Positions 1-64,000 of a stretch of DNA of 64,000 nt are shown piece by piece (within the stretch, counting starts at the first letter, position 1; each line of letters opens with the position of its first letter). Made by a program: the position numbers and the translations under genes. The stretch spans positions 62,001 through 126,000 of the IMG/VR virus record IMGVR_UViG_3300009431_000002. One strand, 5' to 3'. Origin of the DNA: a virus. The notes under the pieces were generated by a model, which was not told the DNA's origin, did not search any database, and was given only the letters and a program-made list of their open reading frames with translations.

Positions 1-203
1 CGCAGCACGAGCTGTTCACCGCCGGGCAGAAGCCCGCGCCGGTGGGCAGCTGGTTCATCATCAAGGACGCCGGCGGCCGCGAGGTGGCCCGCACACGCAT
101 CAAGCTCATGGCCAAGGTCATCAGCTCGCTGCCGTTGGTCTACGAGCCCGACCTGCGCAGCGACAGGGACATCTACATCGTCGGCATCCGCAAGGCGTCG
201 TAG
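1..203 (+). CDS. C-terminal part of an unrecognised protein (5' end outside window)
   Basis: An open frame entering from the left edge (codons start at base 3) encodes the last 66 residues of a protein and stops at TAG 201-203. The segment reads as ordinary globular sequence, beginning QHELFTAGQKPAPVGSWF and ending IYIVGIRKAS. I do not recognise the family. It is the last gene of the preceding rightward unit, because a promoter-like motif and a new start follow within 60 bases. Confidence 0.6.
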   Translation, partial: QHELFTAGQKPAPVGSWFIIKDAGGREVARTRIKLMAKVISSLPLVYEPDLRSDRDIYIVGIRKAS

Positions 204-229
204 CGCGGCAGACCCGTGGCTCTTCTGGG

Positions 230-237
230 TACAAGGG
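230..237 (+). promoter_or_regulatory. Rightward promoter-like motif (TACAAGGG)
   Basis: TACAAGGGTGG followed by CCCAAC and a GGAGGAG ribosome site, 31 bases before the ATG at 261. It belongs to the family of YAYAAGG motifs found before most rightward transcription units in this window. No -35 hexamer is evident at the usual distance. Confidence 0.5.
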
Positions 238-260
238 TGGTACACCCAACTGGAGGAGTC

Positions 261-599
261 ATGGTGAAGCTGAGACGAATGTTGTTGCCCCTGGAAGACC
301 ACCACCTCGCGGCTCTCCGCGAGTCGCTCGCCCGTCGGGACGCCGAGACCACGGCGTCCCACATCGCCCGCATCCTCGCCGACCGCGGCCGCATGCCCGT
401 CACCACGACCCGCGTGGAGGGCGCCGTGGTCGAGCTGTTCGAGGAGGAAGGTGACCGTGCCTTCGACGAGATGTGCTTCGTCCTGACCGGCGAGCACCTC
501 GAGGACGGTGACCGGAGCTGGATGGACCCCGACGAGTACGCCGTCGAGGTCCTCACGGAGCACGCGCTGGATGCCGTGAGCGCGCTGCCCGCCTGCTGA
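261..599 (+). CDS. Unrecognised 112-residue acidic protein
   Basis: The start is set at ATG 261 because a strong GGAGGAG lies just before it; an in-frame ATG at 216 would place the promoter-like motif inside the gene. The protein begins MVKLRRMLLPLEDHHLAAL, is rich in Asp/Glu in its second half, and has no transmembrane segment or recognisable domain. It forms its own transcription unit between the motif at 230 and the hairpin at 648. Confidence 0.65.
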   Translation: MVKLRRMLLPLEDHHLAALRESLARRDAETTASHIARILADRGRMPVTTTRVEGAVVELFEEEGDRAFDEMCFVLTGEHLEDGDRSWMDPDEYAVEVLTEHALDAVSALPAC

Positions 600-647
600 T
601 TCGGCCCGCCGCCGTGGGGCGTCCATGACCACGCGCGGCGAGGCCGC

Positions 648-681
648 GGGCCGCCCTTCACCGGGCGGCCCGTCATTAGCT
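648..681 (+). terminator. Hairpin terminator with CATTAGC tail
   Basis: A 10-base-pair G/C stem (CGGGCCGCCC at 648-657, GGGCGGCCCG at 664-673, 6-base loop) is followed by TCATTAGCTGG. It lies between the gene ending at 599 and the next promoter-like motif at 695. The tail has few T residues, so it is not a classic U-run terminator, but the same arrangement recurs at eight places. Confidence 0.6.
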
Positions 682-694
682 GGCGAATCTCGGC

Positions 695-702
695 ACAAGG
701 GG
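695..702 (+). promoter_or_regulatory. Rightward promoter-like motif (CACAAGGG)
   Basis: CACAAGGGGGTCAACTAC follows the hairpin at 648 and precedes a GGAGGG ribosome site and the ATG at 735. It is one of the clearest copies of the rightward motif, including the downstream TCAAC element. Confidence 0.55.
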
Positions 703-734
703 GTCAACTACATCGAAGGAGGGCTACCGATTCA

Positions 735-1016
735 ATGATCCACAAGCTGATCTGGTTCGTGTGCATCTACGCTGCCGTGGCGCCGTTCGGGCTCATCCTG
801 GACGTCGCCATCCGGAAGCTGTGGCCACGGATCCGACGAGAGTACATCCGCGCCCGCGTCCGACATCGGAACGAGACCTACGGTCGTCGCCCATGGCCGT
901 CGAGGCGACGGGTCAAGGGCATGAGCTACCCGAAGAAGGGGCCTGGATTCAAGAAGGGCCGCAGGAAGCCGAAACGGAAGGGCGCCAAGAAGCCCGGGAA
1001 GAGGAAGAACCGATGA
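735..1016 (+). CDS. Small membrane-anchored protein with strongly basic tail
   Basis: A 93-residue protein. Residues 4-26 form one hydrophobic helix (LIWFVCIYAAVAPFGLILDV), followed by an Arg/Lys-rich region; the last 30 residues are almost entirely Lys, Arg, Gly and Pro (KKGRRKPKRKGAKKPGKRKN). By the positive-inside rule the basic tail should face the cytoplasm, where it could contact nucleic acid. The start is preceded by GAAGGAGGG. The stop overlaps the next start (ATGA at 1013). The function is unknown. Confidence 0.7.
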   Translation: MIHKLIWFVCIYAAVAPFGLILDVAIRKLWPRIRREYIRARVRHRNETYGRRPWPSRRRVKGMSYPKKGPGFKKGRRKPKRKGAKKPGKRKNR

Positions 1017-1210
1017 CCCCCAAGACCCGCAAGGCCCACGCCGAGCTGCCGCACGGCGCCCTGATCGTCACGCCCATCGAGGCTGGCGTGAACCCCTGCC
1101 TGTCCTGCGAGTACCTGTACATGCGGGACACGGAGACGGACGAGCACTGCTACATGTTCCAGGAGGAGCCGAGCTGCCAGTGTGCGCAGCTCCGGGAGGT
1201 GCTGCCATGA
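1013..1210 (+). CDS. Small cysteine-rich protein, possible zinc-binding
   Basis: The start is set at ATG 1013 because it overlaps the previous stop as ATGA; the longer upstream frame is a shadow of the previous gene. The 65-residue product has five cysteines in the order CLSC, C, CQC (NPCLSCEY, EHCYMF, PSCQCAQL), a spacing that could hold a metal. No family is recognised. Its stop overlaps the next start (ATGA at 1207). Confidence 0.65.
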   Translation: MTPKTRKAHAELPHGALIVTPIEAGVNPCLSCEYLYMRDTETDEHCYMFQEEPSCQCAQLREVLP

Positions 1211-1809
1211 GCCACGAACGCCGACGCCCCTGGAGGCCGAAGGATCTCCTGCGGCTCGACACGTTCTACAACCGCATCTGCCACAACCACGTGAGCCTCC
1301 CGGAGCGAGGCGGCGACGGCCAGGTGATGGTGAAGGAGCACCACGAGTCCGAGGCCTACAGGGCCGCCATCAACGTGCTCAGTGACCTCCCCTGGGACAT
1401 GCGCATCGTGATGACCCTCAAGCACTTCTGCGACATCCACATGTCCAACACCGAGATCGGCCTCGCCGCCGGGACGGACGCGAAGGCCGTCACGCGCCTG
1501 CAGGTGGCCGCACTGCGTCGCCTTCGGAAGCGCGAGGCGTACCGCGAGTTCCTCCACCTCCTGTCGCCCCGACGGGGCTGGCCGCTCCAGAAGCAGGAGA
1601 CGCCGGCGGAGATCCTCGACCATCGCCAGTACCAGATGTACCTGGACACCAACGTGGGATGTCCGTTCTGCGGACGACACGAGGACGCCACGGTCGAAGG
1701 CGGCCCCGTGGACATCCAAGGCCCCATCGCCGTCCAGGAGTGCTGGTGCCTCGACTGCGGCAAGCACTGGAACGCGTCGTTCCGGCTGGAGGGCATCGGC
1801 GGTGACTGA
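1207..1809 (+). CDS. Sigma-region-4-like helix-turn-helix protein with C-terminal zinc ribbon
   Basis: A 200-residue protein starting at ATG 1207 (ATGA overlap). Residues about 58-108 resemble the region 4 helix-turn-helix of sigma-70 family factors: a lead helix (LSDLPWDMRIVMTLKHF), a turn (MSNTEIGLAAGTDAKAV) and a basic recognition end (LRRLRKREAY). Residues 152-155 (CPFC) and 181-184 (CLDC) form a two-knuckle zinc ribbon. Sequence alone suggests DNA binding with a possible role in transcription. I see no region 2, so it is not a complete sigma factor. It could be a late-transcription factor or a plain DNA-binding protein. Confidence 0.55.
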   Translation: MSHERRRPWRPKDLLRLDTFYNRICHNHVSLPERGGDGQVMVKEHHESEAYRAAINVLSDLPWDMRIVMTLKHFCDIHMSNTEIGLAAGTDAKAVTRLQVAALRRLRKREAYREFLHLLSPRRGWPLQKQETPAEILDHRQYQMYLDTNVGCPFCGRHEDATVEGGPVDIQGPIAVQECWCLDCGKHWNASFRLEGIGGD

Positions 1810-2893
1810 CCTGCTGAACCTCGTCTACCACGAGCGCCTGGTCCGCCACGAGCCCGGCGTGGCGAACCTCCGGACCGACGCGGACCTCCGCGCCGCGATC
1901 CTCCTCACGCTGGTCGAGCAGATGCCGCAGCAGGAGCTGGACGAGGCCACGCACACGGCCTTCCTGGAGCGTCTGCAGGAGCTGGGCGCCGATGGCGACG
2001 GTGCGGTGGGGTTTATGAACAGGGTGATGTCCATCCCCGCCGCGGCCGCCATGTTCCTCGCGTTCAAGCACTGGGACGTCGGTTCGCCGGTCTACGTCGT
2101 CGGGCCGCGGCTCCAGTCGATGTTCACGCGGACGAAGCTCGACAGTGCCCGACAGGAGGACTTCCGCCTGCCGTACAGCACCGTCTACCTGGCGCTCCCG
2201 GAGTGCGAGCTCACCGTCTGGGGCGGCTCGGCACGCCACCGGCTCATCGGAGCCTTCGTCCACCGATCCAGCTTCCAGGTCCTCGCCGACGACGGCTCCT
2301 CATCCGAGGGGCTCTACATCATCCTCGCCGGCGAGGACCACAGCCCGCCAGGTGAGTTCGGCGACGACGCCCTGCGCACCATGCCCATCCGGCTCGACCT
2401 GCCCATCGAAGGGCAGATCGGCCGCAAGTCGTTCTACGACGCCTCCCACCCGGACGACGACGACCGGCAGCTGGACCGGGAGGCCATGAGCCTCGCTGTC
2501 CGCATCATCATCAACGCCCTGCTCTACATCACCACCGGACTACCGTCCGAGGAGACCGCGGAGAGCAAGAAGCGGCTGGCGAAGCGGCAGAAGCTGCTGC
2601 GGAGGACCGGGAAGAAGGCCAAGAAGGCCCACAGCATCGCGGGCAAGCTGAGCCCCGTGTCCGTGGTCTGGCTCGGCCGCTCTGTCGAGCAGACCGCGCA
2701 CCAAGGCGGCACCCACGAGTCGCCGCGCCAGCACTGGGTCACCGGCCACTGGCACACCTACCTGTACGGCCCCGGCCGCACGGAGCGCCGGCTCAAGTGG
2801 GTCCAGCCGTTCTTGCGCGGCGACCCGCAACGTGGTGAGGTCCAGACCCGGGTCCACCACATGGAGGAGACCGATGCCTCAGATGACTCGTGA
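1802..2893 (+). CDS. Unrecognised 363-residue protein with C-terminal HWVTGHWHTYLYGPGR box
   Basis: GTG start at 1802, overlapping the end of the previous gene by 8 bases. The first 250 residues are helical and acidic. Residues about 255-280 are Lys-rich. The C-terminal part contains a box of aromatic and His residues (HWVTGHWHTYLYGPGR) followed by KWVQPFLRG, a pattern I have seen at the end of several phage proteins of unknown role. No catalytic motif is visible. The stop lies 20 bases inside the next gene. Confidence 0.65.
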   Translation: MTDLLNLVYHERLVRHEPGVANLRTDADLRAAILLTLVEQMPQQELDEATHTAFLERLQELGADGDGAVGFMNRVMSIPAAAAMFLAFKHWDVGSPVYVVGPRLQSMFTRTKLDSARQEDFRLPYSTVYLALPECELTVWGGSARHRLIGAFVHRSSFQVLADDGSSSEGLYIILAGEDHSPPGEFGDDALRTMPIRLDLPIEGQIGRKSFYDASHPDDDDRQLDREAMSLAVRIIINALLYITTGLPSEETAESKKRLAKRQKLLRRTGKKAKKAHSIAGKLSPVSVVWLGRSVEQTAHQGGTHESPRQHWVTGHWHTYLYGPGRTERRLKWVQPFLRGDPQRGEVQTRVHHMEETDASDDS

Positions 2894-3158
2894 GCAACTG
2901 ATCCGCCACGCCATGAAGCCGTGGAAGCGACTGGCCCTGCTCCTGGGGATCCCCGTCATGGCCGCCAGCTTCACCTTCGCCGTCGCCCTCTGCCCGGACT
3001 TCGCCGCCTGGCAGTTCTGGGCGGCGCTCGCCTTCATTCCAACCCTGTACACCATTCTGCAACTGACATTCGGGCGCATGGACGCCCGCGCGCGAGCCGA
3101 GATCAAGGCTGACGCGCTGATCCAGAGGATCGAGAGGAGAGAACAAGCTGATGGATGA
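2874..3158 (+). CDS. Small protein with two transmembrane helices
   Basis: The start is set at ATG 2874, preceded by GGAGGAGACC; an upstream in-frame GTG would overlap the previous gene more. The 94-residue protein has two hydrophobic helices (about residues 21-42, LALLLGIPVMAASFTFAVAL, and 47-65, FWAALAFIPTLYTILQLTF) and a charged C-terminal helix. It is likely an inner-membrane protein. The function is unknown. The stop lies 8 bases inside the next gene. Confidence 0.65.
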   Translation: MPQMTREQLIRHAMKPWKRLALLLGIPVMAASFTFAVALCPDFAAWQFWAALAFIPTLYTILQLTFGRMDARARAEIKADALIQRIERREQADG

Positions 3159-3780
3159 CGTTCTGCCGCCCTGCTGCTTCGCCACCGACGGCGACCCGCC
3201 GGGCAAGAAGTGCTACGCCGCCTACAACTACGCCGGAGAGCACCGCGGCCTCAACTACCGCGGCGAGCCCTGCCCCGAGTGGGACGACCTGACCCAGGAC
3301 ATCCGTGACAAGTGGGACGCTGTGGCCGCGGCCAAGGAGTCCCCGCAGGTCATGGACCTGACGGCCAAGGACCTCGACCCCGACCTGATGGAGCGCCTGC
3401 ACGAGGAGATCTCGCGCTGGAAGGCGGACGGGACGTACATCCCCGTGCTGCCCGACCAGCCGCTCATCGCCACCCAGGGCCACCTCTTCGACGCCGAGGT
3501 CCTCAAGATGCCGCGGGCGGTCACCGACGACCCCCACTTCCTCCTGGGGATGCTGCGGGTCAACGCGCAGTGCTTCTACATGGAGTGCTTCCGCATCGCC
3601 GACGAGGACGACGGCCCGACCACCAAGGAGCGCCGCGCCCACCCCGACATGGATCCCGAGCACGTCGAGCAGCTCAACGAGCTCTGGCACGCCGCCGAGC
3701 CCGATGCCTGCTTCGAGGTGATGGAGATCCCGGCCCAGCCCGGCCAGTGGATCGTCATCATGTGGCCGCACTGCGAATGA
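3151..3780 (+). CDS. Unrecognised 209-residue protein
   Basis: Start ATG 3151, overlapping the previous gene by 8 bases. The N-terminus has a Cys pair (PPCCF) and the stretch EWDDLTQDIRDKWDAVAAA, a W-x-x-L-x9-W-x-x-x-A helix common in small phage proteins. The C-terminal half has no visible catalytic or metal motif. It ends in the ATGA shared with the next gene at 3777. Confidence 0.6.
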   Translation: MDDVLPPCCFATDGDPPGKKCYAAYNYAGEHRGLNYRGEPCPEWDDLTQDIRDKWDAVAAAKESPQVMDLTAKDLDPDLMERLHEEISRWKADGTYIPVLPDQPLIATQGHLFDAEVLKMPRAVTDDPHFLLGMLRVNAQCFYMECFRIADEDDGPTTKERRAHPDMDPEHVEQLNELWHAAEPDACFEVMEIPAQPGQWIVIMWPHCE

Positions 3781-4256
3781 CTGGCATCCGACGCATCCAC
3801 AGCCGCAGCGGGTTGGTCCGCGACATCCTCACCCTCGCCGAGCACCTCAAGGTCACGGTCGACGAGCCGGACCGGGTCATGGAGGCCCTGCACCGCGAGA
3901 ATCCCAACACCTGGGGCTGCTCCAAGTGCGGCCGCTGCTGCCGTCGCTGGACCGCTCCAGCGCCCCGTGCCGCGGCGCCACTACAAGGGGTCGTCGTGCA
4001 TCCCCTGACCACGGCCAATGTGGCCCTCCACAACATGGAGCAGCGGCACCGCGCCGAGAAGGACGCGCTGCTGCTGGGCCGGGGCTACCTCGCTGACGTC
4101 AGCGAGAGCATGGTCGTGGCCATCGACCCCGCTCTGATCCGCGTCACGGACCTGGGCACGCCCATGCTCATCGAAGACCTGGGGGACAAGCTGGAGGCGC
4201 GGAACATCCGCGCCGTCCCCCCACCGCCCGAGCTCAAGCTGCTGGAGGGATCATGA
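3777..4256 (+). CDS. Unrecognised protein with CSKCGRCC cysteine cluster
   Basis: Start at ATG 3777 in the ATGA overlap; the longer upstream frame is a shadow of the previous gene. The 159-residue protein carries GCSKCGRCCRRW near residue 50, a tight cluster that could bind zinc or an iron-sulfur centre, although no second cluster is present. The rest is unremarkable and ends PPPPELKLLEGS. It overlaps the next start by ATGA at 4253. Confidence 0.6.
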   Translation: MTGIRRIHSRSGLVRDILTLAEHLKVTVDEPDRVMEALHRENPNTWGCSKCGRCCRRWTAPAPRAAAPLQGVVVHPLTTANVALHNMEQRHRAEKDALLLGRGYLADVSESMVVAIDPALIRVTDLGTPMLIEDLGDKLEARNIRAVPPPPELKLLEGS

Positions 4257-4765
4257 AATCGCCACTACTCGCTGCGTTCCAAATGCTGGTCTGGGTTGGG
4301 CTGGTGGTCGGGGGCATCGAGCTCCTGAACACCAACCACTCCTGGCTTGGAATCGTCCTGTGCCTGCTGTCGCTCCTGGCCGGCCGGCAGGGCATCACGT
4401 ACCTGCAGGGCCTGCTGCAAGAGGCGCAGGTCCGCGGCGCTGAAGAGTACCGCCGCAAGGTCTTCGCCATCCGCCGCGCGCAGGTCACGGACCACACTGG
4501 CGCAGTCCGCTGGTACCGCGAGTCCCCTGGCGCCGACTTCGGCGTCCTGTACGCTGTGACAGCCCGGGGCTACCGAATCTCCGAGGTCTGCTGCGACACC
4601 GAGCACCCCCTGGGGTTCGCTCGGCACGTGCCGGACGCTGCTGCCCAGGTCCGCGATCTCGGCCACGAGTTCGAGGTCCGCCCAGTACTGGTCGTCGACG
4701 CCTTCGAGACCGACCCGCCAGCCGGCAACAACCCACGAGTCACTGGAAGGGCGGCCGCACCATGA
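4253..4765 (+). CDS. Membrane protein with two N-terminal helices
   Basis: A 170-residue protein. Two hydrophobic segments (residues about 5-23, LLAAFQMLVWVGLVVGGIEL, and 30-44, WLGIVLCLLSLLAG) precede a soluble domain of about 115 residues. The hairpin topology would leave the C-terminal domain on the same side as the N-terminus. No family is recognised. Start and stop are both in ATGA overlaps. Confidence 0.65.
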   Translation: MKSPLLAAFQMLVWVGLVVGGIELLNTNHSWLGIVLCLLSLLAGRQGITYLQGLLQEAQVRGAEEYRRKVFAIRRAQVTDHTGAVRWYRESPGADFGVLYAVTARGYRISEVCCDTEHPLGFARHVPDAAAQVRDLGHEFEVRPVLVVDAFETDPPAGNNPRVTGRAAAP

Positions 4766-4974
4766 TCCCGAAACTCGGTGCCATCCTCGCCAGCGTCCTG
4801 CGCCTCTGCATCACCTGCTTCTTCCGTGATCTCCGCTCCGCCGATGGCGCCATCCTGTGCTCGCGTGACGGCGGCCCCACATCCGACTGCAACGAGTGCC
4901 CGCTCTGGACCCAGGCCCGCGTGCCCGAGTTCGAGCTGCTGCATCGACAAGAGAGGGCGCTGCGATGGCGGTGA
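4762..4974 (+). CDS. Small cysteine-containing protein (70 residues)
   Basis: The start overlaps the previous stop (ATGA at 4762). It has a hydrophobic N-terminus (MIPKLGAILASVLRLCITCF) and cysteines at CITC, C and C-x2-C (LCSRD, DCNECPLW), which resemble a small metal-binding fold. The function is unknown. It overlaps the next gene by 10 bases. Confidence 0.55.
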   Translation: MIPKLGAILASVLRLCITCFFRDLRSADGAILCSRDGGPTSDCNECPLWTQARVPEFELLHRQERALRWR

Positions 4975-5234
4975 GACTCAGCGAGAACATGCGGGGCCTG
5001 TTGGCCCACATCCGCGAGCACGCCACCGCTGCCCGCCCGTGGGTCAAGATCGGGTGGGGCTCCCACTGGGACGGCCGGACCATCGGCGCCCTGGACCGCC
5101 GTGGCCTCGTGGACGTGCGCTACCGCACCGAGGCCCTGAACCCCAACGACGTGCCCAAGCTGACTACGCGCCAGTTCATGCACGAGAACCTCGTCACCGA
5201 GCCCTGGTGCCGGCTGACTGAGGAGGACGCGTGA
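4965..5234 (+). CDS. Small protein, possibly winged-helix-like
   Basis: The start is set at ATG 4965 (MAVRLSENMRGLLAH), preceded by GAGAGGG. The 89 residues contain GRTIGALDRRGLVDVRYR, which looks like the recognition helix and wing of a small winged-helix fold, although this is a visual impression only. The stop overlaps the next GTG start (GTGA at 5231). Confidence 0.6.
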   Translation: MAVRLSENMRGLLAHIREHATAARPWVKIGWGSHWDGRTIGALDRRGLVDVRYRTEALNPNDVPKLTTRQFMHENLVTEPWCRLTEEDA

Positions 5235-5533
5235 GCACGCCTGAAGTCCGCGTCTTCTGCGCTGTGTGCGGCGACGAGCTGTACGACCCCTATGTCGAGG
5301 TCGAGGACGGGACGATCATCGTCACCGTCTCCGGCGTCTGCGAGCGCGAACACCGCCAAGCCCTGGAGCAGGCCGGCTGGGAGCACCGGCAGGCCCTCCA
5401 GCGGCAGCAGGAGCAGGCAGACCGCCGGCTCCGAGACCAACGACAGCACCACGAAACCCAGACGTTCCTGCGCGACGAGCAGGACCGCAAGGAGAAGGAG
5501 CGGCGGGGCTTCCGCCGGCTCCTCGGGAGGTAG
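5231..5533 (+). CDS. Small protein with CxxC motif and charged coiled coil
   Basis: GTG start in a GTGA overlap. The 100 residues begin MSTPEVRVFCAVCGDELY, giving one CAVC pair and one further Cys, then run into a long Gln/Arg/Glu-rich helix (about residues 45-95) that should form a coiled coil. The function is unknown. The next gene begins with TTG two bases after the stop. Confidence 0.6.
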   Translation: MSTPEVRVFCAVCGDELYDPYVEVEDGTIIVTVSGVCEREHRQALEQAGWEHRQALQRQQEQADRRLRDQRQHHETQTFLRDEQDRKEKERRGFRRLLGR

Positions 5534-5535
5534 AG

Positions 5536-5835
5536 TTGATCCACAACCTGCGTGACCCGAACAACAACACGGTCGTCGACGTCGAGACCACGGATGATGA
5601 CCTGCTCCACGCCACTGTCGTCGTCGAGCCCTTCGCCCGCATGCTGCTGGCCCGCGTCAGCGGTGGCCTGACTCTCGACGACTTCATCGCTGACATGGCT
5701 GCCCTGCAGGACCTGAAGGGCGAGTGGTTCCTGTGCGTCGAGCACCGGAAGCCGGACTCGCCGCGGTCCCTCGCCACGCGTCGGCTGCGCGAGGTCGCTG
5801 CCCGCTACGGCGGCCTGGACTACGTGGAGGACTGA
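5536..5835 (+). CDS. Unrecognised 99-residue protein with TTG start
   Basis: TTG 5536 is chosen because CGGGAGG ends 5 bases upstream and no ATG or GTG fits. The product begins LIHNLRDPNNNTVVDVETTD (first residue Met in practice) and is acidic without recognisable motifs. The end overlaps the next ATG (TGATG at 5833-5837). The rare start codon is supported by position rather than homology. Confidence 0.5.
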   Translation: MIHNLRDPNNNTVVDVETTDDDLLHATVVVEPFARMLLARVSGGLTLDDFIADMAALQDLKGEWFLCVEHRKPDSPRSLATRRLREVAARYGGLDYVED

Positions 5836-6047
5836 TGGGAGTCAAGACCCAGCGAGTCGTCAGCACCTGCACCCCCGATGGCCAGCCCGCGCTCGACGAG
5901 GTCAGGTTCGAGTCCGTGAACGCGGGCATCCGCGGCCTCGTCTGCATCCAACTGCCTGGCGGAGAGCCTGGGCAGCCGATACCTGTCGCCTTCGTCCGGC
6001 TGTCCGACTTCCTCAAGGTCGCGTCCATTCTGCGGGAGGAGAAGTGA
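5835..6047 (+). CDS. Unrecognised 70-residue protein
   Basis: ATG 5835 overlaps the previous stop by one base. The product begins MGVKTQRVVSTCTPDGQP and is probably a small beta-rich domain. No motif is recognised. The stop overlaps the next GTG start (GTGA at 6044). Confidence 0.55.
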   Translation: MGVKTQRVVSTCTPDGQPALDEVRFESVNAGIRGLVCIQLPGGEPGQPIPVAFVRLSDFLKVASILREEK

Positions 6048-6691
6048 TTCCCGTCGACCAGACTGTGTTCGGCGCGCCGGACGGCAACTGCTACTCCGCC
6101 GCGCTCGCCTCCATCCTGGAGATCCCGCTGGAAGACGTGCCGCACTTCACCAAGTTGGTGCCCTATGAGACCACGGGCCCGGAGTGGCACCGCGTCACCA
6201 ATGAGTGGGCGCTGACGCAGGGCTTCTTCCTGCTCGCCCTCGACGCCGAGGCCAACATCGCCGTGTACCAGGAGGCTGACCTGCCCATGCCCTGGGCTGA
6301 CGCCTACCACCTGATCTGCGGCGAAGCACGCCGCGGGGACGACCTCATCCGGCACGTCGTGGTCGGCAAGGGCGGAGAGATGGTCCACGACCCCAACTCC
6401 GAACACCGCAATGGGTTGGAGACCGTCGACCTCTTCGAGTTCCTGGTCCCCCTGGACCCGGCTCGTCGGGAGGTCAGTGCACTACGGCGGCTCGTGGCCA
6501 TGCGCCTGCTGGACTTCAACCGACCGACGGTCGAGAACATCGCGGCCGAGATGGGCTACGACGCCCCGGACGGCGTGGCTGTCGCCACACTCGTCCGATG
6601 GATGGTCGACCGCCCCGTCGAGATGCTGAAGGCCCGACTCCTGCCTGGGTGGGAGAAGACGCTCGGCGACATCTTCGGAGGCAGGCCATGA
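6044..6691 (+). CDS. Cysteine-peptidase-like protein (papain/C39-type fold candidate)
   Basis: GTG start in a GTGA overlap. The 215-residue protein opens with VFGAPDGNCYSAALASILEI, the pattern of the nucleophile helix in papain-like and C39-like peptidases (Cys16 after a Gly-Asn turn). It later has RHVVVGKGGEMVHDP, offering His104 and a following HDP (His115/Asp116) as the rest of a catalytic set. The last 70 residues are helical and unassigned. The role could be proteolysis, deamidation or transfer; the substrate is unknown. Confidence 0.5.
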   Translation: MIPVDQTVFGAPDGNCYSAALASILEIPLEDVPHFTKLVPYETTGPEWHRVTNEWALTQGFFLLALDAEANIAVYQEADLPMPWADAYHLICGEARRGDDLIRHVVVGKGGEMVHDPNSEHRNGLETVDLFEFLVPLDPARREVSALRRLVAMRLLDFNRPTVENIAAEMGYDAPDGVAVATLVRWMVDRPVEMLKARLLPGWEKTLGDIFGGRP

Positions 6692-7062
6692 GCCGCCCCT
6701 ACTGGTGGGTCGTCACGATCCCCAAGACCACGCCTTGGGACGAGTATCGCCGCGAGCTTGCTGCGGTCGAGGCCGACCCCCACATGACCCTGAACTTCCG
6801 CGTCCCGCACTTCCCCCGCGAGATGAAGGTCGGCGACCGCTGCTACGTCGTGTGGAATGGCCGCATCCGCGGATGGATGGAGATCGTCGGCCTCGACGAG
6901 TTCGACCGCGGTTGGACCTGCGAGGTCACCGGCCGCGAGTGGCCGCCGGGCAAGTACATCCAGCGCAAGGGCAAGTTCCACCACCTCAACCACCAGCCCG
7001 AAATGACCGGCTTCCGAGGCGTGCAGCAGCTCGTCAAGTGGCCGGACGAGGAGGCGACGTGA
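6688..7062 (+). CDS. EVE/PUA-like small domain protein
   Basis: Start at ATG 6688 (ATGA overlap). The 124-residue protein begins MSRPYWWVVTIPKTTPWDEY and contains MKVGDRCYVVWNGRIRGWME, resembling the barrel core of EVE, ASCH and PUA-like domains that bind modified bases or RNA. The aromatic cage residues cannot be assigned by eye. The assignment is tentative. Confidence 0.4.
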   Translation: MSRPYWWVVTIPKTTPWDEYRRELAAVEADPHMTLNFRVPHFPREMKVGDRCYVVWNGRIRGWMEIVGLDEFDRGWTCEVTGREWPPGKYIQRKGKFHHLNHQPEMTGFRGVQQLVKWPDEEAT

Positions 7063-7298
7063 TCAAGATCAACTTCCACATCAGCATCGAGACCGACAAC
7101 GTCAGCGGCATCCGGCACGCCACCGAGGTCCAGCTCCCCAGCGGGAAGATGGATCTGGAAGAGGCGCAGCGACTGGTCGACAAGTACGCCAAACTCATCT
7201 CGACGGACATCTCCGAGATCGGGGAGGCGGGGCACGAGGCGCTGACCACCACTGAGGACGCGGTGACCTACGTCGAGAAGTTCGAGGAGGGGACATGA
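7059..7298 (+). CDS. Unrecognised 79-residue protein
   Basis: GTG start at 7059 in a GTGA overlap. The product begins VIKINFHISIETDNVSGIRH and is mixed beta-strand and helix, acidic, without motifs. It shares its end with the next gene (ATGA at 7295). Confidence 0.55.
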   Translation: MIKINFHISIETDNVSGIRHATEVQLPSGKMDLEEAQRLVDKYAKLISTDISEIGEAGHEALTTTEDAVTYVEKFEEGT

Positions 7299-7549
7299 GC
7301 CAGGGGTGGATGGGCTCCCAGCAGGAGCTGCTTGACGCACTGGCTGCCGTCGGCGCAGACCGCGACGGCAACGGCAACTTCCTCATCCACTACGGCGGCG
7401 TGACGTCCTTCATGGGCGTCGATGACCCGAACAACGACGTGGTCGTTGATGACATCGCCTGCTACTCAGTTGGCGGGCAGATGCGCAACCTCTCCGAGAT
7501 GATGAACGGCCGCGGCGTCGGCCTGTGCAACGTGGTGGTGATCTCGTGA
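7295..7549 (+). CDS. Unrecognised 84-residue protein
   Basis: Start at ATG 7295 in an ATGA overlap. The product begins MSQGWMGSQQELLDALAAVG and has several Asp/Asn-rich turns. No domain is recognised. The end overlaps the next GTG start at 7546. Confidence 0.55.
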   Translation: MSQGWMGSQQELLDALAAVGADRDGNGNFLIHYGGVTSFMGVDDPNNDVVVDDIACYSVGGQMRNLSEMMNGRGVGLCNVVVIS

Positions 7550-7788
7550 CCCGCATGGCCACCATCACCGTGCAGTGCGGCAGCGGGCAACGACAGCTCA
7601 AGGTGCCGCAGGACATCCGAGACGCCTTGGACGACCTCGCCAAGACCCAGATGGCTGTGGTCGACCTCCGACGCCGCGACGACGGTCGGTGGGAGATGGT
7701 GGTCGGCGACGAAGTCCGAGTCCTGGAGACGGAGGTGCCGGACGACATGGAGGAGGGGTTTGTCTTTCCGAAGGTCGTGGTCTTCTAG
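7546..7788 (+). CDS. Unrecognised 80-residue protein
   Basis: GTG 7546 is in a GTGA overlap; ATG 7555 is a second possible start. The product (VTRMATITVQCGSGQRQLKV) is beta-rich with a central helix (PQDIRDALDDLAKTQ). No family is recognised. The stop TAG overlaps the next GTG by one base. Confidence 0.5.
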   Translation: MTRMATITVQCGSGQRQLKVPQDIRDALDDLAKTQMAVVDLRRRDDGRWEMVVGDEVRVLETEVPDDMEEGFVFPKVVVF

Positions 7789-8021
7789 TGCGCTTCGACG
7801 AGCGTGACCTCCGGCGCCGCGGCCACAGGTTCCGGGTCGCCAACGGTACAGGCTACGTCACCGACACTCCGCATTTGGATCGAGCGTTGCGCGTGGGTGG
7901 GCGGTCAGCCCTGAACTTCGTGCTGTGGCTCGAGCCCGAGACGCGAGACTGGGTCCAGGTCAGTGCAGCTGGGAGCGACGAACTCCTACCGCGCGGGCAA
8001 TGGCACGTCTCGCTGTACTGA
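7788..8021 (+). CDS. Unrecognised 77-residue protein
   Basis: GTG start overlapping the previous stop by one base (TAGTG). The product begins MRFDERDLRRRGHRFRVANG and is basic at its N-terminus. It is the last gene of the long unit that starts near 735; a hairpin follows at once. Confidence 0.5.
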   Translation: MRFDERDLRRRGHRFRVANGTGYVTDTPHLDRALRVGGRSALNFVLWLEPETRDWVQVSAAGSDELLPRGQWHVSLY

Positions 8022-8025
8022 CCAC

Positions 8026-8053
8026 GGGGAGGCCTGCCAGCCTCTCCATTAGC
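8026..8053 (+). terminator. Hairpin terminator with CATTAGC tail
   Basis: GGGGAGGC (8026-8033) pairs with GCCTCTCC (8040-8047) across a 6-base loop with one G-T pair, followed by ATTAGCC. It closes the first long rightward unit just before the promoter-like motif at 8077. Confidence 0.6.
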
Positions 8054-8076
8054 CTGCAATTACGGGGGGTTGTCGG

Positions 8077-8084
8077 CATAAGGG
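8077..8084 (+). promoter_or_regulatory. Rightward promoter-like motif (CATAAGGG)
   Basis: CATAAGGGGTCCAACAACCC lies 36 bases before ATG 8113 and matches the full consensus, including the TCCAAC element. A GAGGAGG ribosome site follows. Confidence 0.6.
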
Positions 8085-8112
8085 GTCCAACAACCCGAAG
8101 AGGAGGTATCGT

Positions 8113-9330
8113 ATGCCAGACAGGTTCAGACTCGAAGACCATTGCCAGCTGGTGCGCATCAGCGACGAGTGGTGGGCTGCGGACATCGTGCTCACAGAGT
8201 CGCTGGCCAAGCTGTTCATCCGCACCATGCTCCCCAACCGCCGGATCACGTGGCGCCACGTCCACCGCATGGCCATCGACATCCTCGAGGGGAACTACCC
8301 GTTCAACCCCTTCGAGCCGATGGAGTTCGATGTCGACACGGGCCGGATGCGGGGCGGCCAGCAGCGCTGCCACGCCCTCCTGCTGGCGTGCAAACGCCGT
8401 CCTGGGACCACCGTGAGGGTGGCCATCGTCAAGTGCCCCAAGACCGCGATGTACGGACAGGGACTGCCGCAGAAGCCCAAGGACTTTCTGGATACGCCGA
8501 GGGCCGCGCTGAAGACGAAGGTGGCGGCGTTCCTGTGGCTGCTCGAGCGCGGGCCGCGGGCTGTCACTGGATCCTGGCGACCGACTACCGCGCAGATCCT
8601 GGAGACTTACATGGCGTGGCAGGACCTGGTGGATGTCTCGGCCGAGGAGATCCCGACGATGGGCGGGGTGGATTTCCGGCACCACTGCTGCGGCAACTAC
8701 GCGTGGTTCATCGCCCTGGACTGCATCTTCCGGAAGATCGACGACACCAACGCCCGGATCTTCAGGCGACAGGTCGTGGTGGGCGAGGGCCTGGAGGAGG
8801 GCGATCCGGCGCGGACGCTGCGCATCCGCCTCAACGGCCTCGCCACCGACCTGAAGTCCGGTGCCAAGATGAAGTACCACCACAAGCAGCCGTGGTACCG
8901 GATGGCCATGGCTATCCTGGCGTGGAACGCCTTCTCCCAGGACAACGCGCTCAAGCGCCTTACTCAGTCCGCCGACCCCGACACCTTCCCGGAGATCCGC
9001 GGCTGGCTGCGGTGGGTGAGCATCTCATGGCGCCCGCCCAAGACGCGGCCGACGGATCTGTACCTGGAGATGGAGGGCAAGCTCGAGCCCCAGGCCGGCC
9101 CCCCGCAGCCCCCCGAAGACGACATCAAGAAGGAGATGGCGCGACGCGTCGACGGCACCGGCAAGTACTGCTACGACATCTCGAGGTTGCGCCACGTCGC
9201 CGTTGTGACGGGGCTGATGACCGAGGTTGTGGCCGAGACCATGGTCCGCCAGCAGCTGGTGGACGCGATCAAGGCGTCGGGGCTGTCGGTGGAGGCGTTC
9301 CGGACCGAGGTGTGGGGTGACCACGCCTGA
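8113..9330 (+). CDS. ParB-superfamily-like DNA-associated protein
   Basis: A 405-residue protein. The N-terminal 100 residues follow the pattern of ParB/sulfiredoxin-fold phage proteins: a helix with ITWRHVHRMAIDILEG, a strand with an FDVDTGRMR turn, and GGQQRCHALLLA (residues 81-92), equivalent to the GERR or GQHR box of the superfamily. The remaining 300 residues are helical with Cys/His (FRHHCCGNY) and unassigned. It starts a two-gene unit with the tandem helix-turn-helix protein that follows. A role in DNA binding or partition is inference from the fold. Confidence 0.5.
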   Translation: MPDRFRLEDHCQLVRISDEWWAADIVLTESLAKLFIRTMLPNRRITWRHVHRMAIDILEGNYPFNPFEPMEFDVDTGRMRGGQQRCHALLLACKRRPGTTVRVAIVKCPKTAMYGQGLPQKPKDFLDTPRAALKTKVAAFLWLLERGPRAVTGSWRPTTAQILETYMAWQDLVDVSAEEIPTMGGVDFRHHCCGNYAWFIALDCIFRKIDDTNARIFRRQVVVGEGLEEGDPARTLRIRLNGLATDLKSGAKMKYHHKQPWYRMAMAILAWNAFSQDNALKRLTQSADPDTFPEIRGWLRWVSISWRPPKTRPTDLYLEMEGKLEPQAGPPQPPEDDIKKEMARRVDGTGKYCYDISRLRHVAVVTGLMTEVVAETMVRQQLVDAIKASGLSVEAFRTEVWGDHA

Positions 9331-10177
9331 TGGTGGCGCGGCGCTTGAGGCGCACCGGCTCATGCAAGAGGCGTTGGATCGTCTCGGCGCCGGGGATGTC
9401 GTCCGGGCGAAGCGCGCCGCGAAACGCGCGTTCTTGCTGCTGGGCGATGTGGTTGCTGCGTCGAAGCAGCCCGTTCCGCTGCTCCGCTCCGATGAGGTGG
9501 ACTGGTCCAGGTGGGACGGGCTGCTCGGTGTGATCGACGACGAGTCCCTCGCACCGCTGATCGGTTGCAGCGTCTGGGCCGTTGGCAGGCGGCGTTGCAA
9601 GCGCGGAATCCGCCACTCCAGGTGGGTCGAGTGGACCCCGAGTGCGCTGGCGCTTCTAGGCCGCGTGAGCGACACGGATGCTGCTGCTGTGCTCGGGTGC
9701 ACCCACTCTTCGGTTCGACAGAAGCGGCTGTCGTTGGGCATCCCCCTCTACCGTGCCGAGCCGCCGGAGTGGCGCGGCCTTGTGGGCAAGGTGCCCGATG
9801 CGGAACTGGCACGTGAGTATGGCGTATCTGTCCACACAGTGCGGGATCGTCGTCGAGCTGCCGGGAAGAAGCCCTGCCCAGGTACAGGCAGCGGCCTGGA
9901 GTGGATCGATGAGGACGATGCGATTCTGGGCACCATGCCTGATTCCCGTGTAGCCAAGCTCGTGGGTTGTTCGGCGTCGTCTGTCGGAAACCGCCGGCGT
10001 GAACTGGGGATCCCCGCGTTCTCAAAGTACGACTGGGCTCCGCATGAGCACCTGCTCGGCAAGATCTCGGATGAGGAGATGGCGCGTCTCGTTGGCTGCA
10101 CTGTGCGCGGCGCAGAGAATCGGCGGCGGAAGCGGGCGCGGGGTATTCCCATGCCGGGACGTTGGCCGAAGTCGTGA
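9317..10177 (+). CDS. Protein of five tandem helix-turn-helix units
   Basis: GTG 9317, overlapping the previous gene by 14 bases, gives 286 residues. After a helical N-terminus come five repeats of 43-46 residues (about 62-100, 103-144, 150-187, 195-235 and 240-279). Each follows W...LLG...D...A..(V/L)GC(S/T)...V..RRR..GIP, the pattern of a homeodomain-like helix-turn-helix with an Arg-rich recognition helix. An array of five should contact a long DNA stretch. It is co-transcribed with the ParB-like protein and ends at a hairpin. The target is unknown. Confidence 0.7.
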   Translation: MTTPDGGAALEAHRLMQEALDRLGAGDVVRAKRAAKRAFLLLGDVVAASKQPVPLLRSDEVDWSRWDGLLGVIDDESLAPLIGCSVWAVGRRRCKRGIRHSRWVEWTPSALALLGRVSDTDAAAVLGCTHSSVRQKRLSLGIPLYRAEPPEWRGLVGKVPDAELAREYGVSVHTVRDRRRAAGKKPCPGTGSGLEWIDEDDAILGTMPDSRVAKLVGCSASSVGNRRRELGIPAFSKYDWAPHEHLLGKISDEEMARLVGCTVRGAENRRRKRARGIPMPGRWPKS

Positions 10178-10178
10178 C

Positions 10179-10210
10179 GGGAGGTGGCCAGCCGGCCCCT
10201 CTCCATTAGC
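10179..10210 (+). terminator. Hairpin terminator with CATTAGC tail
   Basis: An imperfect stem (GGGAGGTGGCC with GGCCCCTCTCC, 4-base loop AGCC) is followed by ATTAGCTCG. It ends the two-gene unit of 8113-10177. Confidence 0.55.
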
Positions 10211-10235
10211 TCGCAAATGCAACTACGGCAGTTGG

Positions 10236-10243
10236 GATAAGGA
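10236..10243 (+). promoter_or_regulatory. Rightward promoter-like motif (GATAAGGA)
   Basis: GATAAGGATCACAACACCC lies 33 bases before ATG 10269 and keeps the downstream ACAAC element. An AAAGGAGAGG ribosome site follows. Confidence 0.5.
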
Positions 10244-10268
10244 TCACAACACCCGAAAGGAGAGGATC

Positions 10269-10436
10269 ATGATCGATACGAAGACGATGGCTGACGCAGT
10301 TCGCAAGGCCATGAAGGAGAACGGAGTCGACGACGCCGTCATCACCATCACCCAAGGCGACACGGCCCGGGTCACGGGCTACGGCGTGCGCAAGGATGGC
10401 GCGAAGGTGTCGATGAAGCTCGAGGTGACGCCATGA
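10269..10436 (+). CDS. Unrecognised 55-residue protein
   Basis: Start at ATG 10269 after AGGAGAGG. The product begins MIDTKTMADAVRKAMKENGV and continues into a short beta-rich tail. No motif is visible. It overlaps the next gene by ATGA at 10433. Confidence 0.6.
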   Translation: MIDTKTMADAVRKAMKENGVDDAVITITQGDTARVTGYGVRKDGAKVSMKLEVTP

Positions 10437-10873
10437 CCTACGAGTTCCCGTGGGGCCGCGCCGCCAAGCCGCTGCAGGTCTGCGAGCGGACCTACCACGA
10501 CCACACTGTCAAGTTCATCCCAACAGAGCGGTTGGCCACGAAGGTCGAGTGCCTGACCTGCGCCGAAGTCCTGCATGAAGGCACGTTCGAGCCCAAGTCC
10601 TTCGCCGCCAAGCACTGGGACGCCGTCAAGAAGTGGGGGTTCGAGGAGCGCGAGCACCTCCGCCAGCACTACAAGCTGCCCTACGTCGAGGACGTGTCCC
10701 AGCTGTACCCGCAGCAGTCCATTGCTGGGCTACGTGGGATCATCGCTTCTCGACGCGACATGCAGCTGCGCAAGAAGCCGGAGCGACAGCTCATCCACTT
10801 GGCCCTGCGTACCGGGGACGTGCGGCGTGTCCTCGACGGCCTGGCACTGCTGGGGGCGCAGGAGCAGGAGTGA
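10433..10873 (+). CDS. Unrecognised 146-residue protein
   Basis: Start at ATG 10433 in an ATGA overlap. It has a CxxC pair (VECLTCAEV) near residue 40 and a helical, basic C-terminal half (RRDMQLRKKPERQLIHLALR). It may be a small metal-binding protein. It is followed by a long non-coding region. Confidence 0.6.
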   Translation: MTYEFPWGRAAKPLQVCERTYHDHTVKFIPTERLATKVECLTCAEVLHEGTFEPKSFAAKHWDAVKKWGFEEREHLRQHYKLPYVEDVSQLYPQQSIAGLRGIIASRRDMQLRKKPERQLIHLALRTGDVRRVLDGLALLGAQEQE

Positions 10874-10884
10874 ACGGCTCCCTA

Positions 10885-10920
10885 CGGGGAGACGTGGAGG
10901 GACCGCCACCTCCCGTTTAC
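10885..10920 (+). terminator. Probable hairpin terminator with TTTACC tail
   Basis: CGGGGAG...CTCCCG with an inner GTGG...CCAC forms a nested stem, followed by TTTACCTG. It ends the unit of 10269-10873. The stem is imperfect, so confidence is moderate. Confidence 0.45.
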
Positions 10921-10954
10921 CTGTAGAAGTCCACCAGTCCCCCTCACTGACGGG

Positions 10955-10980
10955 ATTCCAACTTCGTCACCAGTTGGAAT
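10955..10980 (+). repeat. Perfect 9-base-pair inverted repeat
   Basis: ATTCCAACT, an 8-base spacer TCGTCACC, then AGTTGGAAT. It is a stable hairpin in a non-coding region and is followed by a CCACCACCAC stretch and an A-run. It has no gene context and may be part of a structured RNA or an origin. Confidence 0.5.
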
Positions 10981-11115
10981 ACGCCACCACCACAACAAAA
11001 AAATTTGGTATCCAAGTTGAGACCGTCACTCTGACTCCCGGGGCCCCTTGTAGCGAAGGGGTACCCCAGATCATAGCTGCACGCCAATACGACGCAAAGA
11101 TGAACGAGCACTCGT

Positions 11116-11123
11116 GATAAGGG
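11116..11123 (+). promoter_or_regulatory. Rightward promoter-like motif (GATAAGGG) without a gene
   Basis: GTGATAAGGGTGTTGTCGG matches the -10-like part of the rightward motif. No open frame follows; instead a CGTGG/CCACG stem and TTTTAGCCC (11174-11182) lie 60 bases downstream, which would make a very short transcript. Confidence 0.4.
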
Positions 11124-11182
11124 TGTTGTCGGCAGTCGTGGCTCGCCACCACGCAACGGCACGAGAGGCTTTGATTTTAGCC
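11124..11182 (+). ncRNA. Candidate small RNA between a promoter motif and a TTTTAGCC tail
   Basis: The stretch runs from the motif at 11116 to TTTTAGCCC, the same tail that follows the terminator hairpins elsewhere in the window. It contains the inverted repeat CGTGG...CCACG. No conserved RNA family is recognised; this is inference from signal arrangement only. Confidence 0.25.
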
Positions 11183-11331
11183 CGTGATTGCGCTGTTCGG
11201 CTGTAGGACACGTAGCGCTACGACCCGTACAGGGCCAACACAACTCCAGTTGGGTTTGCTGAAGGTTGAGCTAGGGCATGGATGACCCCTAGAAGGAAAC
11301 AACGCACTTGCTAGCAACCACGAGGGTTGGA

Positions 11332-11339
11332 CACAAGGG
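11332..11339 (+). promoter_or_regulatory. Rightward promoter-like motif (CACAAGGG) without an adjacent gene
   Basis: GGACACAAGGGCCCACAAGGC holds two overlapping CACAAGG units. The next gene starts 150 bases downstream, after another motif at 11446, so this copy may drive a leader RNA or be fortuitous. Confidence 0.35.
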
Positions 11340-11445
11340 CCCACAAGGCACACGAGAGCATCGCCCTGTACCCCTACACACCACCTGCCCTCCTACAACA
11401 CCTCTTTGTGCGCGGCTGACCACGGCAAAGGGCATGACCGCAGGG

Positions 11446-11453
11446 TATAAGGG
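11446..11453 (+). promoter_or_regulatory. Rightward promoter-like motif (TATAAGGG)
   Basis: TATAAGGGGCCCGAACTTAC lies 37 bases before ATG 11483, with a GAAGGGAG ribosome site. It is the best TATAAG match in the left half. Confidence 0.55.
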
Positions 11454-11482
11454 GCCCGAACTTACTGAAGAAGGGAGAATCG

Positions 11483-11674
11483 ATGGATCACGACATCAAC
11501 GGGGTACTGCTGTGCCCCACCTGCATCCGCAGCACCTTCGAGCGCACACCGCCTGACCCCGTGGAGCGGGGTGTCTGCGGCCTGTGCGAGAAGGACACGG
11601 GCGTAGTCGCCCTGCCCTGCCCCACCGACGTCCCGTACCCCCACACCAGCTGCCTCCACCGGAGGACGCTGTGA
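11483..11674 (+). CDS. Small zinc-ribbon-like protein (63 residues)
   Basis: Start at ATG 11483 after GAAGGGAG. Two CxxC knuckles (LLCPTCIR near residue 11 and GVCGLCEK near residue 33) indicate a zinc ribbon of minimal size. No enzymatic domain is present. The end overlaps the next GTG start (GTGA at 11671). Confidence 0.6.
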   Translation: MDHDINGVLLCPTCIRSTFERTPPDPVERGVCGLCEKDTGVVALPCPTDVPYPHTSCLHRRTL

Positions 11675-11943
11675 CCACCAATCCGTTCAAGGTCGGCGAC
11701 GTCATCGAGGGCTACGCAGGCGGCCTGTTCGGGCGAGACAGCTACAGCGACAAGCGCGTTGAGGCCGTCGGCCCGGACTGGTGTGTCCTGCGATCCCTGG
11801 ACCCCGATCACGACTACGGCCGCAGTGAGCGCGACCGCAAGCACGGCAGCGTGTTCTTGATCGACGCCGACGACTTCGAGCTTGCCATGGGACACAAGCA
11901 GGGCCCCAAGCGATGCACCGCCTGCGGGCACGAGGAGGAATGA
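11671..11943 (+). CDS. Small protein with KVGDVIEGY barrel-like start and terminal CxxC
   Basis: GTG start in a GTGA overlap. The 90 residues begin with a strand pattern (FKVGDVIEGYAGGLFGRDSY) that looks like a small beta-barrel, then end KRCTACGHEEE. The single CxxC could complete a metal site with the Cys/His nearby. The family is not recognised. Confidence 0.5.
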   Translation: MTTNPFKVGDVIEGYAGGLFGRDSYSDKRVEAVGPDWCVLRSLDPDHDYGRSERDRKHGSVFLIDADDFELAMGHKQGPKRCTACGHEEE

Positions 11944-12461
11944 TGAAGCCACACATGCTGATGCTCAGTCCCGAGCACACCGTCACCATCCGGTCCGAGC
12001 GCCTGCCCATGTCGGGCGAAGAGGCGACGGGCCGAGACCCCAAGCTGTCGAGAGCCGCCACCTACTACGTCTGCCGGGAGGTCGAGCGCATCTTCAACAA
12101 CGGCTCGCCGAGATCGCTCGAGCCCGCAGACCTCGAGGCCACGGTCACCTACGACGTGGGTGCCGATGCCCCGGTGGTCCTGCGCTTCCTCGAGGCGCGC
12201 ATGCCCCTGCTGCTGGTGGAGCCCAGCATCCGGCAGACCGACCTGCTCGTCACGGTGCCCGAGAACATCGTGCGCCACGGCGAGCGGGAGGCCTACCACC
12301 ACGACGCCGCCCGCCTGCTGGTCAACAACCTGGCCGAGTGCATCATGCCCGAGCACGTCGAGCTCCTGGACAACCGCACCGCCGAGCTCCTGGCCCTCAA
12401 GATGGGGTGCCAGGTCGGCGAGATCGCCGAGTGCCTCACCGACTACCGGAGCCAGCCATGA
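11943..12461 (+). CDS. Unrecognised 172-residue protein
   Basis: Two adjacent ATGs occur at 11940 and 11943; the second is better spaced from GAGGAGGA. The protein begins MKPHMLMLSPEHTVTIRSER and is a soluble mix of helices and strands. No motif is recognised. The stop overlaps the next start (ATGA at 12458). Confidence 0.55.
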   Translation: MKPHMLMLSPEHTVTIRSERLPMSGEEATGRDPKLSRAATYYVCREVERIFNNGSPRSLEPADLEATVTYDVGADAPVVLRFLEARMPLLLVEPSIRQTDLLVTVPENIVRHGEREAYHHDAARLLVNNLAECIMPEHVELLDNRTAELLALKMGCQVGEIAECLTDYRSQP

Positions 12462-12961
12462 CCTTCCAGGAGTGGCTGAGTCGAGAGGGTGCCTGCGATG
12501 ACGGCGTGACGTGGGTCGGCGGCAAGCCCTGGCGTGCAGCCTGGGAGGAGTGCCGGCTGCCTGCGTGGCTGTTCTGGCTGGCATGGAAGTGCGGCGCGCC
12601 CGACAAGGAGCTCTTCGAGGCCGCACTGATCCTGTGGACCGAAGAGCTCCGAGAGTCCGGGGACAAAGGCGCTGCGGCCCTGGAGTACATCGAGGACCTG
12701 CAGGCCCGCTCGAGCGAGAGCCTAGCACACGCCCGCGTGCGCGGCGACGAGCCGTACGTCACCTTCCGCTACGCGGTCCTCGGCACTCGACTTGACTGGT
12801 CCCTCGAGCCTCACACAGCGTTCATCGACCAGGGCGAGGACGACCTCCAGCAGGACGAGGAGCTGCACTTCTTCCTCGACATGGAGCGGGGCTTCTGCGA
12901 CCAGATCCGAGAGTTCTTCACCCACTACGTCGAGGAGGCTGACCTGCCATGCGCACCCTGA
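12458..12961 (+). CDS. Unrecognised 167-residue acidic protein
   Basis: Start at ATG 12458 in an ATGA overlap. The protein begins MTFQEWLSREGACDDGVTWV and has Trp-rich helices (LPAWLFWLAWKCG) and a strongly acidic C-terminal half. No domain is recognised. It overlaps the next gene by 13 bases. Confidence 0.55.
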   Translation: MTFQEWLSREGACDDGVTWVGGKPWRAAWEECRLPAWLFWLAWKCGAPDKELFEAALILWTEELRESGDKGAAALEYIEDLQARSSESLAHARVRGDEPYVTFRYAVLGTRLDWSLEPHTAFIDQGEDDLQQDEELHFFLDMERGFCDQIREFFTHYVEEADLPCAP

Positions 12962-13512
12962 CCATCCGTGTCGGCGCCATCCACTGCCGTGTCGAACTGC
13001 CGAAGGGCAGCTACGTCCTGTCCAGGTCCGCCCATCACGTGCTGGTGGGCGGTCTCACCCGTGCCCTGCAGGCACGACAGAGCCGCACCGCCGTCAGCGA
13101 GGTCCCGTTCAAGCTGACGACCGTCGAGGACGGCGGCATGCACCTCGCCACCACCGACAGCAGCCCCGTGTTCGTCGAGATCCCCGAGCTCACGCCCCTG
13201 AGCCACACCATCCACACCATCGAGGAGGCGGCCGCCCAGCTCGAACTGGAGTCTGAGCGGCTGCTGGAGCAGGCCGAGAAGCTCCGCATCCGCATCAACA
13301 CCCTGGCCCGGGAGCGGGAGGGCATCCGCCCCGCCACCAGGGAGGAGTGGGAGGGCAGCCTGGAGATGGAGCGGGAGGACGCCACGCACCCCTGCAACCA
13401 CCACGACCCAGACATCTGCGACTGCCGTGGCGCGTGCTCCTGCCACTGGCGCAAGGACCCGCCTGGCGACGGGCACAAGGGGTCCACTACCGAAGGAAGG
13501 GAGATCACGTGA
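12949..13512 (+). CDS. Coiled-coil protein with Cys/His-rich C-terminus
   Basis: A 187-residue protein starting at ATG 12949. Residues about 90-130 form a charged coiled coil (AAQLELESERLLEQAEKLRI). Near residue 150 is CNHHDPDICDCRGACSCHW, a dense Cys/His cluster likely to bind zinc. The promoter-like motif for the next gene lies inside the last 15 codons, so the C-terminal codons double as a control signal. Confidence 0.6.
   Translation: MRTLTIRVGAIHCRVELPKGSYVLSRSAHHVLVGGLTRALQARQSRTAVSEVPFKLTTVEDGGMHLATTDSSPVFVEIPELTPLSHTIHTIEEAAAQLELESERLLEQAEKLRIRINTLAREREGIRPATREEWEGSLEMEREDATHPCNHHDPDICDCRGACSCHWRKDPPGDGHKGSTTEGREIT
13474..13481 (+). promoter_or_regulatory. Rightward promoter-like motif inside a coding end (CACAAGGG)
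   Basis: CACAAGGGGTCCACTACCGAAGG lies 35 bases before GTG 13509 and within the last codons of the gene ending at 13512. It would allow independent expression of the downstream AAA+ ATPase unit. Confidence 0.5.
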
Positions 13513-13922
13513 CCGCTGCCAATCCGAACATGCACTCCACCAACGTCTTCACGGGCGGGCGGATGCTCACCATCAACTACGAGGCCGCCGGCATCACCGA
13601 GTTCGCCCAAGCGCGGCTGGAGAAGGCCGCCATGGACGCCTTCGACTTGCCCAAGGGGACGCTCGACAAGGTCGTGAACTGGGTGCTCTCCTGGTCCCAC
13701 ACGGGCCAGACCGCCGCACTCGTCGCTGTCGCCATGTCCGGCCCCATCCACATCACGCCGCTGCCCGGCGTCGCCCTGCGCACCAAGTGGTTCCGCGCCA
13801 CCGAGGACCTCGTGGAGGAGCGGGACAACCTGGAGCGGACCGTCAAGGCCCTCGAGGACCACATCGTGGGCCACAAGGCCGAGATCGAGAAGCTCGACGA
13901 GCTGCTGCGGGAGGTCGTATGA
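13509..13922 (+). CDS. Unrecognised 137-residue protein with C-terminal coiled coil
   Basis: GTG start in a GTGA overlap, with AAGGAAGGGAG before it. It has a helical middle containing hydrophobic VVNWVLSWSHTGQTAALVAV (short for a membrane helix) and a charged coiled coil at the end (EERDNLERTVKALEDHIVGH). The function is unknown. The stop overlaps the next ATG. Confidence 0.55.
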   Translation: MTAANPNMHSTNVFTGGRMLTINYEAAGITEFAQARLEKAAMDAFDLPKGTLDKVVNWVLSWSHTGQTAALVAVAMSGPIHITPLPGVALRTKWFRATEDLVEERDNLERTVKALEDHIVGHKAEIEKLDELLREVV

Positions 13923-14845
13923 AGGCCGAGATGCTCCGACACGAGCTCGAGTTCCTGATGAAGTGGCGAGACATCGACTTCGGTGTCGTCGCAGACGAGG
14001 CCGGGACCTCGTGCCTCGGCACCACCATCCAGGCGTTCGTCCAGCACCCGTCTCGCTGCCCCACCCTGCCCGGCCGTGACCTCGGCCGACTCGAGCGCTG
14101 GTCGCTCCGTGAGCGGCTGGCCGAGAAGGTCGGCCTGTCGCTGGACAACACGCGCAAGGCGGCCGACAAGCTCGGTATTCAGTGGGACGACGTGGACGAC
14201 ATGGTCCAGCGCCGCATGATGCCCCGTGGGTGGATGGTCGTCCGCCTCTACCGGGCGATCCACCTCGAAATCAACGTGATCGGCCTCGCCAACACGGCGC
14301 TCGCTGTCGTCGCAACCGGCAAGCACGAACCCCACAGGCTCCGGGAGAAGTGGGGCCTGACCCAGGACGTGCTCCGCAGCCTGCGCAAGTTCGTCGCCGC
14401 GCCCACGGTGGGCTACAACCCCTCGCTGCAGACCATCCAGCGCCTGCAGAAGTTCGCGGGGGACAACGACAAGGCCCCGAGCCAGCTGTCGCTGACCCTC
14501 ACCGACATGCCGCAGCAGGCCGCCAAGCCGAAGAAGGCGGGCCGCGTGCCGCGGCGGGCGCCGGCCAGGGAGAGGCACGCCCAGCCCAAGCAGGCCATCC
14601 GCGGCGTGCCTGAGGGCCTCAGCGGCGAGTGCCTGCAGGTGGTGTTCCGCCTCGACGTCTCCGTCCGCACGAGCGAGACTGCCTTCGACCTCAGGGATGA
14701 GGAGGATCCGCGCGCCGGCGAGCACCACGAGCAGTTCGTCAGTGGCTACCTCAGCGGGGCGAAGGCCGCGCTCGAGGCCCTGGGGCACCGGGACGTGGTT
14801 GCTTCGGCCAACGAAACGTGCTGGATGCAGGTGCTGGTGCGCTGA
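13919..14845 (+). CDS. Unrecognised 308-residue helical protein
   Basis: Start at ATG 13919 in an ATGA overlap. The first 190 residues are helical with two patches resembling helix-turn-helix (AEKVGLSLDNTRKAADKLGI and REKWGLTQDVLRSLRKFV). A Pro/Lys/Arg-rich linker (about 200-235) leads to a small C-terminal domain. DNA binding is possible but not proven. The stop overlaps the next ATG by one base. Confidence 0.5.
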   Translation: MKAEMLRHELEFLMKWRDIDFGVVADEAGTSCLGTTIQAFVQHPSRCPTLPGRDLGRLERWSLRERLAEKVGLSLDNTRKAADKLGIQWDDVDDMVQRRMMPRGWMVVRLYRAIHLEINVIGLANTALAVVATGKHEPHRLREKWGLTQDVLRSLRKFVAAPTVGYNPSLQTIQRLQKFAGDNDKAPSQLSLTLTDMPQQAAKPKKAGRVPRRAPARERHAQPKQAIRGVPEGLSGECLQVVFRLDVSVRTSETAFDLRDEEDPRAGEHHEQFVSGYLSGAKAALEALGHRDVVASANETCWMQVLVR

Positions 14846-15228
14846 TGGCAGTCATCCACCCCTTCATGCACGTCCCCACGTTCCTGGCCAAGGTCCTCGA
14901 GGAGGTCGAGGTCGACCAGACGACGTGGGAGGCCATCGCCGACGAGATGGGGCTCACGCCCCAGGACCTCGAGGACCTCGTGGTGTGGTGCCAGTCCAAG
15001 CACAAGGACACCCACCGCTTCTGCTGCTTCATGCGCCGTGCGTTCGCGCACGACGTCGAGGAGTGGGGCGTCTTCAACCCCTACGCCGACGGCGAGGCCT
15101 TCCCCGAGGAATGGAAGGAGCCCGCCGACGCCATCCGTGATGGCTGGGAGCCCTACAGCCACTCCAACTCCTCCCTCGAGGACCCACCCTGTGTGATAGA
15201 ACGTGTCTTCCTGCGGAGGCCGTGCTGA
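14845..15228 (+). CDS. Unrecognised 127-residue protein with possible helix-turn-helix
   Basis: ATG 14845 overlaps the previous stop by one base. TTWEAIADEMGLTPQDLEDL (about residues 24-43) has the shape of a helix-turn-helix. The C-terminal half is acidic and aromatic. The stop overlaps the start of the AAA+ ATPase gene by one base, which suggests translational coupling. Confidence 0.5.
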   Translation: MAVIHPFMHVPTFLAKVLEEVEVDQTTWEAIADEMGLTPQDLEDLVVWCQSKHKDTHRFCCFMRRAFAHDVEEWGVFNPYADGEAFPEEWKEPADAIRDGWEPYSHSNSSLEDPPCVIERVFLRRPC

Positions 15229-16478
15229 TGGAGCTGTCCGAGAAGAAGCAATCGCTGTTCGACCTCACCCGTGAGCTGCTGGACATCGCCTGGAAGGCCG
15301 ACAAGAAGTCACCGACGTCCGTGGCGCTCGCATGCCTCTCGTCCGTGGGGGCCATGAAGACCTACGTCCAGAGCCAGGACACGCTGCAGCGGCGGGTCAG
15401 GCGCCTCGGCGTGGAGGAGGAGTACACGGCGATGCGCTCCTTCCTCTACGAGGCGCTGGTCCGCATCTGCGGCCACCCCGAGGTGGACTGGGTGAGGGGC
15501 GACAACGAACTCCACCGCTTCGACCTCAACGGCACCCACGCCTACTTCCTCAAGGCCAAGAACGAGCCCGAGGTGAAGAACGGCGCCTACCTCTCCAACA
15601 AGGAGGCGTTCGGCCGGGTCTTCCGACGCATGTTCTGGGAGAAGCAGGGCGGCGACGCCGTCACCCTGCTCACACGCAAGCACCGCTGGATGACCTTCAT
15701 CGTCCCCCACCAGTGGGTCGGCGAGGCTGGGGCCGTGGTCGGCAAGCACGACCCCGAGACCCTGCTGGAGCGCCTGCAGCCCTTCCTCGACCGGGGCATC
15801 GGCTGCACCCTCCTCATCGCCGGGCAGCCCGGCACAGGCAAGACCTCGCTGGCCCGCCGTGTGGCGGGCACACGGGGCAAGGTCCTGCGCGTCACACCCG
15901 AGGCCATGGAGCACATCCCAGCGCCCACCTTCATCGAGATCGTGGAACTCACGGCGCCCGACGTCCTGCTGCTCGACGACTTCGACCGGGCCGGGAGCTG
16001 GTGGACCACCCGCTTCCTGGAGCAGATCGAGTCCCTCAACGAGCAGGCACGGTCGACCGGGAGGCTCGTCATCGCCACGGTGAACAGCCTCAAGTCCCTC
16101 GACAGCGCCCTGAAGCGGCCCGGCCGCTTCGACATGCTCGTCGTGGTGGACCTGCCTACGGCCACGGAGCGGCGTGCCATCCTGGCCCACTACCTCGAGA
16201 AGATGGGGGTCCGTGGTGTCACCCACCAACGGCTCGTGGCGCTGGGGCGCAAGACCAAGGGCATGCCCGGGGCCTACCTCGAGCTGCTCGCCGAGCGCAT
16301 CTCCATCTACGGCGTCGAGCACATCAACCGGGAGATGGCCGACATCAAGCAGCACTTCGAGCTGTGCCACGACTTCGAGGAGTCCAAGTACATCCACGAC
16401 CTACTCAGCGGCGCCCTAGCCAAGCAACGTGAGGAGGGCGGGAGCGAGAGCGGTCCGTCGACCGTGGAGAAGGCGTGA
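15228..16478 (+). CDS. AAA+ ATPase
   Basis: ATG 15228 is chosen over an in-frame GTG two codons upstream because of GCGGAGGC spacing. The 416-residue protein has Walker A GQPGTGKTS (199-207), Walker B DVLLLDDFD (about 245-253), sensor 1 VIATVNS (N286) and the arginine-finger region LKRPGRFDM (about 296-303). This layout belongs to the classic (FtsH/Cdc48-type) AAA clade. The N-terminal 180 residues are not recognised and may bind the substrate or partner. It lacks the HExxH protease of FtsH. It could be a remodelling or loading ATPase. Confidence 0.75.
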   Translation: MELSEKKQSLFDLTRELLDIAWKADKKSPTSVALACLSSVGAMKTYVQSQDTLQRRVRRLGVEEEYTAMRSFLYEALVRICGHPEVDWVRGDNELHRFDLNGTHAYFLKAKNEPEVKNGAYLSNKEAFGRVFRRMFWEKQGGDAVTLLTRKHRWMTFIVPHQWVGEAGAVVGKHDPETLLERLQPFLDRGIGCTLLIAGQPGTGKTSLARRVAGTRGKVLRVTPEAMEHIPAPTFIEIVELTAPDVLLLDDFDRAGSWWTTRFLEQIESLNEQARSTGRLVIATVNSLKSLDSALKRPGRFDMLVVVDLPTATERRAILAHYLEKMGVRGVTHQRLVALGRKTKGMPGAYLELLAERISIYGVEHINREMADIKQHFELCHDFEESKYIHDLLSGALAKQREEGGSESGPSTVEKA

Positions 16479-17107
16479 GCCCCCTGCCTCCAGACTTCGA
16501 CATCCTGCAGCACATCAACCTCGCCATCGTGCCCGAGGAGCGGCCCCGAGACGAGAATGGCCTGCTACTGGGCACAGCGAGGTTCTGGGTGGCGACGCAG
16601 GGCATGGCGAAGTTCAGCCGGCCCGAGCTGGAGATGCGCTACCTGCACTTCCTGTCCGTGCCCCAGGCCCTCCAGACCCTCGGCACCCTCGCCCACCACA
16701 GCGTGGCCGTGAACCCCATCCGGCCTGGTCAGCAGATCAAGGACGTGACGGGGTTCACCCCCTGCTACCTGCAGGGCGTGGCGACCGACAACCCCTTCTG
16801 GAAGGGCAAGGGCGTGCAGTGCGTGCGGCTCGTGGTCGTGCGCATCGAGTTCCACGCCTGCGGGCAGTGCGGCACCAAGAGCGGTGACGCAGCAGTGGGC
16901 GAGGGCATCGCCGTCGACCCAGAGTTCATGTCCGCCTTGGTGCTGGTCCACGGCCTCGGCTGTCCCGACGACGAGCAGGACGCCGTGGACTTCTGGGCGC
17001 CCATCCTCGCCGACACGTTCCCCTGGCCAGACGACAAGATCGAGCGGCTGTGCCGCACGATCCACCGCAACATCGTTGCGAAGCACGGTGAGTCCGGGGG
17101 AGGATGA
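16475..17107 (+). CDS. Unrecognised 210-residue protein with Cys pairs
   Basis: GTG start in a GTGA overlap after the AAA+ ATPase. It begins MSPLPPDFDILQHINLAIVP and carries HACGQCGTK (CxxC) near residue 130. It contains helices ELEMRYLHFLSVPQALQTLG and no catalytic motif. It is the last rightward gene of the first segment and may be functionally linked to the ATPase. Confidence 0.55.
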   Translation: MSPLPPDFDILQHINLAIVPEERPRDENGLLLGTARFWVATQGMAKFSRPELEMRYLHFLSVPQALQTLGTLAHHSVAVNPIRPGQQIKDVTGFTPCYLQGVATDNPFWKGKGVQCVRLVVVRIEFHACGQCGTKSGDAAVGEGIAVDPEFMSALVLVHGLGCPDDEQDAVDFWAPILADTFPWPDDKIERLCRTIHRNIVAKHGESGGG

Positions 17108-17136
17108 ATTTCGACCCGGGGCTACTGCACGACGAT

Positions 17137-17478
17137 TCAGCGGCGGCCCCGATTGGAGCTCCCCTCTTGGCGCTTCGGCGCACGGGGACCCCCTCCCCCG
17201 GGTGAGGGAGGGGAGCTCCTCTTTAGCCTGGGAAGCTGCAGCATCTTGAGCATCAGGGCAGCGAGGCCCGGACGCTTCTTCTCCGGTGGCGTGCAGATCC
17301 GCAGCCTGTCCCCGGGCTTGGGCGTGCGGTGGGTCGGGAACCGCACCCACGTACTGCCGTTCCACACCTGGACGCCGAACTTGGCCGCCTCAGGCATCCA
17401 GCCGAGCTGGTGCAGGACGAGGTTCAGCGGCCGCGCAGGGATCTCACGGGTCTGCCCACGGTTCGTGATGGTCGTCAT
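17137..17478 (-). CDS. Unrecognised 113-residue basic protein, last gene of the leftward operon
   Basis: Start at ATG 17478 in an ATGA overlap with the previous gene. The product begins MTTITNRGQTREIPARPLNL and has LVLHQLGWMPEAAKFGVQVW and a basic tail. The last 25 codons run through the rightward terminator hairpin and are rich in Gly/Pro/Arg, so the C-terminus may be an artefact of that overlap. Confidence 0.5.
   Translation of the reverse strand: MTTITNRGQTREIPARPLNLVLHQLGWMPEAAKFGVQVWNGSTWVRFPTHRTPKPGDRLRICTPPEKKRPGLAALMLKMLQLPRLKRSSPPSPGGGGPRAPKRQEGSSNRGRR
17155..17227 (+). terminator. Long hairpin terminator with TTTAGCC tail
   Basis: A perfect 12-base inverted repeat (GGAGCTCCCCTC at 17155-17166, GAGGGGAGCTCC at 17208-17219) encloses further G/C hairpins and is followed by TCTTTAGCC. 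It ends the rightward unit and lies in the region where the leftward operon also ends, inside the coding end of that operon's last gene. Confidence 0.6.
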
Positions 17479-17687
17479 GCCTCGGCTGCCCCGGGGTAGA
17501 GGTGATCGAGGAGCTCGGGATGCAGCCGCAGGAGGTTGACGAGCGCCGGGGCGAAGGTCGCTGCCGCCAGGCGCGCCGCCAGGTCCTCGGCGAAGCCCTC
17601 GGGGCAGTCGTCGATGGTCTCCTGCAGCGTACGCTCCAGCAGTGGCGACACTGTGTCGGCGAACGCCGTGTGCAGGGGGTCGGTCAT
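17475..17687 (-). CDS. Unrecognised 70-residue acidic protein
   Basis: Start at ATG 17687. The product begins MTDPLHTAFADTVSPLLERT and is helical. One of the five CGACACTGTGTCG palindromes lies inside it and encodes ADTVSP. The stop overlaps the next start (ATGA), and its own start lies inside the end of the upstream gene. Confidence 0.55.
   Translation of the reverse strand: MTDPLHTAFADTVSPLLERTLQETIDDCPEGFAEDLAARLAAATFAPALVNLLRLHPELLDHLYPGAAEA
17646..17658. repeat. CGACACTGTGTCG palindrome (copy 1 of 5)
   Basis: A 13-base perfect palindrome (odd centre T), flanked by G and G, inside the leftward gene 17475-17687. It is the shortest of the five copies and the only one in the left half of the leftward operon. 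Confidence 0.45.
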
Positions 17688-18022
17688 CGTAGTCCGAACG
17701 CATCCGGGTGCAGGGCGAACCCGTTGACGTACTGGCCGGTCGAGTCCTCGAGGGTCAGGTAGAGGATCACGTCCTCCACGTTGAAGCCCACCTGGATGTC
17801 GCCGTTGATCACACGCTCCAGGTAGGACGTGACGGCCTCTGCGAGGGCCTTGGGCTCTGCGATGTGGCCCTCGTCCGTGAGCTTGAAGGCCGGCAGCACG
17901 TCTCGCTCGAGCAACCGCCGCACATGGAGTGAACGAACCTCACCAGCGGGCATGCGCTGGTCAACAGCGCCGCCGTCGATGGCAACTACCTTCCTGGGCG
18001 CAGGCTCAGGACGTGTCCGCAT
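17684..18022 (-). CDS. Unrecognised 112-residue protein
   Basis: Start at ATG 18022. The product begins MRTRPEPAPRKVVAIDGGAV and has a regular helix-strand pattern with several acidic residues (YLERVINGDIQVGFNVEDVI). No motif is recognised. It sits between the glycosyltransferase and the small acidic protein in the same operon, overlapping the latter by 4 bases. Confidence 0.55.
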   Translation of the reverse strand: MRTRPEPAPRKVVAIDGGAVDQRMPAGEVRSLHVRRLLERDVLPAFKLTDEGHIAEPKALAEAVTSYLERVINGDIQVGFNVEDVILYLTLEDSTGQYVNGFALHPDAFGLR

Positions 18023-18025
18023 GAG

Positions 18026-19021
18026 CTACACCTCCACTTCGGGGGTTTCTGGAACACCCACCGCTTCATCATCCCGCCGCACTGAGGGCATCGGCGCGTC
18101 ACCGGCGCGCCTTTCCGGCATCACCCCCGTGGGAGCGGGCGCTTCGTCCGTCGTTTCTTGCTTCGCACTGGCTCTCCTTGCGTTGCGGGCGGCCAACCTG
18201 TCGCTGAACGATGTCGGCAGCCTCGTCGGCGCCACCGCAGGGCCTGCGGGACGCCTCGGGGTCACTGTAGCAGGGTTCTGGACGTCCACGTCGGCCAAAC
18301 GAGCCCGTTCAGCCCTCTGTAGGCGTGCCCGACGGGCCCTGTCGGCCGTCGTGAGGCCGCGGAAGGCACTCCCACGGCCGTAGATGGCCCCCAAGGTGTC
18401 CACAGGGACGCCTTTGAAGCCTCGACCGAGCATCTCGGCGACCAGACGCTGGTCCTCACCACGTCCAGGGGTCCACCAGATGCCCGACTTGGCCCCCACG
18501 ACGCCTGCGCGGTGCATCAACTCGTCCGGGATGACCGTCCCGAGCTGCCAGGGGATGCCCGGACCGAACTTGGGCTCGGCCACGAGCCGCTCGTGGACCG
18601 AGTTCTCCCAGTCCGGGCCCTGGTTGCGCACGAACATGGTCCTGGACCAGCAGAAGTCGATGTCTGGGCGGGCGTCCATCACCTTCACCCGGTGCTCGAG
18701 GGCCCAGGGGGTCATCACGTCGTCGTCATCGAGGTAGGCGATGTACTTGCCCTTGGCGATCTTGACGCCCTCGTTGCGCTGCAGGCCCCCTGAGATGCCC
18801 AGGGCCACTGGGAGCCGCAGAACACGCAGCCTGGGGTCGTACTTGCGCAGGATCTCGAGGATGTCGGCCGTGTGGTCGGTCGTGGCGTCGTCGACGACAA
18901 TCACCTCGATGTCCTGCAGCGTCTGGCCGAGGCACGAGAGCACGGCGCCCGCCATGATGCGGTCGCGTGACTCGCCCGGCGGGCCTCCAGTGGGGATGAT
19001 GACGCTGGCTACGACGTTCAA
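18026..19021 (-). CDS. Family 2 glycosyltransferase
   Basis: TTG 19021 is used as start because it forms a TTGA overlap with the stop of the upstream methyltransferase and has AGGAGAG before it; no ATG fits. The 331-residue product begins with the GT2 nucleotide-binding pattern (VVASVIIPTGG, IEVIVVDDATTDHT) and has the metal-binding acidic run AYLDDDDVM (Asp98-Asp101). It continues with GIWWTPGRGEDQRL, which fits the acceptor loop of the GT-A fold. It should transfer a sugar from an activated donor. The C-terminal 90 residues are Arg/Ala-rich and disordered. Confidence 0.75.
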   Translation of the reverse strand: MNVVASVIIPTGGPPGESRDRIMAGAVLSCLGQTLQDIEVIVVDDATTDHTADILEILRKYDPRLRVLRLPVALGISGGLQRNEGVKIAKGKYIAYLDDDDVMTPWALEHRVKVMDARPDIDFCWSRTMFVRNQGPDWENSVHERLVAEPKFGPGIPWQLGTVIPDELMHRAGVVGAKSGIWWTPGRGEDQRLVAEMLGRGFKGVPVDTLGAIYGRGSAFRGLTTADRARRARLQRAERARLADVDVQNPATVTPRRPAGPAVAPTRLPTSFSDRLAARNARRASAKQETTDEAPAPTGVMPERRAGDAPMPSVRRDDEAVGVPETPEVEV

Positions 19022-19653
19022 CGAGCTCTCCTGGTGCGCGCCGGCTGCCGGCGGCCGCGCTGGGGTGGGCCAGCTTGGCCGGCCCGGCGGAAGACCAGGA
19101 GGTTGTCGCAGAAGTAGTGCACCACGCCCTTGGAGCGCCAGTCGCGGACCCACCGCTGCATCACGGTGGTCTGCAGCTGGAACCCTCGACGCTCGAAGTG
19201 CCCGATCCAGTGGTCCGCGGGCATGAGATTGACGTGGTGGTGGCCGGGCTGTCCAGGAGGGGCGGCCGAGAAGACCAGCCAGTCCTTGGCGTGCCGCGCG
19301 ATGGTGTGGCAGGCGATGTCCGCCGTGTGGGCGGGCAGGTGCTCCAAGACCTCCATGCAGATGACCACGTCGACCTGCAGCCGGAGGTCCAGAGCCCTGG
19401 TGAGGTCGTGGATGTGGACCGGAGTGCCGGGATCCGCGAAGTCGAGGGCATGCGACGAGCCGTCGACGCCTGCGGCATCGCACCTGCGCTTGCGCAAGGC
19501 GTTGATGACACCGCAGGGGCCGCAGCCGATGTCCAGGGCGACCTTCGGCTTGATGTGCCGGGCGATGGTGTCGGCGATGACCACGGAGGAGTGCCGCTCC
19601 GTGGCGGCCACGGCCTCCATCCACTCCTTCGTGTACAGGTCGTTGAGGCTCAT
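19018..19653 (-). CDS. SAM-dependent methyltransferase (type 11-like)
   Basis: Start at ATG 19653, overlapping the upstream gene by 4 bases. The 211-residue protein has motif I VALDIGCGPCGVIN (residues 38-51), an acidic strand end (AAGVDGSSH) and the motif VVICMEVLEHLPAH typical of the methyltransferase 11 group. The C-terminal 15 residues are basic. It lies directly before the glycosyltransferase, so the pair may modify a surface sugar or another polymer. Confidence 0.7.
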   Translation of the reverse strand: MSLNDLYTKEWMEAVAATERHSSVVIADTIARHIKPKVALDIGCGPCGVINALRKRRCDAAGVDGSSHALDFADPGTPVHIHDLTRALDLRLQVDVVICMEVLEHLPAHTADIACHTIARHAKDWLVFSAAPPGQPGHHHVNLMPADHWIGHFERRGFQLQTTVMQRWVRDWRSKGVVHYFCDNLLVFRRAGQAGPPQRGRRQPARTRRAR

Positions 19654-20252
19654 GCCTTCCTCGTCGGTGCGGGTGGGCAGCGCAGCCGCGGCTTCACCGG
19701 CGCGGGCTGGATCGGTGGCGGCGACGGCGGCCCGTCCCACCAAGTCCTGGTGTAGTCGACCTCCGGCGTGTGGATCCAGACGTTGGGCACGGGCTGGTCC
19801 ACCTCGTGGTCGAAGTGGGCGTGGACTGCGTCCCTCACGTCCGGCCAGTGGTAGTCGTGGCCGGCGATCACACGCGTCTTGGGCGACCAGTCTCGGATGT
19901 CCTGGTCCACAGCGGCGTTGGAGTGGTCCCCGTCGATGAAGACCATGTCGGCGAGCACAGGCACGTGCTTCACGGCCTCGTGGGAGGTCATCTTCAACAT
20001 CACGACGGGCACCTCGAACGCCGCAGCCAGCTGCTGGAAGGTGCGGTAAGCCCACGCGTCCTCCCAGGGGTCGATGGCGTACACGCACTCCAGGCACGGG
20101 GCGTCGAGGACGTAGCTGAGGCTGAGACCGGCGTGGACGCCGATCTCGACGAGCGTGCGGACCTGGTGCTCCAGGATCGTCCGGCGGTACCACTCCCCTT
20201 GCTGGTCGTCGAACCAGCCGGAGGTCTGTACGCCTCGGACGGTCCGGCTCAG
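19650..20252 (-). CDS. Class I methyltransferase (methyltransferase 24-like), possible CTG start
   Basis: The reading frame contains LVEIGVHAGLSLSYVL (SAM-binding loop), CVYAIDPWED, DMVFIDGDHS and IAGHDYHWPDV, a set typical of methyltransferase 24 enzymes. No ATG, GTG or TTG fits the junction. The only start that repeats the overlap seen elsewhere is CTG 20252, overlapping the upstream TGA as CTGA, giving 200 residues. Alternatively translation begins further upstream, inside the previous gene. The substrate is unknown. Confidence 0.6.
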   Translation of the reverse strand: MSRTVRGVQTSGWFDDQQGEWYRRTILEHQVRTLVEIGVHAGLSLSYVLDAPCLECVYAIDPWEDAWAYRTFQQLAAAFEVPVVMLKMTSHEAVKHVPVLADMVFIDGDHSNAAVDQDIRDWSPKTRVIAGHDYHWPDVRDAVHAHFDHEVDQPVPNVWIHTPEVDYTRTWWDGPPSPPPIQPAPVKPRLRCPPAPTRKA

Positions 20253-20959
20253 CGCAGGTCCCAGCGGAGCGAGGGCACGGCGTCCACCAGCTCCACGTCC
20301 TCGAAGTCCAGGCCGCAGCCCTCGTAGTCGATGGTCACGCCCGGGAACCACACCTGCCCCTCACCAGCGGCCACCGCCAGTACCGTGTCGGTGATGAAGG
20401 ACTCCAGTCCCTGGGTGTCGTCTCCGAGGATCCCCATCCAGATCTCCGCCTGGATGCAAGCCGGGCCCTCGGGCTCCTGGTTCGACATGATGAAGAGCTT
20501 CACAGTGCCCACCGCGGCCGGCACCGTGGACTGCATCACGAGGATCACCTGCTCGTTTGGCTCCACCGGCGGCCACGGGTCGGGCACGTCGTGCATCTCG
20601 AAGCAGCGGTGGACGTCGATGATGCCGCCCTCGAGCGTCAGGTGGCCGTCGGGGTTCACCGCCTCGTCCTTGATGGGGTCCACCCAGGCCGCTGCGATGG
20701 TCAAGGCGCCCTTGGACGGGTCCGCAGCCATGCAGGGGTCGAAGCTGGGCTCGGTGCTCACCGTGGCCCAGGCCTCGGCGAGCTCGATGCCGTACACGGC
20801 CGTCTCGAAGCTCAGCTCGAGGTTGTCGGCGAACTTCTCCGGGTCCATCGGCTCGTCGGGCTGCTGTTCGCCGCCGGTCTCCGCCGGAGTGCGGCAGTCG
20901 GTGTTGCCCATCAGCATGGCCAGCGCGGCCAGCAGCAGGATCTGTGCGAGTCGTCTCAT
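20249..20959 (-). CDS. Secreted protein, possible lipoprotein (236 residues)
   Basis: Start at ATG 20959 (GGGAGGAAGGGACG before it). A signal sequence (MRRLAQILLLAALAMLMGN) is followed by TDC, a Cys near the cleavage site that only weakly resembles a lipobox. The mature part is acidic, has several Cys pairs (DPCMAAD, HRCFEM, GPACIQ, EGCGLD) that may form disulfides, and no recognised fold. It is exported, either periplasmic or outer-membrane anchored. Confidence 0.6.
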   Translation of the reverse strand: MRRLAQILLLAALAMLMGNTDCRTPAETGGEQQPDEPMDPEKFADNLELSFETAVYGIELAEAWATVSTEPSFDPCMAADPSKGALTIAAAWVDPIKDEAVNPDGHLTLEGGIIDVHRCFEMHDVPDPWPPVEPNEQVILVMQSTVPAAVGTVKLFIMSNQEPEGPACIQAEIWMGILGDDTQGLESFITDTVLAVAAGEGQVWFPGVTIDYEGCGLDFEDVELVDAVPSLRWDLR

Positions 20960-21054
20960 CGTCCCTTCCTCCCTTTGGGCTTCTCGCCCTTCTTTGTGGT
21001 CTTCTTCACGCGCGCCTTCTTGCGCTTCTTGCTCCCCAAGCGGCGGTGCTTCAC
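20956..21054 (-). CDS. Tiny, extremely basic protein (32 residues)
   Basis: GTG 21054 overlaps the upstream stop (GTGA) and its TGA overlaps the next start (ATGA), so both ends are fixed by the operon's usual junctions. Over half of the residues are Lys or Arg (KHRRLGSKKRKKARVKKTTK is the start). Such a peptide should bind nucleic acid or an acidic surface. It resembles the basic tail of the protein at 735. The amino-acid sequence alone does not prove expression. Confidence 0.55.
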   Translation of the reverse strand: MKHRRLGSKKRKKARVKKTTKKGEKPKGRKGR

Positions 21055-21449
21055 TCGGGCACCTCGCCGGCGGAGTCGTCATCGTCAAAGTAGCCCAGGG
21101 ACTCTGCCCACATGGCGTCCCCTTCCGTCGGTGGGTAGTGGGCGTCTTCCTCCCACTCCCAGGGGGTGTCGTAGTAGCCCATGTCGTCGAGCAGGAAGTC
21201 GTCGCGGCTGTCCCCGCGCGTCTGGATCCAGGCGTAGACGCACACGCCCATGAGCGCCACGCCGCAGACAGAGACCATGATCAGCGAGACGCCCTTCACA
21301 CTGAAGAACTTCCCGATCTTCACTTCGCCGACCGACTCGTCCTTGCCGAAGATGGCGAGGAGGAAGCATCCGAGCGCACCCAGGAAGGTGAGCGTGGCGC
21401 CCATGCAGGTACCGGCGAGCAGGAAGATGAAGGTCTCGCTATACCACAT
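21051..21449 (-). CDS. Membrane protein with two transmembrane helices and acidic tail
   Basis: ATG 21449 overlaps the upstream stop as TGATG; an in-frame ATG at 21455 is an alternative. The 132-residue protein has helices at about 7-34 (IFLLAGTCMGATLTFLGALG) and 50-72 (VSLIMVSVCGVALMGVCVYA). Its last 55 residues are very acidic and aromatic (DDMGYYDTPWEWEEDAHYPP). It may be part of the lysis cluster, for example a holin-like or accessory membrane protein; this is unproven. Confidence 0.6.
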   Translation of the reverse strand: MWYSETFIFLLAGTCMGATLTFLGALGCFLLAIFGKDESVGEVKIGKFFSVKGVSLIMVSVCGVALMGVCVYAWIQTRGDSRDDFLLDDMGYYDTPWEWEEDAHYPPTEGDAMWAESLGYFDDDDSAGEVPE

Positions 21450-21988
21450 CACCACCTCAGCGTGAGGGCGGGCTCCATCGTAGCAGGCTCGTCCTGTGCG
21501 TTGTCCACCAGGGCCACGATGAGGACGGTGACTGCGACGCCGATGCCCACGCCCACACCGAAGAGGATGGGCATGCCCTTCTCAGCGCGGTAGGCCCTGA
21601 GCTCGGCCTTCTCGACCTTCTGCTGCAGAGCGTCGATCTGGATGCCGGTGCCGGTCTCGATGCGCTCCCGGAGCTCCGACTCCTCCGCGTAGAGCGTTCT
21701 GTACTTGGTGTGCCCCGCGGCGTCCTCGATGGTGAGGTCGAAGGCCGTGTCGCCGAACAACGAGCCGAAGTACCACATGCCGGGCACGCAGTCCTGGCTC
21801 TCGTGGGGCACCTCTGGGCAGCGGACGACCGTAGGGAACGGGCCGAACCCATCCAGGATGGGGTCGTCTACAGCGCCCGTCCCCACGGTCTCTCCGTAGT
21901 CTGCTTCCTGGGCCTGGCAGGGCCAGGCGGCGATGACCATGCAGGTCACGGCAACAGCGAGCATGATCACGGCTGCGCGAAAGGTCAT
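21449..21988 (-). CDS. Exported protein with coiled coil and C-terminal membrane helix (spanin-like candidate)
   Basis: Start at ATG 21988 (longer upstream frame is a shadow). The 179-residue protein has a signal peptide (MTFRAAVIMLAVAVTCMVIA), a globular part with Cys (VRCPEVPHES, DCVPGMW), a coiled coil (TGIQIDALQQKVEKAELRAY) and a C-terminal hydrophobic helix (PILFGVGVGIGVAVTVLIVA). It lies just after the holin-like and endolysin genes, so a spanin-type role is reasonable. The helix at the C-terminus fits a unimolecular or inverted design. Confidence 0.5.
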   Translation of the reverse strand: MTFRAAVIMLAVAVTCMVIAAWPCQAQEADYGETVGTGAVDDPILDGFGPFPTVVRCPEVPHESQDCVPGMWYFGSLFGDTAFDLTIEDAAGHTKYRTLYAEESELRERIETGTGIQIDALQQKVEKAELRAYRAEKGMPILFGVGVGIGVAVTVLIVALVDNAQDEPATMEPALTLRW

Positions 21989-22377
21989 GGTCCCTGCCTC
22001 GCCTTCTCCAGCAGCATCCGCTTGCGCAGGTGCCGGTCGAACACGTCGCTGGACTGGTTGATCTCCTCCAGCTTCGTCGTCACCTGGTCGTGGGCCCAGG
22101 TCGCCTCTCGCTTCTTGACCTCGGCCTCGAGCTTGGCGTCGATGATCGACTCCTTGGCTCCCTCGATGACCTTGTCCAGCGGGTCGTCGCGCTTCACCGA
22201 CCCTCCCCTGCGCCCCAGGACCACCAGGACGAGCACGAGGAGGCTGACTGCGATGACGACGAAGGCCGGCCACCACGTCTTGATGAACGGACGAGTGGCC
22301 GGGAGGGCGTAGAGCACGCCGATGGCCGCGCAAACGCTGATGGCGGCGGCGATGAGGACAATGGCCCAGGGATCCAT
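21985..22377 (-). CDS. Inner-membrane protein with two helices and coiled coil (spanin/holin-like candidate)
   Basis: ATG 22377 overlaps the stop of the tiny upstream gene. The 130-residue protein has two N-terminal hydrophobic helices (about 5-25 and 36-56, WWPAFVVIAVSLLVLVLVVL) and a long charged helix (IIDAKLEAEVKKREATWAHD). It ends in a 4-base overlap with the next gene. This matches i-spanin or accessory lysis proteins in general shape only. Confidence 0.5.
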   Translation of the reverse strand: MDPWAIVLIAAAISVCAAIGVLYALPATRPFIKTWWPAFVVIAVSLLVLVLVVLGRRGGSVKRDDPLDKVIEGAKESIIDAKLEAEVKKREATWAHDQVTTKLEEINQSSDVFDRHLRKRMLLEKARQGP

Positions 22378-22472
22378 CAGCTCACTCCAATCCAGACCAG
22401 GAGACCGAGGACCAAGGCAGCCCAGAACTCCAGGCTGCCGAGGTCCACGTCCCCTGGCAGGTACTCCAGCAT
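22377..22472 (-). CDS. Tiny single-helix membrane protein (31 residues), holin-like candidate
   Basis: ATG 22472 overlaps the endolysin stop (TGATG) and its stop overlaps the next ATG (TGATG). The product begins MLEYLPGDVDLGSLEF and is followed by a hydrophobic helix WAALVLGLLVWIG. A single helix directly behind the endolysin fits a small holin or antiholin. Two junctions fix the gene position; function is inference. Confidence 0.55.
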   Translation of the reverse strand: MLEYLPGDVDLGSLEFWAALVLGLLVWIGVS

Positions 22473-23377
22473 CAGGCGACGCCGGCGGCCTTGGCCCTCG
22501 CCACGGCGTCAGCGATCTTGGCGCCGTAGTCCTGGGCCTTGCCCGGGCCGTTGTAGTACCGGGCGAATGTGACGTAGTCGCCGTCCTTGAGCGCCTGGTG
22601 CATCTTGACGTTGCTCTCGATGAACTCGAACATGCCGTCGATCTGCTCGGCGGCGGACTTGGACCACGCGTTGACCATGGCCACGGCGTTGTCGTAGCCG
22701 CAGGTCTCGGCGTTGAAGCCCATCATCTGGGGCAGGCCGAACGAGGTGGCGTCGTAGGCGGCCTCGGCGTCCAGGGACACGGCCAGGGCCAGCACCTTCC
22801 ACTCGTTCTTCTGGGTGCCGTGGCACTTCTCCCACTCGCCGTCGGGCTCGAAGCGCACCATGTGGCCGGTCCAGCGCTTGTCGGCGTTGTACTTGAAGTG
22901 CTGACGGAACTTGGCCTTGTTCGCCTCGCTCTTCTTGCCCCAGTAGTCCCAGAACACGTGGTTCTCGAACCGGGCCAGGAGGGCGCCCTTGTAGCCGAAG
23001 GCCATCCCGCCGGCCTCGACGAGCAGCACGGCCAGCACGGCCGACGGGGCGAACCCCATCTCGACCGCCTGCTCCTGCAGCACCTTGCCGTACTTGTTCC
23101 AGGTCTGCGCGAGGCGGGAGCCACCGCTCAGCAGGGTGTCCGGCTCCATGCCGGTCTTGGGCGGGTCGTCGATCAGCTTGAGCCAGATGTGCGGGCCGAC
23201 AGCGCCGTCGAAGGTGAGGTCGTTCTTCCGGCAGAAGTCCTTGACCGCACGCTCGGTGCCGCGGCCGAAGATGCCGTCGGGCCGACCGGCGTTGCAGTTG
23301 TGGATGTTCAGCCGCTCCTGCAGCTCCTTGACGGTGTCGTTGCGGTCGCCACGCTTCACGATGTCTCTGCTTGTCAC
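22472..23377 (-). CDS. Endolysin: peptidoglycan-binding domain plus N-acetylmuramidase
   Basis: GTG start at 23377 in a GTGA overlap; 301 residues. Residues about 8-70 are a peptidoglycan-binding type 1 domain (DTVKELQERLNIHN, PDGIFGRGTERAVKDFCRKN). From about 95 the sequence follows the N-acetylmuramidase (PF11860-type) pattern, with VLAVLLVEAGGMAFGYK holding the probable catalytic Glu121, FGLPQMMGFNAETCGY, and FARYYNGPG near the end. It should cleave the host cell wall at lysis. No signal peptide is seen, so it needs a holin. Confidence 0.85.
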   Translation of the reverse strand: MTSRDIVKRGDRNDTVKELQERLNIHNCNAGRPDGIFGRGTERAVKDFCRKNDLTFDGAVGPHIWLKLIDDPPKTGMEPDTLLSGGSRLAQTWNKYGKVLQEQAVEMGFAPSAVLAVLLVEAGGMAFGYKGALLARFENHVFWDYWGKKSEANKAKFRQHFKYNADKRWTGHMVRFEPDGEWEKCHGTQKNEWKVLALAVSLDAEAAYDATSFGLPQMMGFNAETCGYDNAVAMVNAWSKSAAEQIDGMFEFIESNVKMHQALKDGDYVTFARYYNGPGKAQDYGAKIADAVARAKAAGVA

Positions 23378-23793
23378 GTCGTCTCCTTGATGAGTCTGTG
23401 GTACCCCTCGGCAGTGAGGTCCCGTTGTAGTTCCTTCAGGCTGCCAGCACCATAGACTGCGCGCAACAGCTTGTCGCGGTCCTCACGTAAGTGCGTCTCG
23501 TTGCGGACGTGCTGCTCGGCCGTCGCCTTCCACGCCACGGCATCTGGATGGACGGGGTCGCCCTGCTCGACGCAGGTTTTGCCGACCTGGGAGCACTGGA
23601 TGGTCGGCACCCCGCCCAGCATCCGAGCGTCCTCATCAGCGAGGTTGACGGTGGTGCCGTCCTCCACGGGAACCCACGCGGGGTCGTCGAGGTCCTGCTC
23701 TTCGAGGACGAACAAGTCGCCCTTCCTGAGCTCCATGAAGTCGACCGCCACCTTGTCGAGGCGGTGGCACTTGCGCGTCTTCGGGTCGCTCAC
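23374..23793 (-). CDS. Unrecognised 139-residue protein upstream of endolysin
   Basis: GTG start at 23793 in a GTGA overlap. The product begins VSDPKTRKCHRLDKVAVDFM. Two Cys residues occur (IQCSQVGKTC). The C-terminal half is helical and charged. No domain is recognised; it may be a lysis accessory protein or unrelated. Confidence 0.5.
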   Translation of the reverse strand: MSDPKTRKCHRLDKVAVDFMELRKGDLFVLEEQDLDDPAWVPVEDGTTVNLADEDARMLGGVPTIQCSQVGKTCVEQGDPVHPDAVAWKATAEQHVRNETHLREDRDKLLRAVYGAGSLKELQRDLTAEGYHRLIKETT

Positions 23794-24017
23794 GGCTCGC
23801 GCACCTCGATGGGGTCCCACTCGCAGCCCTTGGGCGCGCCGGGGCAAGCGAGGATCCAGCTCTCGCCGGTCCGGGGGTTGAAACGGATGCACTCGTGGTC
23901 CGAGCACTCCACGTCGTAGAGCACTGGGCCATCGCTCGATGCGTCCGCGTCGAGGAGCACACCGACGCCGATGCAGGCGGTGGCGAGGATGACCGCCAGG
24001 AAAGTGTTGAGCTTCAT
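23790..24017 (-). CDS. Small secreted Cys-rich protein (75 residues)
   Basis: Start at ATG 24017. A signal or anchor helix (MKLNTFLAVILATACIGVGV) leads to a short mature part with four cysteines (VECSDHEC, ILACPGAPKGC), likely disulfide-bonded in the periplasm. The family is not recognised. The stop overlaps the next GTG (GTGA). Confidence 0.55.
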   Translation of the reverse strand: MKLNTFLAVILATACIGVGVLLDADASSDGPVLYDVECSDHECIRFNPRTGESWILACPGAPKGCEWDPIEVREP

Positions 24018-24526
24018 GTCCTGTCCTCCCTCGGGTAGCGGACCTCGATGGCTGTGCGCGCCACCTCGTAGTCACCCTCGACGTCCGTCGTCATGTGGAT
24101 GCGCGCCGGAAGGCCATCCTCGTTCGGTGACAGCACGTGGATGAGCTTGTGCTCCGACTCGGGCTTCCCGTCTTCCCCCGGGAAGCTCACCGTGCCGACG
24201 ATCATCAGTTCGTGGGCCAGCATGGGCCACCGCTTGCTGGGGTAGTCGCCCGACGCACCCACACCGCCCACCCACGGCACGCCAATCACCGGCAGATCCC
24301 CGGTGACGTCGACGAACACCTCCGGCACGAAGTCTCCCCACTGCTGGTGGTCTCGGCCGGTCTTCTGCCACCGTCGGGCAGCGACCATGCCTGCGTCGAC
24401 GGCCCGGATGCCCTCGTCGGGGCGCTGGACATCCACGATGAAGTGGAACACCCCTGAGTCGTCGCGCATCTCCACGACAATCCGCTTGTGGCCTCTGCCG
24501 ACGACGGCATCGCCGACCCCCGTCAT
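24014..24526 (-). CDS. Unrecognised 170-residue protein
   Basis: Start at ATG 24526 in an ATGA overlap with the metzincin-like gene. The protein begins MTGVGDAVVGRGHKRIVVEM and is beta-rich with conserved-looking patches (VFHFIVDVQRPDE, VPWVGGVGASGDYP). No motif is recognised. It is positioned as a possible partner of the protease. Confidence 0.5.
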   Translation of the reverse strand: MTGVGDAVVGRGHKRIVVEMRDDSGVFHFIVDVQRPDEGIRAVDAGMVAARRWQKTGRDHQQWGDFVPEVFVDVTGDLPVIGVPWVGGVGASGDYPSKRWPMLAHELMIVGTVSFPGEDGKPESEHKLIHVLSPNEDGLPARIHMTTDVEGDYEVARTAIEVRYPREDRT

Positions 24527-25170
24527 GTCCAGATCTCCTGCACCCAGCGGCACTCCTTGGGCTTGGGTCCACGGACGCCCGTGTGGTCCTTGTACATCAG
24601 CCGCCAGGGGTGAACGGGGTCATGGCCAAGCAGCAGTCCATGCCCGAGCTCGTGGGCGAGGACGCAGACGCTGTCGAACTTGGACAGGTCGTCAGGGATG
24701 AAGATGCGGCCGGCGATGACCTTGCGGCTGAGGTTCCAGAACAGCTCGCAGTCGCCGAGCTCCTCCCCCTTGCCCTGCGGCGACGTGGATGTGTCGCCGT
24801 GGACGCCGAACCCGCCGACGGTGCTGGCGCCGAACTGGGTCTTGCCGTCGAGCGGCTCGAAGTCCCGGCACCCCACCATCAAGTCCTTGCTGCCCAGGTA
24901 GTCGAAGTCCACCAGCATGAAGGCGGGGCCGATGCCGGCGCGCTTCTTGAGCCGGTGGTTCCAGATCTCCGTGGCGCGGCGCAGCGCGTCCTGGACGTGG
25001 TCCGGTGTGTCGGGCCACCAGCCCACGCGCAGGGGCAGCGGGTGCTCTGGAAGCAGGACGGGCTGGGCCATCTGGGCCTTGCGCAGCTTGCGCGGGCGCC
25101 CAACCAACTCCTCGGCCATGTCCGGGTCCAGCGGGACCCGCAGGCGAATCTTCTCAGCGGTCAGCGGCAT
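24523..25170 (-). CDS. Metzincin-like zinc metalloprotease
   Basis: ATG 25170 is chosen over an adjacent upstream GTG. The 215-residue protein has AHELGHGLLLGHDPVHPWRL, an HExxHxxxxxHD site at residues 173-184, the extended zinc signature of the metzincin clan, followed by Met192 (LMYKD) that could be the Met-turn. The N-terminal part has PLPLRVGWWPDT and a Trp-rich helix. There is no signal peptide. It may act at lysis, in virion maturation or on a host protein; a role in lysis is suggested only by its operon. Confidence 0.7.
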   Translation of the reverse strand: MPLTAEKIRLRVPLDPDMAEELVGRPRKLRKAQMAQPVLLPEHPLPLRVGWWPDTPDHVQDALRRATEIWNHRLKKRAGIGPAFMLVDFDYLGSKDLMVGCRDFEPLDGKTQFGASTVGGFGVHGDTSTSPQGKGEELGDCELFWNLSRKVIAGRIFIPDDLSKFDSVCVLAHELGHGLLLGHDPVHPWRLMYKDHTGVRGPKPKECRWVQEIWT

Positions 25171-25528
25171 CACTTCCCCCAGCGGCCTTGAGCCTACGAT
25201 CTCGTTCCACCAGTGCCAAGACGATCTCCTCCTCGCCCATGCCCCGGGCCACCATCTGTCGGATGGCCTCGTCCTCGGGCAGGGCGTCGAGGACGGCCGT
25301 GGTCGGTAGGGCGATGGGCTTGCCGTCGATGGTCACCCGCCACGGCTCGACGAGCTGAACGGCCCCCTCGTCGCCGACGAGCGTGAACGTGCAGTGCCCG
25401 TACTCCAGCAGCTGCATGACGAGCAGGGCGCCGAGCTCCCACCGACAGGCCTCCGAGGTCATCGTCTTTCGGTCGATGGGGACCTCTTCCGAGGCCGTCT
25501 TGGCGCGCTGCTTTGACTTGACTCGCAT
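25154..25528 (-). CDS. First gene of the leftward operon, unrecognised (124 residues)
   Basis: ATG 25528 is chosen because the -10 box of the leftward promoter ends 7 bases before it, so the transcript would begin near the ATG; a GTG at 25534 would lie upstream of the predicted start. The protein begins MRVKSKQRAKTASEEVPIDR and is helical (DEAIRQMVARGMGEEEIVLA). No family is recognised. It overlaps the metzincin-like gene by 17 bases. Confidence 0.6.
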   Translation of the reverse strand: MRVKSKQRAKTASEEVPIDRKTMTSEACRWELGALLVMQLLEYGHCTFTLVGDEGAVQLVEPWRVTIDGKPIALPTTAVLDALPEDEAIRQMVARGMGEEEIVLALVERDRRLKAAGGSDAADR

Positions 25529-25535
25529 CGGCACG

Positions 25536-25565
25536 AGTATCGTTCCGTAGCGTTCAGTCTGTCAA
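25536..25565 (-). promoter_or_regulatory. Leftward sigma-70-type promoter (TTGACA-N18-GATACT)
   Basis: On the reverse strand TTGACA (25560-25565) is separated by 18 bases from GATACT (25536-25541), and an ATG begins 8 bases after the -10. This is the only host-like promoter in front of the lysis operon and predicts a leaderless first message. Confidence 0.65.
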
Positions 25566-25632
25566 CCGATTCCATGACAAACTCCAGGCTGTTGCAACGG
25601 AAACTCCTCTACGAGAGGCAGGGCACCTTGGG

Positions 25633-25657
25633 GGTCGACGACACTGTGTCGTCGACC
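25633..25657. promoter_or_regulatory. 25-base perfect palindrome between divergent operons (operator candidate, copy 2 of 5)
   Basis: GGTCGACGACAC, centre T, GTGTCGTCGACC. It lies about 70 bases upstream of the leftward -35 and 55 bases upstream of the rightward motif at 25710, in a 217-base divergent region with no other feature. It is the longest of the five copies, so it is the prime candidate for a high-affinity protein site. Confidence 0.6.
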
Positions 25658-25709
25658 AGTCGAGGCGAACTGCGACGGGGCAACGAAGCGAAAGCTGCGA
25701 GTTGTTCGC

Positions 25710-25717
25710 TATAAGGG
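25710..25717 (+). promoter_or_regulatory. Rightward promoter-like motif (TATAAGGG)
   Basis: TATAAGGGCCCCAACTAGC lies 36 bases before GTG 25746, with a TGGAGGT ribosome site. It would start the MoxR-VWA operon. No TTGACA is seen upstream. Confidence 0.6.
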
Positions 25718-25745
25718 CCCCAACTAGCAATCACCTGGAGGTACC

Positions 25746-26696
25746 GTGAATCAGATCCCCACCATGCGGATGAGCATCGAGGACTCCATCGTCCTCAATG
25801 AGCCGCCGTACGTGGACGCGACCGGCCTGGCCGCGTTCCTCGCAGACCACCTGAAGTTCGTCCCGACCGTGCTGTACGGCCCCAAGGGCATCGGCAAGAC
25901 GCTGTGCCTCGAGTGGCTGGCGCACACGCTCAACCTCGCCAACCTGCAGGTCTCGTGCACCGAGGGGACCAAGGAGAAGCACCTCTTCGGTGCCATGGCC
26001 CCGAGCGACACTCCCGACCAGTACTGGTTCGTCCTCGGAGCCCTGGCCGCGGCCACCGACATGGCCAACGAGATCGCCAAGACCAAGGAGTGCGACGGCG
26101 TGATGCTGCGACTCGGCGAGGTCAACGCCCTGACGCCCCAGATGCAGAAGTCGCTCAACGCCTTCACGGACTGGCAGCAGGCCGTTCACCTCCCGCAGAT
26201 CGGGCGGGCGCTCCAGCTCGCCGAGGAGGCCAGGGTCTGGGTCGTCGCCGACATGAATCCCAGCGCCCACGGCGGCGTCTTCGACCTCAACGAGGACCTC
26301 AAGTCCAGGTTCCAGGAGGTGTGGCTCTCCTACCCGCACCCCACGCAGGAGCGCGTCATCCTCAACACGGTCGTGCCCGGCATCGACAGCGACGTCATCA
26401 CCAACATGCTCGACCTCGCCACCCAGACGCGGCAGGGCTCACTGTCCTACGCGCTGTCGACCCGCGACCTCGTCGCCTGCCTCCAGAACGCCTATGGCCG
26501 CGACGACAACAAGCCCATGGGCCTGGACAAGGCGCTCAAGCTCCTGTCCTACCGCTACACCGAGGGCGAGGACCGCGACGCCTTCCACGCGCGGACCAAG
26601 GCCAAGACCGACATCGACCTGGCCGGCATCGCGTTGATGACCCCGCCCAACCTCTCGTCGCCGGCGACGCCCGGCCGCGCCCGGGCATCGATCTGA
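25746..26696 (+). CDS. MoxR/CobS-like AAA+ ATPase
   Basis: GTG 25746 after TGGAGGTACC. The 316-residue protein has Walker A YGPKGIGKTL (residues 44-53), a Walker-B-like GVMLRLGEVNALTPQMQKSL (about 118-137, with Glu125 but without the usual DE pair), sensor 1 VADMNPSAHGG (Asn171), the probable arginine finger SRFQEVW (R188) and a sensor 2-like LSTRDLV. This matches the MoxR/CobS/NorQ group, which acts with VWA partners. A CobT-like VWA protein lies 3.6 kb downstream. The Walker B change should be noted for activity. Confidence 0.75.
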   Translation: MNQIPTMRMSIEDSIVLNEPPYVDATGLAAFLADHLKFVPTVLYGPKGIGKTLCLEWLAHTLNLANLQVSCTEGTKEKHLFGAMAPSDTPDQYWFVLGALAAATDMANEIAKTKECDGVMLRLGEVNALTPQMQKSLNAFTDWQQAVHLPQIGRALQLAEEARVWVVADMNPSAHGGVFDLNEDLKSRFQEVWLSYPHPTQERVILNTVVPGIDSDVITNMLDLATQTRQGSLSYALSTRDLVACLQNAYGRDDNKPMGLDKALKLLSYRYTEGEDRDAFHARTKAKTDIDLAGIALMTPPNLSSPATPGRARASI

Positions 26697-26947
26697 TGCC
26701 TGACGACAAGCACAAGACCCGCTGGCTCCAGATCGGCGAGCTCTGGGTGAAGGAGGGCGACGTCTCCGACCTCAAGGCCAGCGGCTTCCTCAGCATGGGG
26801 CTGCTCGGCGAGGTCTCCGTCATCCTGCGGCCGCAGAGGCACGACACCAGCCGGCTCAGCATCCTCATCGCCAAGGACAGCACGCCGCTCAAGCTGCTCG
26901 AGCGGCTCGTCAAGGCCGTGGAGGGAGGTGAAGATGTCCCATTCTGA
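26696..26947 (+). CDS. Unrecognised 83-residue protein in the MoxR operon
   Basis: ATG 26696 overlaps the MoxR stop by one base; the longer frame upstream is a shadow of MoxR. The product begins MPDDKHKTRWLQIGELWVKE and reads as a small soluble domain. It overlaps the next gene by 14 bases. Confidence 0.5.
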   Translation: MPDDKHKTRWLQIGELWVKEGDVSDLKASGFLSMGLLGEVSVILRPQRHDTSRLSILIAKDSTPLKLLERLVKAVEGGEDVPF

Positions 26948-27347
26948 CCCGTTCGGCGCGTTCCGCGGCCGCGACGTCCCGCACGCCTGGAACTGCGGCC
27001 ACTGCGGCGCCGAGGGCAAGGGCCACGAGCTCCTGCTGGACTCCGGCGGCGACTGGCACTGCCCCGACTGCTGCTCGAGCTCCGACCTCGACCTCGGCCT
27101 GCCTGCGCCCCTGGCGCTGGTTCGCATCACCATCCCGGCCTACACCGTCCAGTGCCTCCGTGGCGCCTTCCAGCTGGCCGAGGGTGAAGAACTGAGGCTC
27201 GTTCAGGTCCTCGACCTCATCGGCGACGAGATCCAGGTCTACGGCCGTGAGCACGACCGCGAGGTCCTCGACGCCGTGCCCATCCAGATCGCCACCACCG
27301 TCAAGATCATCGAGCCCGAGGACGAGCCATGCCCGACATCCGAGTAG
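26934..27347 (+). CDS. Zinc-ribbon protein in the MoxR operon
   Basis: ATG 26934 is preferred over GTG 26928 by distance from GGGAGG. The 137-residue protein has CGHCGAEG and HCPDCCSS in its first 50 residues, a two-knuckle zinc ribbon. The remaining part is beta-rich (LALVRITIPAYTVQCLRGAF). It may bind a partner protein or nucleic acid. It overlaps the next gene by 19 bases. Confidence 0.6.
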   Translation: MSHSDPFGAFRGRDVPHAWNCGHCGAEGKGHELLLDSGGDWHCPDCCSSSDLDLGLPAPLALVRITIPAYTVQCLRGAFQLAEGEELRLVQVLDLIGDEIQVYGREHDREVLDAVPIQIATTVKIIEPEDEPCPTSE

Positions 27348-27685
27348 AGCTGGCCTTCGACGCCTTCGACATCGACGAGCAGTACACCACCGAAGACGCG
27401 CTGATCGCCGCCTGCGCACAGGTGAGCGAGCGCATCCCAGGCCTGGACCCCCGCACCGCCTTCACCTGCACTATGCCCAACGGCGACCGCTTCCTCGTCG
27501 ACTACTTCGAGGCCGACGTGCACGGCAGCCCCAAGATCACGGAGCTCGACCTCCCGCCCGAGAAGAGCGAGGAGGAACAGGAACTGGAGCGGCTGGAGGC
27601 TGCGCTCGAGGAGAGCGGTGGTCGTGGCGTCGAGCTGGCTGAGCGCATCGACGAGCTCCGACGCGACCTCGGGAAGGAGCTCTGA
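27329..27685 (+). CDS. Unrecognised 118-residue protein with C-terminal coiled coil
   Basis: ATG 27329 lies inside the end of the previous gene. The protein begins MPDIRVELAFDAFDIDEQYT and ends in a charged helix (SEEEQELERLEAALEESGGR). No motif is seen. The stop overlaps the next ATG by one base. Confidence 0.55.
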   Translation: MPDIRVELAFDAFDIDEQYTTEDALIAACAQVSERIPGLDPRTAFTCTMPNGDRFLVDYFEADVHGSPKITELDLPPEKSEEEQELERLEAALEESGGRGVELAERIDELRRDLGKEL

Positions 27686-27894
27686 TGCCTGACCCGACCA
27701 AGCCCGACTTCTCCCGCGTCGTCGAGATGGCCGAAGGGACCTGGAACTCCACCGAGATCGCCCTGTACACCGACCGCCTGACAGACGAGCAGCAGGCGGA
27801 GATCCGCCGCATCCTCGTCGACGCCACTGCCGAGTACGCCGCCAAGGTCGCGGAGGCCTGGACCCTCGTCCTCAACTCGTGGAAGGAGGCCTGA
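27685..27894 (+). CDS. Unrecognised 69-residue helical protein
   Basis: ATG 27685 overlaps the previous stop by one base. The protein begins MPDPTKPDFSRVVEMAEGTW and is nearly all helix. The stop overlaps the next ATG by one base. Confidence 0.55.
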   Translation: MPDPTKPDFSRVVEMAEGTWNSTEIALYTDRLTDEQQAEIRRILVDATAEYAAKVAEAWTLVLNSWKEA

Positions 27895-28361
27895 TGCCCT
27901 GGTTCGTCTGCGCCACCTCGAGCAGCAACCCCGACTACAACGGCGATGGCGACTACGCCCTCGTCTACATCGGCCACAGGGCCACCACGAACACGCCCTA
28001 CAACTTGCTGCGCTTCATCGGCGACGTCGCACGACTCAAGCACAGCATCGGCGCCCTGTACAAGCTGGTGCTGTGGGACTCGTCGGTCCGCTACTTCTCC
28101 TCGTTCTTCGTCGACGCCGAGGGCGGTGGGTCCGATCTCCCGGAGGAGCTGGTGGCGGCCGACGATGAGATCACCGAGGTCTCGGAGGAGTTCGCCAAGT
28201 CCTGCGTCGACCACCAGATCAGCGTCGAGGCCGACACGCTCCACGTGACCCACGAGAAGGTCTTCTGGACCGCCCACGTCAAGCACTCGGACGTCGTCCT
28301 GACCACATCCACACGATTCACCAAGGAGCTCCTGCTGGGGCTCGAGAAGAGGGAGAGGTGA
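27894..28361 (+). CDS. Unrecognised 155-residue protein
   Basis: ATG 27894 overlaps the previous stop by one base. The protein begins MPWFVCATSSSNPDYNGDGD and has an aromatic, beta-rich middle and helical end. No motif is recognised. The stop overlaps the next ATG by one base. Confidence 0.55.
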   Translation: MPWFVCATSSSNPDYNGDGDYALVYIGHRATTNTPYNLLRFIGDVARLKHSIGALYKLVLWDSSVRYFSSFFVDAEGGGSDLPEELVAADDEITEVSEEFAKSCVDHQISVEADTLHVTHEKVFWTAHVKHSDVVLTTSTRFTKELLLGLEKRER

Positions 28362-28876
28362 TGGCAACCTACGTTCTCGCTGCGTTCCTGGTCGACGATG
28401 ACGACCCCGAGGTCGCTCGGGGCATCGTCCGCAACTCCACGGCCTTCGACTGCGTCGGGGCCAGCCCGCGCATCCGCGACGGCCGCATCTTCGCCGTCGC
28501 GTCCGAGGAGGAGTACCTCGGCGCCAAGCCCCCGCCCGACTTCTCCGACCAGGCGGCCGAGATCGCCCACTGGTTCACGACCAAGGAGGTCGTCTCCGAG
28601 TACCTGGACGAGGCGATCCACGGCGAGAAGGGGAGGGAGGGGTCTGCGGTCAACAACGCCGACCTCGCCGAGCAGGTCGAGTACCTGCTCGGCCGCAACT
28701 GGTCGGAGCACGACATCTGCGTCGCCGTGATGGGCGAAGCGTCGCACATCGACCTCGTCGTCGAGTGCGGCAGCTGCCGCCGCGCGACGTCCAAGCGCGT
28801 CGCGGAGGTCAAGGGCAAAGGCCCGGGCGTCCGGCGCTGGCAGTGCCCCGACTGCGACGACAACTCGGGGGCCTGA
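28361..28876 (+). CDS. Protein with C-terminal zinc ribbon (171 residues)
   Basis: ATG 28361 overlaps the previous stop by one base. The last 40 residues hold CGSCRR and WQCPDCDD, a zinc ribbon of the same type as the protein at 26934. The first 120 residues are acidic and unassigned. It ends at the promoter-like motif at 28882. Confidence 0.6.
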   Translation: MATYVLAAFLVDDDDPEVARGIVRNSTAFDCVGASPRIRDGRIFAVASEEEYLGAKPPPDFSDQAAEIAHWFTTKEVVSEYLDEAIHGEKGREGSAVNNADLAEQVEYLLGRNWSEHDICVAVMGEASHIDLVVECGSCRRATSKRVAEVKGKGPGVRRWQCPDCDDNSGA

Positions 28877-28881
28877 TCGGG

Positions 28882-28889
28882 CACAAGGA
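28882..28889 (+). promoter_or_regulatory. Rightward promoter-like motif (CACAAGGA)
   Basis: CACAAGGAGTACAACGCC follows the zinc-ribbon gene by 5 bases and precedes a GGGAGG ribosome site and a 7-codon reading frame. Confidence 0.5.
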
Positions 28890-28920
28890 GTACAACGCCA
28901 ACCGAGGGAGGTACCAGAGC

Positions 28921-28944
28921 ATGCAGTCGCTCGACGGCTTATGA
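28921..28944 (+). CDS. Seven-codon minigene (leader peptide candidate)
   Basis: ATG CAG TCG CTC GAC GGC TTA TGA encodes MQSLDGL. It has its own promoter-like motif (28882), a strong GAGGGAGG site and a hairpin at 28956-28975 followed by a terminator-type stem and AATTAGC at 28980-29011. The arrangement suggests a short transcript with a leader peptide or a regulatory RNA. Too short to support by composition. Confidence 0.35.
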   Translation: MQSLDGL

Positions 28945-28979
28945 CCCCCAACGGGGTGGTCCGGCGTCCGACCACGGGC

Positions 28980-29011
28980 GCCGGGCCGCCTGCTCCCTCC
29001 CGGCAATTAGC
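28980..29011 (+). terminator. Hairpin terminator with AATTAGC tail
   Basis: GCCGGG (28980-28985) pairs with CCCGGC (28999-29004) and is followed by AATTAGCTGG. It separates the minigene from the next promoter-like motif at 29024. Confidence 0.5.
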
Positions 29012-29023
29012 TGGAGATGGCGG

Positions 29024-29031
29024 CACAAGAA
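29024..29031 (+). promoter_or_regulatory. Rightward promoter-like motif (CACAAGAA)
   Basis: CACAAGAAGGACAACTACTACGAGG lies 33 bases before ATG 29057. It has AAGAAGG in place of AAGGGG but keeps ACAAC. Confidence 0.45.
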
Positions 29032-29056
29032 GGACAACTACTACGAGGAGATGCCC

Positions 29057-29410
29057 ATGCCTGTACCCAAGCCCAGTGACGTCCCCGAGGGGGACAAGGT
29101 CCTCTTCCTCACGATCCGCGACGACCACGCCGTCATCCTGGCCCGCGCCAAGGTCGACGGCGAGTACGCCACCCTCGCCTGCCACATGGTCAAGCCACAC
29201 AGCGCCGTCGGCCCCTCCTTCGAGGGCCCCGACGGCACGCGCATCGTACCCATTGGCGTCGTCTCGGGGCTGACCGAGGCCGACTTCGCTCGCGTCACCG
29301 ACCTCGAGGGCGCGCCCCTGCAGAAGCTGAAGCTGGATGAAGATGGACCCGGACCTGCTGATCGTGATCCTGCTGCTGACGGTGCTGGCCGTGGCGGCGT
29401 GGAGAAGTAG
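29057..29410 (+). CDS. Unrecognised 117-residue protein
   Basis: ATG 29057 is preferred to ATG 29051 because GAGGAG would abut the earlier start. The protein begins MPVPKPSDVPEGDKVLFLTI and is beta-rich. Its last 25 codons overlap a hydrophobic frame (29337-29414) and look compositionally weak (GPADRDPAADGAGRGG), so its true end is uncertain. Confidence 0.5.
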   Translation: MPVPKPSDVPEGDKVLFLTIRDDHAVILARAKVDGEYATLACHMVKPHSAVGPSFEGPDGTRIVPIGVVSGLTEADFARVTDLEGAPLQKLKLDEDGPGPADRDPAADGAGRGGVEK

Positions 29411-29414
29411 GTGA
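29337..29414 (+). CDS. Tiny single-helix membrane protein in an overlapping frame (25 residues)
   Basis: ATG AAG ATG ... TGA, frame +1 to the gene at 29057. The product is MKMDPDLLIVILLLTVLAVA then AWRSR, a clear membrane helix. Its TGA overlaps the GTG start of the VWA gene as GTGA, exactly as seen at most junctions here, which argues that it is real. The ribosome site is weak. Expression is not shown. Confidence 0.4.
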   Translation: MKMDPDLLIVILLLTVLAVAAWRSR

Positions 29415-31429
29415 GCGCTGCCGCTCCGTCGTACCGCGACATCATCGAGGCCCTGCCCCGCTGCTTCCAAGTGCCCCAGTGGCGCCGACGCCAGATGTGC
29501 GTCCACACCGTCGAGATCTTCAACGGGATCATGAAGCGCGAGTTCTGGCTCAAGCACGCGGACCAAGGCGCCACGGACTGCGCGAAGTGGATCTGGGTCG
29601 ACCTCTCGGACCCCGAGTGCTACGTCGTCACCTGCCACGAGATCTCCCACCCCTACTTCGGCTCCGACATGGTGGCCCGGGACCTGTTTGTCAAGGAGTA
29701 CTCTGAGCGGCTGATCCTCAAGTACAAGCGCACGGGCTCGCCACTCATCATGCAGCCGCTGTTCCCCGAGAAGCTCAAGACCATGCTGCACTTCCTCGTC
29801 AACTACTTCGACGACCACCGCTGCTGCCACCTGTGGGGCCAGATCTACCCAGGCGACCTGGGCATGACGCAGACCCGGTGGAGCCGGTTCGCCCGGCAGT
29901 TCATCGCGCAGGGGCGCGCCGAGCGGGAGTTCTTCCCCTACGCCTTCGCCATCGCCGACGGCGTGGCTGACGAAGTCAAGCACCCCAAGCCCGAGTTCCT
30001 GGCCATCCGGCCGGTGATGGAAGACGCACTGCGGGAGGTGCGCTTCACCGACTTCCGCGGGTGCCTCGTGGTCACGCGCAAGACCCTCGACCGCATCGTC
30101 AACGTCCTGCTCGACGACATGGCCGACCCGCCGTCTTCCGCGGCCTCCGGTGGCATGCAGATCCACAAGGCGCAGGCCCTGGTGGCCTCGGCGCTCGATG
30201 ACGACCGCGACGACGCCGACGGTGACGGCGACGCGGCCGACGGCGACGCCGGCGACCCCGCTGGGCAGAAGAAGGGCGGCCAGGCCAAGGTCGACCGCAA
30301 GCAGCTCGACAAGGACCGCGCCACGATGTTGGGGTTCCTCTGCAACTCCCTCGCCGGCGCCGGTGACGACGACCTCGGCCAGGATGGCAGCGAGCGGTAC
30401 GACGACGCCAAGCCGTCCAAGTACCGTGCAGGACGCAAGCAGGCGCTCTCCAAGGCCTGGTCCGTGGTCAACGATGCCCTGGACGTGGATCCGCACGACT
30501 CCGACGACCTGCAGTCCTACATGGACATGGGCGCTCAGGACATGCAGCGCAAGGTCGACGATGCACGCGCCTACGTCAAGTCCATCCAGAAGGACGACTG
30601 GCTGAGCAAGGAGAGCAAGTGCAAGGTCGTGTTCCACGACGTCGACGACTCCGAGCTCGGCCTGCCTGTGGCGCTGTCCGGACCCGAGCGCAGCGCCGCC
30701 GAGGCCATGAAGGTGGGGTTCATCCGCATCCTCGGCTCCCAGCGGGCCGATCTCGACGACGCTGGCGACGACATCGACATCGACGCCGTCATCGCCCGCA
30801 AGTTCGACCCCACCATCACGGAGCTGTTCAACGTCGACGACCCCGCGTCCGGCTTCTACGCCCTGCTGTCCTGCGACGCCAGCATCTCGATGAGGGGCAG
30901 CCCGTTCGAGGCCGTCGAGACCGCCGAGACCATGCTGCGGCGGGGCATGGACTTCCCGTTCGTCGAGATCGAGAAGTGGGCGTGGACCCAGCTCGCCGAT
31001 GGGCAAATCGACCTGTTCCGCATCGACCCCAAGGCCAAGGGCTCATTCGCCGACCGCACGGACACGTGGGGCTACACGCCCCTGCACGAGGCCATCCGCG
31101 TCTCGGCCCGGCAGTGCATGCTGACCAACAAGGTCCGGCGGCTGTTCGTGCTCACCGACGGCATGCCCGTGTACACCGGCCACGGCGGCGCCCAGTTCGC
31201 CGAAGACCAGCTGGTGCGCTTCGCCGCCCAGAACGCCGAGATGGCCCGCCGCAACAACGTGGGCCTGTTCGGGCTGGTCATCGGTGGAGCCATCGACGAC
31301 GCCGCCATGAACACCATCTTCGGCGGTCCGAGGTTCTGGCGTCGAGCGCCCGGTGTGGGCGATACTGCCCCGGCGCTCACCGACCTCGTGACCGAGCAAT
31401 TCAACCACTGGCTGAGGACCAGACACTGA
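29411..31429 (+). CDS. CobT-like VWA-domain protein with N-terminal HEISH motif
   Basis: GTG 29411. The 672-residue protein has a C-terminal VWA domain with the MIDAS residues DASIS (Asp489, Ser491, Ser493), Thr556 in YTPLHEAI and Asp583 in VLTDGMP. The middle is acidic, with DDDRDDADGDGDAADGDAGD, resembling the CobT linker. Residues 70-85 contain CHEISHPYFG, an HExxH-type zinc site not usual in CobT. Together with the MoxR/CobS-like ATPase upstream it fits a MoxR-VWA machine that remodels a target. The target is unknown. Confidence 0.75.
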   Translation: MSAAAPSYRDIIEALPRCFQVPQWRRRQMCVHTVEIFNGIMKREFWLKHADQGATDCAKWIWVDLSDPECYVVTCHEISHPYFGSDMVARDLFVKEYSERLILKYKRTGSPLIMQPLFPEKLKTMLHFLVNYFDDHRCCHLWGQIYPGDLGMTQTRWSRFARQFIAQGRAEREFFPYAFAIADGVADEVKHPKPEFLAIRPVMEDALREVRFTDFRGCLVVTRKTLDRIVNVLLDDMADPPSSAASGGMQIHKAQALVASALDDDRDDADGDGDAADGDAGDPAGQKKGGQAKVDRKQLDKDRATMLGFLCNSLAGAGDDDLGQDGSERYDDAKPSKYRAGRKQALSKAWSVVNDALDVDPHDSDDLQSYMDMGAQDMQRKVDDARAYVKSIQKDDWLSKESKCKVVFHDVDDSELGLPVALSGPERSAAEAMKVGFIRILGSQRADLDDAGDDIDIDAVIARKFDPTITELFNVDDPASGFYALLSCDASISMRGSPFEAVETAETMLRRGMDFPFVEIEKWAWTQLADGQIDLFRIDPKAKGSFADRTDTWGYTPLHEAIRVSARQCMLTNKVRRLFVLTDGMPVYTGHGGAQFAEDQLVRFAAQNAEMARRNNVGLFGLVIGGAIDDAAMNTIFGGPRFWRRAPGVGDTAPALTDLVTEQFNHWLRTRH

Positions 31430-31439
31430 GGAGGAGACA

Positions 31440-31997
31440 GTGCCCGACGAGAAGATCCCACTGAGGAAGGCCGTCGACGGCCCGACCGATCCACCTGCGC
31501 TCGATGACCTGATCGAGACGATGCGCGACCACGCCGGCAAGTCCACGGACGGACGGCTGTGGCTGCTGCGCATCACCCAGGCCGCCACCATCGTCCTGAC
31601 CGAGCTGCACACCAACACCAGCCACCCCAAGGGGACCGGCGAGCCTCCCAAGCGCGACTTCCCGAGCGTCATCCACGACGGCAGCCGCATCCAGGTGACC
31701 GCCCATGAGGTCGAGCTCCTCGAGGGTGGCGCGCAGTGCATCTTCGTCCCCGGCAAGTTCAACCCCGGCCACCTCAACAAGTACGAGCTGTACCGCGGCG
31801 ACAAGAAGCTGGGCTACCGCGTCGTATCCACCCACTCCGACCGGCTCTGCAACATCATCCAGGGCGGGGGCACCCAGGACGAGGTGTCGTCCCGGCTCGG
31901 CGTGAGCGGCCGCATCGCCGAGATCACGCAGCTGTGGGTCCGCAAGCCGCAGCAGCACCCGGCGGGCCAGGACCACACGCGGAACACGCCCGCGTGA
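31440..31997 (+). CDS. Unrecognised 185-residue protein after VWA gene
   Basis: GTG 31440 after GAGGAGAC. The protein begins MPDEKIPLRKAVDGPTDPPA, has helices (ITQAATIVLTELHTNTSH) and a helix-turn-helix-like segment (QDEVSSRLGVSGRIAEITQL). It ends Arg/Pro-rich. No function is known; DNA binding is possible. The stop overlaps the next GTG. Confidence 0.5.
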   Translation: MPDEKIPLRKAVDGPTDPPALDDLIETMRDHAGKSTDGRLWLLRITQAATIVLTELHTNTSHPKGTGEPPKRDFPSVIHDGSRIQVTAHEVELLEGGAQCIFVPGKFNPGHLNKYELYRGDKKLGYRVVSTHSDRLCNIIQGGGTQDEVSSRLGVSGRIAEITQLWVRKPQQHPAGQDHTRNTPA

Positions 31998-32218
31998 GCA
32001 AGCACCGCCTCGAGGTCTCGCTGTCCCCGTCGTCCATGAGGCTACTGGGACGGCTGAAGCAGCGCGCCAGAGAGGCGATGGGACGAGAACCGACATGGAG
32101 CGAGGTGCTGGATGGACTCTGCGCGACCGTTGACCGTTATGCCGACACCCGAAGCGTGCCTGAGGAGCTGCGTCCGACCGGACATCTCCGACTGCCCGGA
32201 CATCGTGATCGACGGTGA
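31994..32218 (+). CDS. Small basic protein, ribbon-helix-helix-like
   Basis: GTG 31994 in a GTGA overlap. The 74-residue product begins with a strand-helix-helix pattern (KHRLEVSLSPSSMRLLGRLK) resembling ribbon-helix-helix DNA-binding domains. The last 25 residues overlap another frame and are Arg-rich. Function is inferred only. Confidence 0.4.
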   Translation: MSKHRLEVSLSPSSMRLLGRLKQRAREAMGREPTWSEVLDGLCATVDRYADTRSVPEELRPTGHLRLPGHRDRR

Positions 32219-32342
32219 CGTCCGTCACTGCAAGCTGGACGCGAAGTATAGCTGCGCCGACCCCGACTGGAGCGACCTGCCGTACAAGCGGCGCGCGCCG
32301 AAGGCCGGGGACCCACGCAAAATTCGCCGCAGAGGGCCCTGA
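32139..32342 (+). CDS. Small Cys-rich protein (67 residues), overlapping the previous gene
   Basis: The start is placed at ATG 32139 (an earlier ATG at 32112 exists). The product begins MPTPEACLRSCVRPDISDCP and has six Cys residues. It overlaps the previous gene by 80 bases, so one of the two may be wrong. The cysteine pattern makes coding likely. Confidence 0.4.
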   Translation: MPTPEACLRSCVRPDISDCPDIVIDGDVRHCKLDAKYSCADPDWSDLPYKRRAPKAGDPRKIRRRGP

Positions 32343-32349
32343 GCCCTCG

Positions 32350-32383
32350 CTGGAGGGCAATCGCGCCCTCCAGTCTTAGCCGT
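32350..32383. terminator. Bidirectional hairpin terminator with TCTTAGCC
   Basis: CTGGAGGGC (32350-32358) pairs with GCCCTCCAG (32365-32373) across a 6-base loop. On the + strand TCTTAGCC follows, matching the other terminators. The TTA of this tail is also the reverse-strand TAA stop of the gene ending at 32376, so both convergent operons end here. Confidence 0.65.
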
Positions 32384-33101
32384 AATGGCTGGGGTGGGCG
32401 GCGGCGCGCTGCCGGCGCTGAAGGTAGTGTGACGTGCCCAGGAGACCGCCGGCGCCGAGCACCGTGCCCGCGCCGAAGGTCATCATCCCCTTGCGGACGG
32501 GGCTCATCGGGGCCTTGGCGCCCTCTTCCACGACCTCCTTGGCCGCCTGGGTGCCTGCGGCGGCCTCGGGCGCCACCTTGCCGGCGACGGCGCCAGCTGT
32601 CTCGTCAGCCGTGCCCGGGAAGCCACGCACGACGTCTTCCGCTTGGTCCAGGCTGCGGTGCGGGAGCACCCGTTCGCCGTGGCCTGCGCCTCGGAGGCGA
32701 GCGACCTCCGCTGCCGGGTCGTCGAAGTGCTGGGCCGGAAGGTGCGGCCGCGTGCCGGAGACAGCCTCATCCCAGCTCTTGGGCAGCTGCTCCATGCCCT
32801 CCTGCCAGCCCTTCCGCATGCGGCTGAGCAGCCCCGGCTTGCCGAGGGTGGACGAGAACATCTGCGACGCGTCGTCGGCGCGGCTCCCGATGGCCTTGAC
32901 GGCGCCGGAGACGGCACGCCCAAGCGTGGCCTCCTTCTCCATGGCGAGCTTCGCGTGGTCCCGGGCCAGCAGTCGCCCGCTGGCGTCGGCCATCAGCATC
33001 ATGGAGAGCACACGGTCCTCGACCTGGGAGGTCTTCTCGGGCTTGCCGAGCGCAAGGAGCTCGTCCAGGTTCTTGGCCTGGAGGATGTCGAGAGGGGACA
33101 A
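32376..33101 (-). CDS. Virion-module protein with glycine-rich C-terminal helix
   Basis: TTG 33101 is the start, with AGGAGG before it. The 241-residue protein begins SPLDILQAKNLDELLALGKP, is helical, and ends with a glycine-zipper membrane-type helix (GMMTFGAGTVLGAGGLLGTS). The start resembles the DELxKIG-type beginnings of other virion proteins here. It is the last gene of the virion operon. Role unknown. Confidence 0.5.
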   Translation of the reverse strand: MSPLDILQAKNLDELLALGKPEKTSQVEDRVLSMMLMADASGRLLARDHAKLAMEKEATLGRAVSGAVKAIGSRADDASQMFSSTLGKPGLLSRMRKGWQEGMEQLPKSWDEAVSGTRPHLPAQHFDDPAAEVARLRGAGHGERVLPHRSLDQAEDVVRGFPGTADETAGAVAGKVAPEAAAGTQAAKEVVEEGAKAPMSPVRKGMMTFGAGTVLGAGGLLGTSHYLQRRQRAAAHPSHYG

Positions 33102-33110
33102 GGTCGCCTC

Positions 33111-33842
33111 CTACGCGGCGATCTCCTCGCCCGTGATGCCGCTGATCAGGTTCACGGCGCCGACGGCGATGGGAACCTGCCGCTCGTACTGCAGGCCAGC
33201 GGACTCCTGGAGCACCACGCCCTGCGCGTCCATGGCGAGGTTGTGGTTCGGGACCACGCACGCCTCGAGGTAGGTCGCGCCCAACGAGTCCTCGTTGCTG
33301 TCCCGCAGGTACAGCATCATCCCGATGGGCTGACCGAACAGGTCGGACGCCAGGTTGAGGTACAGGTTCCGGTGGCCCGGCGGGATCTTCACGTCGTGGG
33401 GGTTGGCCACGCCGGCGATGCCGGGGTTGTTGAAGACCGCGGGGATCGTGGTCGGGGGGACCAGGTCCTGGTAGTACGCGTACAGCGTGCGGAGCAGCGA
33501 GGGGCCGTGGTACAGGATGCGGCTCAGGCCGAGCTGTCCGACGGTGCGTCCGGAGATCACGTAGCTCCGCTCGGAGCCGATCTCCCAGAACCGGCTGAAC
33601 TGCCGGTTGCTGCCCAGGTTCATGGTCTGCGTGATGCCGATGGGGTGCACGAGCTCCAGACCGCCTGCTCCCCCGCCACCAGCGGCGCCCGCCAGTGCCT
33701 CTGCACCGGCGGAGCCGCTCATGGCCGAGAGGCGGGGTGGCCCCGACGCCAGGAGGGTGAAGGCGGCCGACGCGAACCGGCCGTCTACGAGTCCGTCCTG
33801 GACGTAATTCTCGTACGCCCTCCAGTCGCCAATGGAGCTCAT
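33111..33842 (-). CDS. Virion structural protein candidate (243 residues)
   Basis: Start at ATG 33842. A soluble, mixed fold with a Gly-rich linker (GAGGGGAGGLELVHPIGITQ) and a stretch TMNLGSNRQFSRFWEIGSER. The C-terminal half is beta-rich (GPSLLRTLYAYYQDLVPPTT). No family is recognised; position in the virion operon supports a structural role. Confidence 0.5.
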   Translation of the reverse strand: MSSIGDWRAYENYVQDGLVDGRFASAAFTLLASGPPRLSAMSGSAGAEALAGAAGGGGAGGLELVHPIGITQTMNLGSNRQFSRFWEIGSERSYVISGRTVGQLGLSRILYHGPSLLRTLYAYYQDLVPPTTIPAVFNNPGIAGVANPHDVKIPPGHRNLYLNLASDLFGQPIGMMLYLRDSNEDSLGATYLEACVVPNHNLAMDAQGVVLQESAGLQYERQVPIAVGAVNLISGITGEEIAA

Positions 33843-33854
33843 CCGCTACCTCCT

Positions 33855-34535
33855 CTACGCTGCGTCGGCCTGGGCCTGCCAGCTGACCAGCGCACCCGCT
33901 GCCGGGTTGATGCCGCTGTCGGTCAGCGTGACGGCGAACATGTCGCCCACGCCCATGTCGACGATCACGAACCCCACCGCGCCCGCGGCGAGGTCGGCGA
34001 GGACCACGCCGGCCGCCGACCGGACCATGCCGGACAGCAGCTCGGGGGTGGTGCCGGAGCCGAACGCGCCGACGGTGACCGGCATGCCGGCCGCCAGGGC
34101 GGTCGCCTCGTTGGCACCCAGGGCGAACTCGTCGCCCCAGACGAGCTTGGTGGCCGCGTCGGCGCCGTCGGTGAGGGTGGCACCGGACAGGTACATCCTC
34201 ACGCCGGCGGTGGACTCGACCAGGACGTAGGTGTTGCCCACCGCGCCCGGGGTCTGCGAGACCACGTAGAGCACGCTGACGCCGTCGTCGTCGACGTAGA
34301 CGTCGGGGCTCTCGGCGTTGATCTTGGCCTTGGCCGCGGCGAGGGTGGCCACGAGACCACCGGACTGGTCGATCTCGTTGGCGCCGGCGCCCCCGACGTT
34401 GAACGTCCAGGTGATCGAACCGATCTCCAGGGTGTCGCCCACGTTGGGGTTGTTGGCGAAGAAGACGGACCCGCATGCGGTCTTGGCGGGGACCTCCTTC
34501 ATCACCGGCTTGAGCTGACTGCGTTGCAAGCTCAT
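33855..34535 (-). CDS. Beta-rich virion protein (226 residues) with shared 'GDTLEIG' domain
   Basis: Start at ATG 34535 after GGAGGTAGACC. Contains GDTLEIGSITWTFNVGGAGA, then helical KAKINAESPDVYV and a strand pair (NTYVLVESTAGVRMYL). This strand pattern is repeated in neighbouring proteins and in the sheath insertions. Probably an exposed or connecting part of the tail or baseplate. No known family. Confidence 0.5.
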   Translation of the reverse strand: MSLQRSQLKPVMKEVPAKTACGSVFFANNPNVGDTLEIGSITWTFNVGGAGANEIDQSGGLVATLAAAKAKINAESPDVYVDDDGVSVLYVVSQTPGAVGNTYVLVESTAGVRMYLSGATLTDGADAATKLVWGDEFALGANEATALAAGMPVTVGAFGSGTTPELLSGMVRSAAGVVLADLAAGAVGFVIVDMGVGDMFAVTLTDSGINPAAGALVSWQAQADAA

Positions 34536-34548
34536 GGTCTACCTCCGA

Positions 34549-35238
34549 TCAGCCCGTCGTGAAGATGAAGCCGATGACGTCGCCGGTCTGCAGGACAGCG
34601 CCGGCGTCGGTCAGCAGGATGGCGTACTCGTCGCCCGCGAGATTGTCGAGGTCGATCTCCACGTTGACGAGGGACTGGTAGGACCCCGCGGCCGTCCGCC
34701 GGATGGCGCTGAGCAGCTTGGGGGCCTCACCGAGGGTCACGGTGCTGATGGCGACCTGGCCGCCACCGGCGAGCATGGCCACCTCCTGGGCGGTCATGGC
34801 GTGCTCGTTGGGCACCAGGATCTCCACCTCTTCGGCGTGGCCGTCGACCATCGCGTGGGCCACGCCGTTGGCCGCGGCCTCCTGGTCGGCGGCGAAGGCG
34901 GCCATGGCGATGTCGAGGGTGATCTCCAGCCCCACGCCGGCTCCGGCGGTCTGGGCGACGATCAGGCAGACGTCGCCGCCGATGTCGTAGGCGTCGAACA
35001 GGGCGCTGGGGCCCCCGGCCACGTTGCCGTTGTTGATGGCGTCCACCAGCTGGGCGATGCCGTTGGGGGCGGTGTCGTCGGCCAGGGCGTACGCCTCGGG
35101 GGTGACGCCGTCGGTGAGGGTGACGCCGTTGTTGGGTGCCGCGTTGAGGGCGCCGGAGAAGTACACCAGGGCGTGTGCCTTCTGCGCCGTGAACTTGGCG
35201 ATCTGGGACGAGAGCTGGGTGTCGAGCAATCCGGGCAT
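34549..35238 (-). CDS. Beta-rich virion protein (229 residues)
   Basis: Start at ATG 35238 after AGGGAGATAG. It has a helical N-terminus (MPGLLDTQLSSQIAKFTAQK), a small domain with GVTLTDGVTPEAYALADDTA, and a C-terminal strand set (VEIDLDNLAGDEYAILLTDA) similar to the ends of its neighbours. Virion location is inferred from context. Confidence 0.5.
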   Translation of the reverse strand: MPGLLDTQLSSQIAKFTAQKAHALVYFSGALNAAPNNGVTLTDGVTPEAYALADDTAPNGIAQLVDAINNGNVAGGPSALFDAYDIGGDVCLIVAQTAGAGVGLEITLDIAMAAFAADQEAAANGVAHAMVDGHAEEVEILVPNEHAMTAQEVAMLAGGGQVAISTVTLGEAPKLLSAIRRTAAGSYQSLVNVEIDLDNLAGDEYAILLTDAGAVLQTGDVIGFIFTTG

Positions 35239-35255
35239 TTTCTATCTCCCTCCGG

Positions 35256-36656
35256 CTATTCGCCGAGGATGAAGCGGACGATGTCGTTCTGCTGGAAGAG
35301 GCCCAAGCTGTCGTACAGCGAGAGCGCGAAGTACCCCGCGACGCCAGCCTGGTCCACGCGGTAGTCGAGGCCGTTGACCCCGATGAGGTTGCCCGCCCGG
35401 TCGGCGCAGATGCCGTACAGGTTGGGCGCGGCGGTGAACGGGAAGCAGCCCACCGGGACCCAGTTGGCCAGGGGGCCACCGTCGGCCCACCGCGCGACGT
35501 CCTGCGCCGAGACGGTGTACTCCTGGGTGAAGGCGCCCTGGAACGCGTCCGCGGCGCCGCCCTGCAGGTCCTGGTCGGTCATGTTGGTGACGCCGGTGGC
35601 GTCGAGCACCAGGTTGCCGGCGAGGCCCTCGGCGTCCTTGGGCACGATGCAGACGATGGCCTGGCCGGCCGCGCTGTTGAACCCGATGACGGCGTCCGCC
35701 AGGACGCTGTCGGTGTTGATCGCCGTGATGAGGGCGTTGGCCACGGCCTGGGCGTTGGCCAGGTTGCGCTGGACCTCGAAGGGCGCCGCCGGTGCGCCGT
35801 CCACGAAGGTGAACGTCTCGAGGGTGGTGCCGTCGGTGATGGTGAACGTCTCGGCCGCGACGGGAAGACCCGTCAGGTAGCCGTAGCCCGCGCCGCCGCG
35901 CTCGATGCGCGACTGCCCCGAGACCGAGGACAGCGACAGGTGGAAGAACCGCTCGATGCCGTCGGCGATGACCATGATCTCGACGACGTCGCCGTCGCTG
36001 TAGCCGCTGAGGTCCAGGAGCGCGTCGATCTGGTGGGCGCTCCAGTCCATCAGCTGGGTGACGATGTTGGTGGGCTCGAGGGCGAACTCGCCCTGGCCCG
36101 CACCGCCGCTGAGCTCCACCTCGGCGGCGTCCGTGGGCGCCACGGCGCCGGTGGCGCCTGCCTCGAGCGTGCAGTTGACGAGGTCCGAGGTGTTGAGGAG
36201 CACGTCGGCCGCCGCGAGGACCACGTCGGAGGCGTCGTGGCCGGCGCCGACGGAGTCGTAGCCGACGGTGACGTCGTCGCCCACCGCCGTGATGAACGGA
36301 CCCGCGGCGTGCGCCACGTCGTCGTCCATGGTGATGGTGATGTCGTTGCCGTCGGCCCCCGGCCGGATGGCGTACCAGTCGATGCCGGCGTTGGTGCCGG
36401 TGTCGCTCGTGCCCTCCGCCTGCAGGCTGTCCTGCAGGAAGTTCTCGCCGGTGATGCTGACCTCCTGGTCGGCCAGCGGGGCGATCCCGCTCATCGGCAC
36501 CTGGGTGATGTGGTGGATGGAACCATCGTCGACGGGCGAGAGCGCAATCAGCGCCAGGTTCTCTCGCACGGCGTCGAGGTGCCGGTGATGCCGGTGCTGG
36601 CGGTTCGCGGGGTTCCACGACGTCAGCAGCGGGATACGGGAGCGGTCACGAGCCAT
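35256..36656 (-). CDS. Large beta-rich virion protein (466 residues)
   Basis: Start at ATG 36656. The first 50 residues are basic and His-rich (RQHRHHRHLDAVRENL). The rest is made of repeated beta modules with patterns like ETFTITDGTTLETFTFVDGA and VEIMVIADGIERFFHLSLSS. These recur in neighbouring proteins. Its leader (36657-36800) has a palindrome but no clear -10 box. It is probably a tail, baseplate or fibre-associated protein. Confidence 0.5.
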   Translation of the reverse strand: MARDRSRIPLLTSWNPANRQHRHHRHLDAVRENLALIALSPVDDGSIHHITQVPMSGIAPLADQEVSITGENFLQDSLQAEGTSDTGTNAGIDWYAIRPGADGNDITITMDDDVAHAAGPFITAVGDDVTVGYDSVGAGHDASDVVLAAADVLLNTSDLVNCTLEAGATGAVAPTDAAEVELSGGAGQGEFALEPTNIVTQLMDWSAHQIDALLDLSGYSDGDVVEIMVIADGIERFFHLSLSSVSGQSRIERGGAGYGYLTGLPVAAETFTITDGTTLETFTFVDGAPAAPFEVQRNLANAQAVANALITAINTDSVLADAVIGFNSAAGQAIVCIVPKDAEGLAGNLVLDATGVTNMTDQDLQGGAADAFQGAFTQEYTVSAQDVARWADGGPLANWVPVGCFPFTAAPNLYGICADRAGNLIGVNGLDYRVDQAGVAGYFALSLYDSLGLFQQNDIVRFILGE

Positions 36657-36679
36657 TGTTCGTTCCCTCGGTCGAGGCG

Positions 36680-36695
36680 GCGTAGCGAGCTACGC
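36680..36695. repeat. Inverted repeat GCGTAGC-GA-GCTACGC in the leader of the 466-residue protein
   Basis: A perfect 7-base inverted repeat with a 2-base centre 24 bases upstream of the reverse-strand ATG at 36656. A 2-base loop is too small for a simple RNA hairpin, so a protein-binding dyad is more likely. Confidence 0.35.
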
Positions 36696-36800
36696 TGCCG
36701 GTTTGCGGCCCCCAGCCGGGACGAGCCTTGTGGGTCAAGTCCTGTGGGAACGCCCGATGCGCCCACCGTTGGCCGGGCCAGTTGCGATTACCTTAGAACA

Positions 36801-36821
36801 CCCCGACACGTAGTGTCGAGG
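36801..36821 (-). terminator. Hairpin near the end of the 23-residue gene
   Basis: CGACAC-GTA-GTGTCG (36804-36818) with short flanking G/C pairs. It lies just after the reverse-strand stop at 36823 and before the leader of the next gene, so it is more likely a transcript end than an operator, although its arms match the dispersed palindrome. Confidence 0.35.
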
Positions 36822-36822
36822 G

Positions 36823-36894
36823 CTAACCTCCTACCAACAGACCGGCCAGAGCGCCGAGTCCGACGATGAACAGGGCTACGGACACCATCCACAT
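36823..36894 (-). CDS. Tiny single-helix membrane protein (23 residues)
   Basis: ATG 36894 overlaps the previous stop as TGATG (a GTG directly upstream is also possible). The product is MWMVSVALFIVGLGALAGLL then VGG, a complete transmembrane helix with a G-xx-G pattern. It resembles the tiny helix genes at 22377 and 29337. Function unknown. Confidence 0.5.
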   Translation of the reverse strand: MWMVSVALFIVGLGALAGLLVGG

Positions 36895-37340
36895 CACGGT
36901 GGCTGAATCCAGTCGGTGATGTTGAAGCCGAGCTCTGCCAAGACCACGGCGAACAGCAGCAGCCCGAGGATCACTGCCACGGAGGCCAAGGGCTTCTTCT
37001 CCACCAGCCCCACCAGCTCCCGGAAACACCACAGCCATTTCGGCTGTCGTGGGGCCAAAGCGCAGACCTTCTTGATCTGCTCCTCCAGCTCCCGCAGCCG
37101 CTCCTCGATCTTCTCCTTGAAGTCCGTCTCCGACTGGATGAGCACGTCGATCCGGGCCTGGGTCAGTCGCTCCGACTCCTCCCGATCCTTCATGCAGTGG
37201 TCGGTGCTGCGCACCATCTCCTTGGTGGTGTCGTCCAGCCCCCGCAGGGAGTCGCTCGTCCGTTCCACCAGGGACAGGACAGATTCGAGATAGGCCGCGT
37301 CCGTCGTCTGGGGCGTGCTGGGCTTGTCGTCCGTCCCCAT
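36894..37340 (-). CDS. Coiled-coil protein with one membrane helix (148 residues)
   Basis: Start at ATG 37340 after GAGGAGCTGGA. It has a long charged coiled coil (about 25-105), then a basic/aromatic patch (RQPKWLWCFRE) and a hydrophobic helix (LASVAVILGLLLFAVVLAEL). It is upstream of a 23-residue single-helix protein. No family recognised; it may be a membrane-active or tail-associated protein. Confidence 0.55.
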   Translation of the reverse strand: MGTDDKPSTPQTTDAAYLESVLSLVERTSDSLRGLDDTTKEMVRSTDHCMKDREESERLTQARIDVLIQSETDFKEKIEERLRELEEQIKKVCALAPRQPKWLWCFRELVGLVEKKPLASVAVILGLLLFAVVLAELGFNITDWIQPP

Positions 37341-37437
37341 TCCAGCTCCTCACAGTCGCCAGTGCTTCAGCCGAGGTATTCTCCAGGGACGTCAGGTTCG
37401 CTTCCCAAGATGCGAGCGCGTCGTCTCTCGAGCTCAT
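37341..37437 (-). other. Protein-like open frame start (MSSRDDALASWEANLTSLEN) with no clear end
   Basis: ATG 37437 begins a frame of about 31 protein-like codons that then continues, out of phase, through the whole of gene 36894-37340 as compositionally poor shadow sequence. The ATG-frame of the downstream gene is closed by a TGA just upstream of 37340. It may be a small gene whose stop was lost, a frameshift, or a chance frame. Confidence 0.3.
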
Positions 37438-37472
37438 GGCTCTGGCCCCTTCTCCCCTCTCCATCGTACCAC

Positions 37473-37826
37473 CTACGGGCTCGCCTCCCCGACCTTCTTC
37501 GCGGCCTCGATCTCCCCGACAGTCTCTTCCCGGGCGACCGGGACGATCTTGCCGTTCTCCTTCTTGCTGCCGACCGCTCCGAGGATACGGTACTCCGCCT
37601 CCAGGTTCCCCAGGTTCACGGCCTCGAGGGACGCGATGGTGGGTCCGACCACCTGGTCCATGTGCTCGTCCATGCCCGCGCTCACCTGCGACACGCCGCG
37701 ACGCCGGGTGTACACCACACACGAGGTATCCACGTCCAGCTCGGCTGTGTCAGGGAAGACCAACACCCTACCCAGCTCGTCGGTGACGAGCGACCCATCT
37801 GTCAGTTCTGCAACGACCCAGCCCAT
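37473..37826 (-). CDS. Unrecognised 117-residue virion-module protein
   Basis: Start at ATG 37826. The protein begins MGWVVAELTDGSLVTDELGR and is a beta-rich N-terminal half followed by a helical, Lys-rich end. No motif is recognised. Confidence 0.55.
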   Translation of the reverse strand: MGWVVAELTDGSLVTDELGRVLVFPDTAELDVDTSCVVYTRRRGVSQVSAGMDEHMDQVVGPTIASLEAVNLGNLEAEYRILGAVGSKKENGKIVPVAREETVGEIEAAKKVGEASP

Positions 37827-37835
37827 GCCGCCCTC

Positions 37836-38582
37836 CTAGTAGTGGACCAACGTCGCGTCTGGGATTTCGACGTCGAAGACCCTCGTAGCCGCGTCCCACT
37901 TGTTGAAGTAGTAGTAGACGCGGAAGGTCAGGCCGCCGCCTTGGTCCATCCTATGAGCGTCGGCCGCAACAGCGCCGTAGATCCCCATCTGTTCGGTCAA
38001 GTAGGTCCGCCCCGTGTTGAGGTTGTCCAAGATGCGGTAGCCACCCTGGGGGCTGTAGGTGAAACAATACCTTCCGTCGTCGGAGTTGTCCCACCGGGCG
38101 TTCGCACCCCAGTTCATCTGCGTCCCGGTGTTCTTCGTAATGATGTCCAGCCGCTGGCGGTCCGGGTTGCCCCCGTCACAAGACAGGCGGAGCCGCATCG
38201 AATCGTCCGCTAGCAGGGGGTCGATGAATTGAATCCGAAGCCAGAACTCCTTGTTGCTCGCCAGCGTATCCGCCATGTTCAAGATGGTTTCCCAGGTGAA
38301 ATCGGGCCACAGCTCGATAGGGATGTTCGCCGTGTAGTCCTTGTAGATCCCGCTCGACCCGTTGGGGGCGTCGGTGATGTTCCTCATCTTGAGGATGCCG
38401 CCCTCGAACTTGCAGATGTCCATGCTGGCCTTGGCAACCGTCGTCCAACCCTCCCAGGGATCGGCCTCGGTCAGGAAGTCGTGGTCCACAGCCCACTCAT
38501 CTGCGGAGAAGTTGATGAGAGACTGGATAGGAGCGGGACCGCTGCCGCCTCCGCCTCCACCTGGGGTCTGCGTGTAGCCCAT
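37836..38582 (-). CDS. Beta-sandwich-like virion protein (248 residues), receptor-binding candidate
   Basis: Start at ATG 38582. It has a Gly-rich N-terminal linker (MGYTQTPGGGGGGSGPAPIQ), then an aromatic beta-rich body (FTWETILNMADTLASNKEFW, LTFRVYYYFNKWD). The shape suggests a carbohydrate- or receptor-binding domain next to the fibre gene. Homology is not identified. Confidence 0.45.
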   Translation of the reverse strand: MGYTQTPGGGGGGSGPAPIQSLINFSADEWAVDHDFLTEADPWEGWTTVAKASMDICKFEGGILKMRNITDAPNGSSGIYKDYTANIPIELWPDFTWETILNMADTLASNKEFWLRIQFIDPLLADDSMRLRLSCDGGNPDRQRLDIITKNTGTQMNWGANARWDNSDDGRYCFTYSPQGGYRILDNLNTGRTYLTEQMGIYGAVAADAHRMDQGGGLTFRVYYYFNKWDAATRVFDVEIPDATLVHY

Positions 38583-38591
38583 GATCTTCTC

Positions 38592-41105
38592 CTACAGCCC
38601 TGTCATCCACACACGGAACTTGGGGTAGACGCTGAAGACGGCAACGCTCCCCACGACGTTGTTCCTCACCACGTTGATGGCGAGGGTGTCCCCCGGGTCG
38701 GGGGCGATGCCCCCAATCAGACCGTCGGGATCGGTCATGGCGATGCGCTGGGACTCCGTCACCTCCTGGAGATTCAATGACTCCGGGATGGCCTCGTTCG
38801 CCACCGTCTCCAGGTTGGCGGGCGGGTTGACGTCGGCGTCGTTGTCGTCACGGTACAGCGCCGTGTTGAACGTGAAGTCCGCATCGGCCAGAGCCGCCGC
38901 ACTGCTGGAGTACTTGAAGTCGAACTCCAGCTCCGCCCCCTGGCGGAACTCATCGGGCACGGTGAAGTGTCCCACGATGCTCTCACCGGCCGGAGGGGCG
39001 GCAAAGTCCATCGACAGCAGGTAGCCGATGAGACCACCTGGGGGACCAACTGCCGGAGCGGGACCGCCTGCCCAATCGTCCACCACGTACAGCAGCTTCT
39101 CGCCGTTGCCGGTGCCCCAGATCTCCACGTCGTGCTCGAAGTACGCCTCGGCGCCCCCGATGCCACAGACGTTGGCGCCCAGAGCCGTGGTGAAGTTCGG
39201 AGCCTCCATGAACTCCCAGTGCTGACGCCCCTGGTTGGCGGGCGCCTGTAGGGCGATGAGGTAGTTGTCCGTGACCGTACCGAAGACGGCGGGCAGCTCG
39301 ACGCGAGACTCCCCCACCTCGACGGTGATCTGCTGCTCGAACAGGTGGCCACAGCCGTGCATCCGGATGAACCGGCCGTCGTTGGCCACGCCGCAGGTGA
39401 TGGTGGGGCAACCGATGTGGACCTGGTCCACGTCTGCGAACACGACCTCCTGGTCGAAGTGCAGGTCCATGTCCCAGGTGTTCATGTTGATGGACCGGGC
39501 GGCGCCTCCGCCCCAACCATCGACCACGCTGGGGCCGCTGTTGAAGATGAACTTCGCGCCCCGGGTGCCCAGCATCATGTTGCGCTGGCCGCTGGCCTGG
39601 TTCCACAGGTAGACGCTGTCGCCCAAACAAGAGCCGCCATCCACCATGTTGAGGAAGGAGCCCGCGGCGTTCCCCAGCCTGATGCGCGTCACCGCGAGCT
39701 GGACGAACATCTGCTGCATGTTCAGCGCGCCCTGGACCTCGATGTCGCAGTTGATGAACGACACGGAGCCCAGCACCTCGGCCACCCCGCCTGCGATGAC
39801 CAGGTTGGCCGGGAAGTCGGTGATGAGCACGTCGTCGGCGGCCAAGGTGCCGAAGTTGTTGGTGTCCAGCTCGACGAACAGACTGGTGGCGTCGTTGTCG
39901 TAGACCCAGCCGACCGCGCCGGACTCGGCGCCGGAGGTCAGGGCGATGCGCTTCCCCTTGTGCTCGTGGGCCGCCCACGCGCCTCCGGGGATGTCGCCGG
40001 CGGCGAAGGTCAGCTGCCGTCCCCCAGCCCTCGTGTCGGAGGCCACGGCGTTGATGGTGGCCGTGCCGTCGCCGCTGTTGAAGATGCCGGCGTCCGCGGC
40101 GAGGTCGGGGCCCCGGATGACCAGTCGCGGCCACCCGCCCCGGTATTCGATGCCCGCTCCGAAGTCCAGGGTGCCCCCGACGCTGTCCCAGTCGATGATG
40201 TACCCGAAGATGTTGGTGCCGCTGTGGTACGTCGGGATGTCCAGCAGGGCACGTGCGAGCGTGGCGTAGGCGGTGGGCGCGGTCGTGCCGTCCCCAGCGT
40301 CATCGTCACCGGTGTCCCGGACGAAGATGGTCTGGTCGGCCACCAGGGGCTCGTCGTACTCGCGCTTGCGGATGCCCCAGGCGTTGGGGCCGACCTCGCG
40401 CAGCCGTCCGACGTCCGTGGCGACGACCAGGGACCCGACGGGGAAGGAGGTGTAGGACACGCCCGAGAAGGTCGGGATGTAGTACACGCTCGTGGCCACG
40501 TCGGGCAGGGGGTCAGCGCCGACGATCAGCGAGATGTACGACAGGTTGTGGATCCGCCGATGGAGCTTCAGCCCGTAGCTGTAGTCGCCATCCGGCAGGT
40601 CGTACAGGGCCATGTTCGGCAGGCCCGGCGTGGCGTGCGGCCGGTAGACGAAACTGATCTGCGCGTTCTCCACGGCAGCGGCGGCGACGGCGTCTCCATC
40701 GGCGACCGTGGCCTCGGCCTGCAGGAGCCCGAACACCTGCTCACCGTCGGGGGTCTCGACCTTCTCGCCGCGGTCGTCGAAGATCTCCACGGCGTTGATG
40801 ATGGCGTCGTCGATGGCAAGGTAGTCGGCAGCGCTGGGCGTCTCGGTGCCCGGCACGTTGAATCCCGCCGAGACCACGGCCTCGTACCCGCCGTCGTTGG
40901 TGCTCGCGGGCCCGCCGATGGCGAAGGTCCCGACCCCGCCGGGGAGCATCGTGACGTCGACGACCACCCCCTGCGCCGGTGCGCCGAGAGTGAACTCCGT
41001 CGTGCCCACGTGGACGGGCACGCGCTGTGCAAAGGTCTTGGCTCCCAGCGCCGACGCGATGGCCGAACTGACGAGCTGAAGGCCGTGCCTGACTGCTCCG
41101 AGCAT
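38592..41105 (-). CDS. Tail fibre/tailspike-like protein (837 residues)
   Basis: Start at ATG 41105. The N-terminal 240 residues are beta-rich with an attachment-like region. About residue 265 begins VRDTGDDDAGDGTTAPTAYA then TLARALLDIP, the head of right-handed beta-helix domains of phage spikes. It is followed by many short strands with Gly/Asn turns (YRGGWPRLVIRG) to about 620, and a C-terminal beta-sandwich. It should bind or degrade a host surface sugar. No catalytic residues can be chosen by eye. Confidence 0.65.
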   Translation of the reverse strand: MLGAVRHGLQLVSSAIASALGAKTFAQRVPVHVGTTEFTLGAPAQGVVVDVTMLPGGVGTFAIGGPASTNDGGYEAVVSAGFNVPGTETPSAADYLAIDDAIINAVEIFDDRGEKVETPDGEQVFGLLQAEATVADGDAVAAAAVENAQISFVYRPHATPGLPNMALYDLPDGDYSYGLKLHRRIHNLSYISLIVGADPLPDVATSVYYIPTFSGVSYTSFPVGSLVVATDVGRLREVGPNAWGIRKREYDEPLVADQTIFVRDTGDDDAGDGTTAPTAYATLARALLDIPTYHSGTNIFGYIIDWDSVGGTLDFGAGIEYRGGWPRLVIRGPDLAADAGIFNSGDGTATINAVASDTRAGGRQLTFAAGDIPGGAWAAHEHKGKRIALTSGAESGAVGWVYDNDATSLFVELDTNNFGTLAADDVLITDFPANLVIAGGVAEVLGSVSFINCDIEVQGALNMQQMFVQLAVTRIRLGNAAGSFLNMVDGGSCLGDSVYLWNQASGQRNMMLGTRGAKFIFNSGPSVVDGWGGGAARSINMNTWDMDLHFDQEVVFADVDQVHIGCPTITCGVANDGRFIRMHGCGHLFEQQITVEVGESRVELPAVFGTVTDNYLIALQAPANQGRQHWEFMEAPNFTTALGANVCGIGGAEAYFEHDVEIWGTGNGEKLLYVVDDWAGGPAPAVGPPGGLIGYLLSMDFAAPPAGESIVGHFTVPDEFRQGAELEFDFKYSSSAAALADADFTFNTALYRDDNDADVNPPANLETVANEAIPESLNLQEVTESQRIAMTDPDGLIGGIAPDPGDTLAINVVRNNVVGSVAVFSVYPKFRVWMTGL

Positions 41106-41114
41106 GGGCTCCTC

Positions 41115-41966
41115 CTACACGCCGTCGCGCACGGTCCTCATGTAGCGGACCTCGAGCGTGTCGTCCGCGTCGGGCTGCACGTCCGTGGTCACCAGCATCT
41201 TCACCATCGGGTCGTGGATCGGGATCGAGAGACGCTTGTGGTAGTACCGCACGCCGGCGGCCGGGGCCGCGACGGGGAACTGGTACTCCACGATGGGCGT
41301 GGCGACGGGCAACACGCCGGCGGCCACGAGCCCCACGTCGAGGCCCACCTCGTCGTACAGCCGACCGTGGCCGCGCTGGCCCTCACCCATGCCGTACCGC
41401 AGCCGCAGCTGCACCTGCGTCACCGGGCTGGCGTTGGTGATGGCGAACTGCAACCAGATCTCCAGGTAGTCGTTGGCGTTCATCTCGACGTTGCCGCCGG
41501 AGTTCCCCTCCGAGTCCCAGAACTGGTGGAAGTTCTCCAGCTGCGAGTTCCACACGCCGTTGAGCAGCAGGCCCGTCGGTGCGTCCGAGGCGACGGTCGG
41601 CACCAAGCCCCAGTCCGCCGCGTTGGCCAGCAGGACGACGGTGTCGCCGACAGCCGTGGCCGTGCCGGGGTTGCCGAGCGCCGCCATCGGGACGTTGAGC
41701 ACGGCCGCGAGGTTCGTGGCCGACTCCTCCGGGGTGCCGCCGGCGTCCCAGTCCGGCCCACCACCGCCGGCCTCGGTGTGGACGGTGGCGCCGCCACCCA
41801 GGGCCGTGAGGTCCAGGGTGACGACTGCGCCGGTGAGGTTGTCGTTGTCGATGACGGCGACGAACGCCTGGGGTGCCATCTGGAACGAGGCCTCGGCCCG
41901 CAGCTCGACGGGGAAGAGGTCCATGTCAGCGTCGCCGCGCACGGCGGACGCATTTGCCTGGCTCAT
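41115..41966 (-). CDS. Virion protein downstream of the sheath (283 residues)
   Basis: Start at ATG 41966 after GGGAGGTGACC. The middle carries one copy of the beta domain shared with the sheath insertions (VVTLDLTALGGGATVHTEAG, NPGTATAVGDTVVLLANAAD). The C-terminal half has YHKRLSIPIHDPMVKMLVTT. In a myovirus the gene after the sheath often encodes the tube, but the sequence does not prove it. Confidence 0.5.
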   Translation of the reverse strand: MSQANASAVRGDADMDLFPVELRAEASFQMAPQAFVAVIDNDNLTGAVVTLDLTALGGGATVHTEAGGGGPDWDAGGTPEESATNLAAVLNVPMAALGNPGTATAVGDTVVLLANAADWGLVPTVASDAPTGLLLNGVWNSQLENFHQFWDSEGNSGGNVEMNANDYLEIWLQFAITNASPVTQVQLRLRYGMGEGQRGHGRLYDEVGLDVGLVAAGVLPVATPIVEYQFPVAAPAAGVRYYHKRLSIPIHDPMVKMLVTTDVQPDADDTLEVRYMRTVRDGV

Positions 41967-41978
41967 CGGTCACCTCCC

Positions 41979-42001
41979 GTCGACGACACAGTGTCGCCGA
42001 C
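41979..42001. promoter_or_regulatory. CGACACAGTGTCG palindrome between sheath and next gene (copy 3 of 5)
   Basis: GTCGACGACAC, centre A, GTGTCGCCGAC: a 23-base palindrome with one mismatch, in the 43-base gap between the sheath gene and gene 41115-41966. The core 13 bases are perfect. It could bind the same protein as the copy at 25633. Confidence 0.5.
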
Positions 42002-42009
42002 CGGCTGCA

Positions 42010-45000
42010 TCACACGATCAGGCGCACCCGGATGTAGTTGCAGGGGTACGGCAGATCGAGCGTGACGTCGATCAGCACGGTGTCCGGGTTGTCCTCGTCC
42101 TGGGTGATGGAGTTGAGCGTGTACCCGATCAGGGACCCGCTGGCCTTCAGGAACTCCAGGAGGCCATCCACAACCGCGGTGAGGGTGTCCAGGAACGCCG
42201 TGGTGATGTTGAAGATGCCCAGGAAGTTACGCAGGGCCGCCCGCAGGAACTTCGACACGAAGTCGAGGTTCTTGGTGATGGACAGCTCGCGCGTCTCCAG
42301 GGTCGTGACGTCGGTCGAGTTCTGGTGGCGGCAGATCAGCGGGGCGCCGTCGTACTCCTGCACCAGGATGTACACACCGCCGCCGGAGATCTCGTTGAGC
42401 AGCGACTCCCGGAAGGTGTCGTTCGAGCCGTAGACGTTGCTGAACCCCGCGATGGGGTAGCGGCTGAAGCCCTGCTGGGGCAGCTGCTGGCTGACCATGC
42501 CGGCGACGGCCGCGCAGGCGTAGTACGCCGGCAGCAGCGTGGTGCCGTCGTCGAGCTCGGCCTCCACCTCGTCGGGGAAGATCATGTACAGGCGGCGGTC
42601 GGCGTAGGTGCTCGCCACGCCGGCCACGGTCTCGGCGATGCCGTCGAGGTCGGGCTGACCCGCCACCTCCAGCGCCGCGCCGCGGATCTTGACGGCCCAC
42701 GTCACGCTGGACACGGTCTCGTCGAAGTCCTCGGTGTCGTAGAACAGGTCGTCGTTCTCGCCCGTGACGAAGGTGGTGTTGATGGCGCACAGCGCCCCGT
42801 TCACCAGGTTGAGGTTGTAGCGGCGCAGCTCGCTGCCCACCGTCGCCTCGAGGTACACGCCGTCGGAGACCGCCAGCGCCGCCGGGTTGAGTCCCTGGGC
42901 CACCAAGCCGTTGGCCGGGCTGGAGTCGCAGATGAACTGGTTCACCGCGCCCGTGGACCGGCCGTCGGTGCCGCTGGCCACCGTCGTCGGCGTCGCCTCG
43001 GTCGGCACCTCGGGGTTGAAGAACAGGATCCGCTCGCCGCGCTGCGCGGCCGCGCTCATCCAGTCCACGTGGGTCTGGAAGAGCTGGTGCACCGTGTCCT
43101 GGTGCGTCAGCGGGGCGATGGCGTAGACCTCCTCGCTCTCGAGGAACTCGGCGGCCCGGGTGAAGGCGCTCAGCGTACCCTCCGGGTGCGCCGAGGAGAC
43201 CTCGTCGACACCGAGCCCCGTCACGCTCACGCCCGAGGCGTTGAGCTTGGCGAAGAACAGGCCCAGGCCGAGCGGGTTGTCGGTGGTCAGCGGCGACAGG
43301 AGCTCCTCGAGCTCGGTGGTGTCGTCGATGACCAGCAGCCCCGGGTTGGAGGCCGCGGCCGCGCTCACGTCCAGACGCAGGCCGTGGTAGCCGATGTAGA
43401 TGCCAGAGGACCCGAGGTACTCGTTGTCGTGCGGGATGCCGGTCATCGTGTCCCGCAGGATCTGCGCACCGATGACGACGCCGCCCGAGGAGTCCAGGTA
43501 GAAGTCCGGGTTGGGCCGGCCGGAGCCGTCCGCCTCGTGGTCGGGGTCGACCATGCCCACGGCCGTGGCCGCGGCCAGCCGGCTGGTGGTGTCGGCCAGG
43601 ACCTCGACTCTGGACGCCTGGCCCAGCAGGAGGCTGGTCAGCACGAGCTGGCGGGTGTTGGTGCCGCCGGCGGACGCCACGATGTTGTCGTTGACCTCCT
43701 CGTTGATCCTGTCGATCAGGTCGTCGAGGGAGTCGCCGATGGGAGTCACGGACCACTCGTGCGGGTTGTAGTCCAGCTGGAAGACGAACTCCTCGCCGGT
43801 GAGGTTGTCCGCGCCGGTGTCCAGATCGTTGTCGCTGGTGCCGCCGGTGAGCTCGTGCTGCAGGAGGTCGCCGGCGCCGGCCACGTCGATGTTGGCGGCG
43901 TCGTTGCCCTGCATCCAGCACTGGTTGCCCAGGAAGCTGTTGACGATGACGTAGACCGTCACCGTGGCCGTGGCCACGCCAGCGGCGTCGGTGTTGTGGG
44001 CGTAGACCTCACCGGCCTGCGCGCCCGCGTTGATGGCCGCGGCGAGGGAGGTGGCACCGGCGATACCCACGCCGGCCCACGCGCCGCCCTCGATGTACTC
44101 CACCTGGGAGCCACCGAGGGCCGTGGTGTCCACGATGAGCGAGTCGGGTCCGGCGGCCGCGCCGCCGATGATCACGTGCTGCTCGGCCGTCGCCGTGCCC
44201 CCCGTGAAGAAGGCCGCGACCGCGCCACCCTGGATCGTCATGTTGGTGAAGTCGTCCGACACGATGGTGCAGAGGTTGCCCTCCCAGCCCGCCAGGTCGA
44301 TGGTCACGGTCACCGTGTCCACGCCGTCGTCGATGGCCGAGATGCCGGCCAGCGTGTCGAGGAAGGCCGCCAGGGCTGCGACGGTGGCCGGAATGTCGCC
44401 CACCACCCTGGACCAGTCCGCGCCGCCGCCCTCCGTGGCCGTCAGTGCGCCACCACCGGCCACCGTGGTGTCGATGGTGATGATGTGCCCCGCCCCGGGG
44501 TCGCCTGTCAGAACGATGTCGGCCGTCGCGCTCACCTCGGCGCCGCCGAAGTTGAAGGCCGCGTCGGTGGTGACCTCGTCCACGTCGACCTCGGTGCCGT
44601 TGCCACCCTCGAGGACCGTGATGGTCAGCCCGCGGGATCCCGCCACGTCGCTGCCCGAGAACTCCACCATCGGGCAGTTGGGCATGCCGTTGGAGGGCAG
44701 GGCCGTGCCGTTGCCGCCGGCCGTGAGCTGCGCGGCGAGCAGGGCCCAGGTGCCTCCGGCGACGTCCGCAGCGTCCAGGGCGTAGCTGAGGTTGAGTCCC
44801 GTGCCGTTGCGGTCGGTGACCGTGAAGGCCAGGACCTCGCCACCGACCAACGGGAAGGCGTAGGGCGCGGGGGTCTCCCCAGCGTCCGGACCGCCGGTGA
44901 CCGAGGCCTGCGTGGAGAACTCGGCGTCCACGCCCTCCCCGCTGCCTCCGCTCAGGGTGTCCATGCCCACGTCGGCGATGGCGTTGTTGGAGCCGGTGGC

Positions 45001-46530
45001 CGCGATCTCCACGCCCTGGTCGGCGCCGGTCGCGGACGTCTGCAGCGTGAGGTACTGCTCGTTGGCCGTGGCGTCGGTGTAGGCGCTCGCCACGATGTCG
45101 GTGGCCGCGGCGTTGATGTCGTCGGCGATGGCCTGCATGCTGGCGTAGTCGCCGGCGAGGGTGATGGTCTGCTCCGCGCCGCGGACGCCGTCGACCGTCG
45201 CCCGCAGGTACAGGCTCTTGCCGGTCAGGCCCATCGGGAAGTTGGCGTTCGCCACCGGCGACCCAACGAGGTACCCGAACAGCGCTGCGTTGGCCTCCAC
45301 GGTGCCCGTGAGCGCGGCAGCGACCGGCGTCGGGACGACATCGCCCTCGACCAGGCCCTGCGCACCGAACCACGCGTACCGCGGAGCCAGCGGGGTGGCG
45401 TCGAACAGGTTGCCCACCTCGTAGGTGGTGTACACGCGCGAGGTGATGTCGCCGTCGTCGTCGTACACCGAGTTGACGATGTCGATGGTGCCCACCCGGA
45501 AGCGGGAGGTCTGGACCTCGGTGACCTCGGCCGTGGTGCCCACCTGGGCGCCGTCGGCCATGAACACGTCGCCGGGTGCCGTGGTCGTCGCGGCCTGCAG
45601 CGGCACGTCGGGGCTCACCCCCGCGAAGGTGCGGGCCGGGGCCCGGGAGCCGAGGTAGGCGTCGGCGTCATCCACCAGCTGCGCGGAGGCGGACCACGCG
45701 GGCCCACCGACGTCCTGCGTGCCGACGCCGTCCTCGTAGTACTCCCCGCGGAAGTACTCGATCCACGGCGTGGTGGTGTCGGTGTCGCCGTCGTCCTGGC
45801 CGCGGAAGCCGGCGGCCTCCACCCGGTACTCGGTGGCCTTGCCGCCGATGGACGTCCAGAGGATGTCGGACGCCGTGCTGCCGGCGCGGATGGTGATGGA
45901 CGACCCGGCGCCGTAGGTGGTCGAGATGATCTGGAGGTAGAAGTCGCCCGGGACGAGCGGGTCCTCCCAGGTCTCGGCCACGGTCTCGCCCACGGCGTCG
46001 TTGATGGCGTCGGCGACGTCGTCCGAGGCCATCACGCCCGACAGGCTCACGGTCACGTCGTTGTCGGTGCTGGTGCGCACGACGTTGTCGACGGCCAGCA
46101 CCAGGAGCATGCCCGTGCCGAAGTTGTAGCCCGCACCCTCGAGCTCGGAGGCGCGGAAGCCGGCCCGGTACGCCCAGTTGGCGAAGGCCAGGAAGGAGGA
46201 GCCGTAGTCGCCGTAGACCGAGTCGCCGTTGTCCAGCTCGGTGGTCTCACCGCCGTGGCTGATGTGCGCCTCGATGGTGCCCTCCTGGACGTCCACCTCG
46301 TCGATGTTCCCGCGGGGCGACGGGAAGGAGGACTGGGCGATGTTCTGCTCGAACTGGTCGTACTCCCCGAAGTACGCGTCCTCGTCCAGCAGCTGGCTGG
46401 AGTCGTACACCTCGATGACCTCGAAGGCCGCCCCGACGACGTTGGTCCGGAGGGTGGGCACGAGGATGGTGGCGCTGGTCGACTCGAACTCCTGGATGAC
46501 CTGCACGCTGGGCTGCTCGAGAGCGGGCAT
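42010..46530 (-). CDS. Contractile tail sheath protein, unusually large (1506 residues)
   Basis: ATG 46530 is preceded by GAAGGAGACGCCC; the longer upstream frame is not needed. The N-terminus (ATILVPTLRTNVVGAAFEVI) and the C-terminal region (ending LPYPCNYIRVRLIV) match contractile sheath proteins, and the region around FYLDSSGGVVIGAQILRDTM also fits. Between them are several inserted beta modules of about 90-110 residues with patterns such as GAGHIITIDTTVAGGGALTA. Sheaths of many myoviruses are 450-700 residues. The inserts may decorate the outside of the tail. Confidence 0.75.
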   Translation of the reverse strand: MPALEQPSVQVIQEFESTSATILVPTLRTNVVGAAFEVIEVYDSSQLLDEDAYFGEYDQFEQNIAQSSFPSPRGNIDEVDVQEGTIEAHISHGGETTELDNGDSVYGDYGSSFLAFANWAYRAGFRASELEGAGYNFGTGMLLVLAVDNVVRTSTDNDVTVSLSGVMASDDVADAINDAVGETVAETWEDPLVPGDFYLQIISTTYGAGSSITIRAGSTASDILWTSIGGKATEYRVEAAGFRGQDDGDTDTTTPWIEYFRGEYYEDGVGTQDVGGPAWSASAQLVDDADAYLGSRAPARTFAGVSPDVPLQAATTTAPGDVFMADGAQVGTTAEVTEVQTSRFRVGTIDIVNSVYDDDGDITSRVYTTYEVGNLFDATPLAPRYAWFGAQGLVEGDVVPTPVAAALTGTVEANAALFGYLVGSPVANANFPMGLTGKSLYLRATVDGVRGAEQTITLAGDYASMQAIADDINAAATDIVASAYTDATANEQYLTLQTSATGADQGVEIAATGSNNAIADVGMDTLSGGSGEGVDAEFSTQASVTGGPDAGETPAPYAFPLVGGEVLAFTVTDRNGTGLNLSYALDAADVAGGTWALLAAQLTAGGNGTALPSNGMPNCPMVEFSGSDVAGSRGLTITVLEGGNGTEVDVDEVTTDAAFNFGGAEVSATADIVLTGDPGAGHIITIDTTVAGGGALTATEGGGADWSRVVGDIPATVAALAAFLDTLAGISAIDDGVDTVTVTIDLAGWEGNLCTIVSDDFTNMTIQGGAVAAFFTGGTATAEQHVIIGGAAAGPDSLIVDTTALGGSQVEYIEGGAWAGVGIAGATSLAAAINAGAQAGEVYAHNTDAAGVATATVTVYVIVNSFLGNQCWMQGNDAANIDVAGAGDLLQHELTGGTSDNDLDTGADNLTGEEFVFQLDYNPHEWSVTPIGDSLDDLIDRINEEVNDNIVASAGGTNTRQLVLTSLLLGQASRVEVLADTTSRLAAATAVGMVDPDHEADGSGRPNPDFYLDSSGGVVIGAQILRDTMTGIPHDNEYLGSSGIYIGYHGLRLDVSAAAASNPGLLVIDDTTELEELLSPLTTDNPLGLGLFFAKLNASGVSVTGLGVDEVSSAHPEGTLSAFTRAAEFLESEEVYAIAPLTHQDTVHQLFQTHVDWMSAAAQRGERILFFNPEVPTEATPTTVASGTDGRSTGAVNQFICDSSPANGLVAQGLNPAALAVSDGVYLEATVGSELRRYNLNLVNGALCAINTTFVTGENDDLFYDTEDFDETVSSVTWAVKIRGAALEVAGQPDLDGIAETVAGVASTYADRRLYMIFPDEVEAELDDGTTLLPAYYACAAVAGMVSQQLPQQGFSRYPIAGFSNVYGSNDTFRESLLNEISGGGVYILVQEYDGAPLICRHQNSTDVTTLETRELSITKNLDFVSKFLRAALRNFLGIFNITTAFLDTLTAVVDGLLEFLKASGSLIGYTLNSITQDEDNPDTVLIDVTLDLPYPCNYIRVRLIV

Positions 46531-46568
46531 GGGCGTCTCCTTCAGTGGGTGCGGCGTCTCTCGCCGCG

Positions 46569-47318
46569 TCACACACCAAATTCTGTATCGGTGTCCGGGC
46601 TATTGGCTAGCCCATAGTGCGCCAGGAACGCGATGTCGTTGAGCACCTCGAAGGGGGGCTTCTCGACATCACTCGCCCGTGGCTCACCAAACACCAGGTC
46701 GAGGGTGGTTCGCTGCGGCGGAACGGTGGGCGTCTCGCTCCACGTCCACTGCATGAACCAGGGAATGGTGACATCGACCATTACGGCCTCTGCCTCGGCG
46801 GATCCGTTGACGATGGCCCCCGGCGGCGTTTCGGGTCCGACAGCGGCCTTCTGTCCGATGTGGTGGAACCCACCTTCCTTCTGCAACAGGCGCCGATGGA
46901 AGACGGTTCCGCGGCTGACGAGGTCGGCGATCCTCCCGGCCTCCATCCCCGTCTCGGCGACGCAGTGCGCCACGAGGTTGCCGGGGATCAGGTCCGTGTG
47001 GGTGCGCTCACCCGTCATCGTGTTCATGGTCCGCAGCTTGTCCATGACGAGCCCGGACCACTCGTAGCCGCCGCGCATCACGACGATGTGCGGCTTCTGC
47101 GCGATGGCCTCCCGGTCGACGGGGGCCTCGGCGGTGATGATGATCTTGGAGTCGTGGTCGTCCGGCTCCCAGCGGAAGGCGTCGACGTGGAAGTGGTTGA
47201 AGAGCCCCTGCAGGAAGCACACGTACAGCCGGCGCGTCCAGTCACCGATGCCCTCGTAGGGGTCTCGGTAGCCCGAGTCCGGCGTGACGGGCGCGACGGT
47301 GGGGACTCTGGAGCTCAA
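46569..47318 (-). CDS. Tail completion/terminator candidate (249 residues)
   Basis: TTG 47318 forms a TTGA overlap with the upstream stop. It lies immediately upstream of the sheath gene. The protein has an aromatic N-terminal half (RRLYVCFLQGLFNHFHVDAF), a His-containing helix (LVAHCVAETGMEAGRIADLV) and a beta-rich end (VDVTIPWFMQWTWSETPTVP). Its position suggests a head-tail joining or tail-terminator role, but no family is identified. Confidence 0.45.
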   Translation of the reverse strand: MSSRVPTVAPVTPDSGYRDPYEGIGDWTRRLYVCFLQGLFNHFHVDAFRWEPDDHDSKIIITAEAPVDREAIAQKPHIVVMRGGYEWSGLVMDKLRTMNTMTGERTHTDLIPGNLVAHCVAETGMEAGRIADLVSRGTVFHRRLLQKEGGFHHIGQKAAVGPETPPGAIVNGSAEAEAVMVDVTIPWFMQWTWSETPTVPPQRTTLDLVFGEPRASDVEKPPFEVLNDIAFLAHYGLANSPDTDTEFGV

Positions 47319-47710
47319 GCTGTCTCCTCAGCGGCCGCGGCCTCGCGGCGCTTCCGGTCTTCGTGCATCTGCTGGTAGGCCTGGTGGCGATGATACCCGA
47401 GGGCGACGCCGCCGAGAGCTCCGCCTGCGGTCCCGAGGACCTTCAGCGCACGCGCCGCCGTGACCTGCTGTGCGGGGGTGAGGCCGTGCCAGAGTTCCGA
47501 GATGTGCGGCGCCTTGGACAGCGCGTAGTGGCCGGCGCCGCCACCGAGGTACCCGAGACCCACACCGAGGCCGACGGGCAGCCCCACGCGGCCCAACGGC
47601 TCCAGGACGCCGTAGCGGACGCCCTGCCAGAAGGTCGGGGCCTGCGGGTCCTCCGCACGCTCCTCGCCGATCTTCTGGAGCTCGTCGAAGAAGGCGCCGG
47701 TGTCGATCAT
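47315..47710 (-). CDS. Glycine-rich virion protein beginning with FFDELQKIG (131 residues)
   Basis: ATG 47710 overlaps the upstream stop as TGATG. The N-terminus MIDTGAFFDELQKIGEERAE shares FFDELQKIG with the next protein upstream. The middle has a glycine-zipper helix (VGLPVGLGVGLGYLGGGAGH) and a second Gly-rich helix (VLGTAGGALGGVALGYHRHQ). It may be packaged or ejected with DNA and could insert in membranes. Confidence 0.55.
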   Translation of the reverse strand: MIDTGAFFDELQKIGEERAEDPQAPTFWQGVRYGVLEPLGRVGLPVGLGVGLGYLGGGAGHYALSKAPHISELWHGLTPAQQVTAARALKVLGTAGGALGGVALGYHRHQAYQQMHEDRKRREAAAAEETA

Positions 47711-48414
47711 CACTCGTACTCCAGCCGCATCGTCTTCACTTCTGGGTTCGCCATCAGTGCCTTCGCCTTGTTGACGAACGCTTGCACCTGCCGGTCGTAG
47801 CTCTCCCGGTCCTCGATCCCGCCGAGGGCCTTCGGGTCCTGGCTGGCCCTCTGGTAGATGGCGAGCACCCTCTGCATGTCCTCGCGGGACAGATTCCGGA
47901 TCGTGGGGGTGTCGCCGTAGGACGTATCCGTGGTGCTCTCCCACAGCTCGTTGGCGGCGTTGGCCGCGATCCAGTCGTTGAGCTTGTAGTTCGTGCCCTT
48001 GTCGTGCGGGGTCCTCACCCGCAGGTCGCGCATGGCGAAGAACGAATCGTCGGGTGGGGGGTTGTCCTCGTAGTACTTGCGCCGCGCGCCGCGGTAGGCG
48101 TCGGCGGCCTGCTGCCAGTCCTGTTGCGCCTGCAGACTCTTCTTGGTCTGCTTGGCCTGCCCCCACGGCAGGAGGCGGAACCGCCGCTTGATCTCAGGCT
48201 TCTTGCCCGGCCACTGCGGTGCACCGACGAGGTCGGCCTCCATCTTCTTGTCGTAGGCGTCTCCGGCCGCCTCGAGGGGCGCAACGGCAGCCTCCGGATC
48301 CGGGACCGAGTAGCCATGAACGTCCCAGCCGACGCCGGCGACCTTGGCCATCAGCGGACCAGCACCGATCTTCTGGAGCTCGTCGAAGAAGGCCGCAATG
48401 GATGGGGAGCTCAC
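47710..48414 (-). CDS. Virion-module protein beginning with FFDELQKIG (234 residues)
   Basis: GTG 48414 is in a GTGA overlap. The protein begins MSSPSIAAFFDELQKIGAGP and continues with a basic region (KKPEIKRRFRLLPWGQAKQT) and helices. The shared FFDELQKIG motif suggests a common targeting or processing signal. No domain is recognised. Confidence 0.5.
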   Translation of the reverse strand: MSSPSIAAFFDELQKIGAGPLMAKVAGVGWDVHGYSVPDPEAAVAPLEAAGDAYDKKMEADLVGAPQWPGKKPEIKRRFRLLPWGQAKQTKKSLQAQQDWQQAADAYRGARRKYYEDNPPPDDSFFAMRDLRVRTPHDKGTNYKLNDWIAANAANELWESTTDTSYGDTPTIRNLSREDMQRVLAIYQRASQDPKALGGIEDRESYDRQVQAFVNKAKALMANPEVKTMRLEYE

Positions 48415-49313
48415 GGCATCCTCCACTGGTAGATGTCCAGGATCTCGTCCATCTCCATCTCCATGCCGTCGGACGACTCGATGGTCTGTGGGTTGATGAA
48501 GTCGCGGTTCACCAGCTGATCCCACTCCTGGAACTCGTCGGGCACGGGCAGCAGGAACTCGATGGAGCCAGGCGGAATCTTCCGCATCTGGATCTCCTGG
48601 TGGATCGGCGACCGCAGGCGCTTGGTCTTCGGTACCTTGGCGACGCGCCACCGGACGTTCTCGAGCTCGACGATCACGTCCTTGGGGGCGACGGGCGGGA
48701 AGAAGGTGCAGCGCGCACGCACCACCTGCTCCTGGCCCTCACCGAGCGCAGACGTCTGCACGTCGTCGGTCTCCGGGTCCACCTGCATCCAGAAGAGGAT
48801 GGGCGCGTGGTACCCGTGCATGAACGTGCCGCCGAAGCAGGCCTCGCAGCGCTTGGTGGTCTGCCGGCCCTGCCGCTCGTCGTAGCAGTGGGGGCAGCGA
48901 GGACCGAAGGTCCGGCGCTTGTACAGCAGGCACGGCCGGCCCGTGTGCTCGCGCAGCAGCGTCTCCTCGAACCGCGCGGCCTCCATGGCGTCGAGAGGCA
49001 GCGGCGGCTCCACGGACGCACCGTGGTTGTCCGGGAAGTCACGCTCCTCGCCCGAGGCCCGGTGGACCAGCCGCACGCGGTAGTACAGCTGCCGCCAGTT
49101 GTGGAGGAGCCCCGGCTGCGTGTCGCGGAACCAGTACAGGTCGCGCAGCGGCTCCGGCGTCAGCAGCGTGTAGGGGCCGAGCGGCGAGTCGACGGAGCGC
49201 AGGATGTACGTGTCGTAGTCCTGCGGGTCCTCAGAACTGGTCGAGATCTCCCAGAAGAGGTCGAGGCGATCCAGGTCGAAGGACCTGGCACGGATGTGGC
49301 GAACCTCGATCAA
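48411..49313 (-). CDS. Virion-module protein with FN3-like start and zinc ribbon (300 residues)
   Basis: TTG 49313 after GGAGACATGG. The first 100 residues have the strand pattern of a fibronectin type III domain (LDLFWEISTSSEDPQDYDTY, LYYRVRLVHRASGEERDF). Then GPRCPHCYDE and KRCEACFGG form a zinc ribbon with CPHC/CEAC. The C-terminal part is beta-rich. It is likely a connector or baseplate component. The family is unknown. Confidence 0.5.
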   Translation of the reverse strand: MIEVRHIRARSFDLDRLDLFWEISTSSEDPQDYDTYILRSVDSPLGPYTLLTPEPLRDLYWFRDTQPGLLHNWRQLYYRVRLVHRASGEERDFPDNHGASVEPPLPLDAMEAARFEETLLREHTGRPCLLYKRRTFGPRCPHCYDERQGRQTTKRCEACFGGTFMHGYHAPILFWMQVDPETDDVQTSALGEGQEQVVRARCTFFPPVAPKDVIVELENVRWRVAKVPKTKRLRSPIHQEIQMRKIPPGSIEFLLPVPDEFQEWDQLVNRDFINPQTIESSDGMEMEMDEILDIYQWRMP

Positions 49314-49322
49314 CCATGTCTC

Positions 49323-51041
49323 CTACGCCGTGAGCAGCTTCTGGTACGCCTCCGGGAGGTGGTTCTCCCAGCCGCCCTTGGCCAGGAGCCGCTCGTGGAC
49401 GGTGCTGGTCTTCTCCTCGTCCGCCTTGTCCTTCTTGATGGGCGTGCCGAACGGGACCTTGGTCGGCGTCTCGCCGCGCTCGTGCGCCCCGGCCATCTGG
49501 TGCATCCGGATGCCCTGGCCGGCGGTGCCTCCAACCAGTCCGGTGAGCGCGCCTGCGCCTGCGCCCAGCAGCGTGGACCGGAGATCGCCACCGTGCGACG
49601 CGCCGATCAGGCCGCCGCCCACTGCGCCACCGACGCCCATCGGCAGTCCGCTGCCCAGCCCGGCGGCCAGCAGTCGCCCACCGGGGCCGATCTCGGACGC
49701 GTACTGCTGGTAGTTGGCCAGGTTCTGCAGTGCCTCGGCCTCCGTCGGCCGCCCGGACTCCTGCACGGGTCCCGGGGCATCGAAGGCGCTGCGCCGTTCG
49801 CCCTCGGCGGCGCCGGTCTTCTCGCCGGCCCGCGCCAGCTCGGACTTCATCCGCTCGATGTACTCCAGGGCCTCGTCGCCCACCGGGGCGAAGGTGGCGC
49901 TCACGCTGGAGCCCAGCGGGGCCTTGCGGGGCGCCGGCATCCGGCTCATGTAGTCGGCCACCTCGTCCCGCCGCTCGGGGTTGCCGGCGTAGAACTCACC
50001 CAGGGCGCCCGGCATCTGCTGCAGGGCGTCCTCGATGTTGGACTCGCGGCGCTCGCGGAGCAGACGCTGCGTGCCGAGGGTGCCGATGGCACCACCAGCC
50101 ACCCCGGCCCCGAGGCCGAGCGCGCCGGCACCGACCGGGCCCAGCGCCTCCTTCTTCAGGTCGGGCTTCTCGGCGCCAGGCTTCTTGGGGTCCTGGGCCT
50201 CCTGGACCTTCTTGGCGTTCTCCTGCAGGGCCTCCATCATGTCGCCGTTGGCCGCCTTGACCAGGGCCTCGCTGAACGAGATCCCCTGCTGCTCGGCGTA
50301 GGCGGCGACCTTCTCCTGCATCTCCTTGTACGCCTCGGGCGTTGGCGCGCTCATCTTGGCCTTGGGCTTGGAGGGAGCCGGCCCCGCTGGGCCCGCGCCC
50401 GGGGGCATGGCGGGCATGCCGATGCCGCCCATCGCCGGCTGACCGGCCATCGGCACGGAGGGTCCCGGAGCGGGGGCCATCGGCGGGCCGCCTGCCGGCG
50501 GACCGGCTTCCGGGCCACCCATCCCCATGGCGTCCATGCCCATGCCAGCCGCGCCACCGGCCATGCCGCCGAGCGCTCCTCCGCCGGCCATGCCGGCCAG
50601 ACCGCCACCGACCCCGCCCACGACGGCGCCGCCGGGGCCACCGCCTGCCTGGATGCCGGCGCGGATGCCTCCGATCATCCCCAGCAGGGTGCCGGTGGCC
50701 GCGCCGAGCATGGTGCCGATCTGCGCGGGGCTCGGGGGCACGTCCTCGGTGATGGGAGCGGTCGAGTCCTCGGCCACCATCTCGGACGCCGGCATCTCAC
50801 CACCCTCCGGCGGCATGCCCTCGTCCATCATGGGCTCCTCCATCTCCGGCGGTGCGCCGGGGGTCGGAGGCGTGCCCGGGGGTACGGCCGGGGGCGGCTC
50901 CGGGAGCTGGAGGTCACCGGGGGCCATGGCGAGCTTCAGGAGGTCCTCCATCGACATCTCCTGGAGCATCTCCTGTCGAGACGCGCGCTTCTCGAGGGCG
51001 GCCTCTTCCTGGGCGGCGTCGTTCAGCCAACGGTCGAGCAT
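49323..51041 (-). CDS. Gly/Met/Pro-rich internal virion protein (572 residues)
   Basis: Start at ATG 51041. N-terminal helix (MLDRWLNDAAQEEAALEKRA). A Pro/Gly/Met-rich stretch follows (for example GMGMDAMGMGGPEAGPPAGG), with a long glycine-zipper segment (GAVVGGVGGGLAGMAGGGAL). The middle is helical, and a second zipper lies near 495-520. Such proteins may be ejected into the host and span membranes. The exact role is unknown. Confidence 0.5.
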   Translation of the reverse strand: MLDRWLNDAAQEEAALEKRASRQEMLQEMSMEDLLKLAMAPGDLQLPEPPPAVPPGTPPTPGAPPEMEEPMMDEGMPPEGGEMPASEMVAEDSTAPITEDVPPSPAQIGTMLGAATGTLLGMIGGIRAGIQAGGGPGGAVVGGVGGGLAGMAGGGALGGMAGGAAGMGMDAMGMGGPEAGPPAGGPPMAPAPGPSVPMAGQPAMGGIGMPAMPPGAGPAGPAPSKPKAKMSAPTPEAYKEMQEKVAAYAEQQGISFSEALVKAANGDMMEALQENAKKVQEAQDPKKPGAEKPDLKKEALGPVGAGALGLGAGVAGGAIGTLGTQRLLRERRESNIEDALQQMPGALGEFYAGNPERRDEVADYMSRMPAPRKAPLGSSVSATFAPVGDEALEYIERMKSELARAGEKTGAAEGERRSAFDAPGPVQESGRPTEAEALQNLANYQQYASEIGPGGRLLAAGLGSGLPMGVGGAVGGGLIGASHGGDLRSTLLGAGAGALTGLVGGTAGQGIRMHQMAGAHERGETPTKVPFGTPIKKDKADEEKTSTVHERLLAKGGWENHLPEAYQKLLTA

Positions 51042-51045
51042 GTCA

Positions 51046-52098
51046 TCACCTCACGGGTAGGGCGGCTGCGCCGCCGGCTCCCAGCACTGCCCCGGTCAGC
51101 GCGCCGAGCAACGCGGCCTTTCCCGGGTGGTCTACGTTCACGTCGGCGACGCCCTCGGAGGCGCGCGCCAGCACGGCGCCCAGCCTCTTGGCGTAGCCGG
51201 GGTCCTCGGTCTCGTCCAAGGCCCGCTCCGACTTCTCCCGGCCGAGCTCGGCCAGGGCTTGCTCCTTGCTCCTGCCGCTCATTGTAGGCCTGCTGAACGC
51301 GTACTGCCCAGCGCCTCCGAGCGCTGCACCCACGGGCGCGCCGATGATGGCACGCTGCATCCGGGGGTCCAGGGCCTGCCAGGCGGCCACGAGATCCTGG
51401 GCCGCGCTGGTCTTCACCGGCGACCGCTTGATCTTCGTGTCGGCCTCGTCGTGGGGCTCCCACGTCCTCCCCAGCAGGCCAGCACCAGCTCCTGCAGCCG
51501 TCGCCGCTCCGCCGGCGAGGCCGAGGGTGAGCAGCCCGCCCTTGACGGCCTGGGGCCCGAACTGCCTCACCAGCTCCTTGACGTGGGGCTTGACGGCCTG
51601 GCCGCCGGCGGACTCCGACACGCCCTTCAACCCCGAGAAGATCCCCTTCAGGGTGTCGTACTTCCCCATCATCATGCGGCCGGCGATCCCGCGCTGCCTC
51701 TGCCCTCCTGCCATGCCCTCGAGGCCGCCCTGCAGCATGCTGCCGACGCTGTGCTCGTCGAGGCTGTTGGCGAGTGCCGCAGCGGCCTGGGAGTGCATGG
51801 CGTCGCTGATGAGCCTGTCGAGGGCCTGCCCCCGCAGGTAGGCGACGCCTCCGCCCGCCGCAGCGCCCGCCGGGACACCGAGGGAGACGCCACGGAGCTC
51901 GCGTTCGTCGCCACCGCCGAAGTAGCCGCCAGCACCTCCGAGCACTGCGCCGAGAGCGGCATGGGGCACGGCCGTCGCCAGCGGGAGCCTGCGGAGCAGG
52001 TGCTTCCGCTTGTCCACCTCCCGGGCGAGGATCTCCTCGGGGCCTGGCGCGGCGTCCTCGGACATGGCTCCGGTGATGGCGCTGAACGGTCGGGTCAC
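51046..52098 (-). CDS. Glycine-zipper internal virion protein (350 residues)
   Basis: GTG 52098 overlaps the upstream stop (GTGA); a GTG at 52107 is in the same frame. The protein begins VTRPFSAITGAMSEDAAPGP and contains several Gly/Ala hydrophobic segments (HAALGAVLGGAGGYFGGG, GGLLTLGLAGGAATAAGAGA, AALLGALTGAVLGAGGAAAL). It is similar in character to its neighbour, so both may be ejection or membrane-pore proteins. Confidence 0.5.
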   Translation of the reverse strand: MTRPFSAITGAMSEDAAPGPEEILAREVDKRKHLLRRLPLATAVPHAALGAVLGGAGGYFGGGDERELRGVSLGVPAGAAAGGGVAYLRGQALDRLISDAMHSQAAAALANSLDEHSVGSMLQGGLEGMAGGQRQRGIAGRMMMGKYDTLKGIFSGLKGVSESAGGQAVKPHVKELVRQFGPQAVKGGLLTLGLAGGAATAAGAGAGLLGRTWEPHDEADTKIKRSPVKTSAAQDLVAAWQALDPRMQRAIIGAPVGAALGGAGQYAFSRPTMSGRSKEQALAELGREKSERALDETEDPGYAKRLGAVLARASEGVADVNVDHPGKAALLGALTGAVLGAGGAAALPVR

Positions 52099-52592
52099 GA
52101 CTCCCACCCCCCGTACCAGCCGTGCGAGTACCAGATGTACTCGGAGTGGATGCCGCCGCCCCAGCCGGCGCGGATGTTGCGCGACGCCTTGAGCCGCAGC
52201 TTCTTGTGCTCATACTCGTTCGAGATGAGCTGGATCCACGCCATGATGGCCCGGCTCTTGTCGGTGTTGTACGAGAAGCCGCCGTCGGTGAAGGCGATGG
52301 CGTTGCGGGTGTTGAGCAGTCCCACCGACGTCAGGAGGTTCACCACGGTCCCCCGGAGCAGCAGGTGCATCGACGGGAAGGTCGAGACCGTCCAGGTGCC
52401 GATCTCCGGGGGCGTGGTGTTGAAGTCGTCGATGCAGTCCAGCACCGCCCAGGCGATCATGCGGTTGCTGCTCTCCTCACCCCGCGTGAGGCGGTTGAGC
52501 TGCGGGTGGTCACGCATGAACGTGCGTACCATCTTGACGACCTGCGCCAGGCGCTGGTCCTCGGATGGTGTGTAGCTGGACGGCGTGAGCAT
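52095..52592 (-). CDS. Neck/connector candidate (165 residues)
   Basis: Start at ATG 52592. It is helical with a beta-rich C-terminus (IRAGWGGGIHSEYIWYSHGW). It lies between the capsid gene group and tail genes, the usual place for head-tail connectors. No family is recognised, so this is a positional inference. Confidence 0.4.
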   Translation of the reverse strand: MLTPSSYTPSEDQRLAQVVKMVRTFMRDHPQLNRLTRGEESSNRMIAWAVLDCIDDFNTTPPEIGTWTVSTFPSMHLLLRGTVVNLLTSVGLLNTRNAIAFTDGGFSYNTDKSRAIMAWIQLISNEYEHKKLRLKASRNIRAGWGGGIHSEYIWYSHGWYGGWES

Positions 52593-52595
52593 CGA

Positions 52596-53120
52596 CTACT
52601 CCAGCAGCTCGTCGAGCTTCGTCAGCGGCGTCAGCTTGGAGCCGCCCTCGACCGCGAGGTCCACGGCGTCCTTGAGCTCGGTGAGCTTCATGCGGTCGCT
52701 GAGGAGCGGCGCCGGTCGGACGTACTTGGCGAACGCCAGCACGTCCTTCTTGGTCCGCATCTTCCGCATGGCCTCGAGGTATGGGGTGTAGTCGACAGCG
52801 GCGTCGCCGGTGTCCACCTCGTCGCGCTCCGCAGGCTCCGGCCGCCCCGGCGGCTTGTAGGCCTGCGCCGCGCGGCGCTGCTGGTCGATCTCGCGCTTGC
52901 GGCGGACGTACCAGGCCGGCGGGGTGGCGCCGACGTGGATGTCCCGAGCCTTCTGCATGCGCGCAAGTCGCGCGGTGTGGATGGGCCCGGCGATCTTGGA
53001 GACCGGGACCACCAGCCTACCGCCAGGCGGCACACGGACGCGGAAGATGGTCAGGGGCCGAGGCCTGTCCTGCACGTCCGTGAGGTTGTAGATGTTGGTC
53101 CGCTTGGTCTTCGCCGCCAT
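52596..53120 (-). CDS. Basic virion-module protein (174 residues)
   Basis: Start at ATG 53120. It begins MAAKTKRTNIYNLTDVQDRP, has a beta-rich start (LTIFRVRVPPGGRLVVPVSK) and a helical basic middle. It lies next to the acidic protein at 53122 with a one-base gap. Function unknown. Confidence 0.5.
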   Translation of the reverse strand: MAAKTKRTNIYNLTDVQDRPRPLTIFRVRVPPGGRLVVPVSKIAGPIHTARLARMQKARDIHVGATPPAWYVRRKREIDQQRRAAQAYKPPGRPEPAERDEVDTGDAAVDYTPYLEAMRKMRTKKDVLAFAKYVRPAPLLSDRMKLTELKDAVDLAVEGGSKLTPLTKLDELLE

Positions 53121-53121
53121 C

Positions 53122-53844
53122 TCAGTCCTCCATCGACACGATCTTGGCGTCCAGGGCCTTCATGGCGCCGGTGCGGGTCTTGCCCGACTGCTCGGCGTCA
53201 CGCAGGGCCAGGACGTGGTCGGCGTCCTCGCAGGTCTCGAGGAAGGCCTCGAGGTCCCCGATGTTGCCGTCGAGGACCGACAGGTCGTAGGTGACCTCGA
53301 CCTCCTCGGGCTTCTCCTCGAGGTCTTCGGGCTCGTCGGTCTCCGCGGGCGCGCCCGGCCCCGTCTCCTCCCCCAGATCCCCCTCCTCTTCCCCGTCGGC
53401 CTGGGAATCCTCGCCGACATCGGCGTCCTTCTCCTCGGGTGGGTCCTCGAGGTCGTCCAGGCCGACAGGCTCGTCCGCGTCCTCGTCGACCTCCTTCTCG
53501 GCCGGCTCCTCGGGCTCCGGCGGCACGAGCGCCTCCATGTGCAGCGCCGTGAACCGGGCACCGTCGCCGGCCTGCAGGGCCTCGATGGCCTCCTGCCGCT
53601 TGGCCGGGTCCTTGAAGTCGTCGAACAGTTCGGTCAGGTCCGGGCCGGGCTCCGGCTCCGACGACACTGTGTCGTCGACCTCCGGCACGACCTCCTGGAT
53701 GAAGCCGTTCTTGGTCAGGTGTTGGATGTGTCGCCGATCCTTCTTCGCGTCCGCGTCCGAGACGGGGAGCGGTACGGATCCCAGGCACTTGCCTGCGATG
53801 GCGATGTTGGGCGGAGCGCCCGCGAGCTTGCGGTAGTACTTCAT
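53122..53844 (-). CDS. Highly acidic virion-module protein (240 residues)
   Basis: Start at ATG 53844. The middle (about 95-190) is almost entirely Asp, Glu, Pro and Gly (EKEVDEDADEPVGLDDLEDP), and the ends are folded domains (MKYYRKLAGAPPNIAIAGKC; LDGNIGDLEAFLETCEDADH). Codons for VDDTVSS contain a copy of the dispersed palindrome. It may be a capsid-associated or connector protein. Confidence 0.5.
   Translation of the reverse strand: MKYYRKLAGAPPNIAIAGKCLGSVPLPVSDADAKKDRRHIQHLTKNGFIQEVVPEVDDTVSSEPEPGPDLTELFDDFKDPAKRQEAIEALQAGDGARFTALHMEALVPPEPEEPAEKEVDEDADEPVGLDDLEDPPEEKDADVGEDSQADGEEEGDLGEETGPGAPAETDEPEDLEEKPEEVEVTYDLSVLDGNIGDLEAFLETCEDADHVLALRDAEQSGKTRTGAMKALDAKIVSMED
53659..53677. repeat. 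CGACGACACTGTGTCGTCG palindrome inside a virion gene (copy 4 of 5)
   Basis: A perfect 19-base palindrome encoding part of DDTVSS in the gene 53122-53844. Its position well inside a gene suggests a stoperator, a DNA-organising site, or a chance within constrained codons; the exact 19-base symmetry argues against chance. Confidence 0.5.
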
Positions 53845-53878
53845 GATGGGGTCCCTCTCTCCTCTGCTTCCGAGGGCC

Positions 53879-53950
53879 CCCGCCCCCGCGCCGCCGCGCG
53901 GGTTGGGAGCGGGGGCGGGACCCCGGTAGAACGTCAGGCCACTGGCCTGA
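53879..53950 (-). terminator. Stable hairpins after the major capsid gene
   Basis: On the reverse strand TCAGGCCA-G-TGGCCTGA (53934-53950) directly follows the capsid stop. A second 11-base-pair G/C stem (53879-53889 with 53909-53919) follows. No U-run is present. They may end or reduce transcription, or stabilise the abundant capsid message. Confidence 0.4.
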
Positions 53951-55072
53951 TCAGAACTGGTTGACCTGCGGGTACGTCAGGCCATCCTCGGCACGGTTGT
54001 TCATCGCGCCCAAGTCCTCGATATCGACGGGCTGACGATCGGCGAAGTTCGCGTCCTCCGCGCCCGTCGTGACGGAACCGCGGTAGAGCTCGAGCTTGCG
54101 GACTGCGGCGATGTTGCCGAAGCCCATGCCGATATCTTCCCACGCCTGCCAGAAGATCCGGTTGGCGCGCTTGTCGATGTAGAACTTCGTCTGGTTCAGG
54201 ATGTAGAACCGGCCGAAGAACTCGGGCTTGGTGAAGATGTAGACGTTGCCATCCCGCAGGATGTCCGTCTTGATCGTCCGGATGAAGTTGGTGCCGAGGA
54301 GCATGTTGTACTTGTAGCCGTCGACCACGGTCTCGGACTGGATCTTGTCCCCGAAGTCCTCGACGGTCCACTGCAGCACGTCCTCGAAGTCCGGCTCGGA
54401 CATGAGCATGCGCTCGGGCCGCAGGCGGTTGCGGCTCAGGAGCTTGCGCAGGTTGACGATGTCCGGCCGCAGGATGGGCCGCACCTCGAAGTCGTCCACG
54501 CCACCGAGGGTCAGGGCGTTGAGGCCCTTCACGCGGGACACGCCGACCACGGTGCCGTTGTTGACGTTGGTGCGGTTGAAGGCGACGGTGCCGTTGGTCT
54601 CGAACTGCAGCGCCTCGATGCAGGCCTCCACGTGGAGCAAGAACTCGCGGTCCTCGATCTCCTGGATGTCCTTGGCGCTGTTGTCCTCGATCACCTTCGT
54701 GATCGGCATCTCGTACGCCAGCAGCTCCTGCTCCGTCTTCTCGAACTTCTCCGAGGAGATGGTGAAGAAGGGGATGGCGTACCGCGGCGCGCTGATGTAC
54801 CGCGCGGTCGGCTGGCCCCGGAAGGTCAGCGGCATGGCGCGGGACTGCGGCTCGATGTCCACGATCCGCACGAGCGTGTCGTGGTTCTCGGACCGCTGGC
54901 ACTCGTTGCGGGTGATGGGGGTGGGCGGGACCACCTTGCGCGCGAAGCTGACCTCACGCAGGTGGTCACGGATGAAGGTGCCGCCGTACTCGGCGATCTT
55001 CTCTTTGCCCTCGGCGGTCTCCAACTTGCGGTTGAAGAGCTCGTTGAGGACCTCGGCGGGGGTGCTGGACAT
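53951..55072 (-). CDS. Major capsid protein, HK97-like fold
   Basis: Start at ATG 55072 after GAGGAGGACAC. The 373-residue protein has an N-terminal helical arm (MSSTPAEVLNELFNRKLETA), an E-loop-like stretch with IPFFTISSEKFEKTEQELLA, central A and P domain strands (RMLMSEPDFEDVLQWTVEDF) and a C-terminal beta-rich part (FFGRFYILNQTKFYIDKRAN). Its position next to protease and scaffold-like genes supports the call. It lacks obvious decoration. Confidence 0.7.
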   Translation of the reverse strand: MSSTPAEVLNELFNRKLETAEGKEKIAEYGGTFIRDHLREVSFARKVVPPTPITRNECQRSENHDTLVRIVDIEPQSRAMPLTFRGQPTARYISAPRYAIPFFTISSEKFEKTEQELLAYEMPITKVIEDNSAKDIQEIEDREFLLHVEACIEALQFETNGTVAFNRTNVNNGTVVGVSRVKGLNALTLGGVDDFEVRPILRPDIVNLRKLLSRNRLRPERMLMSEPDFEDVLQWTVEDFGDKIQSETVVDGYKYNMLLGTNFIRTIKTDILRDGNVYIFTKPEFFGRFYILNQTKFYIDKRANRIFWQAWEDIGMGFGNIAAVRKLELYRGSVTTGAEDANFADRQPVDIEDLGAMNNRAEDGLTYPQVNQF

Positions 55073-55132
55073 GTTGTGTCCTCCTCGACTCGGTTCGTTG
55101 GTCCTACGACCCTTGGTTGAGCCCTTCAGGGC

Positions 55133-55642
55133 CTAGCTGGGCACTCCGACGATGCCGCGGATGCGTCCGTGCACGGCGTCGATGTGCGTCAGGCGTGCGA
55201 CGACCAGCCCGGCACCGGCGCCCACCTGGTCGGCCAGGACGCGGCGGATCACGCCGGCGCCTGCCAGGTCGAAGTCGATGACGGTCAGGGCGTTGTTGGT
55301 GTCGAGGTCGAGGCCGGTGTCGTCGTAGACGTCCGTCTCGAACTCGTAGAAGCTCGGGAGCAGCACGTGCCCCATGCCACCGTTGATGGCCTGGGCGTCG
55401 TAGCGTCCCTCCTCGAGCCAGAAGCAGTACTGCGGCCGCGCGGCCACGTCTGCGGTGGCGTCGTTGTTGTCCCCTCCGCGGCGGAGGTTCCAGTCGTCGT
55501 CGTACTCCAGCCACTCGCCCTCGACGAGCGAGCGCCCGTCCTGGGGCCACAGGGGCCGGTGTCCGGCAGCGTCGCCGGTGCCGGCGACCACACGACGGTC
55601 CCGCGTGGGGAGCGTCTCGTACTCGGTGATCAGTCGAAACAT
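55133..55642 (-). CDS. Head decoration/stabilisation candidate (169 residues)
   Basis: Start at ATG 55642. Beta-rich with an acidic middle (GEWLEYDDDWNLRRGGDNND) and aromatic strands (HVLLPSFYEFETDVYDDTGL). It sits directly upstream of the capsid gene in transcription order. Assignment as decoration or stabilisation protein is by context only. Confidence 0.4.
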   Translation of the reverse strand: MFRLITEYETLPTRDRRVVAGTGDAAGHRPLWPQDGRSLVEGEWLEYDDDWNLRRGGDNNDATADVAARPQYCFWLEEGRYDAQAINGGMGHVLLPSFYEFETDVYDDTGLDLDTNNALTVIDFDLAGAGVIRRVLADQVGAGAGLVVARLTHIDAVHGRIRGIVGVPS

Positions 55643-55682
55643 GGTGCGTCCTCCATCGGCTCAGTGAGCCGAGTCGTTGCTG

Positions 55683-56054
55683 CTAGTCCTCGTCCAGGAT
55701 GAAGGCCTCCAGCTGGGTCTTGCCCGCGCCGGCGACCTTCTCTTCGCCGTCGCCCAGCTCGAAGAAGGGGACGTCGCCCGCGGCCATGCCGATGGCTTCC
55801 TCCCTCGTGGAGAGCTTGTCGGGCTCGGACAGGAGCTCGGCCGTCTTGGTGCCGACGTCGTCCTCGTCGATGAGGCCCTTCTGCGCCATCTTGTCCGCGA
55901 GTGCGGCGGCGCGCTTCTCCAGCTTGAGCTGTGCGTTCTCCACCCGGAGCTGCTCGTTCTCGGACTCGAGGTCGCTCGCCCGCTTGGTCAGAACGCGCAA
56001 GGCGCCCGGGACCTGCTTGAAGACGGTGTGTGCCTGCTGCCGGTCGATGGTCAT
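55683..56054 (-). CDS. Coiled-coil scaffold-like protein (123 residues)
   Basis: Start at ATG 56054 after GGAGGTACCGACG. It has a helical N-terminal part with a coiled coil (LESENEQLRVENAQLKLEKR) and an acidic C-terminus. Coiled-coil proteins just before the capsid gene are often scaffolds, but the sequence does not prove this. Confidence 0.45.
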   Translation of the reverse strand: MTIDRQQAHTVFKQVPGALRVLTKRASDLESENEQLRVENAQLKLEKRAAALADKMAQKGLIDEDDVGTKTAELLSEPDKLSTREEAIGMAAGDVPFFELGDGEEKVAGAGKTQLEAFILDED

Positions 56055-56066
56055 CGTCGGTACCTC

Positions 56067-57767
56067 CTACACCGTCGCCGGGACGTCCGGCGCGGCGGCG
56101 GGGGCCACAGGCTCCCCGGTTCCCTCGCCCTCGGCGCGAGCCGCGGACTCCAGGATGTCTGCGAACTGCTGCTCGGACCGCTCCGTCTGCTGACGGTCGG
56201 CCTCGTCGGGATCCTCCACGTCCGAGGCGGGTGGCACCTCGTCCATGGGGTTGTCGGCGAGCTTCGCCATCGCCTGCTTCAGCGCAGCCTCCTTCTCCGG
56301 GCCGTCGTCACCGGCGAGGACACGTCGGAGGAGCTCACGCGCCGCGTCGGCCTCGATGGTGCCGTCGGACGCGATCTTCGCTCCCGCGGAGTCCACCACG
56401 GGGCCGAGGTTCTCGTGGAGCTTGGAGTCGGTCGCCTTCGACTGGGCCGGCTCGTCCAGGACCTTGCCCATGTCCTTCTTGGGCTCGGCCTTTGCCTCCC
56501 GCTTGGTGTACTGGATGGCGGCGTCGTTGGAGCCGACCATCTTGTCCTGCCCGCGGGTCTTCTTCTCGGGGACGCCCTCGCCCGCCTCGGTGCCCGGGAA
56601 GTCGCCACCGTCCACGGTGGTGCCTCCCTTGCCGGCGGAGGGCTTGGCGCCGGAGTTGTCCTCGGCCAGCTTCCGCAGCACGAAGTCCACGAGGGGGCTC
56701 CGGCCGCGGACGGAGGCCGTGACCTCCTGGCCACCGCCCAGCACGGAGGCGCCGCCGGCGCCGAGCGCGCCGAGGCCGGCCACGCCACCGGCGCCCTTGC
56801 CGACGGCCTTGGCGCCCTCACGGCGGGCCTGCTGCTGGAGCTCCGGGATCTGCCCGGTGATGGCAGCCAGGGCCTCGTCGCCGAAGCCGCGCCGGCCCAT
56901 GTCGCCGGCCATCTCGCCGGCCTCACCGGCCTGCTCCAAGAGCTCGCGGCGGAGGGCCAGGTTCTCCAGCGGGTTGACGGCCTTGACGGCCTTGCCGCCG
57001 GCGCCCTGGATCGCCTGCAGGATCTCGGCTGGGCCGGCCTGCTTGACCATCACGCGGGCGTAGCGTGTGGGGATGCCCTGGGCCTCCAGTGCGGCCTGGG
57101 CCTCCTTGAACACGCCCTCGTCCGGGTAGCCGGCGGTGGGCACGGAGCCGGAGTTGCCGCCCGGCGCCTGGTTCTCGTCGGTCTCCATGGCGGTGGACGA
57201 CGAGCCGGCGGCGAGCTCGGGGCTCTCCAGCGGCGTCTCGTTGGGGATGGTGGTGGTCTTGGCCTTGTCGTGCTTGTAGGGCTGCTCGCCCGCACCACCC
57301 GGAGCATCCTCCTGGGTGTTGGCCATGGCGTTGCTGGGCGCCGGGGACTCCTGGAGCCCCTTGCCCGTGGCGGGCTTCATCGGCGGCGTCAGGTCCGCCG
57401 GCGCGTTGCCGGCGTCCTTGGTGTCGGTCTTGAGGGCCGTCTTCTCGTAGCCCATCAGCTCGGCGACGATGAGGGCCTCGGCGACCTTCTCCTCGTTGGA
57501 GCGGCCGTCGACGATCTCGTCGAGGTGGTCGTTCGCGTACTCCACCGCACCCGCGAGCTTGTCGAAGTACGCGTAGTCGAGCTCCGCGGACTTCTCCTCA
57601 CCCTCGTCCTTCTTGACGAAGGGCGGCACGTCCTTCTTGTCCTTGGGCTTGTCCTCGGCCTCGCCCTCGTCCGCCTCGGCGGTCTTCTGCATCCGCTCGT
57701 GGCCGCGGTGGTAGGCGTCCTTGAGCATCTCGGTGAGCTGGAAGCCGTGGGTGGTGCTTTCGGGCAT
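56067..57767 (-). CDS. Large helical internal head protein candidate (566 residues)
   Basis: Start at ATG 57767 after TGAGGTGAACC. Low-complexity, charged and Ala/Gly-rich throughout. It carries several Lys-x-Ala patches (MQKTAEADEGEAED, FDKLAGAVEYAND, VLRKLAEDNSGAKP). Glycine-zipper segments lie in the middle (GVAGLGALGAGGASVLGGGQ). It may be scaffold, portal-associated or ejected protein. The family is unknown. Confidence 0.45.
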   Translation of the reverse strand: MPESTTHGFQLTEMLKDAYHRGHERMQKTAEADEGEAEDKPKDKKDVPPFVKKDEGEEKSAELDYAYFDKLAGAVEYANDHLDEIVDGRSNEEKVAEALIVAELMGYEKTALKTDTKDAGNAPADLTPPMKPATGKGLQESPAPSNAMANTQEDAPGGAGEQPYKHDKAKTTTIPNETPLESPELAAGSSSTAMETDENQAPGGNSGSVPTAGYPDEGVFKEAQAALEAQGIPTRYARVMVKQAGPAEILQAIQGAGGKAVKAVNPLENLALRRELLEQAGEAGEMAGDMGRRGFGDEALAAITGQIPELQQQARREGAKAVGKGAGGVAGLGALGAGGASVLGGGQEVTASVRGRSPLVDFVLRKLAEDNSGAKPSAGKGGTTVDGGDFPGTEAGEGVPEKKTRGQDKMVGSNDAAIQYTKREAKAEPKKDMGKVLDEPAQSKATDSKLHENLGPVVDSAGAKIASDGTIEADAARELLRRVLAGDDGPEKEAALKQAMAKLADNPMDEVPPASDVEDPDEADRQQTERSEQQFADILESAARAEGEGTGEPVAPAAAPDVPATV

Positions 57768-57770
57768 GGT

Positions 57771-58046
57771 TCACCTCACGCTCGGGGGCTGTAGGCCTTT
57801 GCCCATGTCGCCCGCCGGGGTGTTCTTGATGGGGGACTCCAGGCGCATCGGAGGTGCCAGCGACGGCCCCTTCACGCCCTTCACACTGGGGATGGCTCCA
57901 CTACGAGGAGACTGCACGAGCTTGGGCGCCGACGAGGTGGGGGATGTCAGTCCTGGCATCTTCGCACTCAACGCGATCTTCTCCAGCTCGTCGACGAACC
58001 CGGCCACCACTACGGGGTTGGCCGTCTTCGTCAGCTCCTTCAGCAC
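57771..58046 (-). CDS. Small virion-module protein with GFVDELEKIA motif (91 residues)
   Basis: GTG 58046. The protein begins MLKELTKTANPVVVAGFVDE then LEKIALSAK, sharing the DELxKI motif with the FFDELQKIG proteins. The rest is Pro/Ser-rich and disordered. It may be a scaffold or internal protein fragment carrying a targeting sequence. Confidence 0.5.
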   Translation of the reverse strand: MLKELTKTANPVVVAGFVDELEKIALSAKMPGLTSPTSSAPKLVQSPRSGAIPSVKGVKGPSLAPPMRLESPIKNTPAGDMGKGLQPPSVR

Positions 58047-58055
58047 CGCGCTCCT

Positions 58056-58715
58056 CTACTGGAGCAGGTGGCCGTAGCCGTTGGCCTGCAACAGCTGCGC
58101 GGCGGCCTGGTCGATGCGGTCCTGCTGCGAGGGCTGCTCCGGCGCGGCCGCGGTCTTGGCGGTCTCGCAGTCGCCCTTGCAGTCCGCCTTCAGGCACCGG
58201 CACAGCTGGTTGGCGGCGACCTTCTCGGCCAGGAACTCGTTGGCGCGGGCGGTGGCCAGCTCGACGAGCAGCGGGTCGGCCTGCGGCTGCTCGGGCTGGG
58301 CCTGCGCGGCCGCGGCGGTCTTCTGGATGACGTCCAGCTCGTTGACGAAGGCGTGGGCCATCTGCCGGCCGAGCAGATCCGCCTCGGCCATCTCGGCCGC
58401 GGCCTTCTTCTCCTCGTCGTTCATCGGCGGGCCCTCGTCCTTCTTCTCGTCCTTCTTCTCCTCGTCCTTCTCCTCCTTCTTGGGCGGGAAGGGGGGAGCG
58501 GGCGGCGCGTCGGCCGGGGCCTCCTCGGCCGCTACCTTCTTGAGGTAGTGCTGGAAGGTGGCCTGGACCTGGGCGTCGGACATCTGCGAGATGTCGTAGC
58601 CGTCGGCCGAGGCCAGCTTGTCCAGCGCGTCGTAGACGGCCTGCTGGTCGACCTGCTCCTGGTTGCGGGCGTGGCCGTAGGCCGCTGCGAGGACCGGGTT
58701 CATCTGGTCGGGCAT
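58056..58715 (-). CDS. Helical virion-module protein with Lys/Glu linker and Cys cluster (219 residues)
   Basis: Start at ATG 58715. N-terminal helices (QQAVYDALDKLASADGYDIS), a Lys/Glu-rich linker (KKEEKDEEKKDEKKDEGPPM), a helix with AHAFVNELDVIQKTA, related to the other DEL motifs, and a Cys cluster CRCLKADCKGDC near 172. Scaffold-like character. Role unknown. Confidence 0.5.
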   Translation of the reverse strand: MPDQMNPVLAAAYGHARNQEQVDQQAVYDALDKLASADGYDISQMSDAQVQATFQHYLKKVAAEEAPADAPPAPPFPPKKEEKDEEKKDEKKDEGPPMNDEEKKAAAEMAEADLLGRQMAHAFVNELDVIQKTAAAAQAQPEQPQADPLLVELATARANEFLAEKVAANQLCRCLKADCKGDCETAKTAAAPEQPSQQDRIDQAAAQLLQANGYGHLLQ

Positions 58716-58728
58716 TTCCTCTTGCTCC

Positions 58729-60420
58729 TCATGCTGGCTGCGCTGAGGCTAGCTTCACCGCCAGCTGTGGGTTGCTCTGAACGATTCGTTCTCCAAGCTC
58801 CGGGCCCAGCCTCTTTCCCGCATCCCAGTGTGCACGGACGAGGTACACGACGGGGCCTGACGAGAACAATCCTGCCAGCGGCCCACCCTCAATGGCAACA
58901 GGCTTTCGCCCGAAAAGCTCAGCGAGGGGGTCCAACTGGTCGGTTGGTAGCCCAAAGTGTGGTTGCGCAGTTTCCCGTGCCAGCAGGGAGAGCAGAGCTC
59001 TCCTGTACCCGTTGTAGGCCCGAGAGATCTCACTCAACAGCGGGTTGTCCGCGTAGTTCGGGGCCGAGGGCTTGGGCACTTCCATGCGGATGATGACGGT
59101 CAGCCTCTTCTTCAGGGGGCCGCCGAACATCGAACGGCCGCCGACCAGTGGGGCCAGCAGCTCCTGCAGGTCTGGCGCGTGGCCAGAGAGGGACGGGCAC
59201 TCGCCCATGTCCATGCACGGCTTGAATACGCTGCCGGCGGAGTCAAGCTCGTCGGCCAGCGGCTTGTTGCCGCAGCGGACCAAGGTGATGCGCTGGAACT
59301 CACGGGGCGTCAGCACGATCCCCATGCGGCCAGCAGTCCCCAGGGCGGTCCCGAGGTCCGACGACACTGTGTCGTTTGGCGCCGCCATCCGGTCGAGGAC
59401 CTTGGAGGGCAAGGGCTTCTCGGTCTTCTCCAACAGGGGGACGGCGTGTCCGGCGGCCTGGCTGGGCGGCAGCTCCTTGATGATGTCGGCGAGCTTCTGC
59501 TGACTGGCCGTCTTCGGGCTGTCCGCCACCATCTCCTGGAGCGCCTCCGCGTACGCGCCCGCGGTCTTCTCGTACCCGAGATCCGCAGCGCGCTCTGCTG
59601 ACGGCGCGGAGAGGGTGCCGGGCTTGACCACGACGAACGTCCTCTTGCCTGACGCCAGCAGTGCCATCACCTTGGCAGTCCTGTCCGCTCCGATCAAGAC
59701 GTACGAGATGTCGAAGAACCGCGGGTGCGGGTTCCACACGAAGATCTGCTGGCCGTCCGGCAGGATCATGTTGGGCCGGTACCGCGGGTCCTTGCGGCTC
59801 ATGTGCTCGCAGTAGTCAGCCCGAGTCTTGGACTTGTGGCCGCAGATCGAGCACACGTCGTACTTGACCCGGCAGCCCATGCTCACCGGCAAGTACTCGC
59901 CCCGCTCCAGGCGCTCGATGATGTCGTAGCCGCCGGCCTGGCGGCACAGGCCGTGGTCCAGCTCCTGGACCAGCTCGACCCGCTTCATCAGGTCGTTCCA
60001 CACCGCCAGCACGACGTCGCCGTACTTCGGGTGGTTGTGCGGCGGGTAGGGCTTGTTCTTGTGGTGCCGGAACGCGTTGGCCAGGTAGAAGGTCGTGTAC
60101 CCGTAGGGCGCGTGCGCGGCGAGACGCCGGCGGCCCTCGATGTCCCAGGGCGGGACGTTGCGCCAGCCCGGCGGCTCCAGCTTCAGGGAGTCGATGCTGA
60201 ACCCGTCGGCGTTGATGTTGGGGCCCCAGATCTCTGTGGCTCCCAGCGCGTTGACCAGTGCGTAGGTCTTGTCGGGCTTCGGCTCCAGCTTGGCGATGAA
60301 CTGCTGCACCTCGTCGTGCAGGGGCGCCGCGGTCTTCACGAGACCGGGCTCACCTGGAGTGACGAGCTGGGAGTAGACGCCCCGCTCGTCCTCCCCCTGG
60401 TAGTGCAGCAGCTTGATCAT
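58729..60420 (-). CDS. Prohead protease with zinc-knuckle insert and C-terminal extension (563 residues)
   Basis: Start at ATG 60420. The first 250 residues follow the serine prohead-protease plan: WGPNINADGFSID (about 65-77), a His-containing stretch FRHHKNKPYPPHNHP (118-131) and EYLPVSMGCRV (Ser180 as probable nucleophile), then FDISYVLIGADRTAK. Between them CSICGHKSKTRADYCEH places Cys190, Cys193, Cys204 and His206 as a zinc knuckle. It should cleave scaffold and capsid N-termini. The last 310 residues are an unassigned extension. A palindrome copy encodes NDTVSS. Confidence 0.65.
   Translation of the reverse strand: MIKLLHYQGEDERGVYSQLVTPGEPGLVKTAAPLHDEVQQFIAKLEPKPDKTYALVNALGATEIWGPNINADGFSIDSLKLEPPGWRNVPPWDIEGRRRLAAHAPYGYTTFYLANAFRHHKNKPYPPHNHPKYGDVVLAVWNDLMKRVELVQELDHGLCRQAGGYDIIERLERGEYLPVSMGCRVKYDVCSICGHKSKTRADYCEHMSRKDPRYRPNMILPDGQQIFVWNPHPRFFDISYVLIGADRTAKVMALLASGKRTFVVVKPGTLSAPSAERAADLGYEKTAGAYAEALQEMVADSPKTASQQKLADIIKELPPSQAAGHAVPLLEKTEKPLPSKVLDRMAAPNDTVSSDLGTALGTAGRMGIVLTPREFQRITLVRCGNKPLADELDSAGSVFKPCMDMGECPSLSGHAPDLQELLAPLVGGRSMFGGPLKKRLTVIIRMEVPKPSAPNYADNPLLSEISRAYNGYRRALLSLLARETAQPHFGLPTDQLDPLAELFGRKPVAIEGGPLAGLFSSGPVVYLVRAHWDAGKRLGPELGERIVQSNPQLAVKLASAQPA
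59361..59375. repeat. ACGACACTGTGTCGT palindrome inside the protease gene (copy 5 of 5)
   Basis: A perfect 15-base palindrome encoding NDTVSS in gene 58729-60420. In the genes of copies 1, 4 and 5 the core is read in the same frame as Asp-Thr-Val-Ser; the surrounding residues differ. Confidence 0.45.
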
Positions 60421-60424
60421 GCCA

Positions 60425-61099
60425 TCAGCCAGAGACGGCCTTCATCGCCCCCGTGAACGCGGCTCCCGCGCCGCCCGCGGCCTGCGTGCCGACGGGCCGT
60501 CCCATGTCCTTGCGAGCCCGGATCAGCTCGCTGACGGTCTTGTGGTCGATCAGCTCGGCGTCGGAGACCCGCTTGACGAAGGTGCCGGCGACCAGTGGGT
60601 CCGCGGCCATCTCCGGTGCGAAGCGGTGCATCGTGTTCCAGGCGCGGTTGACCATGGTGCCGTCGTACTGGTCGGCGTCGGCGAGTTCCGGGTGGACCTC
60701 GACCATCTTCTTGAAGCGGTGCTTCTTCATCGCCTCCTGGACGACGACGTCCGCGGCGTTGACGCCGGCCTGCGCCGCGGCACCCGCGGCGACACCGCCG
60801 GCGGTGAGGGCGCCGCCGAGCCCACCGACCATCAGCGCGGCCTCATGCGGCTTCTTCCCGCTGAGCAGTCCCAGTAGCCCCTTCGCCGGAGGCGCCTGCC
60901 CGATCAGCTCGCCGATCTCGGCGAGGGTCTCCGGCGTGACGCCGCGCATCTGCGGGAAGCGGCTTTCGACGGCCCGGAGGGTCGCCGCTGGGATCGCCGC
61001 GACCTTCTCCATCGCAGCGCTCACCAGGCTGTCAGCCTGCTCCTCGGACAGCTGGCCGCTGGACACCAGCTGGTCGATGTGGTCGGTCGCGGCGCTCAT
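60425..61099 (-). CDS. Helical internal protein with glycine-zipper (224 residues)
   Basis: Start at ATG 61099 after GGGAGGCCCC. Helical with a Lys-x-Ala patch (AMEKVAAIPAATLR), a Gly/Ala hydrophobic segment (AALMVGGLGGALTAGGVAAG) and charged ends. It may be an internal or ejected virion protein. Family not recognised. Confidence 0.5.
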   Translation of the reverse strand: MSAATDHIDQLVSSGQLSEEQADSLVSAAMEKVAAIPAATLRAVESRFPQMRGVTPETLAEIGELIGQAPPAKGLLGLLSGKKPHEAALMVGGLGGALTAGGVAAGAAAQAGVNAADVVVQEAMKKHRFKKMVEVHPELADADQYDGTMVNRAWNTMHRFAPEMAADPLVAGTFVKRVSDAELIDHKTVSELIRARKDMGRPVGTQAAGGAGAAFTGAMKAVSG

Positions 61100-61108
61100 G
61101 GGGCCTCC

Positions 61109-62017
61109 CTACTGGCGGACGCGCTTGTCGACGTCCTCGTACTGGCGCTCGAGTTCGGCCTTCGCAGCCTTCACCACGCCGAGGCGCTGCTGCAGCAGGT
61201 CGAGGTGGCGGGTCGCCTTGGCGAGCTGGCTGTCCAGGTCGACCTCCCGGCTCTGCGCCGCGGCCACCTTCTCGGCGTCGAAGTGGATCTCGAGGTCGGG
61301 GTCGTTCCGCAGCGCCGACTTCATGCCGACGATGATGTGCGGGAGCATGCTGGCCATCTTCTCGGGACCGGAGACGAACTCCACCACGGCGCCGACGTCC
61401 TCGAGCGGCACACCCTCCTGCAGGGCCTGCTGCATCACGGCGTCGAACTGCTCGGCTGCCTCCTTGTAGAAGGTCCGGACCTCCGCCTCCTCCGCGCTGA
61501 CGTGCTCGATGGCGCCGCGGAGCTGCTGCCACTGCCGGACGTCGGCGGAGGCGTCCACGTGCTCCGATGCCACCTTCTCCTGCTCGACGCCGAAGGCATC
61601 GGCGAGGACGTCGTCGGCGATGTCCTCGTGCAGTCCCTCCCGGAAGTCCTGGACCTGGACGCCGTAGGCCTGCGCGGCCGAGAGCTTCACGGCGGGGCGC
61701 GACTGCCCCTCCAGGTGCGCGAGGATCACGACGGGGTCGCCGTAGTCGAACACCACGTTCTTGACGGCGCCGGCCTCCTTCTGGAAGAGCTGGTCGTAGG
61801 CCTCCTGGTTGGCGGCCTCGGTGATCCGGTGGACGTGCTGGGGCGTCAGGTCGGGGTTGGCCTGGGCGATCTTGAGAACGGCGTCGTTCAGTGAGGTACC
61901 CTGGTTCAGGAACTCCGACGCGGCCTCCTTGCCCAGCAGCTTCAGCTTGGTCGCTTCGACCCCGGAGGTCTTGGTCTTGGTCGACGTGAGGAACGCTTCG
62001 AGAGCGGTGTCGGGCAT
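61109..62017 (-). CDS. First gene of the virion operon, helical protein (302 residues)
   Basis: Start at ATG 62017 after AGAGGTGAACC, 30 bases downstream of the -10 box. It is all-helical with many Lys-x-Ala patches (FQKEAGAVKN, QEKVASEHVD, DAEKVAAAQS) and a C-terminal coiled coil (DLDSQLAKATRHLDLLQQRL). It may be a scaffold or portal-associated protein, or small terminase-like; none of these is shown. Confidence 0.5.
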   Translation of the reverse strand: MPDTALEAFLTSTKTKTSGVEATKLKLLGKEAASEFLNQGTSLNDAVLKIAQANPDLTPQHVHRITEAANQEAYDQLFQKEAGAVKNVVFDYGDPVVILAHLEGQSRPAVKLSAAQAYGVQVQDFREGLHEDIADDVLADAFGVEQEKVASEHVDASADVRQWQQLRGAIEHVSAEEAEVRTFYKEAAEQFDAVMQQALQEGVPLEDVGAVVEFVSGPEKMASMLPHIIVGMKSALRNDPDLEIHFDAEKVAAAQSREVDLDSQLAKATRHLDLLQQRLGVVKAAKAELERQYEDVDKRVRQ

Positions 62018-62046
62018 GGTTCACCTCTGGGGTTGGACCTCTTCTG

Positions 62047-62076
62047 GTTATAGGTGGGCGCGCGAATCAGTGTCAA
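62047..62076 (-). promoter_or_regulatory. Leftward sigma-70-type promoter of the virion operon (TTGACA-N18-TATAAC)
   Basis: On the reverse strand TTGACA (62071-62076) is separated by 18 bases from TATAAC (62047-62052). A 5' leader of about 20-25 bases with AGGTCCAACCCC and GAGGTG precedes ATG 62017. The TCCAAC element also follows the rightward motifs. Confidence 0.65.
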
Positions 62077-62100
62077 CGGCAAAGCCCGGGGCGGGGCGGG

Positions 62101-62108
62101 CACAAGTG
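62101..62108 (+). promoter_or_regulatory. Rightward promoter-like motif (CACAAGTG)
   Basis: CACAAGTGGGTCGGAGGAAACG lies 22 bases before ATG 62123, closer than usual, with GGAGG between. It is divergent from the virion promoter. Confidence 0.4.
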
Positions 62109-62122
62109 GGTCGGAGGAAACG

Positions 62123-62818
62123 ATGACACAGACCCTATCCAAGAAGGAGGCGGCCGTACATCTGGGCGTCTCCGTGCGCTCTGTCGAGAAGTTCATTCAG
62201 GACGGCCTGCTCCCCAAGTACACCCAGGGGAGGCGTGTGCTGCTCATGGCCGACGATGTCGAGGAACTCCGCGTCGAACGCGAGGAGGCAACGGTCCCGC
62301 TGCTGAACCGGAAGGTCATCGCCGACCTGCGCCGCCGCGTCCGCGTGCTCGAGCACCGCGTCTCCATCGTCCTGAGCATCCATGAGATCTCCGAGCCGCC
62401 ACTCGCCCTCACCGACGAGGACGCACTGCGCGTCTTCACCATGGCCGTGCACGCCGTGGAGCACCCGACCATCGAAGCCTGCACGCGGTGGGCCGCGCTG
62501 CTGCCCCGCATCAACGAGGACGTGCTGGCGCAGATGCAGCGCGTGGCCAAACGGCTCAACCCCGGCGCCACCTTCCTCAAGCTGAGCCTGTCGTTGCAGC
62601 GGCACCTCAAGGAGAACGAGCACTTCGCCACCAGCCTCGAGATGCAGAAGCTCCACGCCCAACTGAGCAACCTCCATCCATTCCTGCGCACCGTCGTCGT
62701 CGCCTTCATCGACATGCAGGAGGGCCTGTCGATCCAGGATCGCGTGAATCTCATCGGCGGGCCCGAGTCCTCCATCGAAGAGGACATCGTCTCCCAGATC
62801 TGCAAGTCCAGCCGCTGA
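62123..62818 (+). CDS. MerR/excisionase-type HTH DNA-binding protein (231 residues)
   Basis: ATG 62123 after TCGGAGGAAACG. The N-terminus LSKKEAAVHLGVSVRSVEKF (about 5-24), then LLPKYTQGRRVLLMADDVEEL, has the shape of the MerR/HTH-17 domain with wing and ends in a charged helix. The C-terminal 140 residues are helical and unassigned. It is transcribed away from the virion operon and could regulate it or the palindromes. Target sites are unknown. Confidence 0.6.
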   Translation: MTQTLSKKEAAVHLGVSVRSVEKFIQDGLLPKYTQGRRVLLMADDVEELRVEREEATVPLLNRKVIADLRRRVRVLEHRVSIVLSIHEISEPPLALTDEDALRVFTMAVHAVEHPTIEACTRWAALLPRINEDVLAQMQRVAKRLNPGATFLKLSLSLQRHLKENEHFATSLEMQKLHAQLSNLHPFLRTVVVAFIDMQEGLSIQDRVNLIGGPESSIEEDIVSQICKSSR

Positions 62819-62823
62819 TCCGG

Positions 62824-62831
62824 CACAAGGG
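62824..62831 (+). promoter_or_regulatory. Rightward promoter-like motif (CACAAGGG)
   Basis: CACAAGGGCGTCAGAACCCCC follows the HTH gene by 6 bases. The next gene starts 138 bases downstream, so this may make a longer leader or be one of two alternatives with the motif at 62887. Confidence 0.35.
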
Positions 62832-62886
62832 CGTCAGAACCCCCGCATTTCCGCCCAAAAACCGCAAATATGGCGCGCGGTTACGG

Positions 62887-62894
62887 GATAAGAA
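62887..62894 (+). promoter_or_regulatory. Weak rightward motif (GATAAGAA)
   Basis: GGGATAAGAAAAGTAG is a degenerate copy 75 bases before ATG 62962. The ribosome site before that ATG is GAGGAGGTACG. Confidence 0.25.
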
Positions 62895-62961
62895 AAGTAG
62901 CCCGCAGACAGACTGCTCATGCTGTCGGTGGGAAAACTCACCCCACAGAGGAGGTACGATT

Positions 62962-63717
62962 ATGAGCGACCAGGCAACCGCGAAGAAGAAGGCCCCCGCC
63001 AAGGCCACGAAGACCACGGCCGCCCCCACGGCCACGGGGGCGGACACCGCCCGCAAGGCCGCGCCGGCCAAGGCCAAGAAGACCTCGACGTCCAAGGCCC
63101 CGACCACCGCCCAGCGCCTGAGCGCGATGGACAAGCGGATCGGCGGCATCGGTGACGAGGTCGCCGCGATGGCCGAGACGGTCAACGGCATCCCCGGCGC
63201 CCTGGAGGACCACGCCAAGTCCGTGTCCGGCCAGATCCACGCCGGCGTGACCGAGGCCGTGACCGAGGGCCTCCGGCCCGTCGCCGAGGCCGTCGAGACC
63301 GTGGCCGAGACCGAGCGCCGCGTGGCCCACCTGGAGCGCGGCCAGGACGAGATCGCCGACGAGATGGACTGGCTGGCCAACCGGGTCCGCCCCGGCCACG
63401 ACCGCGGCACCGTCGGCGCCATCGTGCTGGCGCCCGTGGACGCGGCCCGCACGCCGGTGACCCCGGCGCAGGTCGGCGGCACCGTGGCCGGCAGCGCCGG
63501 CGCGCTGGCCCTGGGCAGCCGGTTCGAGAACGGCTTCCTGTCCGGCCCGCTCGGCATGGTGACCGGCGGCGTGACCGGCTACGTCGTGACCCGCGTCGGC
63601 GGCTGGGCCATCGGCAAGGGCATCACCCGCGCCGGCCAGTTCCTGGCCGACCGCAAGGCCCGCCGCGAGGCCGCCCAGCAGGTCGAGGCGCCCGCCGAGG
63701 CCCCGGCCCAGTCCTAG
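62962..63717 (+). CDS. Lys/Ala-rich-tailed protein with coiled coil and Gly-rich C-terminus (251 residues)
   Basis: ATG 62962 after GAGGAGGTACG. The first 50 residues are Lys/Ala/Thr/Pro-rich (KKKAPAKATKTTAAPTATGA), like histone-H1 tails or DNA-compacting proteins. A coiled-coil-prone middle (LRPVAEAVETVAETERRVAH) and a Gly-rich hydrophobic C-terminal half (GGTVAGSAGALALGSRFENG) follow. It could bind DNA by its tail and membranes or itself by its end. Role unknown. Confidence 0.5.
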   Translation: MSDQATAKKKAPAKATKTTAAPTATGADTARKAAPAKAKKTSTSKAPTTAQRLSAMDKRIGGIGDEVAAMAETVNGIPGALEDHAKSVSGQIHAGVTEAVTEGLRPVAEAVETVAETERRVAHLERGQDEIADEMDWLANRVRPGHDRGTVGAIVLAPVDAARTPVTPAQVGGTVAGSAGALALGSRFENGFLSGPLGMVTGGVTGYVVTRVGGWAIGKGITRAGQFLADRKARREAAQQVEAPAEAPAQS

Positions 63718-63753
63718 CGACCCCGCCACCCACCGTCCTCACAGCGCACCCGC

Positions 63754-63810
63754 GCCCCGTCCCGGGGCTGCGACGCGAGCGCACCTGGAACCACCGCGGT
63801 TCCTCTTACC
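63754..63810 (+). terminator. Two hairpins ending the rightward pair, TCTTACC tail
   Basis: GCCCCG-TCC-CGGGGC (63754-63768) and GGAACC-ACCGC-GGTTCC (63787-63803), the latter followed by TCTTACC. They lie between the rightward gene ending at 63717 and the convergent terminase end at 63817, so they may serve both directions. Confidence 0.55.
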
Positions 63811-63816
63811 TCGGGA

Positions 63817-64000
63817 TTACGCGGCGAGCTTCTGCGGCACGAAGATGTCCGGCCGCGGGATGCGGCGGGTCGATGCGAGCAAGCACAACAGCGCGGCGTG
63901 GTAGGAGTCATCCGTGGTCTCCGGCGCCAGCTTGTACTCGTCCTGTCGGGTCTTCTCGTTGTACTCGGTGAAGATGTTGACGAAGTCCGAAGCGAACGGC
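63817..64000 (-). CDS. C-terminal end of a probable large terminase (partial)
   Basis: The reverse-strand frame stops at TAA 63817-63819 and continues past the right edge; 60 residues are visible. FASDFVNIFTEYNEKTRQDE and LAPETTDDSYHAALLCLLAS resemble the end of the nuclease domain of large terminases, where an Asp-Asp precedes a helix with Ala/Leu and His. The ATPase part lies outside the window, so the call is tentative. Confidence 0.45.
   Translation of the reverse strand, partial: PFASDFVNIFTEYNEKTRQDEYKLAPETTDDSYHAALLCLLASTRRIPRPDIFVPQKLAA

What the first reader, a model, noticed from the sequence alone, without database searches (positions are those of the whole stretch)
9317..10177. 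Five tandem helix-turn-helix repeats in one small protein
Repeats of 43-46 residues share W...LLG...D...A..GC(S/T)...V..RRR..GIP, each with an Arg-rich recognition helix. An array of five could read a long DNA site modularly. I do not know a described phage regulator of this exact form.
Basis: partly seen in the sequence, partly recalled or inferred. Interest (0 to 1): 0.65.

Follow-up and report, generated by a model that had tools for sequence, protein, structure and literature searches.

The report
Phage DNA-binding protein, five tandem repeats
A phage gene encodes a small protein made of five different copies of a classic DNA-gripping module in a row; the same kind of repeat array turns up, unnamed and undescribed as far as I could find, on plasmids, in prophages, in a few soil bacteria and fused to phage DNA-cutting enzymes, and its likely base-reading positions are among the most variable parts, which makes it a candidate modular DNA reader.

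Summary
The ORF 9317-10177 (+, GTG start, 286 aa) carries five 43-46-residue repeats. A model built only from repeats of Vibrio phage GIY-YIG nucleases finds all five (E = 1e-38). AlphaFold2 gives a three-helix HTH unit for each repeat, and the last two repeats alone reach mean pLDDT 91.6. It is one member of a wider, apparently undescribed set of tandem-HTH proteins with 3-11 repeats. Relatives stand alone on many Pseudomonas plasmids (pWW0, pQBR103), in prophages and in a few Verrucomicrobia, and form the C-terminal part of GIY-YIG homing endonucleases. The window protein has no nuclease domain. Across 163 repeats, the five columns that canonical HTH numbering marks as base-contacting are among the six most variable, while one Arg is kept in 162 of 163. 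That fits repeats reading different sub-sites but does not prove it: these columns are not better conserved between collinear homologues than other surface columns. Most likely function (inferred): a sequence-specific DNA-binding regulator, acquired recently (GC3 0.74 against 0.92 for other genes) and coupled to the preceding gene; an 18-19-bp block repeated in two nearby leaders is a testable operator candidate. T5 D5, the best-known phage multi-HTH regulator, is not a detectable sequence relative.

The parts
9317..10177 (+). Tandem-HTH array gene, 286 aa, GTG start overlapping the stop of the preceding gene (alternative start ATG at 9362)
   Evidence: five repeats by independent HMM; foreign composition, GC3 0.74 vs 0.916 +/- 0.038, CAI 0.41 vs 0.75 +/- 0.07
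9317..9493 (+). N-terminal segment without repeats, predicted helical hairpin (helices at residues 7-22 and 25-47), low confidence
   Evidence: AF2 pLDDT mostly 47-67; no family match in this part
9494..9625 (+). HTH repeat 1 (DWSRWDGLLG..GCSVWAVGRRRCKRGI)
   Evidence: (weakest by the independent model, 11.6 bits)
9626..9763 (+). HTH repeat 2 (EWTPSALALLG..GCTHSSVRQKRLSLGIP)
   Evidence: (25.4 bits)
9764..9895 (+). HTH repeat 3 (PEWRGLVG..GVSVHTVRDRRRAAGK)
   Evidence: (27.8 bits)
9896..10027 (+). HTH repeat 4 (EWIDEDDAILG..GCSASSVGNRRRELGIP)
   Evidence: (40.8 bits)
10028..10162 (+). HTH repeat 5 (DWAPHEHLLG..GCTVRGAENRRRKRARGIP)
   Evidence: (14.3 bits)
8113..9330 (+). Preceding gene, 405 aa, PHROG 5931 (unknown function); its stop overlaps the array gene's start, so the two are probably translationally coupled
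   Evidence: phrog_5931, E 2e-19; normal GC3 0.91
8020..8112 (+). Leader A upstream of the two-gene unit; contains the block CCTCTCCATTAGCCTGCAA (8041-8059), candidate operator (inferred)
   Evidence: alignment score 45 to leader B, window tiles mean 14.1 sd 2.4, next best unrelated place 28
10178..10269 (+). Leader B directly after the array gene; contains CCTCTCCATTAGCTCGCAA (10198-10216), candidate operator (inferred)

Best explanation
The gene encodes a non-enzymatic double-strand DNA-binding protein: five trihelical HTH units in tandem, joined by short linkers, behind a helical N-terminal segment. Shown by computation: five homologous units with an HTH fold; no nuclease domain; membership in a wider set of tandem arrays of the same repeat; hypervariability at the columns that canonical HTH numbering marks as base-contacting; foreign codon usage; start overlapping the stop of the preceding gene. 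Inferred: successive recognition helices enter the major groove one after another, the near-invariant Arg (and usually a second basic residue before it) contacts the backbone, and each unit prefers a different 3-4 bp, so the array recognises one asymmetric site of roughly 15-20 bp. Most likely role: a sequence-specific transcriptional regulator acquired by horizontal transfer that acts on a few phage (or host) promoters. The two copies of a leader that bracket its own two-gene unit, sharing an 18-19-bp block, are the first candidates for its site.
For: Five repeats found by a model that did not see the window. HTH folds by AF2. Pfam HTH_23 and HTH_AsnC above cut-off. PHROG matches include 'transcriptional regulator, D5-like' and HTH DNA-binding families. 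Standalone arrays without nuclease on plasmids and in prophages. Same repeats as the C-terminal part of GIY-YIG endonucleases, where a DNA-recognition role is the natural reading. In 163 repeats the predicted contact columns (HTH positions 12, 13, 16, 17, 20) are entropy ranks 1, 2, 3, 4 and 6 of 38, and Arg at position 19 is kept in 162 of 163. Two 11-repeat arrays in two genomes of one family are collinear with identical spacing, so arrays can be maintained unit by unit. Duplicated leader bracketing the unit.
Against: No binding data. Predicted contact columns are not more conserved between collinear homologues than other surface columns (0.395 against 0.508 overall; 0.58 against 0.55 in the 11-repeat pair), so a fixed specificity per unit is not demonstrated. 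No orthologue of the window protein was found, so selection on it cannot be measured. The spatial arrangement of the five units is not predicted with confidence (pTM 0.32). No significant PDB fold match (best E 0.12-0.13). The link between the array and the leader block is only proximity, and leader B also shares its 3' half with about ten other start-associated sites in this phage.
Confidence: 0.55

Rival explanations
1. It is the DNA-targeting half of a GIY-YIG homing endonuclease that has lost (or works in trans with) its nuclease: a leftover of, or partner for, a mobile homing gene rather than a regulator.
For: Closest hits in the phage collection are GIY-YIG homing endonucleases whose C-terminal parts are 3-5 copies of the same repeat. 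Foreign composition fits a mobile gene.
Against: No GIY-YIG or other nuclease match in the protein or in the preceding gene; the ORF is intact and has its own N-terminal segment; its start overlaps the stop of the preceding gene, as in an established operon; standalone arrays are abundant on plasmids and occur in prophages and chromosomes.
Confidence: 0.2
2. A general DNA-coating, replication or architectural protein, used like T5 D5, with little sequence specificity.
For: Best annotated PHROG is 'transcriptional regulator, D5-like'. T5 D5 is annotated as a DNA-binding protein required for DNA replication and late transcription and lies next to the D6 helicase gene. In prophage L013 the array gene lies between a gene that by eye resembles a DnaB-type helicase and the terminase genes (not searched against a library).
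Against: The repeat model does not match T5 D5 beyond shuffled sequences; contact columns differ strongly between units, which non-specific binding would not require.
Confidence: 0.15
3. HTH folds used for protein or RNA contacts (for example host takeover) rather than DNA reading.
For: Some HTH units have lost DNA binding in other families (general knowledge); hypervariability could reflect an arms race with a protein partner.
Against: Near-invariant Arg after the recognition helix and fusion of the same repeats to a DNA endonuclease domain.
Confidence: 0.07

Closest known systems
GIY-YIG homing endonucleases of Vibrio phages eugene 12A10, helene 12B3, 424E50-1, 1.187.O and 1.170.O, and Pseudoalteromonas phage J2-1
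   Same: C-terminal tandem copies of the same repeat, 3-5 units, 24-37% identity to the window protein or array in pairwise comparison
   Different: They carry an N-terminal GIY-YIG nuclease domain (PF01541, E 3.5e-10 and 1.9e-11 for two of them); the window protein does not
Standalone array proteins on Pseudomonas plasmids (pWW0 HXE35_RS00035, pPma4326F PMA4326_RS28275, pQBR103 paralogues), annotated 'hypothetical protein'
   Same: Four to five repeats of the same type, no nuclease domain, E down to 6e-19
   Different: Other hosts; the predicted contact residues differ; the window's N-terminal segment was not recognised in them
T5 D5 and PHROG 323 ('transcriptional regulator, D5-like')
   Same: Phage protein with several HTH units; PHROG 323 profile matches the window protein (E 6e-9, residues 162-260) and prophage relative L014 (E 3.1e-32)
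   Different: T5 D5 itself does not match the repeat model above shuffles (E 0.18 against 0.47); its units are spaced differently
I-TevI-type and NUMOD-bearing homing endonucleases
   Same: A nuclease domain with separate sequence-recognising modules, including an HTH (PMC1564403)
   Different: NUMOD modules and I-TevI's mixed DNA-binding domain are not arrays of this repeat; the window protein has no nuclease
Eukaryotic R2R3-Myb and double homeodomains such as DUX4
   Same: Tandem trihelical units, each with one recognition helix (general knowledge); DUX4 is the top but non-significant Foldseek hit for repeats 4-5 (E 0.13)
   Different: No sequence relationship shown; an analogy of architecture only
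TALE-like and other DNA-binding tandem repeat proteins (STAR, MOON, pTERF; PMC11417379)
   Same: Repeat arrays with hypervariable positions proposed or shown to set specificity
   Different: Other folds; that survey's main text does not mention helix-turn-helix, HTH, Myb or phage families

Membership tests
Tandem-HTH array set (this repeat; Vibrio GIY-YIG C-termini, plasmid and prophage arrays) | At least three tandem copies of the W..(E)..LLG...D..(I/L/V)A..(L)G.(S/T)...V..(R)R..(L)GI unit, about 43-50 residues apart | tested here: met
   Five copies by a model excluding the window protein, E 1e-38 and 1.4e-52
Tandem-HTH array set (this repeat; Vibrio GIY-YIG C-termini, plasmid and prophage arrays) | Each unit folds as a helix-turn-helix | tested here: met
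   AF2, (prediction only)
GIY-YIG homing endonuclease | GIY-YIG catalytic domain | tested here: not met
   No PF01541 match in the window protein or the preceding gene, while the two Vibrio relatives match
T5 D5 family | Sequence homology to T5 D5 | tested here: not met
   Repeat model on T5 D5 E 0.18, best shuffle 0.47; blastp best E 2.0. The PHROG 323 profile does match part of the protein
T5 D5 family | Role in replication and late transcription | not testable with these tools
   needs a phage genetics experiment
Pfam HTH_23 / HTH_AsnC-type | Score above the curated cut-off | tested here: met
   30.5 against 24.6 and 28.6 against 27 bits, each covering only part of single units
Modular one-repeat-one-subsite DNA reader (TALE or zinc-finger type behaviour) | Hypervariable positions at the expected DNA-contacting face | tested here: met
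   Contact columns are entropy ranks 1, 2, 3, 4, 6 of 38 over 163 repeats
Modular one-repeat-one-subsite DNA reader (TALE or zinc-finger type behaviour) | Contact residues conserved unit by unit between homologues, beyond other surface residues | tested here: inconclusive
   0.395 against 0.508 overall; 0.58 against 0.55 in the 11-repeat pair, 0.72 against 0.69 in pWW0/pAER57, 0.75 against 0.56 in two Vibrio nucleases, lower in others
Modular one-repeat-one-subsite DNA reader (TALE or zinc-finger type behaviour) | Defined motif that changes with the repeat | not testable with these tools
   needs SELEX or bacterial one-hybrid

The most novel reading that the evidence does not exclude
The repeat defines an undescribed class of prokaryotic modular DNA readers, carried by phages, plasmids and some bacterial chromosomes in 3-11 units, in which each HTH unit reads its own few base pairs through hypervariable recognition-helix positions, so that arrays retarget by unit change and can be joined to nucleases (as in the GIY-YIG homing enzymes) or used alone as regulators.
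Probability: 0.25. Interest if true: 0.8.

Novelty: new variant of a known kind. Interest (0 to 1): 0.5.

Why it matters
HTH domains are the commonest DNA-binding fold in bacteria but usually read DNA as one unit or a dimer. A protein family built from many different HTH units in a row, shared by phages, plasmids and homing nucleases and most variable where DNA would be read, would be a prokaryotic counterpart of zinc-finger or R2R3-Myb arrays. It would explain a group of 'hypothetical proteins' on well-studied plasmids such as pWW0, and it is directly testable by SELEX or bacterial one-hybrid on a few natural arrays.

Tried and rejected
Searching IMG/VR with the window protein alone, with Vibrio P0003 and with the mixed alignment A2 gave no relatives; alignments led by the closest plasmid relative, or built on a conserved repeat stretch, worked. 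One pattern alignment (A7) contained two hand-altered repeats and was discarded unused; the search was done with natural sequences (A8). Looking for orthologues or an empty site through the neighbouring genes failed: neither the upstream nor the downstream gene found a relative in IMG/VR, and megablast of window 1-24000 found no phage. Homology to T5 D5 was considered because of PHROG 323 and rejected at the sequence level. Foldseek of the whole model and of repeats 4-5 gave only non-significant hits to DNA-binding proteins and others. The prediction that contact columns would be better conserved than other surface columns between homologues was not borne out. The idea that the leader block is unique to the array unit was weakened: its 3' half recurs at about ten other start sites. 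Literature searches found no description of this repeat family; only open-licence papers are held.

Full report
Observation. The + strand ORF 9317-10177 begins with GTG (inside the last codons of the preceding gene, whose stop is at 9328-9330) and encodes 286 aa. Residues 60-282 hold five repeats with Trp at 63, 106, 152, 196 and 240; W, G, D, A, G and R are invariant in the five. An HMM built only from six repeats of Vibrio phage GIY-YIG nucleases finds all five (E = 1e-38; units 11.6 to 40.8 bits) and no other array in the window. A model from all other collected repeats without the window's own gives 1.4e-52, with the best of 2000 shuffled sequences at about 0.5. The rest of the 202-kb virus record has no second array.

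Fold. AlphaFold2 with seven related arrays gives helices consistent with an HTH in each of the five units; pLDDT is mostly 70-91 in the repeats and low in the N-terminal helical hairpin and the C-terminus; pTM 0.32, so the relative placement of units is not predicted. For repeats 4-5 with 24 natural repeat pairs, mean pLDDT is 91.6. Foldseek finds nothing significant in the PDB; the weak hits include double homeodomains, AraC-type domains and transposase DNA-binding domains.

Relatives. The best phage hits are GIY-YIG nucleases in which the GIY-YIG domain is followed by 3-5 copies of the same repeat. tblastn against plasmids finds 159 records, 133 of them Pseudomonas, with up to nine places per plasmid (E-value limit 1). 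These include standalone arrays of four or five units on pWW0, pPma4326F, pQBR103, pMPC6-47K and others, all annotated hypothetical or DNA-binding. IMG/VR contributes prophage arrays of eight, five and four units. Bacterial genomes contribute arrays in Formosimonas and in Verrucomicrobia, and more loosely spaced 2-3-unit proteins in MAGs labelled Deltaproteobacteria, proteobacterium and Phycisphaerae. One Verrucomicrobiales MAG has many array pieces in several long ORFs, and a second genome of its family has an 11-unit array collinear with one of them, with identical spacing. Occurrence is sporadic: 4 of 195 genomes of that phylum (three of the four only marginal, E about 9e-4) and 4 of 274 of the class of Formosimonas, which fits horizontal spread. 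These two tallies are lower bounds, because only 8-11 first-look candidates per genome were scored.

Function of the unit. Aligning 163 repeats to a 38-column model and applying canonical HTH numbering (Gly = position 9) marks columns 25, 26, 29, 30 and 33 (positions 12, 13, 16, 17, 20) as base-contacting, a choice made from general knowledge before the entropy ranking was computed. These are entropy ranks 2, 4, 6, 1 and 3 of 38. Arg at position 19 is present in 162 of 163. Between different units of the collinear pairs the contact columns are 9-17% identical. Between same-index units they are 15-75% identical, about equal to or below the other surface columns in most pairs. So the reading face is hypervariable, but unit-by-unit preservation beyond the general surface is not shown.

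Setting. The window belongs to a tailed phage with no near relative found: major head protein, endolysin and terminase-like genes, a head protein about 27-29% identical to those of Salmonella phage Arash and Vibrio phages D69, D148 and D181. The array gene's GC3 is 0.74 against 0.916 +/- 0.038 in 27 other genes (CAI 0.41 against 0.75, on a gene set chosen partly by GC3), so it looks acquired. The preceding gene (PHROG 5931) has normal composition. The two-gene unit lies between two copies of a roughly 90-bp leader (8020-8112 and 10178-10269; local alignment score 45, window tiles mean 14.1, sd 2.4, next unrelated place 28). These share CCTCTCCATTAGC(C/T)(T/C)GCAA. The 3' half resembles about ten other sites directly before start codons, all on +, so part of it is a general start-associated element of this phage; the upstream block is the part more particular to these two leaders, with similar ATTAGC stretches at 671 and 28987.

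Mechanism and judgement. The protein is best read as a DNA-binding array without enzymatic domain. That it is sequence-specific, reads a long asymmetric site and regulates transcription is inferred. Overall confidence 0.55; homing-endonuclease leftover 0.2; D5-like general DNA-binding role 0.15; protein or RNA contacts 0.07. By kind it is a new variant of HTH proteins; the family-wide reading (a modular HTH code) is the novel case, probability 0.25. PMC11417379, a survey of DNA-binding tandem repeat proteins, does not mention HTH repeats in its main text. PMC13405049 is cited only for the recent finding that T5 D5, a phage HTH protein, can be sensed by a retron.

Noticed in passing
window 8020-8112, 10178-10269, 671-728, 11439-11481, 25703-25749, 29016-29057; L094:10386-10429, L094:15942-15984: A start-associated leader element, roughly GGNATAAGGG..C.AAC..CC.GAA.GGAGG just before the start codon, 13 hits with E < 10, all on the + strand; reminiscent of the start-associated sequences of Cluster K mycobacteriophages (PMC3203893, title and abstract seen only). 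Some similarity comes from the ribosome-binding site.
   Followed up: partly
L007, L010, L091 (IncP-9-type and related plasmids), L052, L014: Array genes sit next to or within a few kb of umuDC / Y-family DNA polymerase genes and, on IncP-9-type plasmids, right after a DUF1173 gene; in L014 the polymerase is recognised by eye only.
   Followed up: no
L009, L090: Array genes beside conjugation genes (mobF; virB11) on Pseudomonas plasmids, suggesting a transfer-related role in some arrays.
   Followed up: no
L076-L084 (MAG G004 and genome G203): Verrucomicrobial genomes with several array genes of up to 11 units, including a collinear 11-unit pair in two genomes of one family; some copies carry an in-frame stop.
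   Followed up: partly
L021, L022, L023, L024: Proteins with 2-3 of the same repeats, in L021 and L023 separated by a long low-complexity linker (Ala/Lys/Pro-rich in L023), in MAGs labelled proteobacterium, Deltaproteobacteria and Phycisphaerae.
   Followed up: no
Pseudoalteromonas phage J2-1 (L006; record positions 59-265 and 119845-120294): An unannotated GIY-YIG plus repeat-array gene appears to be split across the ends of the linearised record.
   Followed up: no
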